Below are positions 1 through 56,878 of a stretch of DNA of 56,878 nucleotides, piece after piece. The first letter of the stretch is position 1; every line of letters begins with the position of its first letter. The position numbers and the translations under genes were made by a program. Source of the DNA: a virus; the IMG/VR virus record IMGVR_UViG_3300029981_000015, positions 1-56,878 of that record. One strand, given 5' to 3'. The notes beneath the pieces were generated by a model. That model did not search any database. It was not told where the DNA came from and worked only from the letters and a program-made list of their open reading frames with translations.

Positions 1-19
1 GAAGAGAAATTCATTTTTT

Positions 20-496
20 ATGAATATAAAAGAAAAAGAAAAAATGAGACCAATTGAAAGAATAGATGATTTTTTAAAGAAAGTCGATTGGAATGACCTG
101 TTATACAACAGATGGAAATTGGATAAAGAAATTTATTACGATAAAAAAATTGCATATGCAATCAAACCAACTGTTCCGGAATATTGGAAAGAAAATCCAG
201 ACCAACGAATAGGTCAAGTACTTATAAACATGCAATTAGTGCCAAATGATATTATGATATGGCACGCAGAAGAACCAGACATTTTAATGTCACAAGGAAT
301 TGCACTAGAAGAATGTTTATATTGGACTTCAATGTACAACAAAGATGAAAAAGTATTAGACGAGCCGATAACAAGAAAGGTTAGCAGTTTGACTAAAGAA
401 CATATCATAAGGATAGTTGAGTTCATGAAAGAACACAACGGGAAATTATCTCCAGAAATGGAGCAGGCTTTCACAAATGTTTTAATGAAAGAATAA
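20..496 (+). CDS. Hypothetical protein, start of the replication block
   Basis: I do not recognise this 158-residue protein. It is soluble, charged and mostly helical in character, with no signal peptide, membrane segment or nucleotide-binding motif. A block near residues 60-110 is rich in W, E and Y (for example IWHAEEPDIL) and looks like a compact globular core. A second ATG at 44 would give a protein eight residues shorter; I kept the first because the upstream T/A-rich leader decides neither. It lies 52 bases before another hypothetical gene and upstream of the helicase and primase genes on the same strand, so a role in early or replication functions is possible but only inferred from position. 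Confidence 0.7.
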   Translation: MNIKEKEKMRPIERIDDFLKKVDWNDLLYNRWKLDKEIYYDKKIAYAIKPTVPEYWKENPDQRIGQVLINMQLVPNDIMIWHAEEPDILMSQGIALEECLYWTSMYNKDEKVLDEPITRKVSSLTKEHIIRIVEFMKEHNGKLSPEMEQAFTNVLMKE

Positions 497-548
497 CAGA
501 ATATCTCAAACTTTATCACACCACATTTAACTTAAAAAGTAAATAACG

Positions 549-1115
549 ATGCTGATAGAACTAGATTTAGAAGAGGCAAAGCGCCTTGGAATTACAGTAA
601 ATCAGATTATATTAATCAGCTTATTAATGAGTAAAACTCCTATCAGACCCCTTTTGGATGTAATCCCATTAGATGAAGATGATATTAATAATCTGATAGA
701 CAAGGATATACTAACGAAAGAATCAACCTTTGACGAAAAGGATTTTTCAAAACTAATTATTACTGAAAACTTTAAGACTAAAATTAAAGTAAAAGACTAT
801 TTTACTGAATTCTTTGAAACATACCCGGCATCCGTGTTGAGAAATGATGGATTAAAAGATTATCTACGAGGAGATATATCTCGTTGCAGAAAATATTACG
901 ATAAAATAGTGGGAAACAGTAAAACAAAACATGACCATTTAATGGATTGCCTTAAATTCGAAATCGAAACTCGAAAGAGAGGGAATTCATTGGGATATAT
1001 GAAGAGAATGGCAAAATGGCTATTGTCTGAAGAATGGTTATTATATGATGAATTTATGAAAGATAAAAAGATTAAAAAACATGCGGGAGAAGTTTATGGT
1101 ACAGCAATCGAGTAG
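549..1115 (+). CDS. Hypothetical protein upstream of helicase (possible replisome accessory)
   Basis: This 188-residue protein has no motif I can name. The N-terminal 60 residues read like a helical bundle or winged-helix-type domain (GITVNQIILISLLMSK), and the C-terminal third is basic and helical (residues 150-180, rich in K, R, W). Its last 20 bases overlap the preferred start of the DnaB-like helicase gene, which implies translational coupling. Small proteins encoded just before a phage helicase are often helicase loaders or replisome organisers, so that role is a reasonable guess. There is no direct sequence evidence for it. It ends in TAG, one argument against TAG reassignment in this phage. 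Confidence 0.75.
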   Translation: MLIELDLEEAKRLGITVNQIILISLLMSKTPIRPLLDVIPLDEDDINNLIDKDILTKESTFDEKDFSKLIITENFKTKIKVKDYFTEFFETYPASVLRNDGLKDYLRGDISRCRKYYDKIVGNSKTKHDHLMDCLKFEIETRKRGNSLGYMKRMAKWLLSEEWLLYDEFMKDKKIKKHAGEVYGTAIE

Positions 1116-2082
1116 TAAAGTACTAGGATACAGACATATATCAACTGCAACAAATGAAATAGTTGGTTACATCCAGGACAGAAGAACTAAGAAGGTAAAC
1201 TCCTTAGCAACAAGATGGCCTAAATTCAACCGCCTAGCAATGGGCGGAATTGAACCAAATGCAATATATGCCATAGCTGGCGTATCTGGATCTGGAAAGT
1301 CATCATTTGTCAATACATTAGAAACTGATCTTATTGATTTAAATCCACACGAAAATATAGTTATACTATCATTCTCGTTCGAAATGCTATCAAGCAGGCA
1401 AGTAGGTAGGAAACTATCGTACAAGCTAAAGAAAACTACATCAGAGTTATATAGCGCCTCAGAAAAAGGCTTAATAACGGACGAAGAGTATGAGGGAATA
1501 CAGAAAGAGGCAAAAACAATAATGAGTTATCCAATTTATTATGTAGATTCGCCAGGAAATGTAGCAGAAATAGCAACAACGATAAAATTCTTTCAAGATA
1601 CTCTTGCTAAAGGGAAATGGCTAGTAGTCATTATAGATCACACCTTGTTAATTAGAGGAAGTGGTACTGGCGGAGAAAGAGAAATTATTGTGGATTTAGA
1701 AAAAGAATTAATAGGGGCTAAAAAAGTTGGAAAAACCTCTATCATACAAATATCGCAAATGAATAGAAATATTGAATCACCAGAAAGGTTAAACAATAGT
1801 TCATTGCATTACCCTCAGCGCAGCGACTTATCATCAAGCGACGCTGTTTTTCAAGGTTCGGATTATGTTATAGTTATACACAGACCTGAAGTCCTAGGAT
1901 TATTATCCTATGGTTACAACAATCTTCCCGTAAAAGATTGTGTATACTTACATTTTTTAAAAAATAGAGAAGGAGATCTCAAGATATTGAAATTTATCAA
2001 CGACTTGAAATACAACAATCTAAAAGAACCGGAAGAAGAAGAAACTGAAAGGCCCCAACAACAGTTAGAAATAAAAATTTAA
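1096..2082 (+). CDS. DnaB-family replicative DNA helicase, ATPase core only
   Basis: This is a RecA-fold ATPase of the DnaB/SF4 type, expected to form a hexamer that unwinds DNA at the phage fork. Counting from the ATG at 1096, Walker A is GVSGSGKSS at residues 62-70 and Walker B is VVIIDH ending near 182, with the acidic residue at 181. A later QISQMNR stretch matches the conserved glutamine/arginine region of DnaB helicases. The N-terminal DnaB domain is absent: about 60 residues precede Walker A and the total is 328, against about 450 in bacterial DnaB. The ATG at 1096 follows GGGAGAAG, a rare good ribosome site here; an in-frame ATG at 1081 is also possible. It overlaps the upstream gene by 20 bases. 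Confidence 0.88.
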   Translation: MVQQSSSKVLGYRHISTATNEIVGYIQDRRTKKVNSLATRWPKFNRLAMGGIEPNAIYAIAGVSGSGKSSFVNTLETDLIDLNPHENIVILSFSFEMLSSRQVGRKLSYKLKKTTSELYSASEKGLITDEEYEGIQKEAKTIMSYPIYYVDSPGNVAEIATTIKFFQDTLAKGKWLVVIIDHTLLIRGSGTGGEREIIVDLEKELIGAKKVGKTSIIQISQMNRNIESPERLNNSSLHYPQRSDLSSSDAVFQGSDYVIVIHRPEVLGLLSYGYNNLPVKDCVYLHFLKNREGDLKILKFINDLKYNNLKEPEEEETERPQQQLEIKI

Positions 2083-2093
2083 AAAGAAACAAG

Positions 2094-2645
2094 ATGAATA
2101 ATCGATATAATTTTACAGTAACATTACCAACAAACAAGCAAGACAAATTCGGTTTGAAAAAAACAGCATTTGTAGAAACAGTAATTGCAGCTTGCCCATG
2201 GTTAACAGTAGCCGGAATTGATACACCATTTAAAAATATTCTTGGAAGAGATATTAAAGGTGTTGATTACGCTCCAGCAGGAAGCCATTTGACTTTTGGT
2301 ACTAGTAAAACACACGATGTAAATTGGATTGAAGATTTAGACTATTTGAAAGATGGTCACAACATGCCAAATTACGATTTAATGACAGAAACTTCAGGCG
2401 CACTAAAACACCTGGCTTTATTTGCCCAAAATCACAAACCGGCCAAAAAGGAATTTGATATTTACTCGTCACATTCAAGCTGCCCACTTTGTGGAAATAT
2501 CACCGATGTAGAAGAATTTGCTTCTTGTACAAAAGTTGGTTACACAATCGTCCCAAAGGCAATTAAATACCCAACATTCTATAGTATTAGAAAGCCTCAG
2601 TACGTAACTGAATATACTATTACTATCGAAAACATATTTGCATAA
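2094..2645 (+). CDS. Hypothetical protein with a CxxC pair
   Basis: This 183-residue protein is of unknown function. It has a CPLCG motif near residue 129 followed by another cysteine about 15 residues later, which could be part of a metal site. The other ligands expected of a full zinc ribbon are not obvious. The rest is mixed alpha/beta and rich in aromatic residues. The gene starts 11 bases after the helicase gene and is followed by a 94-base spacer with an inverted repeat before the Sak4-like ATPase gene, so it belongs to the replication/recombination operon. I would not assign a function beyond that. Confidence 0.72.
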   Translation: MNNRYNFTVTLPTNKQDKFGLKKTAFVETVIAACPWLTVAGIDTPFKNILGRDIKGVDYAPAGSHLTFGTSKTHDVNWIEDLDYLKDGHNMPNYDLMTETSGALKHLALFAQNHKPAKKEFDIYSSHSSCPLCGNITDVEEFASCTKVGYTIVPKAIKYPTFYSIRKPQYVTEYTITIENIFA

Positions 2646-2655
2646 CCCAAACATG

Positions 2656-2715
2656 CAGATGGAAAAACAAATACTTATCAAAACATATCAATTCTATCAA
2701 ATAAAAAACCATCTG
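2656..2715 (+). other. Inverted repeat in the spacer before the Sak4-like gene
   Basis: CAGATGG at 2656-2662 is complementary to CCATCTG at 2709-2715 across a 46-base A-rich loop. The closed stem would bring the end of the upstream gene close to the ATG at 2740. There is no T-run behind it, so it does not look like a terminator. It could be an mRNA structure affecting translation or chance. Confidence 0.3.
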
Positions 2716-2739
2716 TTACTTTAACAAAGAAACAGTAAA

Positions 2740-3486
2740 ATGGTTATACTACCAACAATAAAGAACATACCAAAAATATTAAATCCAAGATTCTTAGTCT
2801 TGTTTGGAAAGCCAAAAACTGGAAAAACAACATTATTGTCCACTTTAGAAAACTGCTTAATCGTAGATTTAGAAGGTGGATCTGAATTTTTAGAAGCAAT
2901 GGCCGTTCAAGCCAGAAGTGTAGCAGATCTTGGAGAAATAGCCACAGCAATAAAAGCAAAAATTGCAGAAACAGGGACAAAACCATATAATTACATTGCA
3001 ATAGATAATGCTACAAGATTAGAGGACATGTGTTTACCATATGCCGCTAGTCTATATAGACAAAACCCAATAGCAAAAAACTGGACTGGAACTGATGTGA
3101 GAACATTGGATAAAGGAGCAGGATATTTGTACTTAAGAGAAGCTGTGAAAACAGTAATAGACAACTTTAGAAGCCTAACAGACCATTTTATTCTGATAGG
3201 GCATACAAAAGATAGTCTAATAACTAAAGAGGGGCAAGAATTATCTGAGATGCAAATAGATTTGGTTGGAAAGCTTGGAGATATAGTTTGCGGAGAAGCA
3301 GACGCAGTGGGGTATGTATATAGAAAAACAAATGAGACTATAATTTCATTTGAAGGAGGAGTAAATTCAGTTAGAGAAGCAAGAGCACCGCACCTAAGAG
3401 GAAAGAAAATAGTAATAGCAGATTCTGACAAGGATAATGTTATTACAACCTATTGGGATAAAGTATATTTGCCAACTAATGATTAA
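2740..3486 (+). CDS. Sak4-like RecA-fold ATPase (phage recombinase)
   Basis: This 248-residue single-domain P-loop ATPase resembles phage Sak4/AAA_24 proteins, short RecA-core relatives that act with ssDNA-binding proteins in annealing and recombination. Walker A is GKPKTGKT at residues 23-30. Walker B is YIAID, with the aspartate at 89 followed by a polar N. A polar LIGHTKDS stretch about 60 residues later matches the sensor region of RecA-type ATPases. There is no N-terminal or C-terminal RecA extension. The next gene encodes a likely ssDNA-binding protein, which is the usual Sak4 partner arrangement. A more generic phage ATP-binding protein remains possible, but the neighbourhood favours recombination. 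Confidence 0.8.
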   Translation: MVILPTIKNIPKILNPRFLVLFGKPKTGKTTLLSTLENCLIVDLEGGSEFLEAMAVQARSVADLGEIATAIKAKIAETGTKPYNYIAIDNATRLEDMCLPYAASLYRQNPIAKNWTGTDVRTLDKGAGYLYLREAVKTVIDNFRSLTDHFILIGHTKDSLITKEGQELSEMQIDLVGKLGDIVCGEADAVGYVYRKTNETIISFEGGVNSVREARAPHLRGKKIVIADSDKDNVITTYWDKVYLPTND

Positions 3487-3501
3487 TAGAAAGATACAAT
3501 T

Positions 3502-4107
3502 ATGATATTCAGTACACAGAACGCTTATAACGTTGAGAAAAAAGACATTGCCTTCTTGGAAGGAGGTATTCACGAAAATGTAAGTTTTGTTAACGTAAGA
3601 AAAGAACGCTCAACAGGGGGTAATTTATTCCTTGAGTTCGAATTTGTAAAAAACGGAGCAAAGTTAACCCATACAGAATGGGAACCAAATAAAAGAACAG
3701 AAGACACAGATGATGAGTTTGCCACAAAAGCAAACAACCAAGTTGCAAGAATATTGCAAATTATGGGTGCTTTCTACGAAAAAGAAACATTACAAAATTA
3801 TACTTTTAGTGAATTCGACGAATTGTATTCATGGGTTAAATCCCTGATGGATGCAGTAGACAAAGCCAAATTACTAAGAGTAAAAGTTATTTACGGAGCA
3901 ACAGGGTACACATCATTACCCAAATATGCCAAATACACATTTATTGAAAGCATGGATATTCCGGCTGATAAATCGAAAATCAAACCTTTGAATATTGATG
4001 TATTTACACGACCAGAAATAGGAGACAAAGAGGTCCCAACAGACTCTGCCACAACAACATTCGGAACTCCAGTAGTAGCTGCAAAAGCATCTACGTTGCC
4101 TTTCTAA
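3502..4107 (+). CDS. Putative single-stranded DNA-binding protein
   Basis: This 201-residue protein is predicted from context and shape, not from a diagnostic motif. Residues 1-70 alternate charged and hydrophobic residues as in an OB-fold beta barrel. A helical middle follows, and the last 35 residues are low-complexity (T, A, P, D). The protein ends in TLPF, close to the xxPF tip with which bacterial and many phage SSBs recruit partner proteins, though the usual run of aspartates is weak. It sits 15 bases after the Sak4-like ATPase gene and 17 before the primase gene, exactly where a replication SSB would be expected. Confidence 0.6.
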   Translation: MIFSTQNAYNVEKKDIAFLEGGIHENVSFVNVRKERSTGGNLFLEFEFVKNGAKLTHTEWEPNKRTEDTDDEFATKANNQVARILQIMGAFYEKETLQNYTFSEFDELYSWVKSLMDAVDKAKLLRVKVIYGATGYTSLPKYAKYTFIESMDIPADKSKIKPLNIDVFTRPEIGDKEVPTDSATTTFGTPVVAAKASTLPF

Positions 4108-4124
4108 GTCGTAATGCAAATTAT

Positions 4125-5102
4125 ATGTATAGTACAAATACTGTCCTAGATAGAGTCGCAAAACCAAAATTAACCATGGAAAGTATACTAGAAAAAGTAA
4201 CAGAATATGATATTTTTTCAAAATATATTGGTGATTTTAAAATAGGCTACATTTACAATAGTCCACTAAGAGAAGACAAGAATCCCTCATTTGGAGTTTT
4301 TGTGAGTAGAAAAACGGGAGATCTATTGTACAAAGACCTAGCAAGCGATGATTGTGGAAACGTATTTAAATTTGTTAAACAACTTAAAAAGCTGCAAACG
4401 TACGAAGAGACTTTGAAGACAATTTCAGATGACATGAATATAGGCAACTTAAAAGTAATGTTATCATCAGAAAACAAACGAAGATTAATTAAGGACACAA
4501 TTATAAACGTAGTCAGAAAGCCACTAAATCTTACTGACATTAAATTTTGGAATAGCTTTGGAATATCTAAAGAAACTCTTAGGATATACAAAGTTAGTGC
4601 AATTTCTAAGTTTGTGATAAATGGGATAGTAAAAGGAGTATACAAGACAGAAAGCCCTTTGTATTGTTACAAAGTGTTTAATAAATTTAAAATATATAAT
4701 CCTCTTGGGCCTAAAACGATTAAATGGAGAGGGAATTTAAACGCCCTGGACATACAGGGGTTTGAGCAGCTACCAGAAAATGGAGAATTGCTCATAATAA
4801 CTAAATCGTTAAAGGATGTTATGGTATTAAGTGAAATGGGATATGACGCAGTAGCTCCTTCGAGTGAGAGCATTACAATCCCAGAAATCGTAATGAATAA
4901 CCTAAAAAAGAGGTTCAAAAGAATACTTATTTTTTATGACAGAGACAAAGCCGGTGTGGAATATGCAAGGAAAATATCCAAAACATATAATATAAATGCA
5001 ATCTTTATAAACAAAAAATATAAAACAAAAGACGTTAGCGATTTAGTTAAAGGACTGGGATATGCAAAAGCATTACAGATCTTTGACTCAATGGTTAATT
5101 AA
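4125..5102 (+). CDS. DnaG-type DNA primase with degenerate zinc and Toprim sites
   Basis: This 325-residue primase should make RNA primers for the phage fork together with the upstream helicase. The N-terminus has the fold signature of a CHC2 zinc domain (PLREDKNPSFGVF, then a GNVFKFV stretch), but the cysteine/histidine ligands are replaced. The C-terminal Toprim domain has IITKSLKD at residues 224-231 and DRDKAG at 272-277. The first Toprim glutamate is a lysine (K227), while the DxD pair (D272, D274) is kept. From memory, Bacteroidota phage primases often show this TKSLKD form. A later ATG at 4176 is less likely, since the region between is conserved-looking. There is no helicase domain fused, unlike T7 gp4. 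Confidence 0.8.
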   Translation: MYSTNTVLDRVAKPKLTMESILEKVTEYDIFSKYIGDFKIGYIYNSPLREDKNPSFGVFVSRKTGDLLYKDLASDDCGNVFKFVKQLKKLQTYEETLKTISDDMNIGNLKVMLSSENKRRLIKDTIINVVRKPLNLTDIKFWNSFGISKETLRIYKVSAISKFVINGIVKGVYKTESPLYCYKVFNKFKIYNPLGPKTIKWRGNLNALDIQGFEQLPENGELLIITKSLKDVMVLSEMGYDAVAPSSESITIPEIVMNNLKKRFKRILIFYDRDKAGVEYARKISKTYNINAIFINKKYKTKDVSDLVKGLGYAKALQIFDSMVN

Positions 5103-5106
5103 AGGA

Positions 5107-5230
5107 TGCCTAGGAAGTTCAGCAGGCAGAACAAACTTAATAATAAGAGGGAAACATATTCTCACTACAGTGAAGTCAGTCAACGATTCATTATTAGGTT
5201 GTGACATGGGTTCGATTCCCACCTAGGCAA
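5107..5230 (+). tRNA. tRNA-like RNA with an oversized anticodon arm (or an intron)
   Basis: Acceptor strands at 5107-5114 and 5222-5229 pair over 8 bp, with A5230 as discriminator. The D arm is GTTC (5117-5120) and GAAC (5129-5132), and its loop keeps A14, GG18-19 and A21. The T arm is TGGG/CCCA (5207-5210, 5218-5221) around a canonical TTCGATT loop. The 8+4 split keeps the normal 12 bp stack. In place of a 17-base anticodon arm there is an 11 bp stem (5134-5144 with 5190-5200, one G-U) capped by 45 bases, which contain a TCAC-TACA-GTGA hairpin. One reading is a 48-base insertion in the anticodon loop (5147-5194) after an AAT anticodon; another is a true tRNA mimic. CCA is not encoded. Position 8 is A instead of the usual T. 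Confidence 0.55.
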
Positions 5231-5234
5231 CAAA

Positions 5235-5301
5235 TTGAACATAAGTTCAAATAGCTATCACTATTATTAACGTCATTAGCAGAAGGAGTTACCCTGTTAA
5301 T
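5235..5301 (+). promoter_or_regulatory. Structured leader between the tRNA-like RNA and the AAA+ gene
   Basis: Two inverted repeats lie in the 90 bases before the AAA+ gene. TTGAAC (5235-5240) pairs with GTTCAA (5245-5250) over an ATAA loop. ATTAAC (5266-5271) pairs with GTTAAT (5296-5301) and encloses an AAGGAG at 5283-5288. That AAGGAG is about 34 bases from the ATG at 5322, too far to serve as its ribosome site. The leader may help process the tRNA-like RNA or shield the mRNA 5' end. Confidence 0.35.
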
Positions 5302-5321
5302 CAAAAACAAAACATATCAAA

Positions 5322-6542
5322 ATGAATATAAAAACAAACAGTGAAAATTATCTGATTAGTCCAATGGAGACTGAAAAACATTTCGGAATCAAGACGAGTA
5401 AATTTATCGTAATCGATAAAGAAACATTTGATTTCGTTATTCAGAACGACAGCGCATATATATCAGAAGGAGCCTGGATTGACGAAGAAATTGACGGACG
5501 AAAATTCCGTAAAGTGAAGAAAAGCATAATTGCTGAGTTTGGAGATATTTTATTAGAGGAATATAAAAACTCTGATAAGATTTACGAAATTATCAGCAAG
5601 AAATTTATTAACATGTCAGGACCTTCTCAGGTTATCAAAAATGCATTGGCAAATAATATGAATCTCATATTATACGGTAAAGGCGGATTTGGTAAATCAG
5701 AAGTTTGTGACGAATTATTTTCTTGTGCAGAATTAAAAGATCGTGTATTTATTAAATCACTTTCAGAAGCTACAACAGTAGAAGATTTATTCGGTGGCAT
5801 AAATATTAAAAAGATGACCGATACCGGCTCAATCGAATACAATTGCGAAAATTCGTTCGCAAATAAAGAAATCGTGATCTTTGAAGAAATCTTTGATGCA
5901 AATCCGCAAGTGTTGGCCGCACTAAAGGATACTTTGACATCTAAAGAGATCAGAAATGGCAATCAGCGTTTCCCGATTAAGACAAAAATAATTATCGGAT
6001 TGACAAACAAGACGTATGAAGAAGTAATTGAAGATGACTCAACAGAGGCATTAACTCAAAGATTTGCAGTATCTTATCCATTCCAATACAAAATTGACAA
6101 ACTGAATTCAGCAAGTTTGATTTTGAATCGCTACCCGGACTTTGGAGAAGATAAATTAGCTGCAATGGTTGATACAATTGCAGAAATGAAAGATCTTTCA
6201 CCAAGAAAGATTCTTGAGATGTCAAAATACATCAAAAACCTGGAAGTAATCAAGACGAAGACTTATTCAGAAAAGATTACAAACAATTTGATGACTCCAG
6301 TTATCAATTACCTAAAAACAAAGACGGGAATAAATGTATACAGATCATTATTTAACGAAATCGTAGCTACGAAAAAGTCAATACGAGACGAACAAATTAA
6401 TGATTACGATTCATTTATTGACACTCAAAGAAATTTAGAGATTATCAAATTGGTAACATCTAAATCAAAAGATTCTTTCGCAAGCAATGCTTCAAAAGAA
6501 TCCGAGGAATTATTAATCATGCTAGAAAAGAAGTTGTCATGA
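5322..6542 (+). CDS. MoxR-type AAA+ ATPase
   Basis: This 406-residue AAA+ ATPase resembles the MoxR/RavA class, which remodel protein complexes together with VWA-domain partners. Walker A is GKGGFGKS at residues 119-126. Walker B reads IVIFEE at 184-189, with glutamate where the usual DE has aspartate. A sensor-1 region follows (KIIIGLTNKT, with the asparagine preserved) and then a likely arginine finger (TQRFAV). About 110 residues precede the ATPase core and are probably substrate or partner specific. The last four bases overlap the start of the VWA gene (ATGA), the tight coupling typical of MoxR-VWA pairs. The ATG has an A-rich leader and no Shine-Dalgarno site. Confidence 0.82.
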   Translation: MNIKTNSENYLISPMETEKHFGIKTSKFIVIDKETFDFVIQNDSAYISEGAWIDEEIDGRKFRKVKKSIIAEFGDILLEEYKNSDKIYEIISKKFINMSGPSQVIKNALANNMNLILYGKGGFGKSEVCDELFSCAELKDRVFIKSLSEATTVEDLFGGINIKKMTDTGSIEYNCENSFANKEIVIFEEIFDANPQVLAALKDTLTSKEIRNGNQRFPIKTKIIIGLTNKTYEEVIEDDSTEALTQRFAVSYPFQYKIDKLNSASLILNRYPDFGEDKLAAMVDTIAEMKDLSPRKILEMSKYIKNLEVIKTKTYSEKITNNLMTPVINYLKTKTGINVYRSLFNEIVATKKSIRDEQINDYDSFIDTQRNLEIIKLVTSKSKDSFASNASKESEELLIMLEKKLS

Positions 6543-7735
6543 TAGCCGGAAACAACGCGCATGCGTTCTATCAAGATGTAAAATATAATATGGATTATGA
6601 AGATCTGTATAAGCTAGCATCAGTTAAAAAGATACTAGCTTCAGAAGAAGAAAGAACATATAAAAAAGCCATTGACGAAGAGACGCGTGGACCAGTGAGT
6701 GCAAAGGAGTATTACGAAGCAAAAGCTATAAACGCTGAATTTGAATCAGTAATGCTCCCAAGCGTATATAATAAACTGAACGGATACGAAACTCAATCAG
6801 CATTCGAAGACGAAGAAAATGAAAAAGACAAGGATATCCTCAAGAAAATAGCACTGCAATCAGACATTATGGCTGAATCGGGGAAATATGAGGAGGGATC
6901 AATCTTAAAGAAAACCATTAATGCAATATACAATCAGTATAAAGACATAATGGAATATAAACCGTCAGAAAAAGAGATTGAGAAAGAGAAAGAAAAAATA
7001 AGTGAGAGTACTTGTGCAGACGAGAATTCAAACAAACATGAAGATCAAGAAGATAAAAATCCATTGAAAAATATGGATGGATATAAAGAACTTGAGGCCT
7101 GGTTAAAGAAATTAAAAGGTACTACAAATTCTAAAAAGAAGAAACATAGACAAATGTCGAAAATTTCTGACTTACAGAAGGTATCTGTTGTGGAATTCAT
7201 TAAACCAAAAGCTTTGTTTATGAAAAAAATAGTAGGCAAAGAATTGTATTTGAAACAGACAGTTGAAAGTGAAAGATTTATGCATACCATTATTGATAGA
7301 TCAGGAAGTATGGGTGGTTACCACAATTGGCGAAATGCCTTAGTGGAAAAAACATATGATGATTGCGTAAAAATGGGGATAAGCGTAGAAAATAGCTTTT
7401 GGAATACGCATCTGTATTCAAAAGGAGAATTCGCTCCACAACGAATAAGAAACAAAACAGATTTAGCTGAAAAGGTATTCGCAATTACCGAAGGCGGTGA
7501 CGACAATATGGGTCGTTGCACGTTGGAAAAGATCAGATTGCTACCAAAACTAAAAACAAAGCAATATTTATTAGTAATCTCAGATGGTACCGGATCCATA
7601 TACGATACAGACCAGAGAATAACTATTTTTGCTGAAGCAGAATCAAAAAACATTGAAGTTAAATTCGCATTATTTTCGAAAAAAAATGACATGCAAGGGA
7701 CAAAAAAAGAAGATATTTTCTACATTTATAAGTAA
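6539..7735 (+). CDS. VWA-domain (MIDAS) protein, partner of the MoxR-type ATPase
   Basis: This 398-residue protein has a long charged helical N-terminal half (residues 1-220, with a K/E-rich stretch near 145-205) and a C-terminal von Willebrand A domain. The metal site DxSxS is DRSGSMG at residues 253-259, a threonine-containing loop follows near 325, and SDG at 348-350 supplies the third MIDAS element, so the metal site looks intact. VWA partners of MoxR ATPases usually pick the substrate that the AAA+ ring remodels. The gene overlaps the ATPase gene by four bases. The substrate is unknown; with replication genes around it, a replisome component or a host target are both possible. Confidence 0.82.
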   Translation: MIAGNNAHAFYQDVKYNMDYEDLYKLASVKKILASEEERTYKKAIDEETRGPVSAKEYYEAKAINAEFESVMLPSVYNKLNGYETQSAFEDEENEKDKDILKKIALQSDIMAESGKYEEGSILKKTINAIYNQYKDIMEYKPSEKEIEKEKEKISESTCADENSNKHEDQEDKNPLKNMDGYKELEAWLKKLKGTTNSKKKKHRQMSKISDLQKVSVVEFIKPKALFMKKIVGKELYLKQTVESERFMHTIIDRSGSMGGYHNWRNALVEKTYDDCVKMGISVENSFWNTHLYSKGEFAPQRIRNKTDLAEKVFAITEGGDDNMGRCTLEKIRLLPKLKTKQYLLVISDGTGSIYDTDQRITIFAEAESKNIEVKFALFSKKNDMQGTKKEDIFYIYK

Positions 7736-7769
7736 TATTATACATATGAATGAAGATAAAAATACAGAC

Positions 7770-7865
7770 GACGACCTATAATCGTCTACTCATTACAGAA
7801 CAGGAAAGGGGCATTATCTATGGATTTAGACTATGCCCCTTATCGGAGTAACACCGAGGTGAGTA
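7770..7865 (+). ncRNA. Structured intergenic RNA (three-helix element)
   Basis: The 155-base spacer after the VWA gene holds a nested set of helices. A 5 bp hairpin GACGA/TCGTC (7770-7774, 7782-7786) has a 7-base loop. An outer stem is TACTCA (7787-7792) with TGAGTA (7860-7865). Inside it lies a long hairpin with AAGGGGCAT (7806-7814) against ATGCCCCTT (7833-7841) and an inner TCTA/TAGA step (7817-7820, 7827-7830). No T-run follows, so it is not a plain terminator. It fits a small RNA, a processed leader of the next gene, or an unknown cis-regulator. I match it to no known riboswitch. Confidence 0.45.
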
Positions 7866-7890
7866 ACAACAGTAATTTTAATTAAAAATT

Positions 7891-8364
7891 ATGAAAGAAG
7901 AAACAAAAGAATTTTTAAAACACATAATAGCAATTGGTGAACCAGGCAAAATAGCAGTTTGGCACAAAAAGTACAAAGATTCAAAAGAAATATATGGATG
8001 CTTGACATTTACAAAACATAGAACAGCATTTACATTTACGCCAAGAGATGCAGATAAATCATATGGAAGAACTTGGTATATAGCATTAGGTTCTAGTGAT
8101 ACATATTCGATAGTACCAATTGAGCAAATAGAAGAGAAAATGGAATGCGACTGGAGAGAAACAATTATGGAAAAAGATATATCGTTATCAAAGTCTATGA
8201 CTTGCGTAAAAGATTTATATAGCCAAATAAGCACTGCTAAATCAATATGGAATAGCAAAATACTTGAGGAACTAGAGCAGAAAGTCGAGAGACTAAAAAA
8301 CGATGCTAACCCAATAAAGATATTAGACTACACAACATTTATTACAATTAAAACAGACTATTAA
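7891..8364 (+). CDS. Hypothetical protein
   Basis: I do not recognise this 157-residue protein. The first 90 residues look beta-rich (IAVWHKKYKD, then YGCLTFTKHRTAFTFTPRD), consistent with a small globular domain, and the last 60 are helical and charged. There are no membrane segments, cysteines in pairs or nucleotide motifs. Its ATG follows the structured RNA at 7770-7865 by 25 bases, so that RNA may be its leader. It is followed after a single base by the next small gene, which implies co-translation. Function unknown. Confidence 0.7.
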   Translation: MKEETKEFLKHIIAIGEPGKIAVWHKKYKDSKEIYGCLTFTKHRTAFTFTPRDADKSYGRTWYIALGSSDTYSIVPIEQIEEKMECDWRETIMEKDISLSKSMTCVKDLYSQISTAKSIWNSKILEELEQKVERLKNDANPIKILDYTTFITIKTDY

Positions 8365-8365
8365 A

Positions 8366-8686
8366 ATGGAAGCAGCAAAACCAACATTGGTGACAAAAGA
8401 GAATTTATTTAAGAAATTCTATAACATGACAGCAGATATTGCAAAGAAATTGAAAGAACCACTCGTGGAACGTTCAATTAAACGCAAATTCGAATCAGCT
8501 GCAGACTTTTGTTTAGACCAGTTAATTGAAGCGGAAAATGAATTTAACAAATTAGTTGAAAACATTGAAGATTTGGACGTTAACAAATTATTGAAGATTG
8601 AAAAGAAAAAAGAAGATGCAGCAAAAACCAAAGAAACTATCGAAAAGTTATATTTCGAATTCTTCGGTACTAAATTAGCCACATAA
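8366..8686 (+). CDS. Hypothetical small helical protein
   Basis: This 106-residue protein is almost entirely helical and very rich in K and E, with a likely coiled coil at residues 40-95. It lacks cysteine pairs, membrane segments and enzymatic motifs. It begins one base after the stop of the previous gene and is followed directly by a strong terminator, so it is the last gene of this transcription segment. A structural or DNA-associated accessory role is possible, but nothing in the sequence decides it. Confidence 0.7.
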   Translation: MEAAKPTLVTKENLFKKFYNMTADIAKKLKEPLVERSIKRKFESAADFCLDQLIEAENEFNKLVENIEDLDVNKLLKIEKKKEDAAKTKETIEKLYFEFFGTKLAT

Positions 8687-8692
8687 AGATAT

Positions 8693-8763
8693 GCTAAGGG
8701 GTTAGCAAAGCACGAGGGTTTGAATTCAGAAGACGATAACGTGACCCTCGTGCTTATTTTTTT
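8693..8763 (+). terminator. Intrinsic terminator with a preceding small hairpin
   Basis: A 5 bp hairpin GCTAA-GGGG-TTAGC (8693-8706) is followed by a perfect 12 bp stem, AAGCACGAGGGT (8708-8719) with ACCCTCGTGCTT (8744-8755), then seven T residues at 8757-8763. The 24-base loop is unusually long. The element ends the segment carrying the two small hypothetical genes and precedes the nuclease gene by 18 bases. Confidence 0.8.
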
Positions 8764-8780
8764 ACTTAAACCAAATAGAA

Positions 8781-9782
8781 ATGGATATTTCAATTCCTTA
8801 TTACGAAGACAATTCGCGTGTGTCAAGATCCAGTTTAAATTGGTTCCACATATCCCCAAGATACTTCAAAGATAAGTTAGATGGAAAGATACCAAATGAG
8901 ACATCTCCAGCAATGGAAAATGGAACAATGAAGCATGCTTTCCTATTACAACCAAATGAATTTAAGTCAATGTACAAAGCATTGAATTTCGTAACGCCAA
9001 CTTCAGCACAACAAAAAAAGTTTTGCCAGGATTATATTGATAGCAAGGCTCCTACAGTAGTTTTAAAGGCCGTAGAGGCATTTATATCTAATTATAGCAC
9101 AACTGGAAAGACTGGAGAAGTTATTGAGGCTACGGCCCTAGAAATGGCTTTAAAATTAAAATCATATATAAAATGGCTACGAAATAACAAATCAGGACAA
9201 AAAACAATGACCTGGTCTCAATTTAATTCATTAAAGATTTCAAAAGAGAACGTTTTGCTACACAAAAAAGCAAACGAACTAATATTAACTAACGAGGAAT
9301 CGCCTGAGGTAATAACTCAGAACGAGTTCCATATTAATTGGGAATATACAAATTCAGATGGCGTGAAAATAGCATGCAAGTCTCTATTGGATAGACTAAT
9401 TATTGACCACAAAAAGAAAGTAATAAAATTAATCGATATAAAAACGACACTTAGTAATAGCAATTTCGCAGATTCATTTGTGAAATACGATTATGGGCAG
9501 CAAATGGCATTCTATTGGATGGCGATATATTGGTATTTTAGACACGAACTTAATTTAGATATCGAGGAATATACAAACGAAACATATATTGTGACCATTG
9601 AAAACGGTAGCAATGAAGTAAAAGTTTTAAGTGTTCCAGATTCAATCATAATGCAAAAGGCAACAGAAGTAACACAAGACTTATCAGAAATAGATTGGCA
9701 TTTTAAATGCGGACTATGGGATTACACAAGAGAATATTACGAAGGTGATGGTACAGAATCATTACTTTATGATATTAAATGA
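8781..9782 (+). CDS. PD-(D/E)XK nuclease, RecE/Cas4-like exonuclease
   Basis: This 333-residue protein has the layout of RecB/RecE/Cas4-type nucleases. An N-terminal helical part carries ENGTMKHAF with H52. An aspartate lies in SLLDRLIID, the D-x-K core is LIDIKTT (D219, K221), and the downstream QxxxY motif is QQMAFY (Q241, Y245). These are all the residues needed for two-metal DNA cleavage. Its likely role is end resection for recombination with the Sak4-like ATPase and SSB upstream, or host DNA breakdown. It lacks a Cas4-type cysteine cluster, so an iron-sulfur form is unlikely. It ends in TGA and overlaps the next reading frame by 14 bases. Confidence 0.82.
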   Translation: MDISIPYYEDNSRVSRSSLNWFHISPRYFKDKLDGKIPNETSPAMENGTMKHAFLLQPNEFKSMYKALNFVTPTSAQQKKFCQDYIDSKAPTVVLKAVEAFISNYSTTGKTGEVIEATALEMALKLKSYIKWLRNNKSGQKTMTWSQFNSLKISKENVLLHKKANELILTNEESPEVITQNEFHINWEYTNSDGVKIACKSLLDRLIIDHKKKVIKLIDIKTTLSNSNFADSFVKYDYGQQMAFYWMAIYWYFRHELNLDIEEYTNETYIVTIENGSNEVKVLSVPDSIIMQKATEVTQDLSEIDWHFKCGLWDYTREYYEGDGTESLLYDIK

Positions 9783-10302
9783 CAATTATAATTTATCACT
9801 ATTTCTATTACTTCCATTAACAACAGAGGAAGGTAAGGCTGAGAATTATTTAGAAGGATACGAAACAGCATTAATGAATGCATTTAATCACGACATAAAT
9901 AAACCATATTTGGATAATCACATACATTTAGTATTTGATACCTCGATGTTTAGAACAATAGAAGTAGACTCAATAACAAAAGACAAGAAACAAGACATGA
10001 TATCACATTACAGGATATCAGGAGTATTTGTAAAGTCTTATGCAATAAAAATAAAAGATGAATACTTATCAAGTAAAAACCTAATATTAGACAATAAAAT
10101 ATTTAATTTAAGGTACGATATAAAGATAAAAATATTCAAATTCTGGAACCTAAAAGCAGATTCTAAACTATTCAAAGTTCTATTTGAAGAAGGAAATCCA
10201 AAGGAAGACATAACGAAAGAAGTGTTACCTGAAGAAGATTACATAGAAGATGATTTTGATTTATCAATCATATCATTCAATCTAAGGGAGGAGTCATGGT
10301 AA
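9769..10302 (+). CDS. Hypothetical protein, last large plus-strand gene
   Basis: This is a 177-residue protein if translation starts at 9769; an upstream in-frame ATG at 9745 would add eight residues but overlap the nuclease gene further. I do not recognise it. The first 20 residues are hydrophobic (NLSLFLLLPL), the middle is mixed alpha/beta, and the last 40 are strongly acidic (DYIEDDFDLS). The hydrophobic start is followed at once by acidic residues, so it is not a clear signal peptide. It is coupled to the nuclease gene by overlap, and its end overlaps a 29-codon ORF. Confidence 0.65.
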   Translation: MILNDNYNLSLFLLLPLTTEEGKAENYLEGYETALMNAFNHDINKPYLDNHIHLVFDTSMFRTIEVDSITKDKKQDMISHYRISGVFVKSYAIKIKDEYLSSKNLILDNKIFNLRYDIKIKIFKFWNLKADSKLFKVLFEEGNPKEDITKEVLPEEDYIEDDFDLSIISFNLREESW

Positions 10303-10385
10303 ATTCATTAGACTTCTACGATCCTGCAGATATAGGAATAGAGCCAACAAATAATAAAAACAAAAATGCCGACAGTGAGGATTAA
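10296..10385 (+). CDS. Possible 29-residue acidic peptide
   Basis: An ATG at 10296 opens 29 codons ending in TAA at 10383-10385 (peptide begins MVNSLDFYDPADIG). It is preceded by AAGGGAGGAG, one of the best Shine-Dalgarno matches in the window, and overlaps the end of the upstream gene by seven bases. The peptide is acidic and asparagine-rich with no membrane segment. The TAA falls in the loop and closing pairs of the terminator hairpin, so translation to the end would disturb it. It could be a real small protein or a chance ORF. Confidence 0.45.
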   Translation: MVNSLDFYDPADIGIEPTNNKNKNADSED

Positions 10386-10420
10386 CTCGCTACCGGCACT
10401 ATGTTTATATATTTTTTTTA
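10350..10420. terminator. Bidirectional terminator at the convergence point
   Basis: TGCCG (10367-10371) pairs with CGGCA (10394-10398), and AGTGAG (10374-10379) pairs with CTCGCT (10386-10391) with one G-U, around the loop GATTAA. A T-rich run follows on the plus strand (10402 to about 10420). The A-rich run before it (about 10350-10366) supplies the T-run on the minus strand. It separates the plus-strand replication block from the minus-strand virion block. Confidence 0.85.
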
Positions 10421-10440
10421 TACTCTTTCAACTCCTTCCA

Positions 10441-13400
10441 TCACAACCCGGAATTCCTGTCTCTATTCAACATTTTTATTTTTCTATTCAGAATTTTAGA
10501 ACCTCTGGCTTTTTTTCTGGCATTGACTCTCTGTCTAAGTTTATCTTCCTTAGTTTCATGATAGAAAAGTGGCTTATATGAATTTTCCCCTTTATCTATG
10601 ACACTTTTATTCTCGAACTTCTGTTTCTCTAATTGTTTAATCTTATCAGCATTATCGTGCGTACTATCAAACATGTTAGCAACTCCCTGAGTCAAGTTAT
10701 ATATTCCAATCATATTCTTACTCATAAAGTACTCACGTGCCTTTAAATCGGGTTTAATAAAGTTTTCAAAGTAGTTTTTATACCCTGGAGTTAATTTAAT
10801 TAATGACTTTTGCCATTTCTTATAGTACATATATCTACCACCTTGAACTTGATCAAATAATGTACCATCAAAGAATCCATCAGATACCTCTTTTAACTCA
10901 GTTATAGGCCCTTGAGCTGTTGTGGGAGACTGTATTAATCCGAATGCATCAGCAGGAGACATACTTGATCCTAACTCCATTTCCGTTCGCATTAATAGAG
11001 TAAAAATAAACTGTTCTATAGATCTTTTTTTATCATCATCAGAACTTCCTACAAATGATTTGGCAAACAATGTGGCAGCAGCTACCAATATTAATTTAGA
11101 TATATCTCCAAGTGTTTTTCTGAAGTTATATATGTCATTTGCTTCGTATTTATCTTGCATATGACTCATTTTACCTAAATGCGTTAAATTAAATTTAGAC
11201 ATTTCAGTCAATTTCTCTGCTAAAAAACTCATCATAATCTTAGCAGACGCTCCAGGAGTCATTAAAGTACCTGATGCCATTTGTTGTTTCCTATAATTAT
11301 ATTTCTTAGTAGCAAATCTTTGCTCTGCAGCAACCTGCATCCACCCTCTATTTAAGAATAAAGCAGAAGCAAATGCATCAGTATGTAATTTACCTTTATC
11401 AGCCTGAGTCAAAGTACCGTCTAATTTACTTCCAAGATCATGTACTATGTTTGCAACATAATTCCATGTCTTTTCATTCATTATTGATGCATATTTAGGG
11501 TCTATTTTAAGGTTTCCATCAACCACTTTGAATGCATCATATAGATTACCCTCAATAGAATCGAATATCAATTCTCCTTCAGATCTTTTACCAGGGAACC
11601 TCTCTGTTATGAATTCCTCTCTAGAGTAAAATTTACCTTCAAATGGTCTAAAGTTACTAAGAACTCCAACCATCATTGGACCTTTAACTACCAAATCCCC
11701 AGCAGTATATGGACCGTAATGAAAATTAGAAAGTAAGTTCTTTACTGGAGAGAATCCATGCAGATTTTGCATGTCTCTATGTTGAGATTTAGTAACCTCA
11801 AACGCCCTCATAAAGGATATAAGTTTATTGTTTGAGAAAGAAGCATTGTCTCTAGCGATAAGGCTCGGTAAAGACATTGTAAGCTCTCTCATGCCCTTTA
11901 ATAGACCTCCATTGTTCAACCATATACCACACGTAGCTTCGGTCTTTAGATTGATCGCAGATGCAGAAAAATTACCAACTATAGAGAATAAATTTCCAGA
12001 AAGCATTAACTTTCTTACATAATTAATGAAATCTCTTACTGGCTTTGCAATAGATATAGATCTAGTATTACTAAGTATCTTTAGATTATATTGATTAGCC
12101 ATCTGATCTCCATATACAGTATTAGATACAAAGTTAGAAGCCCTGTTATATATATTACTTTGTCCTGGACCCTTTATCTCCTTTTTACTAGTATCTCTTA
12201 CGGATAGATTCTTTATGGATTCGAGTAATAAATCAATGTCATTTGAATGCTTAGACATTTCTCTAAAATTTACTGCGGCTTTATAGTACTCAGCAAATGC
12301 GCCTAATACGTCTCTAGAGATACTATCTCTGTCTTCTAGCATAGAGCGATACTTAGTAGGAACAAATCTTACTTTACTACCATCTATCCTATAATCACCT
12401 TTAGTATCGTAGTCTCCTTCCATATTGTCGTAGGCCTTCCATTTTACTTTATCTTTCATTGCCGATGCAAATCCAGACATAAATCTATCTCCACGTATTG
12501 CCCTATCTAGAAACTTTCCAGGTATCTGGGCTAACCTATATTTAGATGGGTGTTGAATATAATCATAATTAGCATTTGCTTTTGCATATCCAGCTATTAA
12601 CTTATCATGAAAATCTTTTTTTGCTGGAGAATTCTGAATTAGATCATATGCATGTTTATTGTCATATAAAGATCTTTTAGGAATCATACCTTCTTCTGAC
12701 GAATCTGGATCAAAGTTTGAATTTATATACTCTGAATCTGGACTCATTTCTGACCATAGAGAATTAGGCTCATTAAATATATCTTTTTGATCTTTTGGAG
12801 ATAATTTAGTCCATAAAGAATATAATTGTCTATATCCATTCCCATCTGTATATGCAGTCCTTTCATCAAACTCGGCAACAGCTCTAGTATTACCCATAGA
12901 GGCTTCTTGCACTGCAGCCCTTAAAGCCTTTTTATATTCATCAGTAGGTTCTATTTTTGCTATATCTTTAAATTGCAATCCCGGTTTTTGACCATATTTA
13001 ATTCTTGCACTATTTAAAGCTAGATCAATTTTCTTTACCAAATTAGCCAAAGTCTCACCATTACTATTTACAATGGATTCTAACCTAGCAGCAGGGACTT
13101 CCATTGTATCTGGGTTTCTATAAGTGTTTAATATAGCTTTTCTTCTTTCATACAAATCATCATATGCTGGTAGTTGTGGATTTTTTTCAATTGATGTTAA
13201 TTTATCCCACCATTCTTGAGTAAATGAAACTTTAGTATTATTTTTAAACCATGTATTTGCATCATCCTGAGACATCTCTTTCACAACATTTTTATATGTT
13301 TCATTAAAAAGATCTATCTTAGTTTTATAATTTATTCCCTTATTTATTCGTTTGTAGAAATCAGATATTTCATCTGCTATATTCCTCTCAATACTCCCTT

Positions 13401-16400
13401 TTAGTTTCTCATCTCCATTGAGATTTACCGTAGATGCTAAATTATTCTTAATTATTCTAAGTTCATGATATGCGTTAAGATCAGCCGGAGTCATTAATCT
13501 AGTATCTATAATTCCATCAGCATTCTTAAACGCCAATCCAAACGAAGCCATATTTTGTTTTGCGTCATTTAGAGCTTCTGAGGCCTCAGAAGATAGAGTT
13601 TTTTTAGCATTATAGTATTCTGGCAAAAACATTCTTTCTGAATGATCAGATTTCCATTTATCAAACTCCTCATTGTATTGTTTAAAATCATTAGCGTCAG
13701 ATGGAGTAGCATAATCACTAGTTAGTCCGTACTTTTTAGCAAGTGCCTTTCTAAATTCAGATATATCTTTATTGAATTTTCCTCTTAATAGATCAGATGT
13801 AATATACCCAGTAGTTTTTCCATCAACATGCTCCATAAACTCATTATAAGTAGCGATAGGATTAGTTCTTTTTATATTAGTAAAAGAGTTTGCTAAATCA
13901 TTTAGAGTACCATCAGTAGCTACTATTTTAGTTATATTAGTCTGTATATCTACAATCATTTTATCCAAAGCCCTCAAGTGCTCAGATCTTTTATTTTGCA
14001 AACTACCAAGGAATACACCCATAGATGATAAATCACTATCGACCTCATTACTTTTCTTAAGAACCTCCTTCATTGTAGGAGATTTAGCTTCATCTGCTAT
14101 ACTAGCAAATATTTTAGTTGCATTATAGTTTATAACAGACTTAACTGTCCTACTCATTTCGTCAATAGTCTTATTTATACCAGATACTTGATGAACAAGG
14201 TCATCTACAACGTGTTTTGGTAGACTATTAAATATTCCAAAATCTCTAGATTCATATATAGTACGAATAGAGTCCATTACGCTTTTGTATAATGGTAGAA
14301 AATCTCTATTAATAAACATAACATCAGAAGATGCTATATCCTCATTATTTTTCATTGCATTAGATATGTCTAGTAATTTTAAACTAGTTTTAGCAACATC
14401 TAACTCAGCAAATTTCAAGAAACTGATAGCACTTGTAGCCGCATCTGCATTATCAATAGAATTTATAAGATTTTTCATACTATTAAAAGTATGTGCATCT
14501 GTATTTTTATTCCTTTCAAGTATTTTTAAATTTGTATTTAATCCTACTTTTATATTATGCATTAATGTCTCAGCATTACTGGTGGCTATTTCTAACTGAG
14601 TAGGTAATGAAGATTCTTTTTCTTTTGCAGAAGGTATTACTATTTTAGCAGCCTCTCTCAATTTTGACTTTCTACCTAAAGAAGCCATATTTGAGATAGT
14701 TTCGCTATTCTTACTTATTGCAACATATCGTTCTCCATCGACATTTTTAGTATATATAGAATCTTCTTTAAATGCAGAAAGAATATCTTTGTATAAATTA
14801 TCACTTGGATCTATTTTTAATAAAATCTCATTGGCATTTGATTTATCTAAAGACTCAACTATTGATCTAAGAATAAATGGAATGTCTACATTTTTAGTAT
14901 TGTCTTTTATGGAGATATTAGAGATTAAAAGTGAATTCCCTAAATTATAAGATTCAAATGTGGCCATCTTATTCCCACTAGAATATTCTATAGATTTATT
15001 ATCAAAATCTACATATGATAATTTAGATAGTAAGTTTTTCCTAGTAAAATCTATATCATATATTCCGGTATCAACTAAATTTTGGTTTACTAATTCTCTA
15101 GTTAAATCATCATTAAATTTAATAGCTTCATTAAGTGTTATTTTTCTTTGTTTAAACTCATCAAAACGTTTAGCATCGATATGAGATAATAGATTACTTA
15201 TTTCAGACTCAGTTCTTATTGCCTGCTCTCCCCCTATTAAGTTTAATTTACCATCTCCATATATCAAGTAATCAGCAAGATTATCGATCGTAGCATCAGG
15301 CCTGATTTCTTCTATTGGATTAGATTTATCGAAAAGTTTATTAATGAATTTACTAAATTGTTTGAAATAATTACTAATAGCATCAAGTAATTTGCTAAAT
15401 CTAGATTTAGACTTTCCATCAGATGTAGATATATTATTTAGTTCTTTTAACTTCCTAGTAAACTTATCCTCTAACACAGTGTTTATTAGTTCGTCTAATT
15501 TTTCAGGAGACGAATAGTTACTATATAATTTTGTTATATCCGACAGTTCATCGGAATGAGCAACTGCCTCTAATGCTAACTGATTATATATATGTACTAA
15601 ATCTGGGTTGTTCTTAAGCATATTTAAGAATGGATGTCCAAACATTTCGTGCATAGTAGTTTTAGCACTAAGTCTATTTGATACTAAATAAGACATATTC
15701 TTTTCTGAATCATAGAATCCTAGTAATCCATTGTTACCTTTTATGTATTTACTATCTGGAGACCCTTCATTATATAAACGAACTGCTTCTTCTGGTGAAA
15801 CTACTTCATATCCAATTCCAAATCTAGTTTTAAATCTATCGGCAATATTAGATACTACATTTATAGTAGAATTTGACATTGGATTAGCTATTCCCAATTG
15901 AGATGAATTTAATTTAGCATCAAAATTTATCTCTGTTTGTTCTGGAGATATAATAGATTTAGGCTTATCAGTAGCCATACTTATCTTTTCAGAATCAGAA
16001 AATGGGGTATTGGCAATTTCATTATTAGACTTTACTGCGGAGGCATATGCCAATTGAATTGAAGACTCTTTTACTCTAAATCTAACAGAAACATCACTAG
16101 GATTAATAAAATCTGCAGATTTATTATCTACAATATATACTTCTATGTTTGATTTGTCAAATTTATTATACTTTCTAGTTAATTGATTAAATTTTGTCTT
16201 TGATATAAACTTATTATAATACTCCTTATTTAGTGAATTTACAGCAGTTTGCATTACCGATAAATTCTTATTATATAGGTCATCAATACTTTTATTTGGC
16301 AAACTAGGATAGAAACCAGATTTACTGACAACTGGACTTATCATATCTAAATTGCCTAACTCGTTTAGTTGCTCTAAATTTGGCCACTCATCAGTATTGT

Positions 16401-16530
16401 TTCTATCCATCCACACACCCATTTTTGCAGCAAGCATTATAGGGTGTGTCTCAGACTCATTTACAAGCGTTTTAAACGCAATTGATTGTATATTAACACA
16501 ATGTTTCATATATATTATTTTATGCGCCAA
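10441..16530 (-). CDS. Giant late protein with HExxxH motif (2029 aa), likely virion cargo
   Basis: This is the last gene of the long late operon, 2029 residues. From its place beside the polymerase giant it is probably packaged in the virion, like the large cargo proteins of crAss-like phages. A zincin-like helix with HEMFGH lies at residues 294-299. The spacing is HExxxH, not the standard HExxH, so catalysis is uncertain. Residues about 600-1200 are helical and coiled-coil rich. A hydrophobic stretch near 1810 (ILVAAATLFAKSF) could cross a membrane, and the C-terminus is basic (RKKARGSKILNRK). It overlaps the preceding gene by 11 bases. I could not find polymerase motifs in it. Confidence 0.82.
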   Translation of the reverse strand: MAHKIIYMKHCVNIQSIAFKTLVNESETHPIMLAAKMGVWMDRNNTDEWPNLEQLNELGNLDMISPVVSKSGFYPSLPNKSIDDLYNKNLSVMQTAVNSLNKEYYNKFISKTKFNQLTRKYNKFDKSNIEVYIVDNKSADFINPSDVSVRFRVKESSIQLAYASAVKSNNEIANTPFSDSEKISMATDKPKSIISPEQTEINFDAKLNSSQLGIANPMSNSTINVVSNIADRFKTRFGIGYEVVSPEEAVRLYNEGSPDSKYIKGNNGLLGFYDSEKNMSYLVSNRLSAKTTMHEMFGHPFLNMLKNNPDLVHIYNQLALEAVAHSDELSDITKLYSNYSSPEKLDELINTVLEDKFTRKLKELNNISTSDGKSKSRFSKLLDAISNYFKQFSKFINKLFDKSNPIEEIRPDATIDNLADYLIYGDGKLNLIGGEQAIRTESEISNLLSHIDAKRFDEFKQRKITLNEAIKFNDDLTRELVNQNLVDTGIYDIDFTRKNLLSKLSYVDFDNKSIEYSSGNKMATFESYNLGNSLLISNISIKDNTKNVDIPFILRSIVESLDKSNANEILLKIDPSDNLYKDILSAFKEDSIYTKNVDGERYVAISKNSETISNMASLGRKSKLREAAKIVIPSAKEKESSLPTQLEIATSNAETLMHNIKVGLNTNLKILERNKNTDAHTFNSMKNLINSIDNADAATSAISFLKFAELDVAKTSLKLLDISNAMKNNEDIASSDVMFINRDFLPLYKSVMDSIRTIYESRDFGIFNSLPKHVVDDLVHQVSGINKTIDEMSRTVKSVINYNATKIFASIADEAKSPTMKEVLKKSNEVDSDLSSMGVFLGSLQNKRSEHLRALDKMIVDIQTNITKIVATDGTLNDLANSFTNIKRTNPIATYNEFMEHVDGKTTGYITSDLLRGKFNKDISEFRKALAKKYGLTSDYATPSDANDFKQYNEEFDKWKSDHSERMFLPEYYNAKKTLSSEASEALNDAKQNMASFGLAFKNADGIIDTRLMTPADLNAYHELRIIKNNLASTVNLNGDEKLKGSIERNIADEISDFYKRINKGINYKTKIDLFNETYKNVVKEMSQDDANTWFKNNTKVSFTQEWWDKLTSIEKNPQLPAYDDLYERRKAILNTYRNPDTMEVPAARLESIVNSNGETLANLVKKIDLALNSARIKYGQKPGLQFKDIAKIEPTDEYKKALRAAVQEASMGNTRAVAEFDERTAYTDGNGYRQLYSLWTKLSPKDQKDIFNEPNSLWSEMSPDSEYINSNFDPDSSEEGMIPKRSLYDNKHAYDLIQNSPAKKDFHDKLIAGYAKANANYDYIQHPSKYRLAQIPGKFLDRAIRGDRFMSGFASAMKDKVKWKAYDNMEGDYDTKGDYRIDGSKVRFVPTKYRSMLEDRDSISRDVLGAFAEYYKAAVNFREMSKHSNDIDLLLESIKNLSVRDTSKKEIKGPGQSNIYNRASNFVSNTVYGDQMANQYNLKILSNTRSISIAKPVRDFINYVRKLMLSGNLFSIVGNFSASAINLKTEATCGIWLNNGGLLKGMRELTMSLPSLIARDNASFSNNKLISFMRAFEVTKSQHRDMQNLHGFSPVKNLLSNFHYGPYTAGDLVVKGPMMVGVLSNFRPFEGKFYSREEFITERFPGKRSEGELIFDSIEGNLYDAFKVVDGNLKIDPKYASIMNEKTWNYVANIVHDLGSKLDGTLTQADKGKLHTDAFASALFLNRGWMQVAAEQRFATKKYNYRKQQMASGTLMTPGASAKIMMSFLAEKLTEMSKFNLTHLGKMSHMQDKYEANDIYNFRKTLGDISKLILVAAATLFAKSFVGSSDDDKKRSIEQFIFTLLMRTEMELGSSMSPADAFGLIQSPTTAQGPITELKEVSDGFFDGTLFDQVQGGRYMYYKKWQKSLIKLTPGYKNYFENFIKPDLKAREYFMSKNMIGIYNLTQGVANMFDSTHDNADKIKQLEKQKFENKSVIDKGENSYKPLFYHETKEDKLRQRVNARKKARGSKILNRKIKMLNRDRNSGL

Positions 16531-19500
16531 AACAGGCTTTAAGTGACTCTAGCAGGTCTTTATCCATGCTATTAAATTGTTCTTCTGTCATTTCTTTTAA
16601 TCCTGACCTTTTAAAGCCTTCATTTATAGTTTCTATTTGCTTTTTATCAATGCCATCACTAGGCATATCCTCTACTGTGAATGTAGTCTCTTCTACTTTA
16701 TTTGGCTCATTAACTACATCAGTTACAGTGGGCTCAACTACACTTTCTATATTTGATATAATTTCTTTGTTTTTCAAATCAAAAGTAAGTATATTAGATG
16801 GTTTTACATTAGCATATAGTCCATTATATTGACCGGCCATTGATGCGGCTTCTCCATACTCTTGTGCTCCAATCCTATTCTTACTACTGAATGACTCAGG
16901 AAGTATATTGTTTTTAACCATAGAATGATTTACATTATGCTCTATCATAGATAATGCATTCTTTTTAGAACCTTTTTTATCTATTGCTATATACATTGGG
17001 ATTGGGAATGATTGACCTTCAACGCTAGAGGTACCATATAATCTATATAATACATAAAATGGTTGATCTTCTTTTGGAAACATTTGAATCTTAACAAATG
17101 GTCTATTCTCTTCTATATTACCTAATCCAGATAGTGGAAATGCATTTGTATTAAAGAATGCCAATGGATATTGAACACCATTAATTGTTTTTGTAGAGTC
17201 TATCTTTGGCATAAAAACCTTTCCTTCTTGAGTATATCCAAAATGCTGAACCGTAGGGACTAAATCCTCATCATACCATCTATTTTCAAATATATCTACT
17301 ATGTCTGGTATGGTTAATGCCTCATTATCATTACTACTTAACTCATCTAGTTTATCAGCAATAAATCTATAATAACCAGTATCACGTCTATCATATTCAG
17401 ATATCTTAACGGTATTTGAGGCATAATTGTCTCCAGTACTGTAAAACTGATACAGTAAGAAATCTTTAGCAAATTCTGACATTTCAGTATTGTCACTATC
17501 AAGAGCAGAACTATAATGTTGTTTTAGCTTTTCAGTTAGCCCAGGTTCATTGGTATTATTATCCCTAGGCCTAATTTGATCAGGTCTTTCTGCTTCAAGT
17601 CTACTATATATCTCAGCAGACATTCCTCTTAAAAAGTAATTAGATTTTACGTCTTCTGGAAATCGTTGTTGAATAGAGAATAATCTTTTTGCCATAGTAT
17701 GTTCACCAAAGAACATTTTAGGGACATTAACCTCCCTTTCTTTAGATAGTTTATCAAAAAAGTCAGACTTTAATTTAGTATCAACATACTTACTGATCTT
17801 AGTAATTATATCTCTATTATCTAAGTTTCGTCTGCCCATTGCATCAAGGATCCTGTCCGTAGACATTTCCACTGATTTAGTAGACCTAAAGAATACGCCT
17901 TGACTCAAATTTTTAGATAATCCAGCACTATTATTTAATTTATTATATATAAATGTATTATTAAAGAAATCTCCAACATTTGCGAACAAACTATTTGGAT
18001 CCATCATTATCTCATTTACCTTATCGGCAAATAGTCTTTGTGCTGAGAAGGCATTACCAGCCTTTTTTGTATCGACTTGAGAATATTTTACTAATTCAGA
18101 CAATGCACTAGCATATTTACTTAATTCTTTGTATGTTTCAAGTACTACTAATTGTCCATAATAATGATCGAAGCCAGTAACATTAGTTCTTGCCATATTA
18201 TTTATAAGGGTGTTCTTGTTAAATGCATTTTCATTATGTATTTTTACAAATCCTTTATCATTTTCTTCGTATAGATTTTCTAATTTCTTTTGATCAAATG
18301 AACTTTTAGCAGTTTCTTTTGCCTTCTTTTTATAAAAAGCGATCATGTTATTAACCTCTTTATCTATAGAAGACTTATCAGAATTTCTATTTCCAGTAAG
18401 ATATTCGCTGCCCTTTCTAGCCAAAACTTTATATATATCTTTAAGTGATGGTTGACTCAAAAAGAAGAATGTCTTTTCTCCGTAACCAGCCCTAAGTAAT
18501 AATGCGGTCATCTTATATGTCCCTTGATTAACTCCCATTCTAATGATATATGGATCTTTTGCAACATCTACATGCGCATTTACCATCGCAGACAACCAAT
18601 CAAGAATTCTTAATCCATCACTACCATTAATCTTAGCAATATCTTCTAAGCCAAATTTACTTACTACATTATTGTCTTTGAATTTAAGTCCTGCAATCTG
18701 AGTTAATACATGATGTACTCCAGCCAATGCAAATGTAGGTATACCACCTTTGCCACTAGCATACTCCATCTTCTTCCTACTTTCATAAGATAGTCTAGAT
18801 TTTGCAAATGGGATATTAATCATATCATCTTTATTGCACTTGTCTATTTCTTTTAATGCAGATTTAACTGGATCTGTAACGGCATCTAGAGGTATTCTAG
18901 TCTCATTTATACTGTCTGGATTAGACACTACAGCTAACATTACATCAATAAATCTATTTTGTATTGCTTTTGCAGAGTTTGTTTGAAATTTATTTTCTTT
19001 TGAGTCGTCCATTTGGGCCTTGATAAACTTATCACCGGACTTAACAAAATTATATCTTGATATATACAATTTATCAACGTCAAAGTCACTACCAGTAAGG
19101 GCAGTAAATTCGTCAGGCATTATTATTGTATCTCCCATAAATTCAGGTAAACAATCAACAAACTTTGCTGAAATTATAGATGATAAGCCCTGAGTTGGAA
19201 TACGATAGCCAATAGCACAAGTGGCAGAATTCTCTCCTATAATATTATTATCCAGCAACCATTGTATTTTTGCATTATGGGTATTTAGATCAGATGGAAG
19301 TATATCTTTAAACATAGTAATAGATATCACTACATCCATACTACCATCAGGATTATAAAACTTTAGTTTATTACCACCATTTATTTTGTATTGGGTGTTA
19401 GTGTTATCAAATGATTTTAATCCAAATGGAGTCATTTGAATAAACATGCCTCCTGGAGTATTCACATCTACAGTACTTTTAAGTATATGTGAAAGTATTT

Positions 19501-22500
19501 TAGACTCTACAAAGGCTCCATCTACTAATGCCTGTAATGGCATGTCTTTTGGATTAGCAGGATCAAATGATGCTAACATTTCTGTAACATCACTTGGCAT
19601 ACCAGAATTCTCAGATTCAATAGCCAGGAAGTCATACATTTTCTTTGTATTAAATTCATAATTCCCATCTTCACCAAATTTTAACCCAAACTCCTTCTCT
19701 ATATCAGCTTTCCCTCTGTCTGATAATTCATTTAAAGCAGAAACCCATTCTTGTTTTAATTGAGTTCCAGTTACATCATTCTTTCCATTTATAGTTATAT
19801 TTGGGTATACTACATCAGAAATTATATTTCCCATAGCGGCTTTTTGAACTTGAGTAGCCACGGCCATGGTTGCTCCTTCGTGGGGGGTAGTTGGCAATTG
19901 ATGTCTCAAGAATTCAAATGATTGCTGTGCCACCTTAATATCATCTAGAGTCGACATAACAGACCCATCTTCTCCAGTATATATTGCAATGGGATTGTCA
20001 TTATAAGTCTTAACAGCGCTACTAAATGGAGCCATATCGATCTTCTGCTGACCTATTTTAGGATTATTCATTCTTTCGTATAGATTCCTTAGATCACCAG
20101 TGGCCATAAACTTAGGCAAAAGGAACATAGCCATCTTATCCAGTTTAGGAACATTTAAACCGCTCTCAAACGAATCGCCAAAATAAACCATCTTTAATGG
20201 GTGTAAGGCCAATTGAGATACCTTTTCATATGTATCCGCATCATCCATCCAAGACAAGTCGTCAGACTCTAATAACTTAAATGCTTCTTCAACTTTAGGA
20301 GTAAAGTAATCTTCTCCAAGCCTAGTCATAATAGATCGGTACATATATGGTGATATATATACTGTAGCATCAGTTACATTTACTTTTTCATAAGCTTTAG
20401 ATTGGTTATCTATTATTTTTTCTCCTATATCAAATATGGCTTTGTTTGAAGACCTAACTGCATCTAATTCTGATTTCATTCCTGGATTAGAATATAGTTC
20501 GCTTAAATTTGGGATTCTAGATTTACCAGACTGGATTAATAATTTATTTATCTGAGCGGCATATGACTTATTCTTAATTTCATCTATTTCAGTACTTTTT
20601 ATTATGCTATCAGATATTTCAGCGACATTGAATGAAGTAATACCATTTAATGGATGCCCTTCTGGAAAACTATTTCTCAAAGCGGTGCCAGTAGACAAAA
20701 CACTAGAAAGTCTTTTTGTTTTATCATCTGAACCCTTATAATAGGCTAAGTCCTTTGATATTAATTTATCTGTTTCAAATTCTGATATTATAGAGTTTAT
20801 AGCAGTGTTTGCTAATATGTTTGTTATAGCAACCATATTAGCATCTTTTGGAGCAACGCCAGCCTTTATATAGTCAGCAACATTACTATTATATAATGCG
20901 GCGTCAAGCGCTTTATTCTCGTACATAGTACTTTTAACTATATCACCAACATTAACTCCTTCTCGTGCCATTGTAGCGGTATATTCAGAGGTAGTCCTAG
21001 ATATAAGTCCTATTTCTTCTGCATAGTCCATCTCAAATTTGGTTGCAGCTGTAATAGTAGAACTAATCATTTTAGACTTATTCTCATAAGATTCAGAAAA
21101 GAACTTCTTATCGAGTCTCTGTATCGCTTCATCCATAGCTGCATCATTACCAATGATCGGACCTCTAGTAACTATTACTTTATCTATGTAGCCATTTAGG
21201 TCCACAAATCCATTATACTCATCACCAACCGCTTTAGAATTTATATACAAACTATCAAAATATCTAAATCTTAGTCCGTTTCCATGTCCAGCAGCCCATT
21301 TACCACTATTATCATAATGATAATTATTTATTAGATTTTTTTTATTTCCATTTTCCTCTTTATATTTTGCCCAAGCTTGCTTTATAGAATTAAACTCAGA
21401 TAAATAATACCCATTAAATATATCTATTACTTCACTAGGATATGATATGGTATTTCCATTCCAAGACATCTTTTGAGACCCCTTATCTGAAGATACCATA
21501 TCAGGCATTTTAATACCAAATATAAAGCCATATGTCTTTTTATCTGCCATCGCCGGAAGTGTTATATTGCTATCTAATAAGTTAGACATCTTTATGACAT
21601 AATCCTCCATTGGACTTATGTCAAAATAATCCCTACCTTGGTCGGCAACACCTTCTTCATATATTTTAACAAATGTACCGAATGAAATTCCTTTCGAAGT
21701 TCCATTTTTAATCTGATTTAATAGTATAGACCCCTGATTAATAGGCACATCTAACATATTTTTTAGATATTCTGGATTATTAGATATTTTATCAATAACA
21801 TCAGTAACGAAATTTCTAGAAGATATTTGATACAGATTAGATCCATCTGCCCCAGGGACCATAACTTCTTGTGGATTTGGATGTGTTTGTGCATATACTT
21901 TAGCGTAATTATTTATAGATTTTTCTCCACCAAGTAGAACCTTAGGAGTTAATTCGTTTATTTTTACTCTGTTTTTACCTCCATTGTCTTTTATAATTTG
22001 AGGCAAAATAGTAGTAAATATTTTGGCAGTATCTTTATAGTCGTTCATTAATATAGAAACTGCTCTAGATCTTGTAAATCCAGGGAAATTATTACCAATG
22101 ATCCACTCCATTGTATCCATGTCTACATCTATAGACGCAGCATTAAGTAAATCTATAAATGAGTCAAGTGCTTTATTAGCATCTTCTGTTGACGACATCT
22201 TTGTGATTGACTTTGATAATTCCTTGTATCTAGATATTATAGACTCAGCATTGCTTTTGTTAAATACAAGACCATCATCCGTAACAGTATAAAGATATCC
22301 ACCAGACATCATATTCTGACCCCATAAGATAGGCAGTACTCTAGTAGCCCTATCTATGTTACTTGATATATTCCTTATTGATCTATTATACTCGCTATCA
22401 GGCTTAGCGCTATTTGAATTATATACAGTATTAACGTAATCATGCCTATGACTATACATTGTATTCCAGAACTTAGTAATAAAGTTATCATCCATTTTAG

Positions 22501-25500
22501 AAAGTCTATTCTCTAACATTATAAAGAATGGATTTTTCTTTTCATGAGCAAGAGTTTCAATTTTCTTTTTCATTGAATCTGGAGTAGTTTCTTTATGGAG
22601 TTCATAAATCATGGTATTCCATGCTAATTCAAATTCAACAAATGATGGGAATTTAGATATTGGGTCCCTAACGACCACTGCACTATTATCTTTAATTATA
22701 GTCTCAGGGATAGTCCTAATAAAGAACTTCACTTCGGCCCTTATATTATCTCTTTTTGATATCTCATAAGAAGCTTTATCGTGTTCTTGAACTTCTCTCC
22801 CAACTATACCATCTTCAACACTATCGTCTTTTGGAGTAAATTCAGTTATGCCAGTATTTTTTACTTCTGCCTTTATGGCGGGTAAAAAGTAATCGTCAAA
22901 TCTATCGTATGCTTCTTTATATAAAGAATATCTTGCAATTTCATCAGGATTATCTTTTATCTTTTCTGCAGAAGCTAATAGACTGGATTTTAATCCTTGA
23001 TAGTCTAGCTTATTTATATCATCAATAGTTTGTATTCCGCTTATTTCAAATAAATAGTAAGTTAAACTGTTAACTAGTTTATCCTTGGCTTCTACCGTCT
23101 TAATAGACTGAAGCCCTGCTTCTTTAAATCTACGTGGAGCTCCAGCGTTATCTTCATATTTAGATGTAAATGCCTCTTTATTATAGTAACTAGGTTTGAC
23201 GCCTTTTAATACTCCACGTTCTATATCTTTGTATAATCTTTCAATATCTCTATCTTTGAAATTACGTAACGCATTAAATGCATTATAAATCTTTCTAAAT
23301 GCTATATTTACAGTAGTACCATTTTCAGAATCTACATTATTTGATAGGATTCTCTCTCTAAATTTTTCTGCTAAATACTCTTCTATTTCCTTATCAGTGG
23401 CATACTTCATAGACTCATTAGAAGTTCTTACACTATCATAAATAGCCATTCTTCTAGATCTTGGTATTAATAACAATGAAGCTACGTGATACGTCTCATG
23501 GAAGTCAGTACCCTTTTCTGCTAGTTTGTACAGGTCTATTTTACCATCAGATGATAATCCCATTGCAGATTCTCCATTATGTAAAGAAATAACATCTTCA
23601 AGTACTTTTACGTCAAAATCATCACCGAGTTTACTTTTAATGAACTTAATTGATTTTTCAGTGTCTATAAAATCAACTACTTGTTTAGAGTCATCAATCA
23701 TTCTCGTTGCACCAAAATCATCAAATTCGTCTAGCGACTTAGCGCTAGGAGTAGTAATTATTTTTGGTAAAACTATATCATTTGGCAACACTGGTTTCTC
23801 GGGGTTGCTGTATTTTAGATCTATTTCTCTAAGTGCATTTTCATATAGCAACTTAGGGCCTTGACCACCATGACTAGACTTTAATCTATTTTCATAATTA
23901 ATTTTTGCAGCATCTATCTCTAATTGTTTTGCAGATTTAGTATTATCTACCACAACAGAAGGTTCCTTCCCTAATATAGTGGGATCCATTATTGGTTTGT
24001 CTACCAGAGTAACAGAAGTATTATATGCACCATTATTGACTGGTGTTATTTTTTCAGCGCCATTAGATACTGCAACTACATTAGTCATAAACAAATATGG
24101 AGGTTCAAATACTCCATCTGCAATATCCGAAGTTAATTTTTTATTCTTAATCAACCATGCAGTCCATGTTATTCCAACATCACTCCTATTTATAGAGAAT
24201 TGTTTTGTAAAATCAACAGAATTTTCATTAGGATTTCTATCGAAAAATGCTTTAATACCTGGGAATATGTCTGATACTAGATTATCCGTATTATTTTCCC
24301 TGTTCCATAAATCATCTTTATTTATAGTCCAGGTTAAATTATTATTTATAAACTCCAATATCTCTAGTTTCTGTTTTGCGCCAATAGTGTTTACCGCAAT
24401 CTTTTCTGTACCATAGTGTAATATTCCATTATCAACATAAAATTGTTTATCTTCTAAAAAGGATTTAGTAGAATCACTACTCATTTTAGTCACATCTCCA
24501 AATCCAACCATCCTATATAATAGCGATGCTGGAGTTAAACCATAAGGAGACGTAGTATTTGTTTCTATTACTTTACCAGATGGAGATAGTGTTATTTGTC
24601 TAGCGTTGCTGCCAAACATGTCTATTGCTAATTTATATACTAAATCAGCCATTTCGGGATCAGTGTTTACTTTCTTTTTGTTTACTTTTATTTTTCTTTC
24701 AGAATTTGCATCAAATGGCTCTGTTTTGGTAATAAATATAGATCCAGCATTTTCATTTACACTAGTTCCGATAGTTTCAAATAATGAAACAACCAGATTA
24801 CTACCTTTTTCACCACGTCCATAAGCTAATGTTAAATTGGTAAGCCCTAACTTATTTACATCTGGCTCATCTAGTAGTCCAACAACTTCATGCAATCCTC
24901 TCTGAATAGCCTTTCCTTCAGAAGTCCTATTTAATGCTAATTTAGATATACCTCTATCTAAACCGCCAAGCATCCTTAATTGTAATGAATTATCTGCTAT
25001 AACCTTTAATTGCTCAGTAATTATAGAATTCCTAAAATCTCTAAGTGATTGAATTTCATCAGAAGAGTACTTTAACATACCATTTTTTTCAACAACTTGC
25101 TCCCTTTCCCCTGGGTTCTTCATGTTAAAGGCAATTGTTCTAACTTCTTTCCCTTTTTTGTATTTTATTTCTACTTTAATATAGGCATTATCCCAAGTAA
25201 GTTGATCATTCGGATCATAATTATTTGGACCAACGAAGTCATTACCAGTAATAGATAAACCACCGGATTTAAATGAATACGTGTCTCCTATTCCGGAATT
25301 GTGCTTATTTACTATTATCCTAACTTCTGCAGATTTAAATGCAACAGGATCCATTAGAAACTCTCTTATTGAAGGAATCTCTACATTAGCGAATAATGTG
25401 TGGCTTATTCTATCATGTTTAATAGAATTACTTGAGACCAATCCAGGTAATTCTTCAACTAACTGATTGAAGGCCTCTGTGTCTTCATTGTCAAGTATAC

Positions 25501-28500
25501 TTTTAAACTCTACAGAACTTTCTACCGCATTTAAAACTTCTTTATTATCATAAGTCTCATTTATAGTATCTGGTAGATCTGGTTTTTGATCGACAATAAT
25601 AGAATCCTGATTTAATTGGTTTATAAGTCTGTCTATATCTGAAACTTCATCCACTACAGATTCATCATCACTACTAATATCAGTGCTTACAACAGATCCT
25701 TTTTCATCCTTAACCTCACTTGCAATAGTATCAGCCTGGATAGGAGGAGTAACTTTTTCTGGCCCAGTAGGACTTTCAGTATTAACTGGAGGAGTAACTT
25801 CAGTAACAGGTTTAGGAATCTGAGACTCTTCATAAGGACTCACTGGAGGAACTTCTTGGGTGAAAGTATCTTGTGGTTTTATATTATCAATAGATGGAGT
25901 TATTATATCAGAACTACTATGGTATTCTCCAGTTGGCTCGGGAACGACATTCCCTTCTAATTTAATGTCATCTACTATTTGCTTTGTATTTTCAGAGTCT
26001 ATTTCCTTTTTTCTACTATCCCTATACGAATCTAAAAGTTTATCAACGAATATATCATGATGTTTTGAATCCATCGTTTTTGATCCAGTATATCCAACTT
26101 TCTTATTGGTAAGCAACTTGGACATTGTACTTTCGTATTTGCCAGATATATCAGATATGTGAGAAAGTGCTAATGTTTGAATAGCATTTTTATCCATACT
26201 AGGCAGATTCAAAGAATCAATTTGCTTGGACAATTCATCAAATGAAACATTATCTTTTTCTGATCTGTCTATTATACCATAGTTTGCTAACTCATTATGA
26301 GCAAGAATAGCGGCCTCTTGTTTCTTCTTAGATAATTCGTAATTTATTATTTTGTTCTTTCTAACTGCATGTTCATTTTTAGAATCATTCTGTATGTTTA
26401 TATCCTTAAGTGATTCAAAATTAGATAATGCATCAAATAGAGCTACTGGGGATACAAGTGGGACAACATCTGGTTTTACATAGTCAGCATAACGATCTGC
26501 CATTTCAGATATAGGAGCATAATCATTTTTCTGCTTATTATAAGATGTTAGTAATTCATTTTTTACATCGTCAAATTGTTTAGCAGAATTATCATGGTCA
26601 ATAATAAGAGAAGTAAGAAGTTTATGATTCTCAGAACCAACTCCGCCGGCCCTATTTGCATAACCCATCACACTCTTGTCCTTATATACGGATAATGTAT
26701 TTTTTGCTAACTTTAATTCATTATTAATATCTTCTGGATCTATACCTACTGGAGGATTTTTTGCTAGTTTTTCTAGGTATTTAAGAGTAGCATTTTCCTT
26801 TCCATTATTAGAGGCATCTATATATGAGCTAGTTTTTTTAATCCTATCGTGCATTTGCATATCACGAAGTACTCCAGCGTTTATTACACTATTTGTCATA
26901 TCACTTGACATGCCATCAGACAAATGAATCATGGCATTATTATGTAATGCGTCTGGTTGATATCTAGAATCATTACTTATTCCAGAAACAGCAATGGGAG
27001 CAGATGGTTCGCTCTCTATAGTACTCGAAAAAGACGATGTAAGCGTCTCTGATGGACTTATTTGAGTTGGAGGTACTGCAGTGTCACTTGTAGGTTTATT
27101 TTGCTCTGTAGTAGTTTTATTTTTATCGTACTGAGCCATTAACTCATTATATACGTCATTAAATTTTGCATTTTCGGGAATGGCTTCTTTTGATATATAG
27201 TCCTTCTCTCCACTAAGGTTTACACCCAAAGCACTTCCATTGGCTGATTCTCCAGTTACTATCTGCATCCCTTTTTCAGGGGATCGTACAATAGGAATCA
27301 TACCATCAACAGAAAGGCCGCTAAGAGCAGTCCTTACTCTATTTTCTAAAGCATTTTTTTCTATATCTGGATTAACAGTTTTTGTTTTCTTATATGAATC
27401 TAATTCGTCTTTTAAATGTTGAGAAGTCATTGTAAACGTTCTCTTGATTTCATCATCATTTAATTCTACTCTTTTCCCATCTACAGTAGTACCGAATGTT
27501 TTGTCTTCTCCAGTTTTTGGATGAACGTAAACAGCCCTACCATCATTCGTAACAGATAAAGATACGTCTCCATTGGAATCAGTAGCTCTTTTAAACATTG
27601 CGGATCTAGCGGCATATGATGCATGAGCAAATGGTACTGTTGCAAGAGAGAACATTAATCCAGTTTCTAAACCAGATCTAAATGTATCCATCCATCCTTC
27701 AGCATCTGTATGTTTGCCTATAATTGCCTCATTTAATAAATTTTGAGCAACTCCAATCCCTTCCATTGTAGCAACACTATGAAGAGCACCTTTCCCAGCA
27801 GTTGTTGCAAATGACTTTATCGCACCAGGCATTTGATCTGCGAATGTTTTAAATACTCCTTTTCCAGCCTCAGAAACTACTTCTGGGTTTTTTGAAATAA
27901 AATTAAATACAGACTCTTGAACTGCTTTTAGTGGAGTCTTCTTTATTATACCACCTAACCCACTTGATAATTTTCCAAGAGGCAATGAATATATTAAGGC
28001 AGTACCTATTCCTAATGCGCTCTTCGTATCATCGCTAATTGGTTTCCCTGTCTCTTTTTCATAATTGTTTGCAAGATTTAATGCATCTGCATATCCAGTA
28101 CCAACGAAAGACGCAGTTACTCCAGCCCCAACTACTTCTGGTTGGCCAGATAATATACCTCCAATCGTAACTGCGGCTAGGGGAACAATTCCTCCTGCTT
28201 TAGCTTGCCATGTATCAGGAAGTTGACTTTCTGCTTTAGAAACATTAGTAAGATGCTCTACTGTACTAGCCTTGCTCTGTTTAGCACCTTCTGAATATAT
28301 ATCAGATAGGGTCTTATTCTCTTTATCTCCCAGGAACGTTGGAATTGCATTTCCTTCTGGATCGGTTAATAATCCTACTCTAGCATTTGCGGCAGCGGAT
28401 GTCATTCTAATCCTGGATATATCAGATATAGTTGCAACAAATTTATCTGGTATTGTCTCAGTGCCTATAGCAATACCTCTTAATGCCTGTCCTAATCCCT

Positions 28501-29899
28501 CAGAGACGTTCTGACTGACCCAATCAGAAATTGGATAGTCTTGCTTCTCTAACTTTCCAGTCTTCCCTTCGGCTCCTAATTTGGCTTCTGGAGCCAACCA
28601 CATAGAACCAAATTTTACTCCTTCTGGTTTTTGAACTCCATAACCAACTTTTAATTGGTCACTAGCACCTTTATTTATATAATTAGATACAACGTCTGAT
28701 GATTTTCTTATAGATCCAAATAAAGTATCATCTCCAATATTGGAATTATATATTTTATTCGAATTGAATGGCATAGATATATTAGAATTACTAACTATAT
28801 CATAAGGACTTGGTTTTTGATTTTGATTACCCGAACCACTAATAGCATCAGGAGTAGATGCATTAGCAATAGAGGCAGCAACTGAAGACTTGTTTTTAAT
28901 TAAGTAATCATTAACTGGTTTAACTCCAGAAGAATTTAAAGAGTCATGAGACAACTTATCAACACTAATGTTGGCCGCTGTTATAGGAGGAGTATTTTCA
29001 TTTACAGTAGATATGTCATCTGGCTTATCCTCATCATTAGCAATGGTTAGATTTTTTGACTGCTGAGTAATAGCTACGTTATCTGTACTGTCTGAATATT
29101 CTTTATTTAGATTATCTATAGATGTTTTATACCAATTATTTCCAGCAGAAGTATTATTAATATTCTTGCCTGCCATTACCTCTGACAATTTTGGTAATCC
29201 TTTATCTGAGTTCTCATCAATATTAGACCATTTTTCTAATTGTGGACCAACTTTAGTATTTAATTCAGTTAGATGCTGTGGTACTTCCCAATTATCAAGT
29301 TGTCTTAATGAAGTTGGATCGTTAACATCGGTTTTCACTGGATCAAAAAGTACGGATTGAGTTCTTTTATTCTGATAAGTATTTAATAACTCATATAAAT
29401 CAGGATTATTTGCATTATCTTTTAATGTATTTGATAAATCAACAAATGGTTTTATATTGTTTTGAATGTTATCATTTATTTTGAATAATTGATTGTCATA
29501 CAAACTAGATGCAAATTGTTTAAAAGACTGACCAGCTAAGTTACGAGTATTATATCTATCAGCCGGATACTGATTCTGTATTAGATCAGTACTTTTTGAT
29601 ACAGCAGATTGTGATTCTTGTGGAAGAGGACCCTTTATCTCAGAACTTGTAGAGTTTGCTACTGGATCAAATTTGTCTGGAGTATTTACTATAGACTGAG
29701 TAGGTTTTGCTGGAGCACTAACAGCAACTTTTGAAGGGGCTACTGCGGTTTCGGTCTTTTGTCTTTCTATTTCACTTCTTTTGTCAGCATCCTGTTCTCC
29801 ATAAGATTTATTGTCTCTGGATGGCATACTTGCAATATCAGACCATTTCAAACTACCACTACCTAGGGCTTTTCTAATATCTTCTTTAGTTATATTCAT
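16520..29899 (-). CDS. Giant virion RNA polymerase with zincin domain (4459 aa)
   Basis: One 4459-residue ORF. Near the C-terminal part, GYRIPTQG at 3564-3571 and GSDFDVDKLYIS with DFDVD at 3605-3609 match the double-psi barrel core of the crAss phage RNA polymerase. The first corresponds to the RxPT segment and the second to DFDGD of bacterial beta-prime, 39 residues apart here against about 35 in E. coli. Such polymerases are packaged and injected to transcribe early genes. A zinc-protease motif HETYH lies at 2134-2138. The first 350 or so residues are low-complexity (N, S, T, P). Gly/Ala-rich hydrophobic segments occur near 560-760, which could help membrane passage. Relatives I know are often separate genes, so this looks fused. 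Confidence 0.85.
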   Translation of the reverse strand: MNITKEDIRKALGSGSLKWSDIASMPSRDNKSYGEQDADKRSEIERQKTETAVAPSKVAVSAPAKPTQSIVNTPDKFDPVANSTSSEIKGPLPQESQSAVSKSTDLIQNQYPADRYNTRNLAGQSFKQFASSLYDNQLFKINDNIQNNIKPFVDLSNTLKDNANNPDLYELLNTYQNKRTQSVLFDPVKTDVNDPTSLRQLDNWEVPQHLTELNTKVGPQLEKWSNIDENSDKGLPKLSEVMAGKNINNTSAGNNWYKTSIDNLNKEYSDSTDNVAITQQSKNLTIANDEDKPDDISTVNENTPPITAANISVDKLSHDSLNSSGVKPVNDYLIKNKSSVAASIANASTPDAISGSGNQNQKPSPYDIVSNSNISMPFNSNKIYNSNIGDDTLFGSIRKSSDVVSNYINKGASDQLKVGYGVQKPEGVKFGSMWLAPEAKLGAEGKTGKLEKQDYPISDWVSQNVSEGLGQALRGIAIGTETIPDKFVATISDISRIRMTSAAANARVGLLTDPEGNAIPTFLGDKENKTLSDIYSEGAKQSKASTVEHLTNVSKAESQLPDTWQAKAGGIVPLAAVTIGGILSGQPEVVGAGVTASFVGTGYADALNLANNYEKETGKPISDDTKSALGIGTALIYSLPLGKLSSGLGGIIKKTPLKAVQESVFNFISKNPEVVSEAGKGVFKTFADQMPGAIKSFATTAGKGALHSVATMEGIGVAQNLLNEAIIGKHTDAEGWMDTFRSGLETGLMFSLATVPFAHASYAARSAMFKRATDSNGDVSLSVTNDGRAVYVHPKTGEDKTFGTTVDGKRVELNDDEIKRTFTMTSQHLKDELDSYKKTKTVNPDIEKNALENRVRTALSGLSVDGMIPIVRSPEKGMQIVTGESANGSALGVNLSGEKDYISKEAIPENAKFNDVYNELMAQYDKNKTTTEQNKPTSDTAVPPTQISPSETLTSSFSSTIESEPSAPIAVSGISNDSRYQPDALHNNAMIHLSDGMSSDMTNSVINAGVLRDMQMHDRIKKTSSYIDASNNGKENATLKYLEKLAKNPPVGIDPEDINNELKLAKNTLSVYKDKSVMGYANRAGGVGSENHKLLTSLIIDHDNSAKQFDDVKNELLTSYNKQKNDYAPISEMADRYADYVKPDVVPLVSPVALFDALSNFESLKDINIQNDSKNEHAVRKNKIINYELSKKKQEAAILAHNELANYGIIDRSEKDNVSFDELSKQIDSLNLPSMDKNAIQTLALSHISDISGKYESTMSKLLTNKKVGYTGSKTMDSKHHDIFVDKLLDSYRDSRKKEIDSENTKQIVDDIKLEGNVVPEPTGEYHSSSDIITPSIDNIKPQDTFTQEVPPVSPYEESQIPKPVTEVTPPVNTESPTGPEKVTPPIQADTIASEVKDEKGSVVSTDISSDDESVVDEVSDIDRLINQLNQDSIIVDQKPDLPDTINETYDNKEVLNAVESSVEFKSILDNEDTEAFNQLVEELPGLVSSNSIKHDRISHTLFANVEIPSIREFLMDPVAFKSAEVRIIVNKHNSGIGDTYSFKSGGLSITGNDFVGPNNYDPNDQLTWDNAYIKVEIKYKKGKEVRTIAFNMKNPGEREQVVEKNGMLKYSSDEIQSLRDFRNSIITEQLKVIADNSLQLRMLGGLDRGISKLALNRTSEGKAIQRGLHEVVGLLDEPDVNKLGLTNLTLAYGRGEKGSNLVVSLFETIGTSVNENAGSIFITKTEPFDANSERKIKVNKKKVNTDPEMADLVYKLAIDMFGSNARQITLSPSGKVIETNTTSPYGLTPASLLYRMVGFGDVTKMSSDSTKSFLEDKQFYVDNGILHYGTEKIAVNTIGAKQKLEILEFINNNLTWTINKDDLWNRENNTDNLVSDIFPGIKAFFDRNPNENSVDFTKQFSINRSDVGITWTAWLIKNKKLTSDIADGVFEPPYLFMTNVVAVSNGAEKITPVNNGAYNTSVTLVDKPIMDPTILGKEPSVVVDNTKSAKQLEIDAAKINYENRLKSSHGGQGPKLLYENALREIDLKYSNPEKPVLPNDIVLPKIITTPSAKSLDEFDDFGATRMIDDSKQVVDFIDTEKSIKFIKSKLGDDFDVKVLEDVISLHNGESAMGLSSDGKIDLYKLAEKGTDFHETYHVASLLLIPRSRRMAIYDSVRTSNESMKYATDKEIEEYLAEKFRERILSNNVDSENGTTVNIAFRKIYNAFNALRNFKDRDIERLYKDIERGVLKGVKPSYYNKEAFTSKYEDNAGAPRRFKEAGLQSIKTVEAKDKLVNSLTYYLFEISGIQTIDDINKLDYQGLKSSLLASAEKIKDNPDEIARYSLYKEAYDRFDDYFLPAIKAEVKNTGITEFTPKDDSVEDGIVGREVQEHDKASYEISKRDNIRAEVKFFIRTIPETIIKDNSAVVVRDPISKFPSFVEFELAWNTMIYELHKETTPDSMKKKIETLAHEKKNPFFIMLENRLSKMDDNFITKFWNTMYSHRHDYVNTVYNSNSAKPDSEYNRSIRNISSNIDRATRVLPILWGQNMMSGGYLYTVTDDGLVFNKSNAESIISRYKELSKSITKMSSTEDANKALDSFIDLLNAASIDVDMDTMEWIIGNNFPGFTRSRAVSILMNDYKDTAKIFTTILPQIIKDNGGKNRVKINELTPKVLLGGEKSINNYAKVYAQTHPNPQEVMVPGADGSNLYQISSRNFVTDVIDKISNNPEYLKNMLDVPINQGSILLNQIKNGTSKGISFGTFVKIYEEGVADQGRDYFDISPMEDYVIKMSNLLDSNITLPAMADKKTYGFIFGIKMPDMVSSDKGSQKMSWNGNTISYPSEVIDIFNGYYLSEFNSIKQAWAKYKEENGNKKNLINNYHYDNSGKWAAGHGNGLRFRYFDSLYINSKAVGDEYNGFVDLNGYIDKVIVTRGPIIGNDAAMDEAIQRLDKKFFSESYENKSKMISSTITAATKFEMDYAEEIGLISRTTSEYTATMAREGVNVGDIVKSTMYENKALDAALYNSNVADYIKAGVAPKDANMVAITNILANTAINSIISEFETDKLISKDLAYYKGSDDKTKRLSSVLSTGTALRNSFPEGHPLNGITSFNVAEISDSIIKSTEIDEIKNKSYAAQINKLLIQSGKSRIPNLSELYSNPGMKSELDAVRSSNKAIFDIGEKIIDNQSKAYEKVNVTDATVYISPYMYRSIMTRLGEDYFTPKVEEAFKLLESDDLSWMDDADTYEKVSQLALHPLKMVYFGDSFESGLNVPKLDKMAMFLLPKFMATGDLRNLYERMNNPKIGQQKIDMAPFSSAVKTYNDNPIAIYTGEDGSVMSTLDDIKVAQQSFEFLRHQLPTTPHEGATMAVATQVQKAAMGNIISDVVYPNITINGKNDVTGTQLKQEWVSALNELSDRGKADIEKEFGLKFGEDGNYEFNTKKMYDFLAIESENSGMPSDVTEMLASFDPANPKDMPLQALVDGAFVESKILSHILKSTVDVNTPGGMFIQMTPFGLKSFDNTNTQYKINGGNKLKFYNPDGSMDVVISITMFKDILPSDLNTHNAKIQWLLDNNIIGENSATCAIGYRIPTQGLSSIISAKFVDCLPEFMGDTIIMPDEFTALTGSDFDVDKLYISRYNFVKSGDKFIKAQMDDSKENKFQTNSAKAIQNRFIDVMLAVVSNPDSINETRIPLDAVTDPVKSALKEIDKCNKDDMINIPFAKSRLSYESRKKMEYASGKGGIPTFALAGVHHVLTQIAGLKFKDNNVVSKFGLEDIAKINGSDGLRILDWLSAMVNAHVDVAKDPYIIRMGVNQGTYKMTALLLRAGYGEKTFFFLSQPSLKDIYKVLARKGSEYLTGNRNSDKSSIDKEVNNMIAFYKKKAKETAKSSFDQKKLENLYEENDKGFVKIHNENAFNKNTLINNMARTNVTGFDHYYGQLVVLETYKELSKYASALSELVKYSQVDTKKAGNAFSAQRLFADKVNEIMMDPNSLFANVGDFFNNTFIYNKLNNSAGLSKNLSQGVFFRSTKSVEMSTDRILDAMGRRNLDNRDIITKISKYVDTKLKSDFFDKLSKEREVNVPKMFFGEHTMAKRLFSIQQRFPEDVKSNYFLRGMSAEIYSRLEAERPDQIRPRDNNTNEPGLTEKLKQHYSSALDSDNTEMSEFAKDFLLYQFYSTGDNYASNTVKISEYDRRDTGYYRFIADKLDELSSNDNEALTIPDIVDIFENRWYDEDLVPTVQHFGYTQEGKVFMPKIDSTKTINGVQYPLAFFNTNAFPLSGLGNIEENRPFVKIQMFPKEDQPFYVLYRLYGTSSVEGQSFPIPMYIAIDKKGSKKNALSMIEHNVNHSMVKNNILPESFSSKNRIGAQEYGEAASMAGQYNGLYANVKPSNILTFDLKNKEIISNIESVVEPTVTDVVNEPNKVEETTFTVEDMPSDGIDKKQIETINEGFKRSGLKEMTEEQFNSMDKDLLESLKACFGA

Positions 29900-29921
29900 T
29901 ATTACTTTTTATTGGTATTGG

Positions 29922-31856
29922 TTATTCTTCTTCTGACTGTATATTGCTGTAACTAGTAGATGCATTTGTTTTACCGAATTTTACATTAGCATCATGAGCC
30001 AATATAGAATTTGCAATTGTATTGGAAGTAGGGTTATTTAAATCTACTGAAGACATATAGGATGGTATTGGTATATATTTCTTTTTAACACTAGTTTGGA
30101 TAGCATTTTCTGCATCATATGTATTGTCTTTTGTAACGATCTCTTGAGATCCGTATAGCTTCTTAAGAATCATTGCCTCGTTTGGTGTTAATGCTTCTTC
30201 TGGTACATAGTAAACAGATTTAGCATTTGCTTTATTCCCATCAATAACAGCAGAACCAGAAGGAACAGAAAATCCTCTATTCTCGTATTTACCACTAGCA
30301 ACATTTGATATGAATCCAGATAATACCGGAGCCATTTGCCTTCTAAAATTAGGATCTTTTATTCTTGATGTCATTTCATTAAGTATATCTCCTCTATCAT
30401 CACTTCCGTGGTTTGTTCTGAGTTTTAATCTAGATACCGGCCCAGTAAATCCTTCTAGTGAGCCACCAGCAGTAGGAAGAACCTGTATCTTTTTGCCATA
30501 ATTAGCCTCAGAATAAGCATTACTTACCTGGTAAGGCATTTCAACAGTATTAAGTGAAGCAATATGTTCTTTAGACCATACATTACTTTTACCAGCTCTA
30601 GCCAGGTTCTCCTCTCTCTGAACAACAGCATTGAACGCTGGCATAGAATTGTTCATATCGTTGTTATTCTTACTTATAGAAGCATTTAATGCACTTATAC
30701 TCTTATCAATATTATTAGTAGGGGCTCCTGCGGCTTGAGCTGCAGCACGTTGACTCTGTAGGTTCTGCAATTGTCTTGAATTATCATCATTCTTCATTGA
30801 TGACATCATAAATGAAGCGGCTCCTGGACCAAAAATCTGAGATGCCCTATTAAATCTTTCGTTTGGATCTTTTATTCCTGCTAACCTAGATGTTACTACA
30901 TTCCTAAAATCATTTCCTTTATCTGCACTTGCACCAATTATCTTATCAGTTAAGTAATTCTCAACAATGTTGTTCTTCTCAATAACTTGTTGTTTTTGTG
31001 CAAGAGTTTGAGCATGATATAATCTAGTTTCAGTGTCTCTTCTAGCATCAGCAGCAGCTTGGTCGTATTCATATTTAGCCCCTTTAGTTGCATCCATCTT
31101 TGTTTTGGCTATCATATCTTTAGCATACAAAGTTTTCCAATTTGGATTAACTACTGGCTGTTTAGTTGTTGGATCGATAGTGGAGTATTTACTCATATCC
31201 ACTCTTCCTTCTTGGACGTCTTTATCGATTAACATATTAACCTGAGGATTAGAACTTATTTCATTTGATTTCTCATTAACCACTTGATTAATATCATTTG
31301 GATCTATTTTCATTACCCTATAACCTCCTTTAGTGCCAACATATCTAGGTGTTATATCAGAAGTAAACTGATCTCCAGTCTTTTCCCACCCAACGTAATC
31401 CATTGGAGATCCAGTATATTCACCACTCTTAGACGAATCATAGCTTTTAAACTTATCAGCATAGGTATCTCCCCATTGAGGATCTACCTTAGTGGCAGCT
31501 TGTTTAAGCGAGTCTCTTGAGTTTATAAGGGTTTTAGCTAAAGGGCTTCCTGCTATCCTTCTTGTTAAAGATGAAAGTTTACCTAATACAGTAGGATTAG
31601 TCAAGTCGTAATTACTTTTAACGTTTTCATCTACTACCTTTTGAATTGGATCTGAGACTTGACTTTTCCATGTAGCATTATCTACAGCAGACAAAGACCC
31701 GAGAGATTGATTCTCAGATAACTTATCTAAAAGGGCAGTTCCAGTGTCCATATCTTTCTGCGCCTTATCGGCCATTTTATATAAACCATCAAACTGTATA
31801 GGCACATATGTATTAATAAATTGAGCCTGTGCTGGGCTATCGTATAAGTTTACCAT
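29922..31856 (-). CDS. Putative virion cargo/ejection protein (644 aa)
   Basis: This 644-residue protein directly precedes the polymerase giant in the operon. The first 120 residues are helical, and long Q/A/N-rich helical stretches follow (around residues 270-400, for example QKQQVIEKNN and NLQSQRAAAQ), suggesting an extended coiled coil. There is no signal peptide, enzyme motif or cysteine pair. In crAss-like phages this position, between tail and polymerase genes, is taken by proteins packaged with the DNA, so I infer an ejected cargo or core protein. It starts two bases before the upstream gene's stop is cleared, so the two are tightly packed. Confidence 0.65.
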   Translation of the reverse strand: MVNLYDSPAQAQFINTYVPIQFDGLYKMADKAQKDMDTGTALLDKLSENQSLGSLSAVDNATWKSQVSDPIQKVVDENVKSNYDLTNPTVLGKLSSLTRRIAGSPLAKTLINSRDSLKQAATKVDPQWGDTYADKFKSYDSSKSGEYTGSPMDYVGWEKTGDQFTSDITPRYVGTKGGYRVMKIDPNDINQVVNEKSNEISSNPQVNMLIDKDVQEGRVDMSKYSTIDPTTKQPVVNPNWKTLYAKDMIAKTKMDATKGAKYEYDQAAADARRDTETRLYHAQTLAQKQQVIEKNNIVENYLTDKIIGASADKGNDFRNVVTSRLAGIKDPNERFNRASQIFGPGAASFMMSSMKNDDNSRQLQNLQSQRAAAQAAGAPTNNIDKSISALNASISKNNNDMNNSMPAFNAVVQREENLARAGKSNVWSKEHIASLNTVEMPYQVSNAYSEANYGKKIQVLPTAGGSLEGFTGPVSRLKLRTNHGSDDRGDILNEMTSRIKDPNFRRQMAPVLSGFISNVASGKYENRGFSVPSGSAVIDGNKANAKSVYYVPEEALTPNEAMILKKLYGSQEIVTKDNTYDAENAIQTSVKKKYIPIPSYMSSVDLNNPTSNTIANSILAHDANVKFGKTNASTSYSNIQSEEE

Positions 31857-31858
31857 TA

Positions 31859-33943
31859 TTATTTAGTATATTGACTTATTAATGATTGTAGATATGCTTT
31901 TTGCTCTGGACTAACTGCAGAAGAATATGCTTGCCATATATTGCTATTTAATACGTCAGCCTTCTTCTGATTACCCATTAATTGATTTACTTGTGCATAT
32001 TGGCTTAACATTTCTGCATTTTTAGATCCAAATGTTCTAGCAGCGGCTCTATTTCTAGCGTTAACATCATATATTCTCTTGTCCTCTGCGGTATTAGTTG
32101 CAACGTTCTGATTATATCTATTTGCATAATCTTCTCTATATCCAGCATTTGCAAGTTGAGCCTTACCCATTAATCCAGACAATTGATCACTACCTCTAGA
32201 ATATGCATCTGCTCCATAAGCCATATTAGCTCCTGTACCAGTATTTATAGATGCATTAGCATATCTGGACATTTGACGTTGTTTAGTACTCTCTGCAAGC
32301 TCTGGAGCTATGTTATATCGTTGATTAGGGTTCATATAATCTTGATACATTGGAGAGGCTACCTCAGGACTTGAGTTCCTGGCATTATATGCAATAGGAG
32401 CCAATGACATTAATTTGTTTCCAATAGAATTAAAATCTATCTTACTCGGAGCATTTGGATTTAATTTATCCTGGGTTGTCTTTATATTATTAATATATGA
32501 TTGGTCAATTTGAGTCTTTGCATCTTGCGCATTAACTGCAGGAGCAGAAGTAGTTTGTTGCTCCTGCAGTACGGTAGCAGGTGAATCTCCAATCCTATAT
32601 TTATCAGCTTGAGATTTACTAAGAGGTATTTTATATTTACCAGCCTGATATCCAGTAGAACTACCAACTTTGTATTTTGGATCTTGCTTATTTATCTCCC
32701 CAGCATAATAACCAGCCAAAGATTGATCTAACGAACCATTTAATGTTCCAAAATTATATTTACCGCCCCAAGTTTTTGTAGCTAAATCATTTAAATATGG
32801 AACAGCATTTTTCGCCATGGTCTCTCCAGTTCTAATTGGAACTTTAGTATATACCACCTCTCCAGTTATTGGATCTACTGGCTGGGTAGTACTTATTTCT
32901 GATCCAAGTTTATTTAATCTATCATTAGTAGCAGTATCTACAATTCCATTATCATAACCAGGTAAATTACCTTGACTTTGCTGTGGATTTACAAGGGCGT
33001 TAAATTTATTCAAATTATTTGCTTGTTTCTGTATATTACTTTGATTTAGTTTTGCAGTCAATTGATCTAATCGACTTAATTTTCTATCTCCATCTTTCGG
33101 ATTTAGTATTTTATCATTTATCTTTTGCATCTTTTCAGTTCTTGCAATTATATCCGCAGGAGTACTTCTCCCTCCTGGTAATGTTTGTGATTTTTTATTT
33201 GAAAATACAGAACTACCTTCAGTTAAATTAGCAGGTATAACATCTGGATTAGTAGTACTATATTGTCCAGGCACTGTAGAAACTCTACCTGTCTGTCCAT
33301 CCATAATGCCTTCTTGACCAGCAACCATGGCATTTGGCTGATTAGGATTTTGTTGATTAGACTTAAATCTTACCGTGCCTTTATTTAAACCAGGGACTCT
33401 ATCGTTTGCAAAGTTTCTTAAATTATATTGAGCATTTACATTTCCAGAGACATCTTGATTTGCAGATAAAGTAGTATTTATGGCTTCTTTTCTTTGCGCC
33501 ATTTCTTGTTTCTTTTGAGCATCAGCAGCGTTAAAAAATCCGTATATACCACCAGCCACGGCACCTACACCAGCCCCTATAGGACCCAATGCAGCACCCA
33601 TAGACGCTCCCTGACCAGCAGAACTTAACATATCTCCAGCATAACTACCAACAGAACTAGCGTCATCATTTTTAAGCATACTTCCAACACCAGTAGCAAT
33701 ATTACCGACTCCACCTAAAGTAGCATTAGAAATGCCTATAGTCTGTTTAGGAGCCCCTATACTAGTGGCAGTACCAGATGCCAATTTACTAGCGCCTAGA
33801 GTTAAATTAGGACCAGAAGTTGGAGTGGCGCCAGTAAGTCCATATGCTTGCTGATTTAAATACTCTGGTACCAACCCATCGGCAAATTTAGGTAATTTCT
33901 TTTTAGAAGCAAACATAGGCTTCACTTTCATCTTCTTATTCAT
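31859..33943 (-). CDS. Putative virion cargo protein with glycine-rich hydrophobic segment (694 aa)
   Basis: This 694-residue protein has a basic N-terminus (MNKKMKVKPM, then KKKLPKFADG). Many crAss-like and other Bacteroidota phage cargo proteins begin in a similar way. Residues 108-137 are Gly/Ala-rich and hydrophobic (ASMGAALGPIGAGVGAVAGG), like membrane-active segments of ejection proteins. The remainder is low-complexity, rich in N, Q, S and T, with repeated YANR/AYG-type stretches near 570-640. It lies between the tail muzzle genes and the second cargo gene with one- to two-base spacing. I infer packaging in the capsid and delivery to the cell, but no catalytic residue can be named. Confidence 0.68.
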   Translation of the reverse strand: MNKKMKVKPMFASKKKLPKFADGLVPEYLNQQAYGLTGATPTSGPNLTLGASKLASGTATSIGAPKQTIGISNATLGGVGNIATGVGSMLKNDDASSVGSYAGDMLSSAGQGASMGAALGPIGAGVGAVAGGIYGFFNAADAQKKQEMAQRKEAINTTLSANQDVSGNVNAQYNLRNFANDRVPGLNKGTVRFKSNQQNPNQPNAMVAGQEGIMDGQTGRVSTVPGQYSTTNPDVIPANLTEGSSVFSNKKSQTLPGGRSTPADIIARTEKMQKINDKILNPKDGDRKLSRLDQLTAKLNQSNIQKQANNLNKFNALVNPQQSQGNLPGYDNGIVDTATNDRLNKLGSEISTTQPVDPITGEVVYTKVPIRTGETMAKNAVPYLNDLATKTWGGKYNFGTLNGSLDQSLAGYYAGEINKQDPKYKVGSSTGYQAGKYKIPLSKSQADKYRIGDSPATVLQEQQTTSAPAVNAQDAKTQIDQSYINNIKTTQDKLNPNAPSKIDFNSIGNKLMSLAPIAYNARNSSPEVASPMYQDYMNPNQRYNIAPELAESTKQRQMSRYANASINTGTGANMAYGADAYSRGSDQLSGLMGKAQLANAGYREDYANRYNQNVATNTAEDKRIYDVNARNRAAARTFGSKNAEMLSQYAQVNQLMGNQKKADVLNSNIWQAYSSAVSPEQKAYLQSLISQYTK

Positions 33944-33944
33944 A

Positions 33945-34997
33945 TTATATCATTGAATGTCTATATTTTGTTTCTATAAATGGAAGAACAAACATCTTCC
34001 CACTATTGTTTTGAAATGAGTAATCACTTATTAGATACTTTCCTCTCATTCTGTCTGCAAATTTACCAGGAACTTGGATTGTAGTCTCTATTGGATCTAA
34101 AGACGACCATGGAACATTAACCCCAACATCTACTTTAGCTACACATATAAGTTTTTTTGAATCAGTAGTATATCCATAATCTTCTGGAAGAAATATATAT
34201 CCTATTACCCACCCAGAATATATCTCATAACCAACAACATATGCACTAGGACCATTTGGGACGTTTACATATATTATCGGTCTAACTCTAGTCTGATTTG
34301 ATGCTTGTTTATTTATCCATCCAGTAGATGTATATGCAGACGATATATCTCTTTCGGAAGAGGTTAGGTATATCAAATTTCTATCTAGCCCCAATAACGA
34401 AGAATTTGACATGATAGCATTCATATCTCCTAACGTTGGAAGTTTACCTGAATTACCACTTGATATATAATTTCTACATAAATTAGCTGCTATAGCATTA
34501 GATCCTAGTACAGTAGATATATACAATGTATTAAGATATGCATATCCAATCTCGCCTCTAGTGGTTCCTATTAATGTGGGAACAACTGGTGTTGATACAG
34601 TTTCTGATTCAGTTGTTGTATTCCTAGGAATAGCAAATTTGTATGAATCCTCTCGTATATCTATAGATGAAGTTTCTATAGAAAGGCTATTTTGAGTTAA
34701 CGTATAGAACTTATGTAGTTGAACCATTAAAGAAATATTATCCCCAGAATATTCGACATTATCAAATGTTTTTGTAAGTGGGTAATTTTCATTAACTACT
34801 AATCTAAAAAATGATCTATCAGGATATGTAGTTGAAGATAATTTATTATATATAATATTTGAATTATGTAATAGCATATCCCCATTGGCGTCTATAGAGT
34901 AGTACTTATCTTTAAAGTCTAGATACCAAGATGGTTTTGATGATAAGAATGACATAAAAGACTGAGTAATCTCAGAGTAATTTAAAGTATTTAACAT
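33945..34997 (-). CDS. C-terminal part of the split muzzle protein (350 aa)
   Basis: This 350-residue ORF appears to continue the giant tail protein encoded just upstream. Its ATG shares a base with the upstream stop (TAATG), and it is in the -1 frame relative to that gene. Its first 50 residues (TLNYSEITQSFMSFLSSKP, then YYSIDANGDMLLHN) read like the part of phage muzzle or nozzle proteins that normally follows a segment such as FDKKYNEMIITL, which is exactly how the upstream ORF ends. The middle is beta-rich with no enzyme motif. Either the gene is naturally split and translated by re-initiation, or a frameshift broke it. Confidence 0.72.
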   Translation of the reverse strand: MLNTLNYSEITQSFMSFLSSKPSWYLDFKDKYYSIDANGDMLLHNSNIIYNKLSSTTYPDRSFFRLVVNENYPLTKTFDNVEYSGDNISLMVQLHKFYTLTQNSLSIETSSIDIREDSYKFAIPRNTTTESETVSTPVVPTLIGTTRGEIGYAYLNTLYISTVLGSNAIAANLCRNYISSGNSGKLPTLGDMNAIMSNSSLLGLDRNLIYLTSSERDISSAYTSTGWINKQASNQTRVRPIIYVNVPNGPSAYVVGYEIYSGWVIGYIFLPEDYGYTTDSKKLICVAKVDVGVNVPWSSLDPIETTIQVPGKFADRMRGKYLISDYSFQNNSGKMFVLPFIETKYRHSMI

Positions 34998-37900
34998 TAT
35001 CTTATATTGTCGACCCCTGTAAGTCCATTTAAAGTTATTATCATCTCATTATACTTTTTGTCAAATATCATAGGAATTTTATTTGAAATATTAGACTTAT
35101 TACTATTAAGTACGGTTTGTATTCCTTTTGCTTTAGATAATGGAGTTATAGAAGAACCATAAATACATATTTCAGCTCTTTCTATATCCATCCAATATAA
35201 TCCAGACTCAGAATCAGAAATCCCACATATCATATCTTTTTTCATTCCATTTGATGTTGATATGTAATCAAACCTACTTAATACACCACCAGACCCTAAA
35301 GTCAATGTGCTTATATTATTATCTTTTATTAACGCTCTTTCATTTACAGATAATACTCCAAATGAATTCTTTTGCCAAAAAAATAGCTTATTATCAAATT
35401 TTCTTATACCTGTAATTTCGCCATATTGGGTATCTACATCTATATAATTAGCAACTTGAAATTTAGACCAACTATCGTATATTTCGTCATTAGTTTTTGC
35501 CCCAGAATACCATACTCTACAATCGAATATTTTATTATCTTCAGTTACTAATAGTTTTGATTCAAAACCAATACCAGTCATATCAGCCGAATATGCTGAA
35601 TTATATGAATACTGTGGAAGCTGTTGAGTAATTTTCCATTCACTCCCTTGGCTTGCTCCAGGAGAATAGACTCCAGGTTCTCTTTGTATTGCAAAATTAT
35701 TATCAGACGCGATATAGGATTTAGAGTTAACTAAATGTAAGTTTATTGATGATTCAACAGGTATTAAGGCTCCTATATGTTTTACTTGATTTTCTATCAT
35801 AGGGTGTCTACCTTTTGTATCAGATCCATAACTATCACAATAAGGGTCAGTAGCCATAACAAGTGTATAGTCAAAAAGACCTATGAATGTGTCTCCACCA
35901 AATACTAGTTTTTCTATACTAGCCCCAGTATTGTCGAATGATACTCCAGTTGATATATATTCAGTAAATTGTCTATCTACTAATGATGAACCTCCATATA
36001 TATAGTCATTCATCACCTTCAAGTTAACAATGAATGTACTTAGCGCAGAAGACCCTATTCGGTCTAACGACTTATATCCATCATAAAGAGCACCGGAAGT
36101 ATATTTTTTTCTAGTTTGGTTTATGTCAGTAATTGTTGGAAACTGTTCTGAAACTTCTAAATTAAGGATAATAGCGCTCCCATGAGGACCGCCAACCTTT
36201 GTCATTCCACTAGGACCAGTAATAGTGTCATTTTGGCTAGGTTCTCCCTCATTACCAGTAGTAAGGGGTTTAGCCCAATTAAGATACTGTGATCCACCAG
36301 AACTGACATATTGAGCACCAGAAATCTTTTCTATTGGAAGGCCAGACGCAATATCACCTGAATATTCAAATGACTTAATCTTTTTAGTCAATAGAGTAGA
36401 GGCGGTAGATTTATTGATATTTAATCCAGAATACGTAAATGCAGTATAATCAAGTAAACTATTACTATTTTGGTATACTAATGATATGGTGTCAGAAGTA
36501 TTTAATTTAGTACCAGAGTACCTATTAAAATATTTAAATGTCATTCCACTAACTCCTGCGTCATTGGCATCATCAATAGTTATTAGGGCCTTATCGTGTG
36601 ATGTATTTGTAATATCATATACAAATCCATTCTTAAAACAATATGTGGATCCGCTAACATACCTTAGAACCCCTCCTATTGATAAAAATGCTCTTTTAAA
36701 TGGTTCATTAAAATAACCAATAGTTGGATATTTAATATCAGTTCTAGTGGCATCTACATTTTGTAAGTATTGCGTAGCAGAACTGGAGTTGGATACTAGT
36801 CTATAATTAGCGCCAACTAAGCCCATACTCATAAATACCGAATGATCATTTATGGTAATTCCAGTGGTGTATAATCTTTTGTTTATATCAGCTCCAAAAT
36901 ACATCGCAGATGGATAATATTTATGAGATGAATCATCAACTAAATAGAACTGTAACCTATTATGATCAGGATGTCCAAAATAGGAACTACCTGTAACATT
37001 TATTCCCATGCCAACAACAGGAGGAGTGGATACTGGATATATTATATCAACTATATCTGCATCAATAGCCCCAGATACTTTCCTTAATTGTTCAGTAAAA
37101 TCTACCCCATAATAAGACGTTTCTGGATTTATAAATAAAACGTCGCTCTTGTTATAGAAATATGGAGATATTGCATGATCAGTATAATTAGGTAATATTC
37201 TACCCAGATCACTGTTAACATAATATCTGTTATCATCAAAATCATGCCAATCTTCTATCCAAGCATCTGGTAAATTTGTACTAACAGATGGAGTGTGTAA
37301 CTTTTTCTGCGATCTACCAATACCAGTAATAGATAACGCATACCCCATTGATAGTACTGGATGAGGACGAAGTGTATTCACAAGTCCACCTGCAATTATA
37401 TTGGCTACATTGCCATCATGGTCTTGTTGATATTCCGCTCTATAAGTACCAGTCTTCTGTATTGCGCCTTGAGCATATATAGTCTTATTGTTTATATCTC
37501 TTTTTGCTCTTACTATTTCTACCTTTTTTATATCGCTAGGTAAATTTCTAAGTACAAATTTAACTCCAAGCGGTTTTACCAATAGCTCTTGATCGTTTAA
37601 AAAAGTATTAGAATATACAGTAGAATTTGATTCTGCAGGGGTTTCAAATATACTAGAGTTCCAACTAGATGATTCTATATATCCAGCTGGGAATCTTATA
37701 TCGGCTATCCATTTAGCAGGAGATTTTCTTCCTTTTGCATCATAGAATACACATGCAAATCTATATATCTCATCTCTTTGGTATGATGTTAAGTTGTTAG
37801 ACAAATATGGATTAGAATAATTTAAAAATCCATTATGAATAGGTATATTTAAATCGGTTAAATTAATATCTGTTGTTACGCCAGAACTATCAACTGTAGT

Positions 37901-40330
37901 TAATTTAGATATACTACGTTTTTTATCTCCTATCCTAGCAGTCCTTTGATCTATATACTTATCGCCATCAGAGGCCCAGGCACCATTAGTATTTTTTTTA
38001 TTATAATAATCTCCATAAGACTCTATAAAGTATGTATTAGCAAACTTATAATCTATATTTAACCCAGTTCCACCTAAATTACCATATCTATCATATATAT
38101 ATAGTAAATCAGAATATCTATCTTCACTATAAATTTCTTTATGTATACAATCATGTGTCTCTGGAACTAAATTTAAAGTATCAACAGATAATGACAATGT
38201 TCCTCCAGCCGAATCATATAATAAAGCGGTCTTACTAGAATTAAACTGATATGATCTAGTATCGTATTTAGATATTGGAATATCCCATGTATCTTCAGTT
38301 GTATTTGCAGCAAATAGTATGTTATCTTTACTTTCTATATATGTAGGCTTAAAAACATTTCCACCTATAAGATTAAACTCTGCTTGAGTTAACTCGCCAA
38401 GAGCACTAGTGCCACCATCTTCTACAAATACCTTATTGTTAAATACAGATGTAGTTATATCAGTTTCTTTTACTATAGTTATTGTCGGTACATCAGAATA
38501 ATTATAATAGTATAAAGATATTAATTTTAATTTTGTAAACTGGCTCCCTGTTGGTATGTCTATAGACACTTTAACAGATTTACCAGTTGGTTTTCCATAT
38601 ATCTCTCCTAATCCAGTACCAAGATAACTAATACTATAATCAGACTGTTCGCTCTCTGTCAAATGGACTACTGGACTAGATGGACTTAATTCAGTTTCTC
38701 CTCCAGATGGACTATATAGTTGATAGAAATATTGTATTAATCCAGCATTTAATCGTCCAGCCCCTATGGAAGTAATAGATGGCGCAGGAAGACTAGAAGA
38801 TGGAACTATATCAAACATAGTTTCATTTTCTATTAATGCATTTTTAGAGTCATTACTTTCTGCAATATTTATAACCCTAGTAAAATTAGACCCATCTGCC
38901 CAGTATACTTTAATATTATCAAAATCTTCATATCTACCAACTATACTTATTGGTGCGTCTTCTGGAATATCAAAGTCTACACCATTTGGGTTGACTACAT
39001 TTTTAAATATTGGTGTAGTATTATTAGTAAATGTGACTCTATATATTTTAAATGATTTTTCAATATTATCTGAGAATTCATAATATATATATAAATTATC
39101 AGCATCTACATATGATGCAGTAACAGTGGTGTCATATACTCCATTTGTGGACTGAATAAACACTTGTCTGTTTTGACCAGCAGGTATTAAATGAGATGGG
39201 GCATTTACATTTATCTTTCCATCTAGAGCCTTTGTAAAACTTAATATTTCAACCTCTCTGTTAAATATTATATCAGTATAATTACCATTAAAGTATAATG
39301 TAGTATTATTAACAAACGTCATAGATTTCACCCCATTATACTTTCCAGAAGTAGAGTTAAATATAACTCCAGTAACATTTCTAGTTGTGTTTAAAGGAGT
39401 TTCAAGAGTTATTTTTATTGTATTTGCAACAGAACCAGATGATATACTAAGTACATTCGAAGTGAACGCTAACTGTTCTGGGACTATGTCATAGTGCCAT
39501 GTAACTATGTCTGGCTCAGTAACTAGAGATGGACCTGAATCAAGTCCAGTTAACTCATATCTAAAATACTGAGTAGCTCCCTTATATCTTATAGTGAGAG
39601 GATCTGCATTTGGATCCCAATTTTCACCCCCATTTTCATCACATGGTATTCCATTGTTTTTAAATTCAAATGAAAGAACTTCAATACTAAGCACACTAAG
39701 CGTTGTATTGAACGTCTTAGTTAAATCTATTACTAATGTATCTAATGTGGCGTTAGTAGTATATGTAGGGGTATCTGGACCAATAATCGGGCTTAATTCA
39801 TCTGTCGTACTATCATTATAGGTAACTCGTATACTGATAGTCATATTCCTAGGAATAAGATCACTAAACCCACAAATAACTCTTTCTGGAGATTCGTTAT
39901 TTACATGAACCGTATCCACGTGAAAATAATTAGGAGTTAAATCTATAGGCGATGGAGTAACTCTAGAATCCTCTACATAAACTGATTGCTGTGGTATATG
40001 TGGTATAGATATAGTTGCTGGATCATTATCATCTATATACTGATACGACAAGGTACCCACTACGACTTTTGGAAATTTAGTAAATACAACGCCAATATCT
40101 CTAATTGTAGATGTTGCTATGATCTCTTCTCCAGCAGAAAATATACTCTGAGTGTTAAGTAACTCAGTAGAACCTTCTATGTTGGTTATAGAACCAGTAG
40201 TAGCATTGTTATTGGTTACCGTTCTGATATTCTCAGCATATCTATATTGAGTACTTTTTAATAGACTCTTATCGGTATCTAGGTTCATTCCAGCACCAAA
40301 TGTATTTATTTGAGATTTATTAGTACCCAT
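34997..40330 (-). CDS. Giant tail muzzle/nozzle protein, N-terminal part (about 1777 aa)
   Basis: This is a very large beta-rich protein. The ATG at 40330 (MGTNKSQINTFGAGMN) is preferred over an upstream in-frame start at 40360 inside the previous gene. The opening stretch, followed by YRYAENIRTVTNNN, resembles the start of crAss muzzle and T7-type nozzle proteins, which form the distal tube of short tails. The C-terminal 300 residues (RKFDNKLFFWQKNSFGVL and on to FDKKYNEMIITL) look like a beta-propeller region. The ORF ends in a stop shared with the start of the next ORF, which seems to carry the remaining domain. Regularly repeated hydrophobic/threonine strands fill the centre; no catalytic site is visible. 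Confidence 0.75.
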   Translation of the reverse strand: MGTNKSQINTFGAGMNLDTDKSLLKSTQYRYAENIRTVTNNNATTGSITNIEGSTELLNTQSIFSAGEEIIATSTIRDIGVVFTKFPKVVVGTLSYQYIDDNDPATISIPHIPQQSVYVEDSRVTPSPIDLTPNYFHVDTVHVNNESPERVICGFSDLIPRNMTISIRVTYNDSTTDELSPIIGPDTPTYTTNATLDTLVIDLTKTFNTTLSVLSIEVLSFEFKNNGIPCDENGGENWDPNADPLTIRYKGATQYFRYELTGLDSGPSLVTEPDIVTWHYDIVPEQLAFTSNVLSISSGSVANTIKITLETPLNTTRNVTGVIFNSTSGKYNGVKSMTFVNNTTLYFNGNYTDIIFNREVEILSFTKALDGKINVNAPSHLIPAGQNRQVFIQSTNGVYDTTVTASYVDADNLYIYYEFSDNIEKSFKIYRVTFTNNTTPIFKNVVNPNGVDFDIPEDAPISIVGRYEDFDNIKVYWADGSNFTRVINIAESNDSKNALIENETMFDIVPSSSLPAPSITSIGAGRLNAGLIQYFYQLYSPSGGETELSPSSPVVHLTESEQSDYSISYLGTGLGEIYGKPTGKSVKVSIDIPTGSQFTKLKLISLYYYNYSDVPTITIVKETDITTSVFNNKVFVEDGGTSALGELTQAEFNLIGGNVFKPTYIESKDNILFAANTTEDTWDIPISKYDTRSYQFNSSKTALLYDSAGGTLSLSVDTLNLVPETHDCIHKEIYSEDRYSDLLYIYDRYGNLGGTGLNIDYKFANTYFIESYGDYYNKKNTNGAWASDGDKYIDQRTARIGDKKRSISKLTTVDSSGVTTDINLTDLNIPIHNGFLNYSNPYLSNNLTSYQRDEIYRFACVFYDAKGRKSPAKWIADIRFPAGYIESSSWNSSIFETPAESNSTVYSNTFLNDQELLVKPLGVKFVLRNLPSDIKKVEIVRAKRDINNKTIYAQGAIQKTGTYRAEYQQDHDGNVANIIAGGLVNTLRPHPVLSMGYALSITGIGRSQKKLHTPSVSTNLPDAWIEDWHDFDDNRYYVNSDLGRILPNYTDHAISPYFYNKSDVLFINPETSYYGVDFTEQLRKVSGAIDADIVDIIYPVSTPPVVGMGINVTGSSYFGHPDHNRLQFYLVDDSSHKYYPSAMYFGADINKRLYTTGITINDHSVFMSMGLVGANYRLVSNSSSATQYLQNVDATRTDIKYPTIGYFNEPFKRAFLSIGGVLRYVSGSTYCFKNGFVYDITNTSHDKALITIDDANDAGVSGMTFKYFNRYSGTKLNTSDTISLVYQNSNSLLDYTAFTYSGLNINKSTASTLLTKKIKSFEYSGDIASGLPIEKISGAQYVSSGGSQYLNWAKPLTTGNEGEPSQNDTITGPSGMTKVGGPHGSAIILNLEVSEQFPTITDINQTRKKYTSGALYDGYKSLDRIGSSALSTFIVNLKVMNDYIYGGSSLVDRQFTEYISTGVSFDNTGASIEKLVFGGDTFIGLFDYTLVMATDPYCDSYGSDTKGRHPMIENQVKHIGALIPVESSINLHLVNSKSYIASDNNFAIQREPGVYSPGASQGSEWKITQQLPQYSYNSAYSADMTGIGFESKLLVTEDNKIFDCRVWYSGAKTNDEIYDSWSKFQVANYIDVDTQYGEITGIRKFDNKLFFWQKNSFGVLSVNERALIKDNNISTLTLGSGGVLSRFDYISTSNGMKKDMICGISDSESGLYWMDIERAEICIYGSSITPLSKAKGIQTVLNSNKSNISNKIPMIFDKKYNEMIITLNGLTGVDNIR

Positions 40331-41090
40331 TGTTATTAGATTTGATGTTTTGTACTTCACCTATCGTATCATATGCATTGTTATTCGCATATACATCTGG
40401 CACTAATTTAATCCAATTATTCTTTATTGTTTCCATTTCATCAGAATTTGGCATCAGTGAGTCTCCATAGGCTTGTTTACAATAAAAATTCCACGAAGTT
40501 TTCATATCGTAGTATATTTGCCTTTGTAATCTTCCAGCCATATATTCTGGATATTTTAACTTTAAAGTAATATACCAATATATAGCTTCTATGTAAGACA
40601 TCATATCTGGAATCATTGGGTACCCATTTTCGTCAGTATAAATTGCATCATAACTTAATTTAAGATATCCATCAGGTATATTAGTCATAATATAACCTGG
40701 CTTTATAGAATATTTTAAATCCTGCGGTTTTCTACCAATACCCATGTTTGTTGTATCATTATTTTGAATATCCTTATCGGACCAAACACTAAAAGAGCCA
40801 GTGGCTATCGTCATTGGCATCCATCCTCCAGAACCCGAGTTAGACCACGCTACACTGTTTAATCTATGAATATCAGTTGGAAGTGCAACCTGATGTCCTA
40901 CTATCTTGAGAATAGGAGTTCCTGTAGATCCTGATACCTTCCTTTTTAATTGTTTAACAGAACCTATCTTCTCAACGGCCTCCGAGCACCATTCCTTCAT
41001 ATCAGAAATCCTTATGGCTTCTTCCCTTATGTCTAGATCGGCTAAAACTTTTGCGATCACTTGGTCGCATGAAATCATTTTATATACCAT
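40320..41090 (-). CDS. P22 gp4-like tail accessory/adaptor protein
   Basis: This 256-residue protein has the outline of P22 gp4-type head-tail adaptors. A helical N-terminus contains MKEWCSEAVEKIG. A beta part with VALPTDIHRLNSVAW follows, then a helical C-terminal half with IEAIYWYITLKLKYP and a W/Y-rich stretch. Such proteins sit under the portal and receive the tail. It comes directly after the HU/IHF-like gene, an arrangement I recall for crAss-like genomes. The ATG at 41090 is one base after the upstream stop; a second ATG at 41078 is possible. It overlaps the muzzle gene by 11 bases. Confidence 0.7.
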   Translation of the reverse strand: MVYKMISCDQVIAKVLADLDIREEAIRISDMKEWCSEAVEKIGSVKQLKRKVSGSTGTPILKIVGHQVALPTDIHRLNSVAWSNSGSGGWMPMTIATGSFSVWSDKDIQNNDTTNMGIGRKPQDLKYSIKPGYIMTNIPDGYLKLSYDAIYTDENGYPMIPDMMSYIEAIYWYITLKLKYPEYMAGRLQRQIYYDMKTSWNFYCKQAYGDSLMPNSDEMETIKNNWIKLVPDVYANNNAYDTIGEVQNIKSNNNGY

Positions 41091-41091
41091 A

Positions 41092-41544
41092 TTATTTCTC
41101 CATATAATCTTTATGTTCTACTTTTATCATATGAGCTAGTTTCCTTTTGTTCGCTCTAGACATTACTAACTCGTACATACTTTTATTTGATATTAAAATA
41201 TCTTTTTTACACCAATAAAATCTAAAATTATAGCCATCGGAATGCTCATTTAAATGTAAAATAGTTTTTTCACATTCTTTTGTACTATGAAAATCAACTC
41301 TAAGATAAGTAAAATCATATCTTTTAGGTTTTTTCTTAACTACTGATAAGGTTCCCATTCTAGCAGGTAACCTTATTTCTTTTGCGTTATCTATTAACTC
41401 TCTAGATAGAAAAGAGAAGTAATCTTTTAATAATGCATTAAACTGTTTCTTAGAAACGATATACGCTGAATTACCACTTGTGTATTCTTTATAAGAATTA
41501 AAGTAGTCATCCAGCGTATATGACTTATGTTTATTTGATACCAC
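41092..41544 (-). CDS. HU/IHF-like DNA-binding protein
   Basis: This 150-residue protein is longer than host HU (about 90). An N-terminal helical part (residues 10-55) is followed by EIRLPARMGTLSVVKKKP at 57-74, which matches the turn where HU/IHF proteins go from helices into the beta arm (compare the usual LPGFGxFxVRxRxAR pattern). The remaining residues are basic and aromatic. crAss-like phages carry IHF-related genes next to tail genes, which supports the call. It could bend or compact DNA in the capsid, or serve a structural role. The usual proline at the arm tip is not evident. It overlaps the upstream gene by 14 bases. Confidence 0.6.
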   Translation of the reverse strand: MVSNKHKSYTLDDYFNSYKEYTSGNSAYIVSKKQFNALLKDYFSFLSRELIDNAKEIRLPARMGTLSVVKKKPKRYDFTYLRVDFHSTKECEKTILHLNEHSDGYNFRFYWCKKDILISNKSMYELVMSRANKRKLAHMIKVEHKDYMEK

Positions 41545-42229
41545 GTTGAATCTTTTTATAATCCCTTGCGGTTAATGTAGTCCTTGTAAGATCATTATTT
41601 GAATTATTTGTATCATCAGATAGTGATACAATATTTATCTCTTTAGTTATTATTAATTCTTTTAAAGGAATTATCATGTTTGCTGGCATTGGGTACCTAT
41701 CATCTGCAGTTAATCCAAATACTGGATCTAAAGGATTTTCAAAAACTCCTTTTATAGTTATAGACGAAACACCTCCTTGCCCCGTTAAATATATTAAACC
41801 GTCTCGTTCGTATGCCAAAGTATCATTACTAGTATATCGTCTTTTGCTTTGCATTTTTGCTCTAGCCTCAGATGTGACTTGTATAATATTGTCGTATTGG
41901 TCTACAATGGAAACTTTACTATCTGCAAAATGAAAATCTATTCCATTTGGTATCTCTATAGTTGTCTTACCAATCCATATTCCAGAATTAGATAAAGGTT
42001 TCCCTAATGCATCTTTATCTGTTATAGATATGTTATTTATCTCTTGTATATAGTCTGGATTTATTTCTCTTCCTTTATCTATATCTTGTTTTATCAGCAT
42101 AGATCTATACTGAATTATCCACTGTTCTACTTGGGCCTTACTTAAAGACTCACTCTCAGATATATAATTGTTCCGAGTCTCAAGTATTATATCATCGATA
42201 ATTGTATTCAGGGAATTGAAACTTATCAT
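41531..42229 (-). CDS. Putative ring/connector protein (232 aa)
   Basis: This 232-residue protein begins with a helical segment (EQWIIQYRSMLIKQDI near residues 37-52), continues with a beta domain, and has YPMPANMIIPLKELIITKE near residues 180-200. I associate this layout with small connector or ring proteins of crAss-like tails, and its place between the endolysin and the HU/gp4-like genes agrees. It is distantly similar in layout, but not clearly in sequence, to the three tandem connector paralogs at 50.2-52.3 kb. There is no enzymatic motif. Confidence 0.6.
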   Translation of the reverse strand: MISFNSLNTIIDDIILETRNNYISESESLSKAQVEQWIIQYRSMLIKQDIDKGREINPDYIQEINNISITDKDALGKPLSNSGIWIGKTTIEIPNGIDFHFADSKVSIVDQYDNIIQVTSEARAKMQSKRRYTSNDTLAYERDGLIYLTGQGGVSSITIKGVFENPLDPVFGLTADDRYPMPANMIIPLKELIITKEINIVSLSDDTNNSNNDLTRTTLTARDYKKIQRGIK

Positions 42230-42233
42230 ACTT

Positions 42234-42761
42234 TTATACTATTAATTTATTTAATTCATCATGATACCACTTTCTTTCAGTATAACCATTGTGGCCTCCG
42301 TTTATACGTATACATATTTTTTCAAATTGATCTGAATCTGCTAAACTGTTTAAATTTTTAGAGACCCAGAACCAACATGCAGATCTAACGGCTAAGTCAG
42401 GAGTTTCTAGTAATTCTGGTTTAGATATTAAATCAACATTAAAATCTTTAGATAGTTTCTCGTAATTGAATTTACCAGTAATCTGAATTAATCCTCTACC
42501 TTTGTATTTTACTCCATCCCCTTTTGATGTATTCCCAAGATCTTTTCTTCCTTCATATGCCTTTCCAGATGCCAATTCTTTAGTATATACAAATCTACCA
42601 GATTCTACAAGTAAATTAGATATAAAATCTATTTCTCTATTCTTGGTATTTATTTCATACTCTTCCATGTACTTAGATAGAAGGGGATAGAATAGATCTA
42701 ATTTAGAAACAGACAGTTTCCCATTACAAAGGTCAATTAGATTTTCTTTTGTTATTATCAT
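42234..42761 (-). CDS. GH19-type endolysin (chitinase-like lysozyme)
   Basis: This 175-residue single-domain lysozyme of the GH19 fold should cut the peptidoglycan glycan chain at lysis. The catalytic pair is E53 in VESGRF and E62 in TKELASG. Downstream are YKGRGLIQITGKFNY and a conserved tryptophan region (ACWFW) with INGG, all typical of phage GH19 enzymes. There is no signal peptide and no separate wall-binding domain. The preceding genes encode three small membrane-associated proteins, which form the lysis cassette. Its start codon shares a base with the upstream stop. Confidence 0.9.
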   Translation of the reverse strand: MIITKENLIDLCNGKLSVSKLDLFYPLLSKYMEEYEINTKNREIDFISNLLVESGRFVYTKELASGKAYEGRKDLGNTSKGDGVKYKGRGLIQITGKFNYEKLSKDFNVDLISKPELLETPDLAVRSACWFWVSKNLNSLADSDQFEKICIRINGGHNGYTERKWYHDELNKLIV

Positions 42762-43384
42762 TACTCTCTTATTTTAACTACCCTTACGGTTCCTACTTTA
42801 ATCAAATCATTAGTATTCTTTATATCGTATCTATCTATATCCTCCTTATGCCAATCAAAATGCCAGAATCTAACCCATCCATTCTTATACACATTTACAA
42901 ACTCACTTGTAGTGTAAACGTATAAATACTCAGTATTGTTTACATCAAGTATGACATTTAAATGATTATCTTTTAAAATAACCCTAGAAGACGTAAAAGC
43001 ATTATGTTTTAATGTAGTATCTACTACACATTGACCATTATTTACTAACAACGCGCCAACGGTATTGTGTATAACTGTATTAATACCCGCAGATACATCA
43101 CCCGGCTTATTACTAGCGTGTTTAAAGGTCTTTCTAATAGAATCCATAGATTGTATTAACTTATCATTAGACTGCTTTAAATCCGCATTAGAAAGCTTTA
43201 AAACCCTATTTTCAGAAGTTTTACCAGATATAATATCTTCATATGCTCTTTGATTATTTCTATAAGATTGCATATCTGTCTTCATGGCCACATATTTATT
43301 ATATGCGACCTTTATACCAAAATAACTGGAGGCAATTATTATGCCCCCAATTATATATAGTATCAATTTTGTTTTGTTTAACAT
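42761..43384 (-). CDS. Membrane-anchored protein of the lysis cassette (spanin-like)
   Basis: This 207-residue protein has one N-terminal membrane helix at about residues 6-25 and a following coiled coil (residues 35-85, K/N/S-rich). A globular C-terminal domain rich in beta strands follows. This is the topology of an inner-membrane spanin or Rz-like protein, although a lipoprotein partner (Rz1) is not visible. It lies directly before the endolysin gene. Its exact role is inferred from position and topology only. Confidence 0.65.
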   Translation of the reverse strand: MLNKTKLILYIIGGIIIASSYFGIKVAYNKYVAMKTDMQSYRNNQRAYEDIISGKTSENRVLKLSNADLKQSNDKLIQSMDSIRKTFKHASNKPGDVSAGINTVIHNTVGALLVNNGQCVVDTTLKHNAFTSSRVILKDNHLNVILDVNNTEYLYVYTTSEFVNVYKNGWVRFWHFDWHKEDIDRYDIKNTNDLIKVGTVRVVKIRE

Positions 43385-43387
43385 GTA

Positions 43388-43747
43388 TTAATTTTTTCTT
43401 CTTTGTAATAACAAATCTAATTTGTCTAACATCAATTGATGTTCTTGTTTATTTTCTGTTCTGTTCTGTTCGATTGATTTTACATTTGCTACTCTCCCTT
43501 TTTCAAGGAATTCTGTTTTTTGATCATATTTGACATCTATTCTTTCTAATTTAACACTCAGATCTACCCAAGCAGCTCCAAGCAATGCTAATAGGCCTAA
43601 TAAAGAAATTATTTGAGAGAAATTTAAACCAGGAACCGCAACTGTCTGTTTATTATAATCTGCCTCATGTATATAAATATATTTTTTATCTTCCGATCTT
43701 TTCGTATACTTCCGTTTCTTTTCTTCGACCTCCTTTTTTTGAACCAT
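43388..43747 (-). CDS. Small single-pass membrane protein of the lysis cassette
   Basis: This 119-residue protein has a basic N-terminal tail (residues 1-22, KKR-rich), one hydrophobic segment at about 42-62 (FSQIISLLGLLALLGAAW) and a C-terminal coiled coil with many E, K, Q (63-115). This layout fits a pinholin, antiholin or spanin partner. It is four bases from the spanin-like gene and is preceded by a two-pass membrane protein, so the three probably act together. It could also be a tail-associated membrane protein. Confidence 0.62.
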   Translation of the reverse strand: MVQKKEVEEKKRKYTKRSEDKKYIYIHEADYNKQTVAVPGLNFSQIISLLGLLALLGAAWVDLSVKLERIDVKYDQKTEFLEKGRVANVKSIEQNRTENKQEHQLMLDKLDLLLQRRKN

Positions 43748-43784
43748 TTCTATGTAACTTAATTAATTTGTTAAAGTACTATTA

Positions 43785-44078
43785 TCATTTAATATCAATA
43801 TTAGTACTTGATTCTTCGTCTGATTTTCCAAGAGTATCTCTTTTTTTAGAATAACCAAACATTACCAACCCTGCGGTTATAACTCCAGCAGCTATTCCTG
43901 CTAGAGCAATTCCATTCGGATCTTTAGCAATAGATGCTATTGATCCAGTTATAAAACTCAAGCAACCAGAGAACACTACTAACATCCCAGCTACCTTACT
44001 TCCAGATGTTTTTCCATTACTAGAACTAACTGACTCTGCAAATGAAAACTTACTTATATCTGTATTTAATATTGTCAT
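43785..44078 (-). CDS. Putative holin, two membrane segments
   Basis: This 97-residue protein has two Gly/Ala-rich hydrophobic segments, about residues 28-50 and 56-76, with a short DPNG turn between them and a charged C-terminal tail (KKRDTLGKSDEESS). Size, topology and proximity to the GH19 endolysin gene make it the best holin candidate: it would form the inner-membrane lesion that starts lysis. No family motif is diagnostic for it. It follows the 227-residue fibre-associated gene and precedes a 37-base spacer. Confidence 0.65.
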   Translation of the reverse strand: MTILNTDISKFSFAESVSSSNGKTSGSKVAGMLVVFSGCLSFITGSIASIAKDPNGIALAGIAAGVITAGLVMFGYSKKRDTLGKSDEESSTNIDIK

Positions 44079-44089
44079 TATATTTTTAT

Positions 44090-44758
44090 TTATGGATATT
44101 TTGGATTAAGTGTTAAACTAAAACAAATATTACTACCTGTAGATATTGAAGGTGTACTTATAATATTAATATTATCATTATTGTTTTTTAATAACTTATT
44201 AGATACAGTACATGATAAACTAGAATCAGAATCATACACTTTAACAAAACCTTGTGGACGAATCCAATTAACAATATCATTATTATTTTTATGTGTTGAA
44301 AATACTAACATAGCATTTTTTCTAGTATATACAACAGAATTATTACCATTACCTGTAGAACTTCCTTTTATTACAAAACCTAATTGTGGAGTAGTAATAT
44401 TTACATTTCTGTATGAACATATAGTTATTCTATTTTCAGCACTTTCTTGAAATGTAAAATTATAGGAAGTTAATTCAGAAGATGCAGGTTTCCAATAAAC
44501 TCTTAATCTATGTCCTAAATAATCATATCCTGTAAACATAAACCACTCACTAGGTTGAGTACAAAATGTAGTACTATTTATAGTATGTACAAAAGCAATT
44601 AATAAATCTCCATCTATAGTACCATTAGGTTTATTACATGTAGTTGATAAGGATAATAAATTATAAGTTGATTCAACACCTATAAATTTAATACTATTAT
44701 TATCTCCTCTATAAGGTTTCTTCTTTAATAACTGTGCATTATAATACTGTCTATTCAT
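44090..44758 (-). CDS. Tail-fibre-associated, possible receptor-binding protein
   Basis: This is a 222-residue beta-rich protein starting at the ATG at 44758 (MNRQYYNAQL). The ATG follows GGGGGAG by seven bases, a strong ribosome site; an in-frame TTG five codons upstream would overlap the fibre gene, so I reject it. It has many S, N, T and aromatic residues but no repeated or catalytic motif. Placed right after the long fibre gene, it could be a fibre tip or chaperone. Synonymous codons look more AT-ending than in neighbouring genes, which may mean separate acquisition, but I have not counted them. Confidence 0.62.
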   Translation of the reverse strand: MNRQYYNAQLLKKKPYRGDNNSIKFIGVESTYNLLSLSTTCNKPNGTIDGDLLIAFVHTINSTTFCTQPSEWFMFTGYDYLGHRLRVYWKPASSELTSYNFTFQESAENRITICSYRNVNITTPQLGFVIKGSSTGNGNNSVVYTRKNAMLVFSTHKNNNDIVNWIRPQGFVKVYDSDSSLSCTVSNKLLKNNNDNINIISTPSISTGSNICFSLTLNPKYP

Positions 44759-44760
44759 AA

Positions 44761-47700
44761 TTAACTCCCCCAAAAAACATATATTTGATTAGTACTACGA
44801 ATTTCACAATATAAATAATTAATTTGTGCAGGTATATAATCAGTTTGTAAATCCAACGCTATCCAATTAACAGTATATCCTGTAAACATTACAGTGGCAA
44901 TTGTTCCACCTGTGAGTATTAATCTAAAAGGTTTTTTAATAATAGGATTGGATATAGTAAATGCTGAATTAGTTCCAAGAGTTTTAGTAAAATCTTCACC
45001 ACTAGACAAATCTATTACAAATGCAGAAGGAACAATTTCACGAACTGGGACATTATAAACATCTAATAAACCTAATGCCGAACCATTAAATTGAGTTGCA
45101 TTAACTGTTCCATCTGTGTTTATATTCCCACTATCATCAAATTTAATTAATTTAGATGTACCGTTTGCTGATTTAAAATTTAAACCACTTGATAAAGTAT
45201 CTATAGTATAACCCCAAGAAACACCTGGAATTCCTCCTAAATATAATTTTGAATCATTAAGATATGAAGCTGCAACGATAAAATTATTAGCATAAACTGT
45301 TGATGCAAATGTTGCTGAACCTGATGCGCTGACATTAAAATTGCTACCAAGAATACTGATTGGAGTTACTCCTCCGTATGTCTCGATATACATATAAGGT
45401 ACTCCTGAGTTGTTTTTCCAACCAAGAGATCCAGAAGTTCCGCTCCCGAATTGTTTCCCTATCGAATATGCTATATCATCGCTAGCTGTTAATGTAGGGT
45501 CGTAATTATCTATTCTATTGCCTCTTATCCTTCCATCCACCCATATACTCCCACTTTGAGTGGTTGCAGGATTGTTTTGGATATACTTAGAATCTAAAGA
45601 TACTCCTGCAATAGTTGGGGTGTTGGAGAACTCTGCATCTGTAGCCCACAATTTACCCAATCGACTTGCACTTGAACCTATTGTTTGTGGTGTTGATTGA
45701 TTAACTAATACTGCACCTGAAAGAGAATTAATATAACCTGATGGATTAGTTGAATTATATGGTATATAACCTAATGCAGTAGTTACCATTCCACTATTAA
45801 TTCCTGTTATCCAATTACCGTAATTACCTAAATTATTTGTAAATTGGGATAACTGAGTAGGTTTATTTAGTAATACTCCTATTCCAGATGTAGCATTCCA
45901 ATCTGTTTGAACTTGTGAAGATGGAATAGTCGGAAAATCAGTTATTTGTGATTTAGTTATAGTTATACCTGTACTTTTATTCCACGCAGTAAATATTGGA
46001 TCAGTCTCAGTAAATGATGTCAAATAATTTCCTACTGGTTGGTATACACCAGTATGTAAATGATCACCATAAGCTGATAATACATGTGTAGTACCAAACC
46101 CAGGAAATGACACTTTATCATTAAATATATTCCAGTCAATACTAGTTACATACCCAGAATCGGTAGTGTTAGCAACTCCTAGTTTAGTTTTTATACTTAA
46201 AGTTGTTTCATCACCAGTATTAGTATTTGAAAGATTAGAGGCAGTAAGTGTAGAAACAAAATTTGCAGCACCAAAATGACCTATTGTAAACCATATATTA
46301 CCATTATTAAAACCATTTGTAGCAGATAATTTATAAGATCCATCTACATTATCTATACCGGCAGACCATTCAGTCATACCAGTATAAAGATAATGAGTAT
46401 ATGATGACCCTACAGACGAACTATTATTTATTTCAACTCCACCATCAAATTTACCTTTCCCATTAATCCATAAACTTCCATCTTGGGCTGATACACTTTG
46501 ATTTAGTATAAAATCATTTGTATTGTTATTTGATGCAGACCCAAAAGTTCTATACGCTAATACATCCCTGCCTATCAATAATCCCAAGTTATCAGGGGTA
46601 ATAGATACTATGCCAGTTTGGCTATTTACTGATACTACATCATCAGAGTTATCTGATTTCTCAGGTATCCCATTAGAATTATAAATCAACCAATCTCCAG
46701 GTTTAAAAGATAGCCCAAATCTAGTTCCAGTTCCAATAACAGTATACACATTACTAACTTTAGTTAGATCTGGAGATGATAGGGAAGGTATATTACTATT
46801 TACGTCCCAGGTACTGATATATTTTAATAATGTAGATGGTAAATATTGTAGAGCCACCTTTCCTCCGGAATCTAGTGGAGTATATCCATTATTAATCCCT
46901 TTATCTGATAATAGTTGATAAGGACTTAAATCCTGATCATCAGAATGTGATAAATGTATTTTAGCTATCTCAGTATCTAATACAAGACTTTTACCTCCTT
47001 CTTTTACTACTAACCCAGATAGATCTTGATCATCACTGTGAGGGGCATGTAAATTTGACTTCTCTAAATCAGTTATATAATTTTCATCGTCAGTCAACGT
47101 TAATGCAAATTCTGTATAATTATGAGTAGCTACTGTGCCTAGTCCTAGAGCTGTTATAAGCCCTTTTGCGACACCTTTATCCTCTTTTGTGTCAGTTATA
47201 CCAGTAACGAATAATTCTGTCGCATATCCAGTTAAAGAAGGCATTACTGGCTTATTCTTTATATAGTCTAATTTGTTTATATTTGTCTGACTATAATCAG
47301 ATTGTATTTGACTAGTATACTCTGGTAATCCATCAATTATTGTAGCATATATTCTTTTATTATTGAGTGGCTTTATATGTGTTGAATCTATTAAATCTTC
47401 AGAATAAAATACAGCCGTTTCGCCATTATTGAATGCAGCAACGGCTCCATTAGTATTTGTAAAGTCACTACCAATTAATGTCCCATCATTATATTTTGTG
47501 CATGCCCAGTTTTGTTTCAACCAAACTTGATTTCCAATAGTAACTGAATTATATGTATTCCCATTTAGATCTGTTATATCACCAGTATTTAATCCATTAA
47601 TCTTTACAAGTCTAACCGAAACTCCATCGTGCTTATTCATGTCTATGAAACCAAGATCTCTATCATCCGACATCATTATTAGATTAGAAAATGTATCTCC

Positions 47701-48201
47701 GGTAGCAGTAGTAGATGCAAAATAACTTCTAGTGAACAACTGCATGAATCCGTTATTTAAAGTCGCTGATGCAGATTTAGTTCCAGCTCCCAAAACAGAT
47801 AGTTTTAAAGAATTCGTATCATTGCTTCTATTCCCGGACCATGCATCAGATCTAGTGTCTTTTAATTTACCGGCTTGTTGGTATCCACAAAAATTATATA
47901 ACTCTAATAGGTCTTCATAAGTAGGAACTCTCCATCCTATTGGTGGGAATAATGGATTTGATATTGCATAGTAATTATATAATCTTCCAAATCTAATGGA
48001 ATTATTAATTATCTCAGAGTCAAATTCTTCCCATAGTGTTTCTCCATCTTTTCCTGGCAATCCATTTTGGCCTCCTATAGCAACGTCTATATTTAAATCT
48101 ATTACTTGGGTATCAAGATCAATAATAAAATCAGTAGTTTGTACTGTTACTGGGATTATTATATCTTCATATACCGGCGATACTATTAATTCTATATCCA
48201 T
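44761..48201 (-). CDS. Tail fibre with rearranged FISUMP domain (1146 aa)
   Basis: This 1146-residue fibre protein has a beta-rich attachment region (residues 1-40) and a short collagen-like GGQNGLPGKDG at 43-53. A FISUMP (Fib_succ_major) domain follows in two halves: RLYNYYAI, GWRVPT and GVSVRLVK at 73-200, then DLNGNTYNSVTIGNQVW and TKYNDGTLI at 211-243. In most FISUMP proteins the second half comes first. Repeats with DDQDLS near 395-425 form a shaft, followed by long beta-rich S/T/N segments. The last 90 residues are hydrophobic and beta-rich, like a tip or trimerisation domain. Its role is host recognition. No reverse transcriptase for variation is in the window. Confidence 0.8.
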   Translation of the reverse strand: MDIELIVSPVYEDIIIPVTVQTTDFIIDLDTQVIDLNIDVAIGGQNGLPGKDGETLWEEFDSEIINNSIRFGRLYNYYAISNPLFPPIGWRVPTYEDLLELYNFCGYQQAGKLKDTRSDAWSGNRSNDTNSLKLSVLGAGTKSASATLNNGFMQLFTRSYFASTTATGDTFSNLIMMSDDRDLGFIDMNKHDGVSVRLVKINGLNTGDITDLNGNTYNSVTIGNQVWLKQNWACTKYNDGTLIGSDFTNTNGAVAAFNNGETAVFYSEDLIDSTHIKPLNNKRIYATIIDGLPEYTSQIQSDYSQTNINKLDYIKNKPVMPSLTGYATELFVTGITDTKEDKGVAKGLITALGLGTVATHNYTEFALTLTDDENYITDLEKSNLHAPHSDDQDLSGLVVKEGGKSLVLDTEIAKIHLSHSDDQDLSPYQLLSDKGINNGYTPLDSGGKVALQYLPSTLLKYISTWDVNSNIPSLSSPDLTKVSNVYTVIGTGTRFGLSFKPGDWLIYNSNGIPEKSDNSDDVVSVNSQTGIVSITPDNLGLLIGRDVLAYRTFGSASNNNTNDFILNQSVSAQDGSLWINGKGKFDGGVEINNSSSVGSSYTHYLYTGMTEWSAGIDNVDGSYKLSATNGFNNGNIWFTIGHFGAANFVSTLTASNLSNTNTGDETTLSIKTKLGVANTTDSGYVTSIDWNIFNDKVSFPGFGTTHVLSAYGDHLHTGVYQPVGNYLTSFTETDPIFTAWNKSTGITITKSQITDFPTIPSSQVQTDWNATSGIGVLLNKPTQLSQFTNNLGNYGNWITGINSGMVTTALGYIPYNSTNPSGYINSLSGAVLVNQSTPQTIGSSASRLGKLWATDAEFSNTPTIAGVSLDSKYIQNNPATTQSGSIWVDGRIRGNRIDNYDPTLTASDDIAYSIGKQFGSGTSGSLGWKNNSGVPYMYIETYGGVTPISILGSNFNVSASGSATFASTVYANNFIVAASYLNDSKLYLGGIPGVSWGYTIDTLSSGLNFKSANGTSKLIKFDDSGNINTDGTVNATQFNGSALGLLDVYNVPVREIVPSAFVIDLSSGEDFTKTLGTNSAFTISNPIIKKPFRLILTGGTIATVMFTGYTVNWIALDLQTDYIPAQINYLYCEIRSTNQIYVFWGS

Positions 48202-48566
48202 TATGCCTCTGCTTTAATAACTGTTGGTACTATAAATATACCAGAAAGTGCTTTTTGTATTATATTCTCAGTTAAATCTCCATCTGTAACGGTTTTAATA
48301 CACATTACATCAAGAATTATCTGGCCATTCATCTCTTTTGTATATTCACTAGATATTACACCTTTTAGAATCAATCCATGTCCATCTGGATCAACCAACA
48401 ACTCATAACCATCCTTGATTACTCTAGAGAACTTAGCAACATTATCCTCATTAGTATAAGCATATACTAATACATTATATAGATCATTAAAACTAGATAT
48501 ATCAGAATTTGTAGATGTATTAAAATTTAACGAGAATGAGATATCCTCTCCTTGATATTTTTTCAT
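48201..48566 (-). CDS. Small fibre/baseplate-associated protein
   Basis: This 121-residue beta-rich protein opens with KKYQGEDISFSLNF. It contains DPDGHGLILKGVISSEYT near residues 60-77, a layout like the immunoglobulin-type N-terminal domain of phage baseplate upper proteins. It overlaps the long fibre gene by one base and lies just after another small fibre-associated gene. It probably links or chaperones the fibre. The similarity is weak, so the fold assignment is tentative. Confidence 0.6.
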   Translation of the reverse strand: MKKYQGEDISFSLNFNTSTNSDISSFNDLYNVLVYAYTNEDNVAKFSRVIKDGYELLVDPDGHGLILKGVISSEYTKEMNGQIILDVMCIKTVTDGDLTENIIQKALSGIFIVPTVIKAEA

Positions 48567-48570
48567 TTAA

Positions 48571-49035
48571 TTACGAATTTGGATTTTGTAATCTAAAATT
48601 AGACCCATCAAATATTAATGTAGCCATTATTCCAGGAAGGATAGCCATGACTGTTATATCATCTATTCCACCAACCATATTAGCCTTTTTGATTAAAAAC
48701 GGACCAACCCCATTGACATTAAATGATACTATAGAACTAGTATTACCTGCTGTTGGAATATATGAAATTTGCATCCCAGGTTTATATTCAGTTATAGCCT
48801 CAGGAATAGTAACTATTTGAGCATTAGCAGTACTACCAGTAGATACACCAAAAGTGTTTAATACACCACTAGATACTACTGGAACTGGTGTAGCCCCAGA
48901 ACCAACCTGGGCCCATGATGCACCATTACTTATTTTTAATACTCCACCATTTGGATTTTCACTTAGATCTAACCATAAAGATGATTCAGACAAATCTGGC
49001 TGAATACCACTTGATATTATTTTTACTGTATTCAT
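48571..49035 (-). CDS. Small fibre-module protein, beta-rich
   Basis: This 154-residue protein has an opening stretch (SESSLWLDLSENPNGGVLKI) like the chip or clasp modules of phage fibres. Beta strands rich in G, S, T and V follow, ending with IFDGSNFRLQN. It is the first gene after the terminator at 49050-49082, so it begins the long downstream transcription unit or is reached by readthrough. Its place next to the baseplate-like and fibre genes suggests a fibre or attachment component. No catalytic or membrane features are present. Confidence 0.6.
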   Translation of the reverse strand: MNTVKIISSGIQPDLSESSLWLDLSENPNGGVLKISNGASWAQVGSGATPVPVVSSGVLNTFGVSTGSTANAQIVTIPEAITEYKPGMQISYIPTAGNTSSIVSFNVNGVGPFLIKKANMVGGIDDITVMAILPGIMATLIFDGSNFRLQNPNS

Positions 49036-49049
49036 TTTATCTAGTTTTT

Positions 49050-49082
49050 AAAAAAAAGGGGCAACCTAATAAAGACTGCCCC
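49050..49082 (-). terminator. Intrinsic terminator after the 315-aa structural gene
   Basis: On the minus strand GGGGCA (complement of 49077-49082) pairs with TGCCCC (complement of 49058-49063) around a 13-base loop. A run of eight T residues follows at once (complement of 49050-49057). It fits a textbook intrinsic terminator and sits 17 bases after the stop of the 315-residue gene. Confidence 0.88.
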
Positions 49083-49098
49083 AATTTTGTTTTGATAA

Positions 49099-50046
49099 TT
49101 AAGCTATCCAAGCTCTAATTTTGTCTCCTAGGGTCTCCGCACTTGCAGTAGCTCCAGCAACAATATAAATTTCAGCGGCCAAATCAGTAAATTTAACATA
49201 TTGATTATCTGGACTTTGATATTGTTTATTAAATTCAATAACTAATGTATCATAAGTTGCAGTAAGATCAACATTTAATTCAGGTTTAATGACTGGGAAC
49301 TCAGTACGGTATGTAATACCTTTATAACCAAGAGCTGCCTGTTCGCGATCTCTAACAATATATGGATTACCTTTTCCTGGTTTACTTTCTATATTGGTAA
49401 TAACTAATCCAGTAATTGCATCTTTTGCACTATTAAATTGCGAAGCAGGATTAGTAGTATAGGCAACTACCCTCATTTGAACTTGAGAATAAGGAGTAAT
49501 TGCTTCTTTACCTTGAGTTCCAAATCCATTATCAGTAACACTTTTTGCAGTTAACGTAATAACATCTAATGCAATTGTAGAAGTCACTCTTGCACTTGTA
49601 CTTGCATTTATAATTGCATTAAAAGCGATAGCAAGATCAGCAGGGGCAATAGTTTTTGCAATATATTCATAAGAATGAGTAAACTGTCCTGGATGTTCGT
49701 AGATATCTCTATAGATACAACGAATTACATAACGATGTCCAATAACTGGAACAACATTGGTAAAATCAATAGTAGAAGAAGCAACTGTTTTAGCAACATA
49801 CGAACCATCAGCATCAGCAGTCATATGAGTAATGTTCGTCTTCCCAATTACAGCCGATTTTGTAACTGTATTGTCAAATTTCTTAAATTCTAATTGTATA
49901 GCATTTGCAGTAATTGCGTTAGTAGTAGATAAATCTATTACTGCTCCAGTAGAAGCATCAATTACTCTTACATCTCCAGCAATAAAGCTAGATCCAGCGG
50001 CGTTGAATTTTTTTGCAACGAATACTGTGTTTGGTTTTTGTAACAT
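49099..50046 (-). CDS. Virion structural protein, beta-rich (315 aa)
   Basis: This 315-residue, strongly beta-rich protein is high in A, T, V and D and has no cysteines in pairs or membrane segments. A conserved-looking block lies near residues 205-250 (GLVITNIESKPGKGNPY, then RDREQAALGYKG). A structured 105-base leader precedes it and a strong terminator follows, so it may be expressed as its own unit, which is typical of an abundant virion protein. It could be an auxiliary capsid protein or tail tube/stub protein; I cannot decide from sequence. It follows three ring/connector genes. Confidence 0.65.
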   Translation of the reverse strand: MLQKPNTVFVAKKFNAAGSSFIAGDVRVIDASTGAVIDLSTTNAITANAIQLEFKKFDNTVTKSAVIGKTNITHMTADADGSYVAKTVASSTIDFTNVVPVIGHRYVIRCIYRDIYEHPGQFTHSYEYIAKTIAPADLAIAFNAIINASTSARVTSTIALDVITLTAKSVTDNGFGTQGKEAITPYSQVQMRVVAYTTNPASQFNSAKDAITGLVITNIESKPGKGNPYIVRDREQAALGYKGITYRTEFPVIKPELNVDLTATYDTLVIEFNKQYQSPDNQYVKFTDLAAEIYIVAGATASAETLGDKIRAWIA

Positions 50047-50152
50047 TTTTTATTTTTATTATTGTTAAACGATTATCCAGCTTAACTTTGTCCAGTCGCT
50101 CTACTTTCGCTAAAAGATTTCCACGTTAGACTAAACTGAGATTAATTCTATA
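50047..50152 (-). promoter_or_regulatory. 105-base leader upstream of the 315-aa gene
   Basis: This spacer separates the connector genes from the 315-residue gene, unlike the overlapping genes around it. On the minus strand it contains GTTAA and TTAAC, pairable across 13 bases, and CTTT/AAAG around TAGCG. It probably carries a promoter or stabilising 5' leader for an abundant protein. No clear TTTG/TANNTTTG Bacteroidota promoter is visible. Confidence 0.35.
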
Positions 50153-50881
50153 TTATCCCTTAGAATTTGAAGGGTTTTCTATTCTATAACTTTGTAGATA
50201 TAACTCTATTGCTAATTTTACTATTTCAGCATGAGTACTATCAGGCATATCAGTATAATCTAGAAATGCATTCGTATCTGTTATGATTATTTCATTTGGT
50301 CTTTTTATATATACTAATTCATAACTAGAAATAGTATAGTTGCCATCAGTATATAAAGTTACTTTATTATCGGTATAGATTCTTAATGGTCTAGCATCAT
50401 TATTGTGTAATATATGATCAGATAAACTATTATTTAGTCTACTAGTAACATTTTCTATAGTACACTCTAATGCATCTACTACTTTTACGATAGCAGCACC
50501 TGCTGCATCTTTTGGCCATTTAGAGTCTGTAGATACTATGTATATGTTTTCCCCAACTGTATACCAATAGTCATTTTTTATTACGGATAATGTTAGAGGA
50601 TCTATTCCATCGGCCTTATAACTTATAACTGTTTTATTTGGAGAAGTAAATTTGAAGCGACTATCAGTACTCTTGAATTGCATTGTAGTAACTAGAGTAC
50701 TTAGATCTTCAGTAAGAACTTCATCTTTTTGGATTGAACTATCCACTCTTTCTGTAACAAACTTTTTTACTCCAAGATTTATCCAGTAAAATATATCATC
50801 ACTACTAATTTTTCTATCAGATACCTTGTCTATTGATCCAATACCAAATTCAAATGCTTTTTGTAACTCTATATATTTCAT
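50153..50881 (-). CDS. Ring/connector protein, third of three tandem paralogs
   Basis: This 242-residue protein shares its layout with the next two upstream genes. An N-terminal helix resembles IELQKAFEFGI, a DDIFYWINLGVKKFV segment follows at about 28-42, then a beta-rich middle and an ending block HAEIVKLAIELYL. These blocks match DTIFYFINAAIDRYI/HQEIVELA and EEIDYLLNKAYLIVI/HSEIVTLA in the other two, so the three arose by duplication and probably form successive rings under the portal or in the collar. No enzymatic motif is present. It ends 106 bases before the next gene. Confidence 0.7.
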   Translation of the reverse strand: MKYIELQKAFEFGIGSIDKVSDRKISSDDIFYWINLGVKKFVTERVDSSIQKDEVLTEDLSTLVTTMQFKSTDSRFKFTSPNKTVISYKADGIDPLTLSVIKNDYWYTVGENIYIVSTDSKWPKDAAGAAIVKVVDALECTIENVTSRLNNSLSDHILHNNDARPLRIYTDNKVTLYTDGNYTISSYELVYIKRPNEIIITDTNAFLDYTDMPDSTHAEIVKLAIELYLQSYRIENPSNSKG

Positions 50882-50884
50882 CTA

Positions 50885-51598
50885 TTATTTTTGTTTTGAA
50901 TCGGAATGTCCACTAAGTCTATATGCAGCTTCTGTTATAAATATATTGACAGCTAACTCAACTATTTCTTGATGAACATTTTCAGACAACTCACAATCCT
51001 GAGGAGTCCCCTGTACGGTTACTTTTTTTGGCTTCCTTATATAGGTACATTCGCATCCAGTAACAGTAGTATAAGAATCTGTAAATACAGATAAATATGA
51101 TATATTATCTATTGAGGCTTCTAATAATACGCATGGTTGTCTTAGTATGGGCTTATTAAAATATGAAGTTAAAATATTTTCAACCTCGTCATGAATTATA
51201 AACTTGTTTGGTACCCATGTAGCATTCTCTTCTTTTATATCCATATATGTTCCATATACCTTGCTGGATGATCTTAAATATAAAAAAAATGCTGAATCAT
51301 CTGTAATTGGTAGCGGATATCTTTTTCCATCTGGATAGTTACTTGATATATTTGTAGTAACCGTTCCTAGATCTTTTGTAATTATAAGACCCTTAAAAGC
51401 GTCTGTATTTTTTTTTAAATTCTCAAAACTTCCTCTTGTATTATCTATCGATAAATAGTTTTGTTTAATATATCTATCAATAGCTGCATTGATAAAGTAA
51501 AATATAGTATCTGAATCTATCTTCTTTGATACAGCGTATTCTGGATTTATAAGTTGAATAGATCTTTCAAATTCTACTTGCATTTGTCTAGCCGTCAT
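50885..51598 (-). CDS. Ring/connector protein, second of three tandem paralogs
   Basis: This 237-residue paralog of its two neighbours has DTIFYFINAAIDRYIKQNY near residues 29-47 and HQEIVELAVNIFI near the end, followed by a polar tail. The central part has a distinct beta pattern with CECTYIRKP, where the other paralogs have an aromatic strand. Its stop and the next start are only three bases apart, and the upstream gene ends at its start, so the three are co-translated. Likely a ring of the neck or tail hub. Confidence 0.7.
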   Translation of the reverse strand: MTARQMQVEFERSIQLINPEYAVSKKIDSDTIFYFINAAIDRYIKQNYLSIDNTRGSFENLKKNTDAFKGLIITKDLGTVTTNISSNYPDGKRYPLPITDDSAFFLYLRSSSKVYGTYMDIKEENATWVPNKFIIHDEVENILTSYFNKPILRQPCVLLEASIDNISYLSVFTDSYTTVTGCECTYIRKPKKVTVQGTPQDCELSENVHQEIVELAVNIFITEAAYRLSGHSDSKQK

Positions 51599-52294
51599 TT
51601 ATTCTTGTATTGTTAATAGTTGCGAAGCACTCTGAATCCTCGGGGATTCGATATTCTCTATTGCAAGATAAGCTGCTAATGTAACTATTTCCGAATGAAC
51701 ATGCTCAGCTATCTTTGGGTATGAATTCTCATCATTTATTGATATTGGTTCTGGGAAAGATATATAGTCATAATTAAATGTCATATATTGAATATTAATA
51801 ATTGTAGACAACGGAAATACTATATCTTCGTCATAATAAATAACAAAACTGCCAGTCTCTTGGACCATAGCAGGGTTTGTTATTATAGGATTATTTGTTC
51901 TAGTTTTCTTAAAATTCTTAGCCTCTTCATGCGTAACAGATATAACATTTGATTTTGTAGACTTGGTAGATGTGAGGGATTCTTTATATATCAGATCCCC
52001 ACTTACAAAGTATAAAAAATCAGCAGCGCATACACCTGTAGAAGGACTGTTGGTACAACTCATTAAATTGTTCGATGCACTCTTTATAAGACCAGACAAA
52101 TCTGATATTCTTTTTTGAGATTGTTCGAATCCCTGTCTAAGAGTATTATCACCAGTAAATTTCTGATTGATAACAATTAGATAGGCTTTATTAAGTAAGT
52201 AGTCAATCTCTTCTGGTAGGAATGATGGAACTGATGTTGTAGTAGACTTATCTAACTCAACTTTAAAATACTTATGTAGTTCGGAAACTGTCAT
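51599..52294 (-). CDS. Ring/connector protein, first of three tandem paralogs
   Basis: This 231-residue protein is the first and most divergent of the trio. It has SELHKYFKVELD at the start, EEIDYLLNKAYLIVINQKF around residues 27-45 and HSEIVTLAAYLAI near the end. Two cysteines in the centre (SCTNSP and VCAADF) are absent from the others. It follows the 250-residue conserved virion gene by three bases, and its stop directly abuts the start of the next paralog. The likely role is a ring beneath the portal. Confidence 0.7.
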   Translation of the reverse strand: MTVSELHKYFKVELDKSTTTSVPSFLPEEIDYLLNKAYLIVINQKFTGDNTLRQGFEQSQKRISDLSGLIKSASNNLMSCTNSPSTGVCAADFLYFVSGDLIYKESLTSTKSTKSNVISVTHEEAKNFKKTRTNNPIITNPAMVQETGSFVIYYDEDIVFPLSTIINIQYMTFNYDYISFPEPISINDENSYPKIAEHVHSEIVTLAAYLAIENIESPRIQSASQLLTIQE

Positions 52295-52297
52295 ATA

Positions 52298-53050
52298 TTA
52301 TTTATTTTCTAATTCGTTTTTAATTGTCATTTTTAAATCTTGATTTGATTTACTGTCTAAATAAGATACTGCATCAGATAAAGATGTGCCAATTATATCA
52401 GTACCATATAAATACGCATTTTTATTCTTACGCATAATATTCTTTGCTATAGCAGCCTCAATTAAAAACTCTGTATTCTTGTTGGTATTATTAACCCATT
52501 TAGAGAAGAACTTCTCAGGAGCGCCTTCTACCTGTTCAAATAACTTACTTTCTACTAATTCAGCAGACATAGTATCGGCTTTGTATCCAAATAGACGTAA
52601 GCATTTACGCATATCCTCCAAAGACATTTTATCGAACTCTTTAATTGCATCACGTTTTCTTTTATTGATACGATTAGATTCCTGAGCTTCTGAATCTTTA
52701 TTTATAAGAACAAAGTCAGCTCCTGGCTTTAAATCGTTTAATCCAATAGCAACTCTATGATGGTTCTTTAAAAATAAGTATTGTAACTCATCCCATGGTC
52801 TACTTGTATCTAATAATAGTTCTTTGTTTGTTACTTTAATAATAAAAGTAACCCAATATTTACTATACGGAGCCAATGTATTTGGTCCTAGATTTAGTTC
52901 TTTCTCTAATCTAACTGCATCTTCATCGGTTAAACCAGTGTGTCTGTTTCCAGATCTAGTTAATGCGGGTGCAATATAATCGAAACATGATTTATATTTG
53001 ATTACGCCAGCCCAAGCGTCTTTACGCTTATGTTTTAATACCACTTCCAT
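52298..53050 (-). CDS. Conserved crAss-type virion/neck protein (250 aa)
   Basis: This 250-residue protein has an unusual start (VLKHKRKDAWAGVIKYKS), a middle beta part and a long basic helical C-terminal half (residues 120-240, with RINKRKRDAIKEF and MRKNKNAYLYG). I associate it with a crAss-type gene between the capsid and ring genes but have no function for it. Basic helices would suit DNA or portal contact. It starts a new segment after a 13 bp perfect hairpin at 53098-53129. Confidence 0.6.
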   Translation of the reverse strand: MEVVLKHKRKDAWAGVIKYKSCFDYIAPALTRSGNRHTGLTDEDAVRLEKELNLGPNTLAPYSKYWVTFIIKVTNKELLLDTSRPWDELQYLFLKNHHRVAIGLNDLKPGADFVLINKDSEAQESNRINKRKRDAIKEFDKMSLEDMRKCLRLFGYKADTMSAELVESKLFEQVEGAPEKFFSKWVNNTNKNTEFLIEAAIAKNIMRKNKNAYLYGTDIIGTSLSDAVSYLDSKSNQDLKMTIKNELENK

Positions 53051-53097
53051 TTTTAATATAATTAAAAGTATAGTTGTTTTTATAGTTTATTTAATTG

Positions 53098-53129
53098 TTA
53101 TGTGGGGCAAACTCAATTGCCCCACATAA
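53098..53129 (-). terminator. Perfect 13-bp hairpin between capsid-side and neck genes
   Basis: TTATGTGGGGCAA (53098-53110) and TTGCCCCACATAA (53117-53129) form a perfect 13 bp stem with the 6-base loop ACTCAA. On the minus strand it begins six bases after the stop of the 154-residue gene. The T-run after it is weak, so termination may be partial or the stem may act as an RNA-stabilising or processing element. Confidence 0.65.
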
Positions 53130-53134
53130 ATACT

Positions 53135-53599
53135 TTAACACATTGCTTTATAATACAAATAGGCTTTCCCTGCTGGGGCATCCCTATCCATTAAAAAAGC
53201 TTTTGCGACGTCATTTAGTAACGATGTATTAGAACCTAATGCAACCCCATAATCAGAATAGATCATGTTTATTGTATAGTACCAGTCATACTGATTAAAC
53301 TTATCAAAGTATATTCCTAGGCTTGATGCGATTTGATTACTATCAGCCATGCTAACCTTTTGACCAGTTGTCCCATCTTCATTACTCATATTGGATACAG
53401 CTTTAGTAGCCATGTCTAAATCGAAATACGGACCATTGGCTATCATATAAATATCATTCATAAGATCGTCATGAGCTCCTGGATGAAGAACACACATATC
53501 GTCTAAATGATCATTTATAATATTTATGATCTCTATCATTGGTTTAGATTGGATTACGATTGGAGCTGCTTTTTCTATTAAATTCAAGAATTTGCTCAT
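53135..53599 (-). CDS. Hypothetical capsid-region protein (154 aa)
   Basis: This 154-residue helical protein has no motif I can assign. It contains LHPGAHDDLMNDIYMIANGPYF at about residues 38-59, polar and aspartate-rich, and a YYTINMIYSDYG segment near 106-117. A small cap or scaffold-like role near the capsid would fit the context. It overlaps the previous gene by four bases and is followed by the strong hairpin at 53098-53129. It ends with a cysteine (YKAMC). Confidence 0.62.
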   Translation of the reverse strand: MSKFLNLIEKAAPIVIQSKPMIEIINIINDHLDDMCVLHPGAHDDLMNDIYMIANGPYFDLDMATKAVSNMSNEDGTTGQKVSMADSNQIASSLGIYFDKFNQYDWYYTINMIYSDYGVALGSNTSLLNDVAKAFLMDRDAPAGKAYLYYKAMC

Positions 53600-53859
53600 A
53601 CCAACATTTTTATATAGGGTAAGTACTTCTTAGCCTTCACTATAGCAGATGGATTTTTTATAAAATAATCGAACATCGATATAATCTCGACTGATCCCAC
53701 TTCATTAACCAATGTTTGTATAGCCATTAATAATCTATATGCTTCTTCTTCACTCTTTACAGGAGATCTGAATGTCATCTCTTCTACTAATGGATACACC
53801 TTTTTAGGTTCTACGGCTGCTTCTAAGGCAGTATTATTATTTTGTAGATTATCTTCCAT
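53596..53859 (-). CDS. Hypothetical small protein in the capsid region (87 aa)
   Basis: This 87-residue protein has an acidic, N/A-rich first 20 residues and a helical remainder (EEEAYRLLMAIQTLVNEVG). It is located among small genes after the capsid gene, 11 bases after the stop of the 58-residue gene and overlapping the next by four. Function unknown; no membrane segment or metal site. Both it and its upstream neighbour begin MEDN, but the remaining sequence differs. Confidence 0.62.
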   Translation of the reverse strand: MEDNLQNNNTALEAAVEPKKVYPLVEEMTFRSPVKSEEEAYRLLMAIQTLVNEVGSVEIISMFDYFIKNPSAIVKAKKYLPYIKMLV

Positions 53860-53870
53860 CGTAATATAGA

Positions 53871-54047
53871 TTAGACCGCAGAGAACAACTTAAGAGTCTC
53901 TGATTCTGTTGGTTTATACGTATCAAATATATCGGCAGTAGCTTTTCCTAAAGTCTCTAATATAAATTTGTGTATCTTCTGTCTCTCTTCGATTAAGATC
54001 ATCTCCATGACCTTATCAAAACTAATTTTAAAAAAGTTATCTTCCAT
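53871..54047 (-). CDS. Small 58-residue protein in the capsid region
   Basis: This short ORF encodes 58 residues (starting MEDNFFKISF, ending KLFSAV) and is easily missed because of its length. It fills the gap between the 98- and 87-residue genes almost exactly, with 4- and 11-base spacing, matching the dense layout around it. The protein is helical and charged with no membrane segment. The tight fit and lack of internal stops make it a likely real gene of unknown role. Confidence 0.7.
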   Translation of the reverse strand: MEDNFFKISFDKVMEMILIEERQKIHKFILETLGKATADIFDTYKPTESETLKLFSAV

Positions 54048-54051
54048 GATC

Positions 54052-54348
54052 TTATACTATTACAGTTTCATAAATTGCTAGAGTTCCTGCAGCAGCAGAT
54101 GATACTGCTTGAAATGCAGAAACTGAGTTAGTTTCAAATGGTTCACCACCTTCTCCAGTAGCAGAATCTGGTAACATTCTTACATCATAATCTGTAGCAG
54201 ATACTGGTGTAAAAACCCCACTAGATGGTACTCTTTTGAGATAGATAGTTTGTGTCGCGCTAGTATTCTGAAAACGAATATTTGCTCTAGACAAATTTGC
54301 TAGGACCACTACAGCTGCTGTAGTTCCTACAGTTATCGGACTTGCCAT
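54052..54348 (-). CDS. Small beta-rich virion protein, decoration-like (98 aa)
   Basis: This 98-residue protein is beta-rich and low in charge, with ANIRFQNTSATQTIYL and a GTLAIYETVIV C-terminus. The layout is that of a small beta-sandwich decoration or head-completion protein. It follows the 246-residue coiled-coil protein and precedes three small genes near the capsid gene. I see no catalytic residues. Its role at the capsid surface is inferred from size and location. Confidence 0.62.
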   Translation of the reverse strand: MASPITVGTTAAVVVLANLSRANIRFQNTSATQTIYLKRVPSSGVFTPVSATDYDVRMLPDSATGEGGEPFETNSVSAFQAVSSAAAGTLAIYETVIV

Positions 54349-54362
54349 ATCTTTATATATTA

Positions 54363-54388
54363 ACCTGGGAGGCCGAAACCTCCTAGGT
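54363..54388. terminator. Hairpin between two capsid-region genes
   Basis: ACCTGGGAGG and CCTCCTAGGT pair over 10 positions with one mismatch around CCGAAA. The T-run (TTTTT) follows on the plus strand, so the element looks like a terminator for plus-strand transcription. On the minus strand the A-run comes before the hairpin, so only the hairpin would act on the late mRNA. Confidence 0.55.
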
Positions 54389-54396
54389 AGTTTTTA

Positions 54397-55137
54397 TTAG
54401 ACTATGGTCGTCCCAGTTACTGTTGGATGAATATGAGTTAAGATAGAACTTAACAAATATTGATTCTGATCATTATTGCTAATCTTATTGTTAGCAGCCG
54501 TTAATTGATCCCTTAAGTTTTGAACGTTAAGATCATTGATCAATGCGCGAGTTGCGTTACCATCAGCTAAAATAGTACTCTTTATTTCGCAGCAACAATT
54601 TGCCATTGCCATAGCGTTTGCAGTTCCTTGTGCAATTATTTGATTAGTTGCATTTTGTACTTGCATTGCAGAACTATTAAAACCTTGAAGGTTTGTAGTA
54701 GTCATATTGTTGAAGCTATTCAATTGCTGTAATGCATTTTGATTTGCCTGAGCAGTAATGTCCCTCCCTAGTCCATTAATGGAATCTAGTGTTGTGAAAT
54801 TAGCAGCTGCTTGCGCTGTTGATAATTGTCCAATTTGGGTTCCGACATTACCGATACTAGTAGAAATATCTATAGTATCTGCTCTCATTTGAGATGAAAG
54901 AGCCGTATTATCTATCTGAGCCTGTAATGTTTGAATTTGATTATTTAAAGATCCAAATTCAGCTGCATTGGTATTATTATTACCTCCGCCAAAAAGTCCA
55001 TTTCCGTTATTGCCAACTAATCCACCAAGGATTAATCCAGCAATACCTCCACCGACTGCTCCAAGCCCAACGCCTGAACCTAATGAACTACCTCCCATTG
55101 CAGGCAATGTAGTAGTTCCATCTAAAGTAAGTGCCAT
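54397..55137 (-). CDS. Glycine-rich virion protein with NCCCE motif (246 aa)
   Basis: This 246-residue protein has a Gly-rich hydrophobic segment at about 22-42 (GVGLGAVGGGIAGLILGGL) and then a G/N run at 43-55. A long coiled-coil-like part (60-175) is rich in Q, N, T and A. NCCCEIKSTIL has three adjacent cysteines at 181-183, and a helical C-terminal segment follows. I have seen CCCE-type proteins near capsid genes in many phages, but their function is not established. The membrane-like segment and coiled coil suggest a virion-internal or ejected protein. It lies 200 bases after the capsid gene. Confidence 0.65.
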   Translation of the reverse strand: MALTLDGTTTLPAMGGSSLGSGVGLGAVGGGIAGLILGGLVGNNGNGLFGGGNNNTNAAEFGSLNNQIQTLQAQIDNTALSSQMRADTIDISTSIGNVGTQIGQLSTAQAAANFTTLDSINGLGRDITAQANQNALQQLNSFNNMTTTNLQGFNSSAMQVQNATNQIIAQGTANAMAMANCCCEIKSTILADGNATRALINDLNVQNLRDQLTAANNKISNNDQNQYLLSSILTHIHPTVTGTTIV

Positions 55138-55337
55138 AATTATAAAAAATTAAAAATTAATACTAAAAACAATCAACCTATTGGATAAGATTGATTATAT
55201 CCCATTGAATGAAAAATAATTCAAAATATTGTATCTATAATTCTTATTATAACTTTGTTTGATTTGATATCTTTTGTACTCTCGAAATCTAGTTATGTTA
55301 TATGCATCAGAACCAACCAATGCATATAAGTTTTTTA
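55138..55337 (-). promoter_or_regulatory. 200-base spacer after the capsid gene, with two hairpins
   Basis: No gene is visible here. TTATATGCAT (55298-55307) pairs with ATGCATATAA (55320-55329), a 10 bp stem starting nine bases after the capsid stop. CAATC/GATTG also pairs nearer the next gene, at 55171-55193. On the plus strand the long stem is followed by TTTTTT (55331-55336), so it would terminate plus-strand transcripts; on the minus strand it may stabilise the capsid mRNA. A promoter for the next gene could lie here, but I see only partial TATTTTG-like matches. Confidence 0.45.
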
Positions 55338-56816
55338 TTAGTCAATTACATCCATGATCAACTCACCACAAGCACGTGGATCACGTACCATGATTCCAAC
55401 TTCACCTAAGAAATGAACTGAGTAACCATCTTTTGCATTTGAACGTAGGGTATTGATAGATTTACCATATCCAGCCCCAGGGGTAACAGAACCACCAGTA
55501 TGCCACATAACCATTTCTCTATCTTTTCTAGCAACCTTAACGATATTAGCTTCACCATCCCTTGTGCCGAAGTCTAAGAAAGTAAAACGATATGATTCAA
55601 CTGGTTTACCAGTAATTGGATGCAGTTTACGATTATGAACGATATCATCGTACATTGGTAAGTGTTTAACGGTTAATTCAATACCGTTAGTCATACGATA
55701 AGTAGTAAACTGACCACCTAAAGTTAATTCTTGACCTGAACCAGTAATAAATTTGCTATCAATCAAATTGAAAGCACCCATTTTTTCTTTCAGTACACGA
55801 TCAAATTCACGCATACCCATTTCGCCAGTGAAAGCAACAAACTTACGTTCATTCGTTCCTAGCATATTATAAGACATATCAAACAAGAAGTCTTCTAGTA
55901 AATCGGCATTCAATTCAGTATAATACCTACGATTAGCTGGAGCGATTTGTTGCAATAGACCTGCACCAATATACACTGGACGGCCATTAGTTCCCATTAG
56001 ATCGGTCGTACCATCAGCATTAGCATTATATTTAGAATATACTAATTGACGTTCTTGACGTTTGTTCCATTCACGAGCAGCTTTCCATTCCTGGAAATCA
56101 GACCATAAATAAGAAGTCTTACCTGTTTTAGGATCTTTCAATGCAATTGCAAGTACAGTACTAAAAGCAGTACCAGTAATATCATAAGACAAACGAACTG
56201 TAGTCAAATGGTTATGCAATTTAATATGAGTGTTATAATTGATGATATCTGCTTCTTCAGAATATTCTTCGTAGGCAGAACCTAAACGAGAAACTTGACA
56301 ACCTGAAAGTAAATATTTACCAGGTACAAATGAAGTTGCTTGACTATCAGCAATAAAACAAGTATAGACCCATTCATTACCATCTTGGTACGGAGCACCA
56401 GATATACGTAATTGAAATTCTTTATCATCTAATTCGATGATTGCACCAGGACCAAACCATTTATCTTCTAGTGATAACATGATAGGCGTATTGCCTAATC
56501 CTGCTTGAGTTGTTGGGTCTGTTACTACAGAACCATTCCACTTAGCTGAACGAATTGTAACTGCACGGTCAGAGTCGATCATTACTGACCATCTGAATTC
56601 ACGTTGGTCAATTACCATAGTTTTACCAAGACCGCCTGTTAAGAAGTCAAGAGCAGAACTATATCCATCGTCCTTAGTACCAAATACGTAAGAAATTACG
56701 CTAGATACTTCGTGAGGTTTAGTTAACAATGCATTAGAAAGCATGTTTTCGTCAACAAGATCAGAAAACCATTTTCCTCTGTAAAGCTGTAGATTATTTA
56801 AAATTCCATTATCCAT
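55338..56816 (-). CDS. Major capsid protein, crAss-type (HK97 fold)
   Basis: This 492-residue protein starts MDNGILNNLQLYRGKWF, which I recognise as the crAss-like major capsid protein, and the length fits (about 490-500). It forms the icosahedral shell. The sequence is soluble with no membrane segments, and the middle (about residues 180-330) holds charged loops such as WKAAREWNKRQERQ. The C-terminal third includes GMREFDRVLKEKMGAF and ends EVGIMVRDPRACGELIMDVID-like, typical for this group. It is the first complete gene of the late block here, with its own 60-base leader and a hairpin after it. Its identification is the strongest taxonomic mark. Confidence 0.93.
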   Translation of the reverse strand: MDNGILNNLQLYRGKWFSDLVDENMLSNALLTKPHEVSSVISYVFGTKDDGYSSALDFLTGGLGKTMVIDQREFRWSVMIDSDRAVTIRSAKWNGSVVTDPTTQAGLGNTPIMLSLEDKWFGPGAIIELDDKEFQLRISGAPYQDGNEWVYTCFIADSQATSFVPGKYLLSGCQVSRLGSAYEEYSEEADIINYNTHIKLHNHLTTVRLSYDITGTAFSTVLAIALKDPKTGKTSYLWSDFQEWKAAREWNKRQERQLVYSKYNANADGTTDLMGTNGRPVYIGAGLLQQIAPANRRYYTELNADLLEDFLFDMSYNMLGTNERKFVAFTGEMGMREFDRVLKEKMGAFNLIDSKFITGSGQELTLGGQFTTYRMTNGIELTVKHLPMYDDIVHNRKLHPITGKPVESYRFTFLDFGTRDGEANIVKVARKDREMVMWHTGGSVTPGAGYGKSINTLRSNAKDGYSVHFLGEVGIMVRDPRACGELIMDVID

Positions 56817-56841
56817 TTTAAAACTTAGTTTTATTATTTAA

Positions 56842-56878
56842 TTATTGGGGTCTTCGTAATAGTTGTTGCGAAGCTATA
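56842..56878 (-). CDS. Possible 3' end of an upstream gene, cut by the window edge
   Basis: The last bases, read on the minus strand, end with IASQQLLRRPQ and a TAA at 56842-56844. Another frame ends with TTITKTPIIK and a TAA at 56834. Either could be the tail of the gene preceding the capsid gene. The piece is too short to choose or identify it. Confidence 0.25.
   Translation of the reverse strand, partial: IASQQLLRRPQ

What the first reader, a model, noticed from the sequence alone, without database searches (positions are those of the whole stretch)
5107..5230. tRNA-like RNA with an 8+4 acceptor/T stack and a giant anticodon arm
Seen: an 8 bp acceptor stem and a 4 bp T stem (normal total 12), a canonical D arm with A14, GG18-19 and A21, and a TTCGATT T loop. 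Where the anticodon arm should be there is an 11 bp helix with a 45-base cap that contains its own hairpin. Known: some bacterial allo-tRNAs use an 8/4 split, but with normal anticodon arms. Known tRNA group I introns are much larger than this insert. Inference: either a small insertion/intron in an anticodon loop, or a tRNA mimic that has lost decoding. A mimic could act as a processing signal between primase and AAA+ mRNAs, or as a decoy for tRNA-cutting host defences.
Basis: partly seen in the sequence, partly recalled or inferred. Interest (0 to 1): 0.8.

Follow-up and report, generated by a model that had tools for sequence, protein, structure and literature searches.

The report
Anticodon-less tRNA mimics between phage genes
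Between two replication genes of this crAss-like phage lies an RNA that keeps the half of a tRNA that tRNA-cutting enzymes recognise but has lost the decoding part; relatives keep such elements at the same gene junctions, which suggests that the phage uses fake tRNAs as cut-here marks in its messages.

Summary
The element is real. 5107-5230 has an 8-bp acceptor stem, a canonical D arm, a 4-bp T stem and a T loop, between a primase and an AAA+ gene. ARAGORN finds no tRNA; Rfam tRNA scores 27.5 bits, below its cut-off of 29. The giant 11-bp arm is possible but not favoured over other folds of the same stretch. Twelve distinct post-primase sequences from one environmental crAss-like clade all carry a tRNA-like element, none with a tRNA anticodon arm: the arm ends in a tetraloop or triloop, is missing, or is giant. 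Acceptor, D, T and hairpin stems covary strongly. Gut Suoliviridae have such elements just upstream of primase, DNA polymerase and sigma-factor genes; upstream of one DNA polymerase family, true tRNAs and mimics interchange at 20-27 nt from the start codon. The extreme form, in three phages, is a bare 12-bp acceptor/T helix with T loop. Most likely these are intercistronic processing signals for host RNase P, working like plant mitochondrial t-elements. Cleavage is inferred, not shown. The literature held here does not describe such a phage family.

The parts
4125..5102 (+). DNA primase gene (zinc ribbon + Toprim); its stop codon ends 4 nt before the tRNA-like element
   Evidence: PHROG 12622 DNA primase E 5.5e-45; Pfam Toprim
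5107..5230 (+). tRNA-like element without a decoding loop
5107..5114 (+). acceptor stem, 5' strand TGCCTAGG
   Evidence: pairs with 5222-5229; pair probability 0.97; acceptor pairs covary in 12 relatives
5117..5132 (+). D arm GTTC-AGCAGGCA-GAAC with GG in the loop
   Evidence: pair probability 0.98; D stem covaries
5134..5200 (+). stretch in place of the anticodon arm: possible 11-bp helix 5134-5144/5190-5200 with 45-base cap, or two shorter hairpins; no tRNA-like anticodon loop
   Evidence: equal energies, pair probability of the 11-bp helix 0.18
5207..5221 (+). T arm TGGG-TTCGATT-CCCA
   Evidence: sequence; T stem 10/10 paired with 4 of 5 pairs changed on both sides in relatives
5222..5229 (+). 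acceptor stem, 3' strand CCTAGGCA
5230..5231 (+). A73-C74, encoded in all twelve post-primase elements of the clade and in 35 of 40 canonical tRNA hits of 20 crAss-like genomes
5322..6542 (+). downstream gene: MoxR/AAA_5 ATPase, co-directional
   Evidence: Pfam AAA_5 E 2.6e-15, bpMoxR E 2.5e-16

Best explanation
5107-5230 is an intercistronic tRNA-mimicking processing element. Transcribed as part of the primase-to-ATPase mRNA, it folds its acceptor and T stems into a 12-bp stack topped by a T loop (with D-loop contact), the module that bacterial RNase P measures. Host RNase P is expected to cut at about 5106/5107, just behind the primase stop codon, separating the primase message from the downstream message. 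The downstream RNA would then start with the tRNA-like fold, or be freed of it by a tRNA 3'-processing enzyme. The arm that would carry the anticodon is functionally free, which is why it varies from absent to giant among relatives. Shown: the structure of the core, its covariation, its lack of a decoding loop, its conserved gene-junction positions, and the exchange of mimics with true tRNAs at one such position. Inferred: co-transcription with both neighbours, cleavage by RNase P, 3' processing, and the benefit (separate mRNA stability and clean 5' leaders).
For: (1) Covariation in 12 post-primase elements: acceptor pairs 2-7 100% standard, 6/6 changed on both sides; T stem 100%, 4/5; D 97%; hairpin in place of the anticodon arm 100%, 4/4; 0 of 10000 shuffles each. 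(2) That arm ends in GAAA (five), GTAA, TAAA, UGU or UUG, is absent, or is giant; none is a 7-nt anticodon loop. (3) Acceptor + T = 12 positions in most members; the extreme form upstream of a sigma-factor gene is a bare 12-bp acceptor/T helix with T loop and trailing AC in cr10_1, cr50_1 and G018, exactly 12 bp in each, 8/12 pairs changed on both sides. [quoted passage not shown] (4) Placement: several start 4-12 nt after a stop codon and several end about 17-25 nt before the next start codon, which leaves little room for a promoter between; 33 of 35 ARAGORN-negative or odd hits in 20 genomes are co-directional with the next gene (shuffles 0.4 hits in all). (5) Interchange: one DNA polymerase family is preceded at 20-27 nt by tRNA-Val(CAC) in cr1_1, a tRNA with a TCT anticodon in cr115_1, elements without an anticodon arm in cr52_1 and cr60_1, and odd-loop elements in cr4_1 and cr130_1 (DNA polymerase annotation). 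(6) A73-C74 is kept in all twelve and in most true tRNAs of these phages.
Against: No RNA data: cleavage is not shown. The first acceptor pair is standard in only 4 of 12 and never G-C, unusual for a tRNA and possibly bad for exact cleavage. The window's T arm has pair probability 0.46 on energy alone. The leader behind the window's element is about 91 nt, so a promoter could lie there. Some elements follow a terminator-like hairpin directly (L070, L072, L079), which also fits a 5'-leader role without cleavage. phi14:2 has none of these elements by the census, and DAC17 and crAss001 have mostly true tRNAs.
Confidence: 0.62

Rival explanations
1. A cis-acting structured leader or trailer that is not cut: the tRNA-like fold protects mRNA ends, modulates translation of the next gene, or influences termination.
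For: Elements sit close to the next start codon; some follow terminator-like hairpins (L070, L072, L079); more distant phages have a terminator-like hairpin alone at this place.
Against: It does not explain why exactly the acceptor/T module, about 12 bp long, with T loop and A73-C74 is kept, nor why true tRNAs, which must be cut out to function, take the same place.
Confidence: 0.18
2. A free small RNA that acts in trans as a decoy or inhibitor of tRNA-binding factors (for instance EF-Tu, CCA enzyme, tmRNA/SmpB) or of a host defence.
For: A similar form of about 65 nt, a CDS-less tmRNA of mycobacteriophage DS6A, is reported to inhibit E. coli tmRNA (PMC11915505). The minimal elements resemble the tRNA-like domain of tmRNA.
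Against: None of the 12 clade members has the G3.U70 pair that marks alanine acceptance (identity rule from general knowledge). Fixed placement a few nt behind a stop codon or about 20 nt before a start codon is not needed for a trans RNA. Anticodon nucleases would have no target.
Confidence: 0.12
3. A true tRNA gene interrupted by a small intron or insertion in its anticodon loop.
For: The D arm and T loop are canonical; elsewhere in crAss-like phages there are tRNA-like genes with enlarged anticodon loops (G015 39210-39307; crAss001 96205-96341 and 96455-96596).
Against: No relative at this site has a spliced-type 7-nt loop; they have tetraloops or no arm. Rfam finds no intron family in the region.
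Confidence: 0.04
4. A decaying tRNA pseudogene kept by chance.
For: Below the Rfam tRNA cut-off; anticodon lost.
Against: Compensatory changes throughout the stems, tetraloop-capped arms that covary, and conserved position across primases down to about 54% identity.
Confidence: 0.02

Closest known systems
Plant mitochondrial t-elements
   Same: tRNA-like sequences at the ends of mRNAs; [quoted passage not shown] CCA-tailed but not aminoacylated (PMC11658184)
   Different: Organellar, a handful per genome, described as homologous to tRNA genes; here phage-encoded, at conserved junctions of replication genes, with forms down to a bare minihelix
Mitochondrial tRNA punctuation
   Same: tRNAs between genes mark the cuts in long transcripts (general knowledge)
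   Different: There true decoding tRNAs do it; here non-decoding mimics and true tRNAs share the place
mascRNA (MALAT1) and menRNA tRNA-like domains
   Same: tRNA mimics needed for precise RNase P processing of a long RNA (PMC11693755)
   Different: Nuclear, eukaryotic lncRNAs
Other bacterial and phage RNase P substrates (P1/P7 C4 RNA, phage M3 RNA, T4 gene 32 mRNA, a polycistronic mRNA)
   Same: Phage RNAs and mRNAs cut by RNase P (PMC11143913)
   Different: Listed there as single cases; not a recurrent family with true acceptor, T loop and A73-C74 placed at gene junctions
Allo-tRNAs with 8/4 acceptor/T split
   Same: 8+4 geometry of the window element

Membership tests
tRNA (decoding) | Rfam RF00005 at or above gathering score, or an ARAGORN call | tested here: not met
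   27.5 bits against 29; ARAGORN 0
tRNA (decoding) | 5-bp anticodon stem with 7-nt loop and U33 | tested here: not met
   Absent in the window and in the post-primase elements of its clade
tRNA upper half (acceptor, D, T) | 12-bp acceptor/T stack, T loop with C56-R57-A58, GG in D loop | tested here: met
   Sequence and covariation; a few relatives have smaller D loops or a degenerate T loop (L049)
tmRNA | Tag reading frame; G3.U70 in the acceptor | tested here: not met
   124 nt without a tmRNA match; pair 3-70 is C-G, G-C or T-A in 12/12
Group I intron in a tRNA | Intron core between anticodon loop halves | tested here: not met
   No Rfam intron match at E up to 10; no orthologue with an uninterrupted loop at this site
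Allo-tRNA (8/4) | 8/4 split with normal anticodon arm | tested here: not met
   8/4 split present, anticodon arm absent
t-element / tRNA-punctuation signal | tRNA-like element at mRNA junctions, co-directional with flanking genes | tested here: met
t-element / tRNA-punctuation signal | Cleavage by RNase P and 3' processing, CCA addition | not testable with these tools
   needs RNA ends or biochemistry

The most novel reading that the evidence does not exclude
Crassvirales use tRNA-shaped punctuation for operons: a set of conserved gene junctions (around primase, before DNA polymerase, before a sigma factor) carries tRNA mimics worn down to what RNase P needs, in the extreme a bare 12-bp acceptor/T minihelix, and real tRNAs and mimics replace each other freely at such junctions.
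Probability: 0.6. Interest if true: 0.85.

Novelty: new variant of a known kind. Interest (0 to 1): 0.77.

Why it matters
crAss-like phages are described as among the most abundant phages of the human gut, yet how their long transcripts are cut into messages is, as far as I know, not known. If these elements are cut by host RNase P, then (a) many phages of this order borrow an essential host ribozyme to process their mRNAs, (b) nature has run a deletion series showing which part of a tRNA RNase P needs, down to a free-standing minihelix, and (c) automated annotation misses many structured phage RNAs and may read some phage tRNAs as codon-supply genes when their role is punctuation. It also offers a testable reason why some phages place single tRNAs inside operons.

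Tried and rejected
DNA search of named phages with the region: no match. Rfam at gathering scores: none. The TGCCTAGGAAGTTC pattern found only near-identical copies and one chance match. Intron reading rejected (no orthologue with a normal loop at this site). tmRNA reading rejected (no tag, no G3.U70). Stable free decoy not excluded but not favoured. A ribozyme upstream of some gut elements was considered; Rfam suggests it is the end of permuted tmRNAs (RF04321). Site-2 acceptor covariation is uninformative (GCTTT nearly invariant, 5657/10000 shuffles), though its arm covaries. L051 has no element recognisable by my descriptor; L060 has a plausible one that I did not count. My genome census misses 8/4 elements such as the window's and counts some tRNAs or tmRNA halves as odd, so its figures are approximate. 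My first hand segmentation of L009, L050 and L049 did not match the DNA exactly and was corrected. Literature searches found no description of such elements in phages; only open-licence papers are held.

Full report
What is there. Window 5107-5230 lies 4 nt behind the stop codon of a primase (4125-5102) and 91 nt before a MoxR-type AAA+ gene (5322-6542), all on the + strand. It can be read as an 8-bp acceptor, AA, a 4-bp D arm with an 8-nt loop containing GG, a middle of 74 nt, and a 4-bp T stem with loop TTCGATT. ARAGORN does not call it; Rfam tRNA gives 27.5 bits, just below its cut-off. The fold is more stable than shuffled sequence (z -3.0). The acceptor and D stems are near certain in the ensemble (0.97, 0.98). 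The giant 11-bp arm is not (0.18): with the tRNA core enforced, it and a two-hairpin alternative tie at -31.6 kcal/mol.

Relatives at the same site. The primase leads to 16 loci at 54-100% identity and 62 with a profile. In the window's environmental clade the same spacer carries a tRNA-like element in twelve distinct sequences. The arm that should hold the anticodon ends in GAAA (L044, L048, L053, L057, L059), GTAA (L061), TAAA (L062), UGU (L050) or UUG (L049), is missing (L009), or is large (window, L052). I aligned them by structure by hand: acceptor pairs 2-7 are standard in 12/12 with all six pairs changed on both sides; T stem 10/10 with four of five; D stem 97%; hairpin in place of the anticodon arm 11/11 with four of four; none of 10000 shuffles reached these values. 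Two of the twelve (window, L049) were left out of the 5-bp T-stem count. Pair 1-72 is standard in only 4 of 12 and never G-C. A73-C74 follows in all twelve. The shuffles do not correct for relatedness, but many pairs carry three or more standard types.

A second site and other genomes. A second family lies a few genes upstream, just outside the window: it occurs in L018, a contig almost identical to the window, and in 15 contigs in all. Its arm covaries strongly with a 6-nt AGAATA-like loop (TGCACT/AGTGTA, TATACT/AGTATA, TGCGTT/AACGTA; 6/6 pairs changed on both sides, 0 of 10000 shuffles), while its acceptor is too conserved to test. In gut Suoliviridae (cr10_1, cr50_1, cr55_1, cr52_1, cr115_1, cr4_1) the gap before the primase is unannotated and holds such an element about 17-25 nt before the start codon. 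Across 94 primase flanks 19 have one (one of them, in L078, reads as a true tRNA), against 0.005 expected from shuffles and 1 in 505 control pieces.

Census. In 20 crAss-like genomes or large fragments a generic descriptor finds 75 hits in non-coding DNA against 0.4 in shuffled spacers; ARAGORN gives 40 of them a three-letter anticodon, and 35 are odd or not called. 33 of those 35 are co-directional with the next gene. The smallest are bare minihelices before a sigma-factor gene (Pfam Sigma70): AAATGTTAGGGG-TTCGACT-CCCCTAACATTT in cr10_1, AAGTACTAGAGG-TTCGACT-CCTCTAGTACTT in cr50_1, ACATGGAGAGGG-TTCGACT-CCCTCTCTGTGT in G018, exactly 12 bp each, each followed by ACTA. One DNA polymerase family (annotated so in cr60_1) is preceded at 20-27 nt by a tRNA-Val(CAC) in cr1_1, a tRNA with a TCT anticodon in cr115_1, elements without an anticodon arm in cr52_1 and cr60_1, and odd-loop elements in cr4_1 and cr130_1. 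The position is kept while the anticodon is not.

How it most likely works. What is conserved is the acceptor/T stack of about 12 bp, the T loop, usually a D loop with GG, and an encoded A73-C74; what is free is the anticodon arm. [quoted passage not shown] Many elements sit a few nt behind a stop codon or about 20 nt before a start codon, so they are probably inside polycistronic transcripts. I therefore infer that host RNase P cuts at their 5' ends, giving separate messages; whether a 3' cut follows is open. Plant mitochondrial t-elements work this way (PMC11658184). None of this is shown by RNA data here.

Limits. Gene calls in the census are simple ORF calls (TAG read through where the standard code left more than a quarter non-coding), and ARAGORN decides what counts as canonical; the 35 include at least one tmRNA half. 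A73-C74 is seen in 20 of those 35. The window's own giant arm has no covariation evidence. Named genomes were chosen for availability, not at random.

Novelty. tRNA punctuation and t-elements are known; single phage RNAs cut by RNase P are known. A recurrent, position-conserved family of decoding-dead tRNA mimics in phage operons, interchangeable with true tRNAs and reduced to a bare minihelix in some, was not found in the papers held. I call it a new variant of a known kind.

Noticed in passing
L179, L183, L196 (cr10_1, cr50_1, G016); G009 about 73826-74143: These crAss-like phages carry permuted tmRNA genes (Rfam RF04321, 50-58 bits; ARAGORN tmRNA* in G009); in cr10_1 and G016 a tRNA-like element follows directly behind.
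   Followed up: partly
crAss001 (NC_049977) 96205-96341 and 96455-96596, - strand: Two tRNA-like genes of 137 and 142 nt in a cultured phage share the inner motif GAGTTACTTCAA; possibly intron-bearing tRNAs or giant mimics.
   Followed up: no
G015 39210-39307, - strand (L203): tRNA-like gene with canonical D arm and 5-bp anticodon stem but an anticodon loop of about 30 nt that contains a hairpin.
   Followed up: no
L044 3976-4168: About 190 nt of unexplained sequence between primase stop and tRNA-like element, with a GGG-ATGATAA-CCC hairpin whose like recurs in G011 near 80.4-80.9 kb; no Rfam match in L044 besides tRNA and a weak nuoG hit, a weak sub-threshold RAGATH-7 hit in G011.
   Followed up: partly
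window 5235-5250 and 5276-5300: Leader of the AAA+ gene has hairpins TTGAAC-ATAA-GTTCAA and TTAGCAG/CTGTTAA; the second varies in pairs in relatives (L009 TCGACAG/CTATCGA), and a TATTATTAAC-like motif lies between them.
   Followed up: no
G018 4169-4238, - strand: tRNA-like gene for which ARAGORN reads a 4-nt anticodon (TGTA), i.e. an 8-nt loop.
   Followed up: no
G011 80437-80636 and the 85 nt upstream of it, - strand: Non-coding stretch with at least two large tRNA-like elements in tandem, one of 200 nt with an inner GAACAG-ATGATAA-CTGTTC hairpin.
   Followed up: partly
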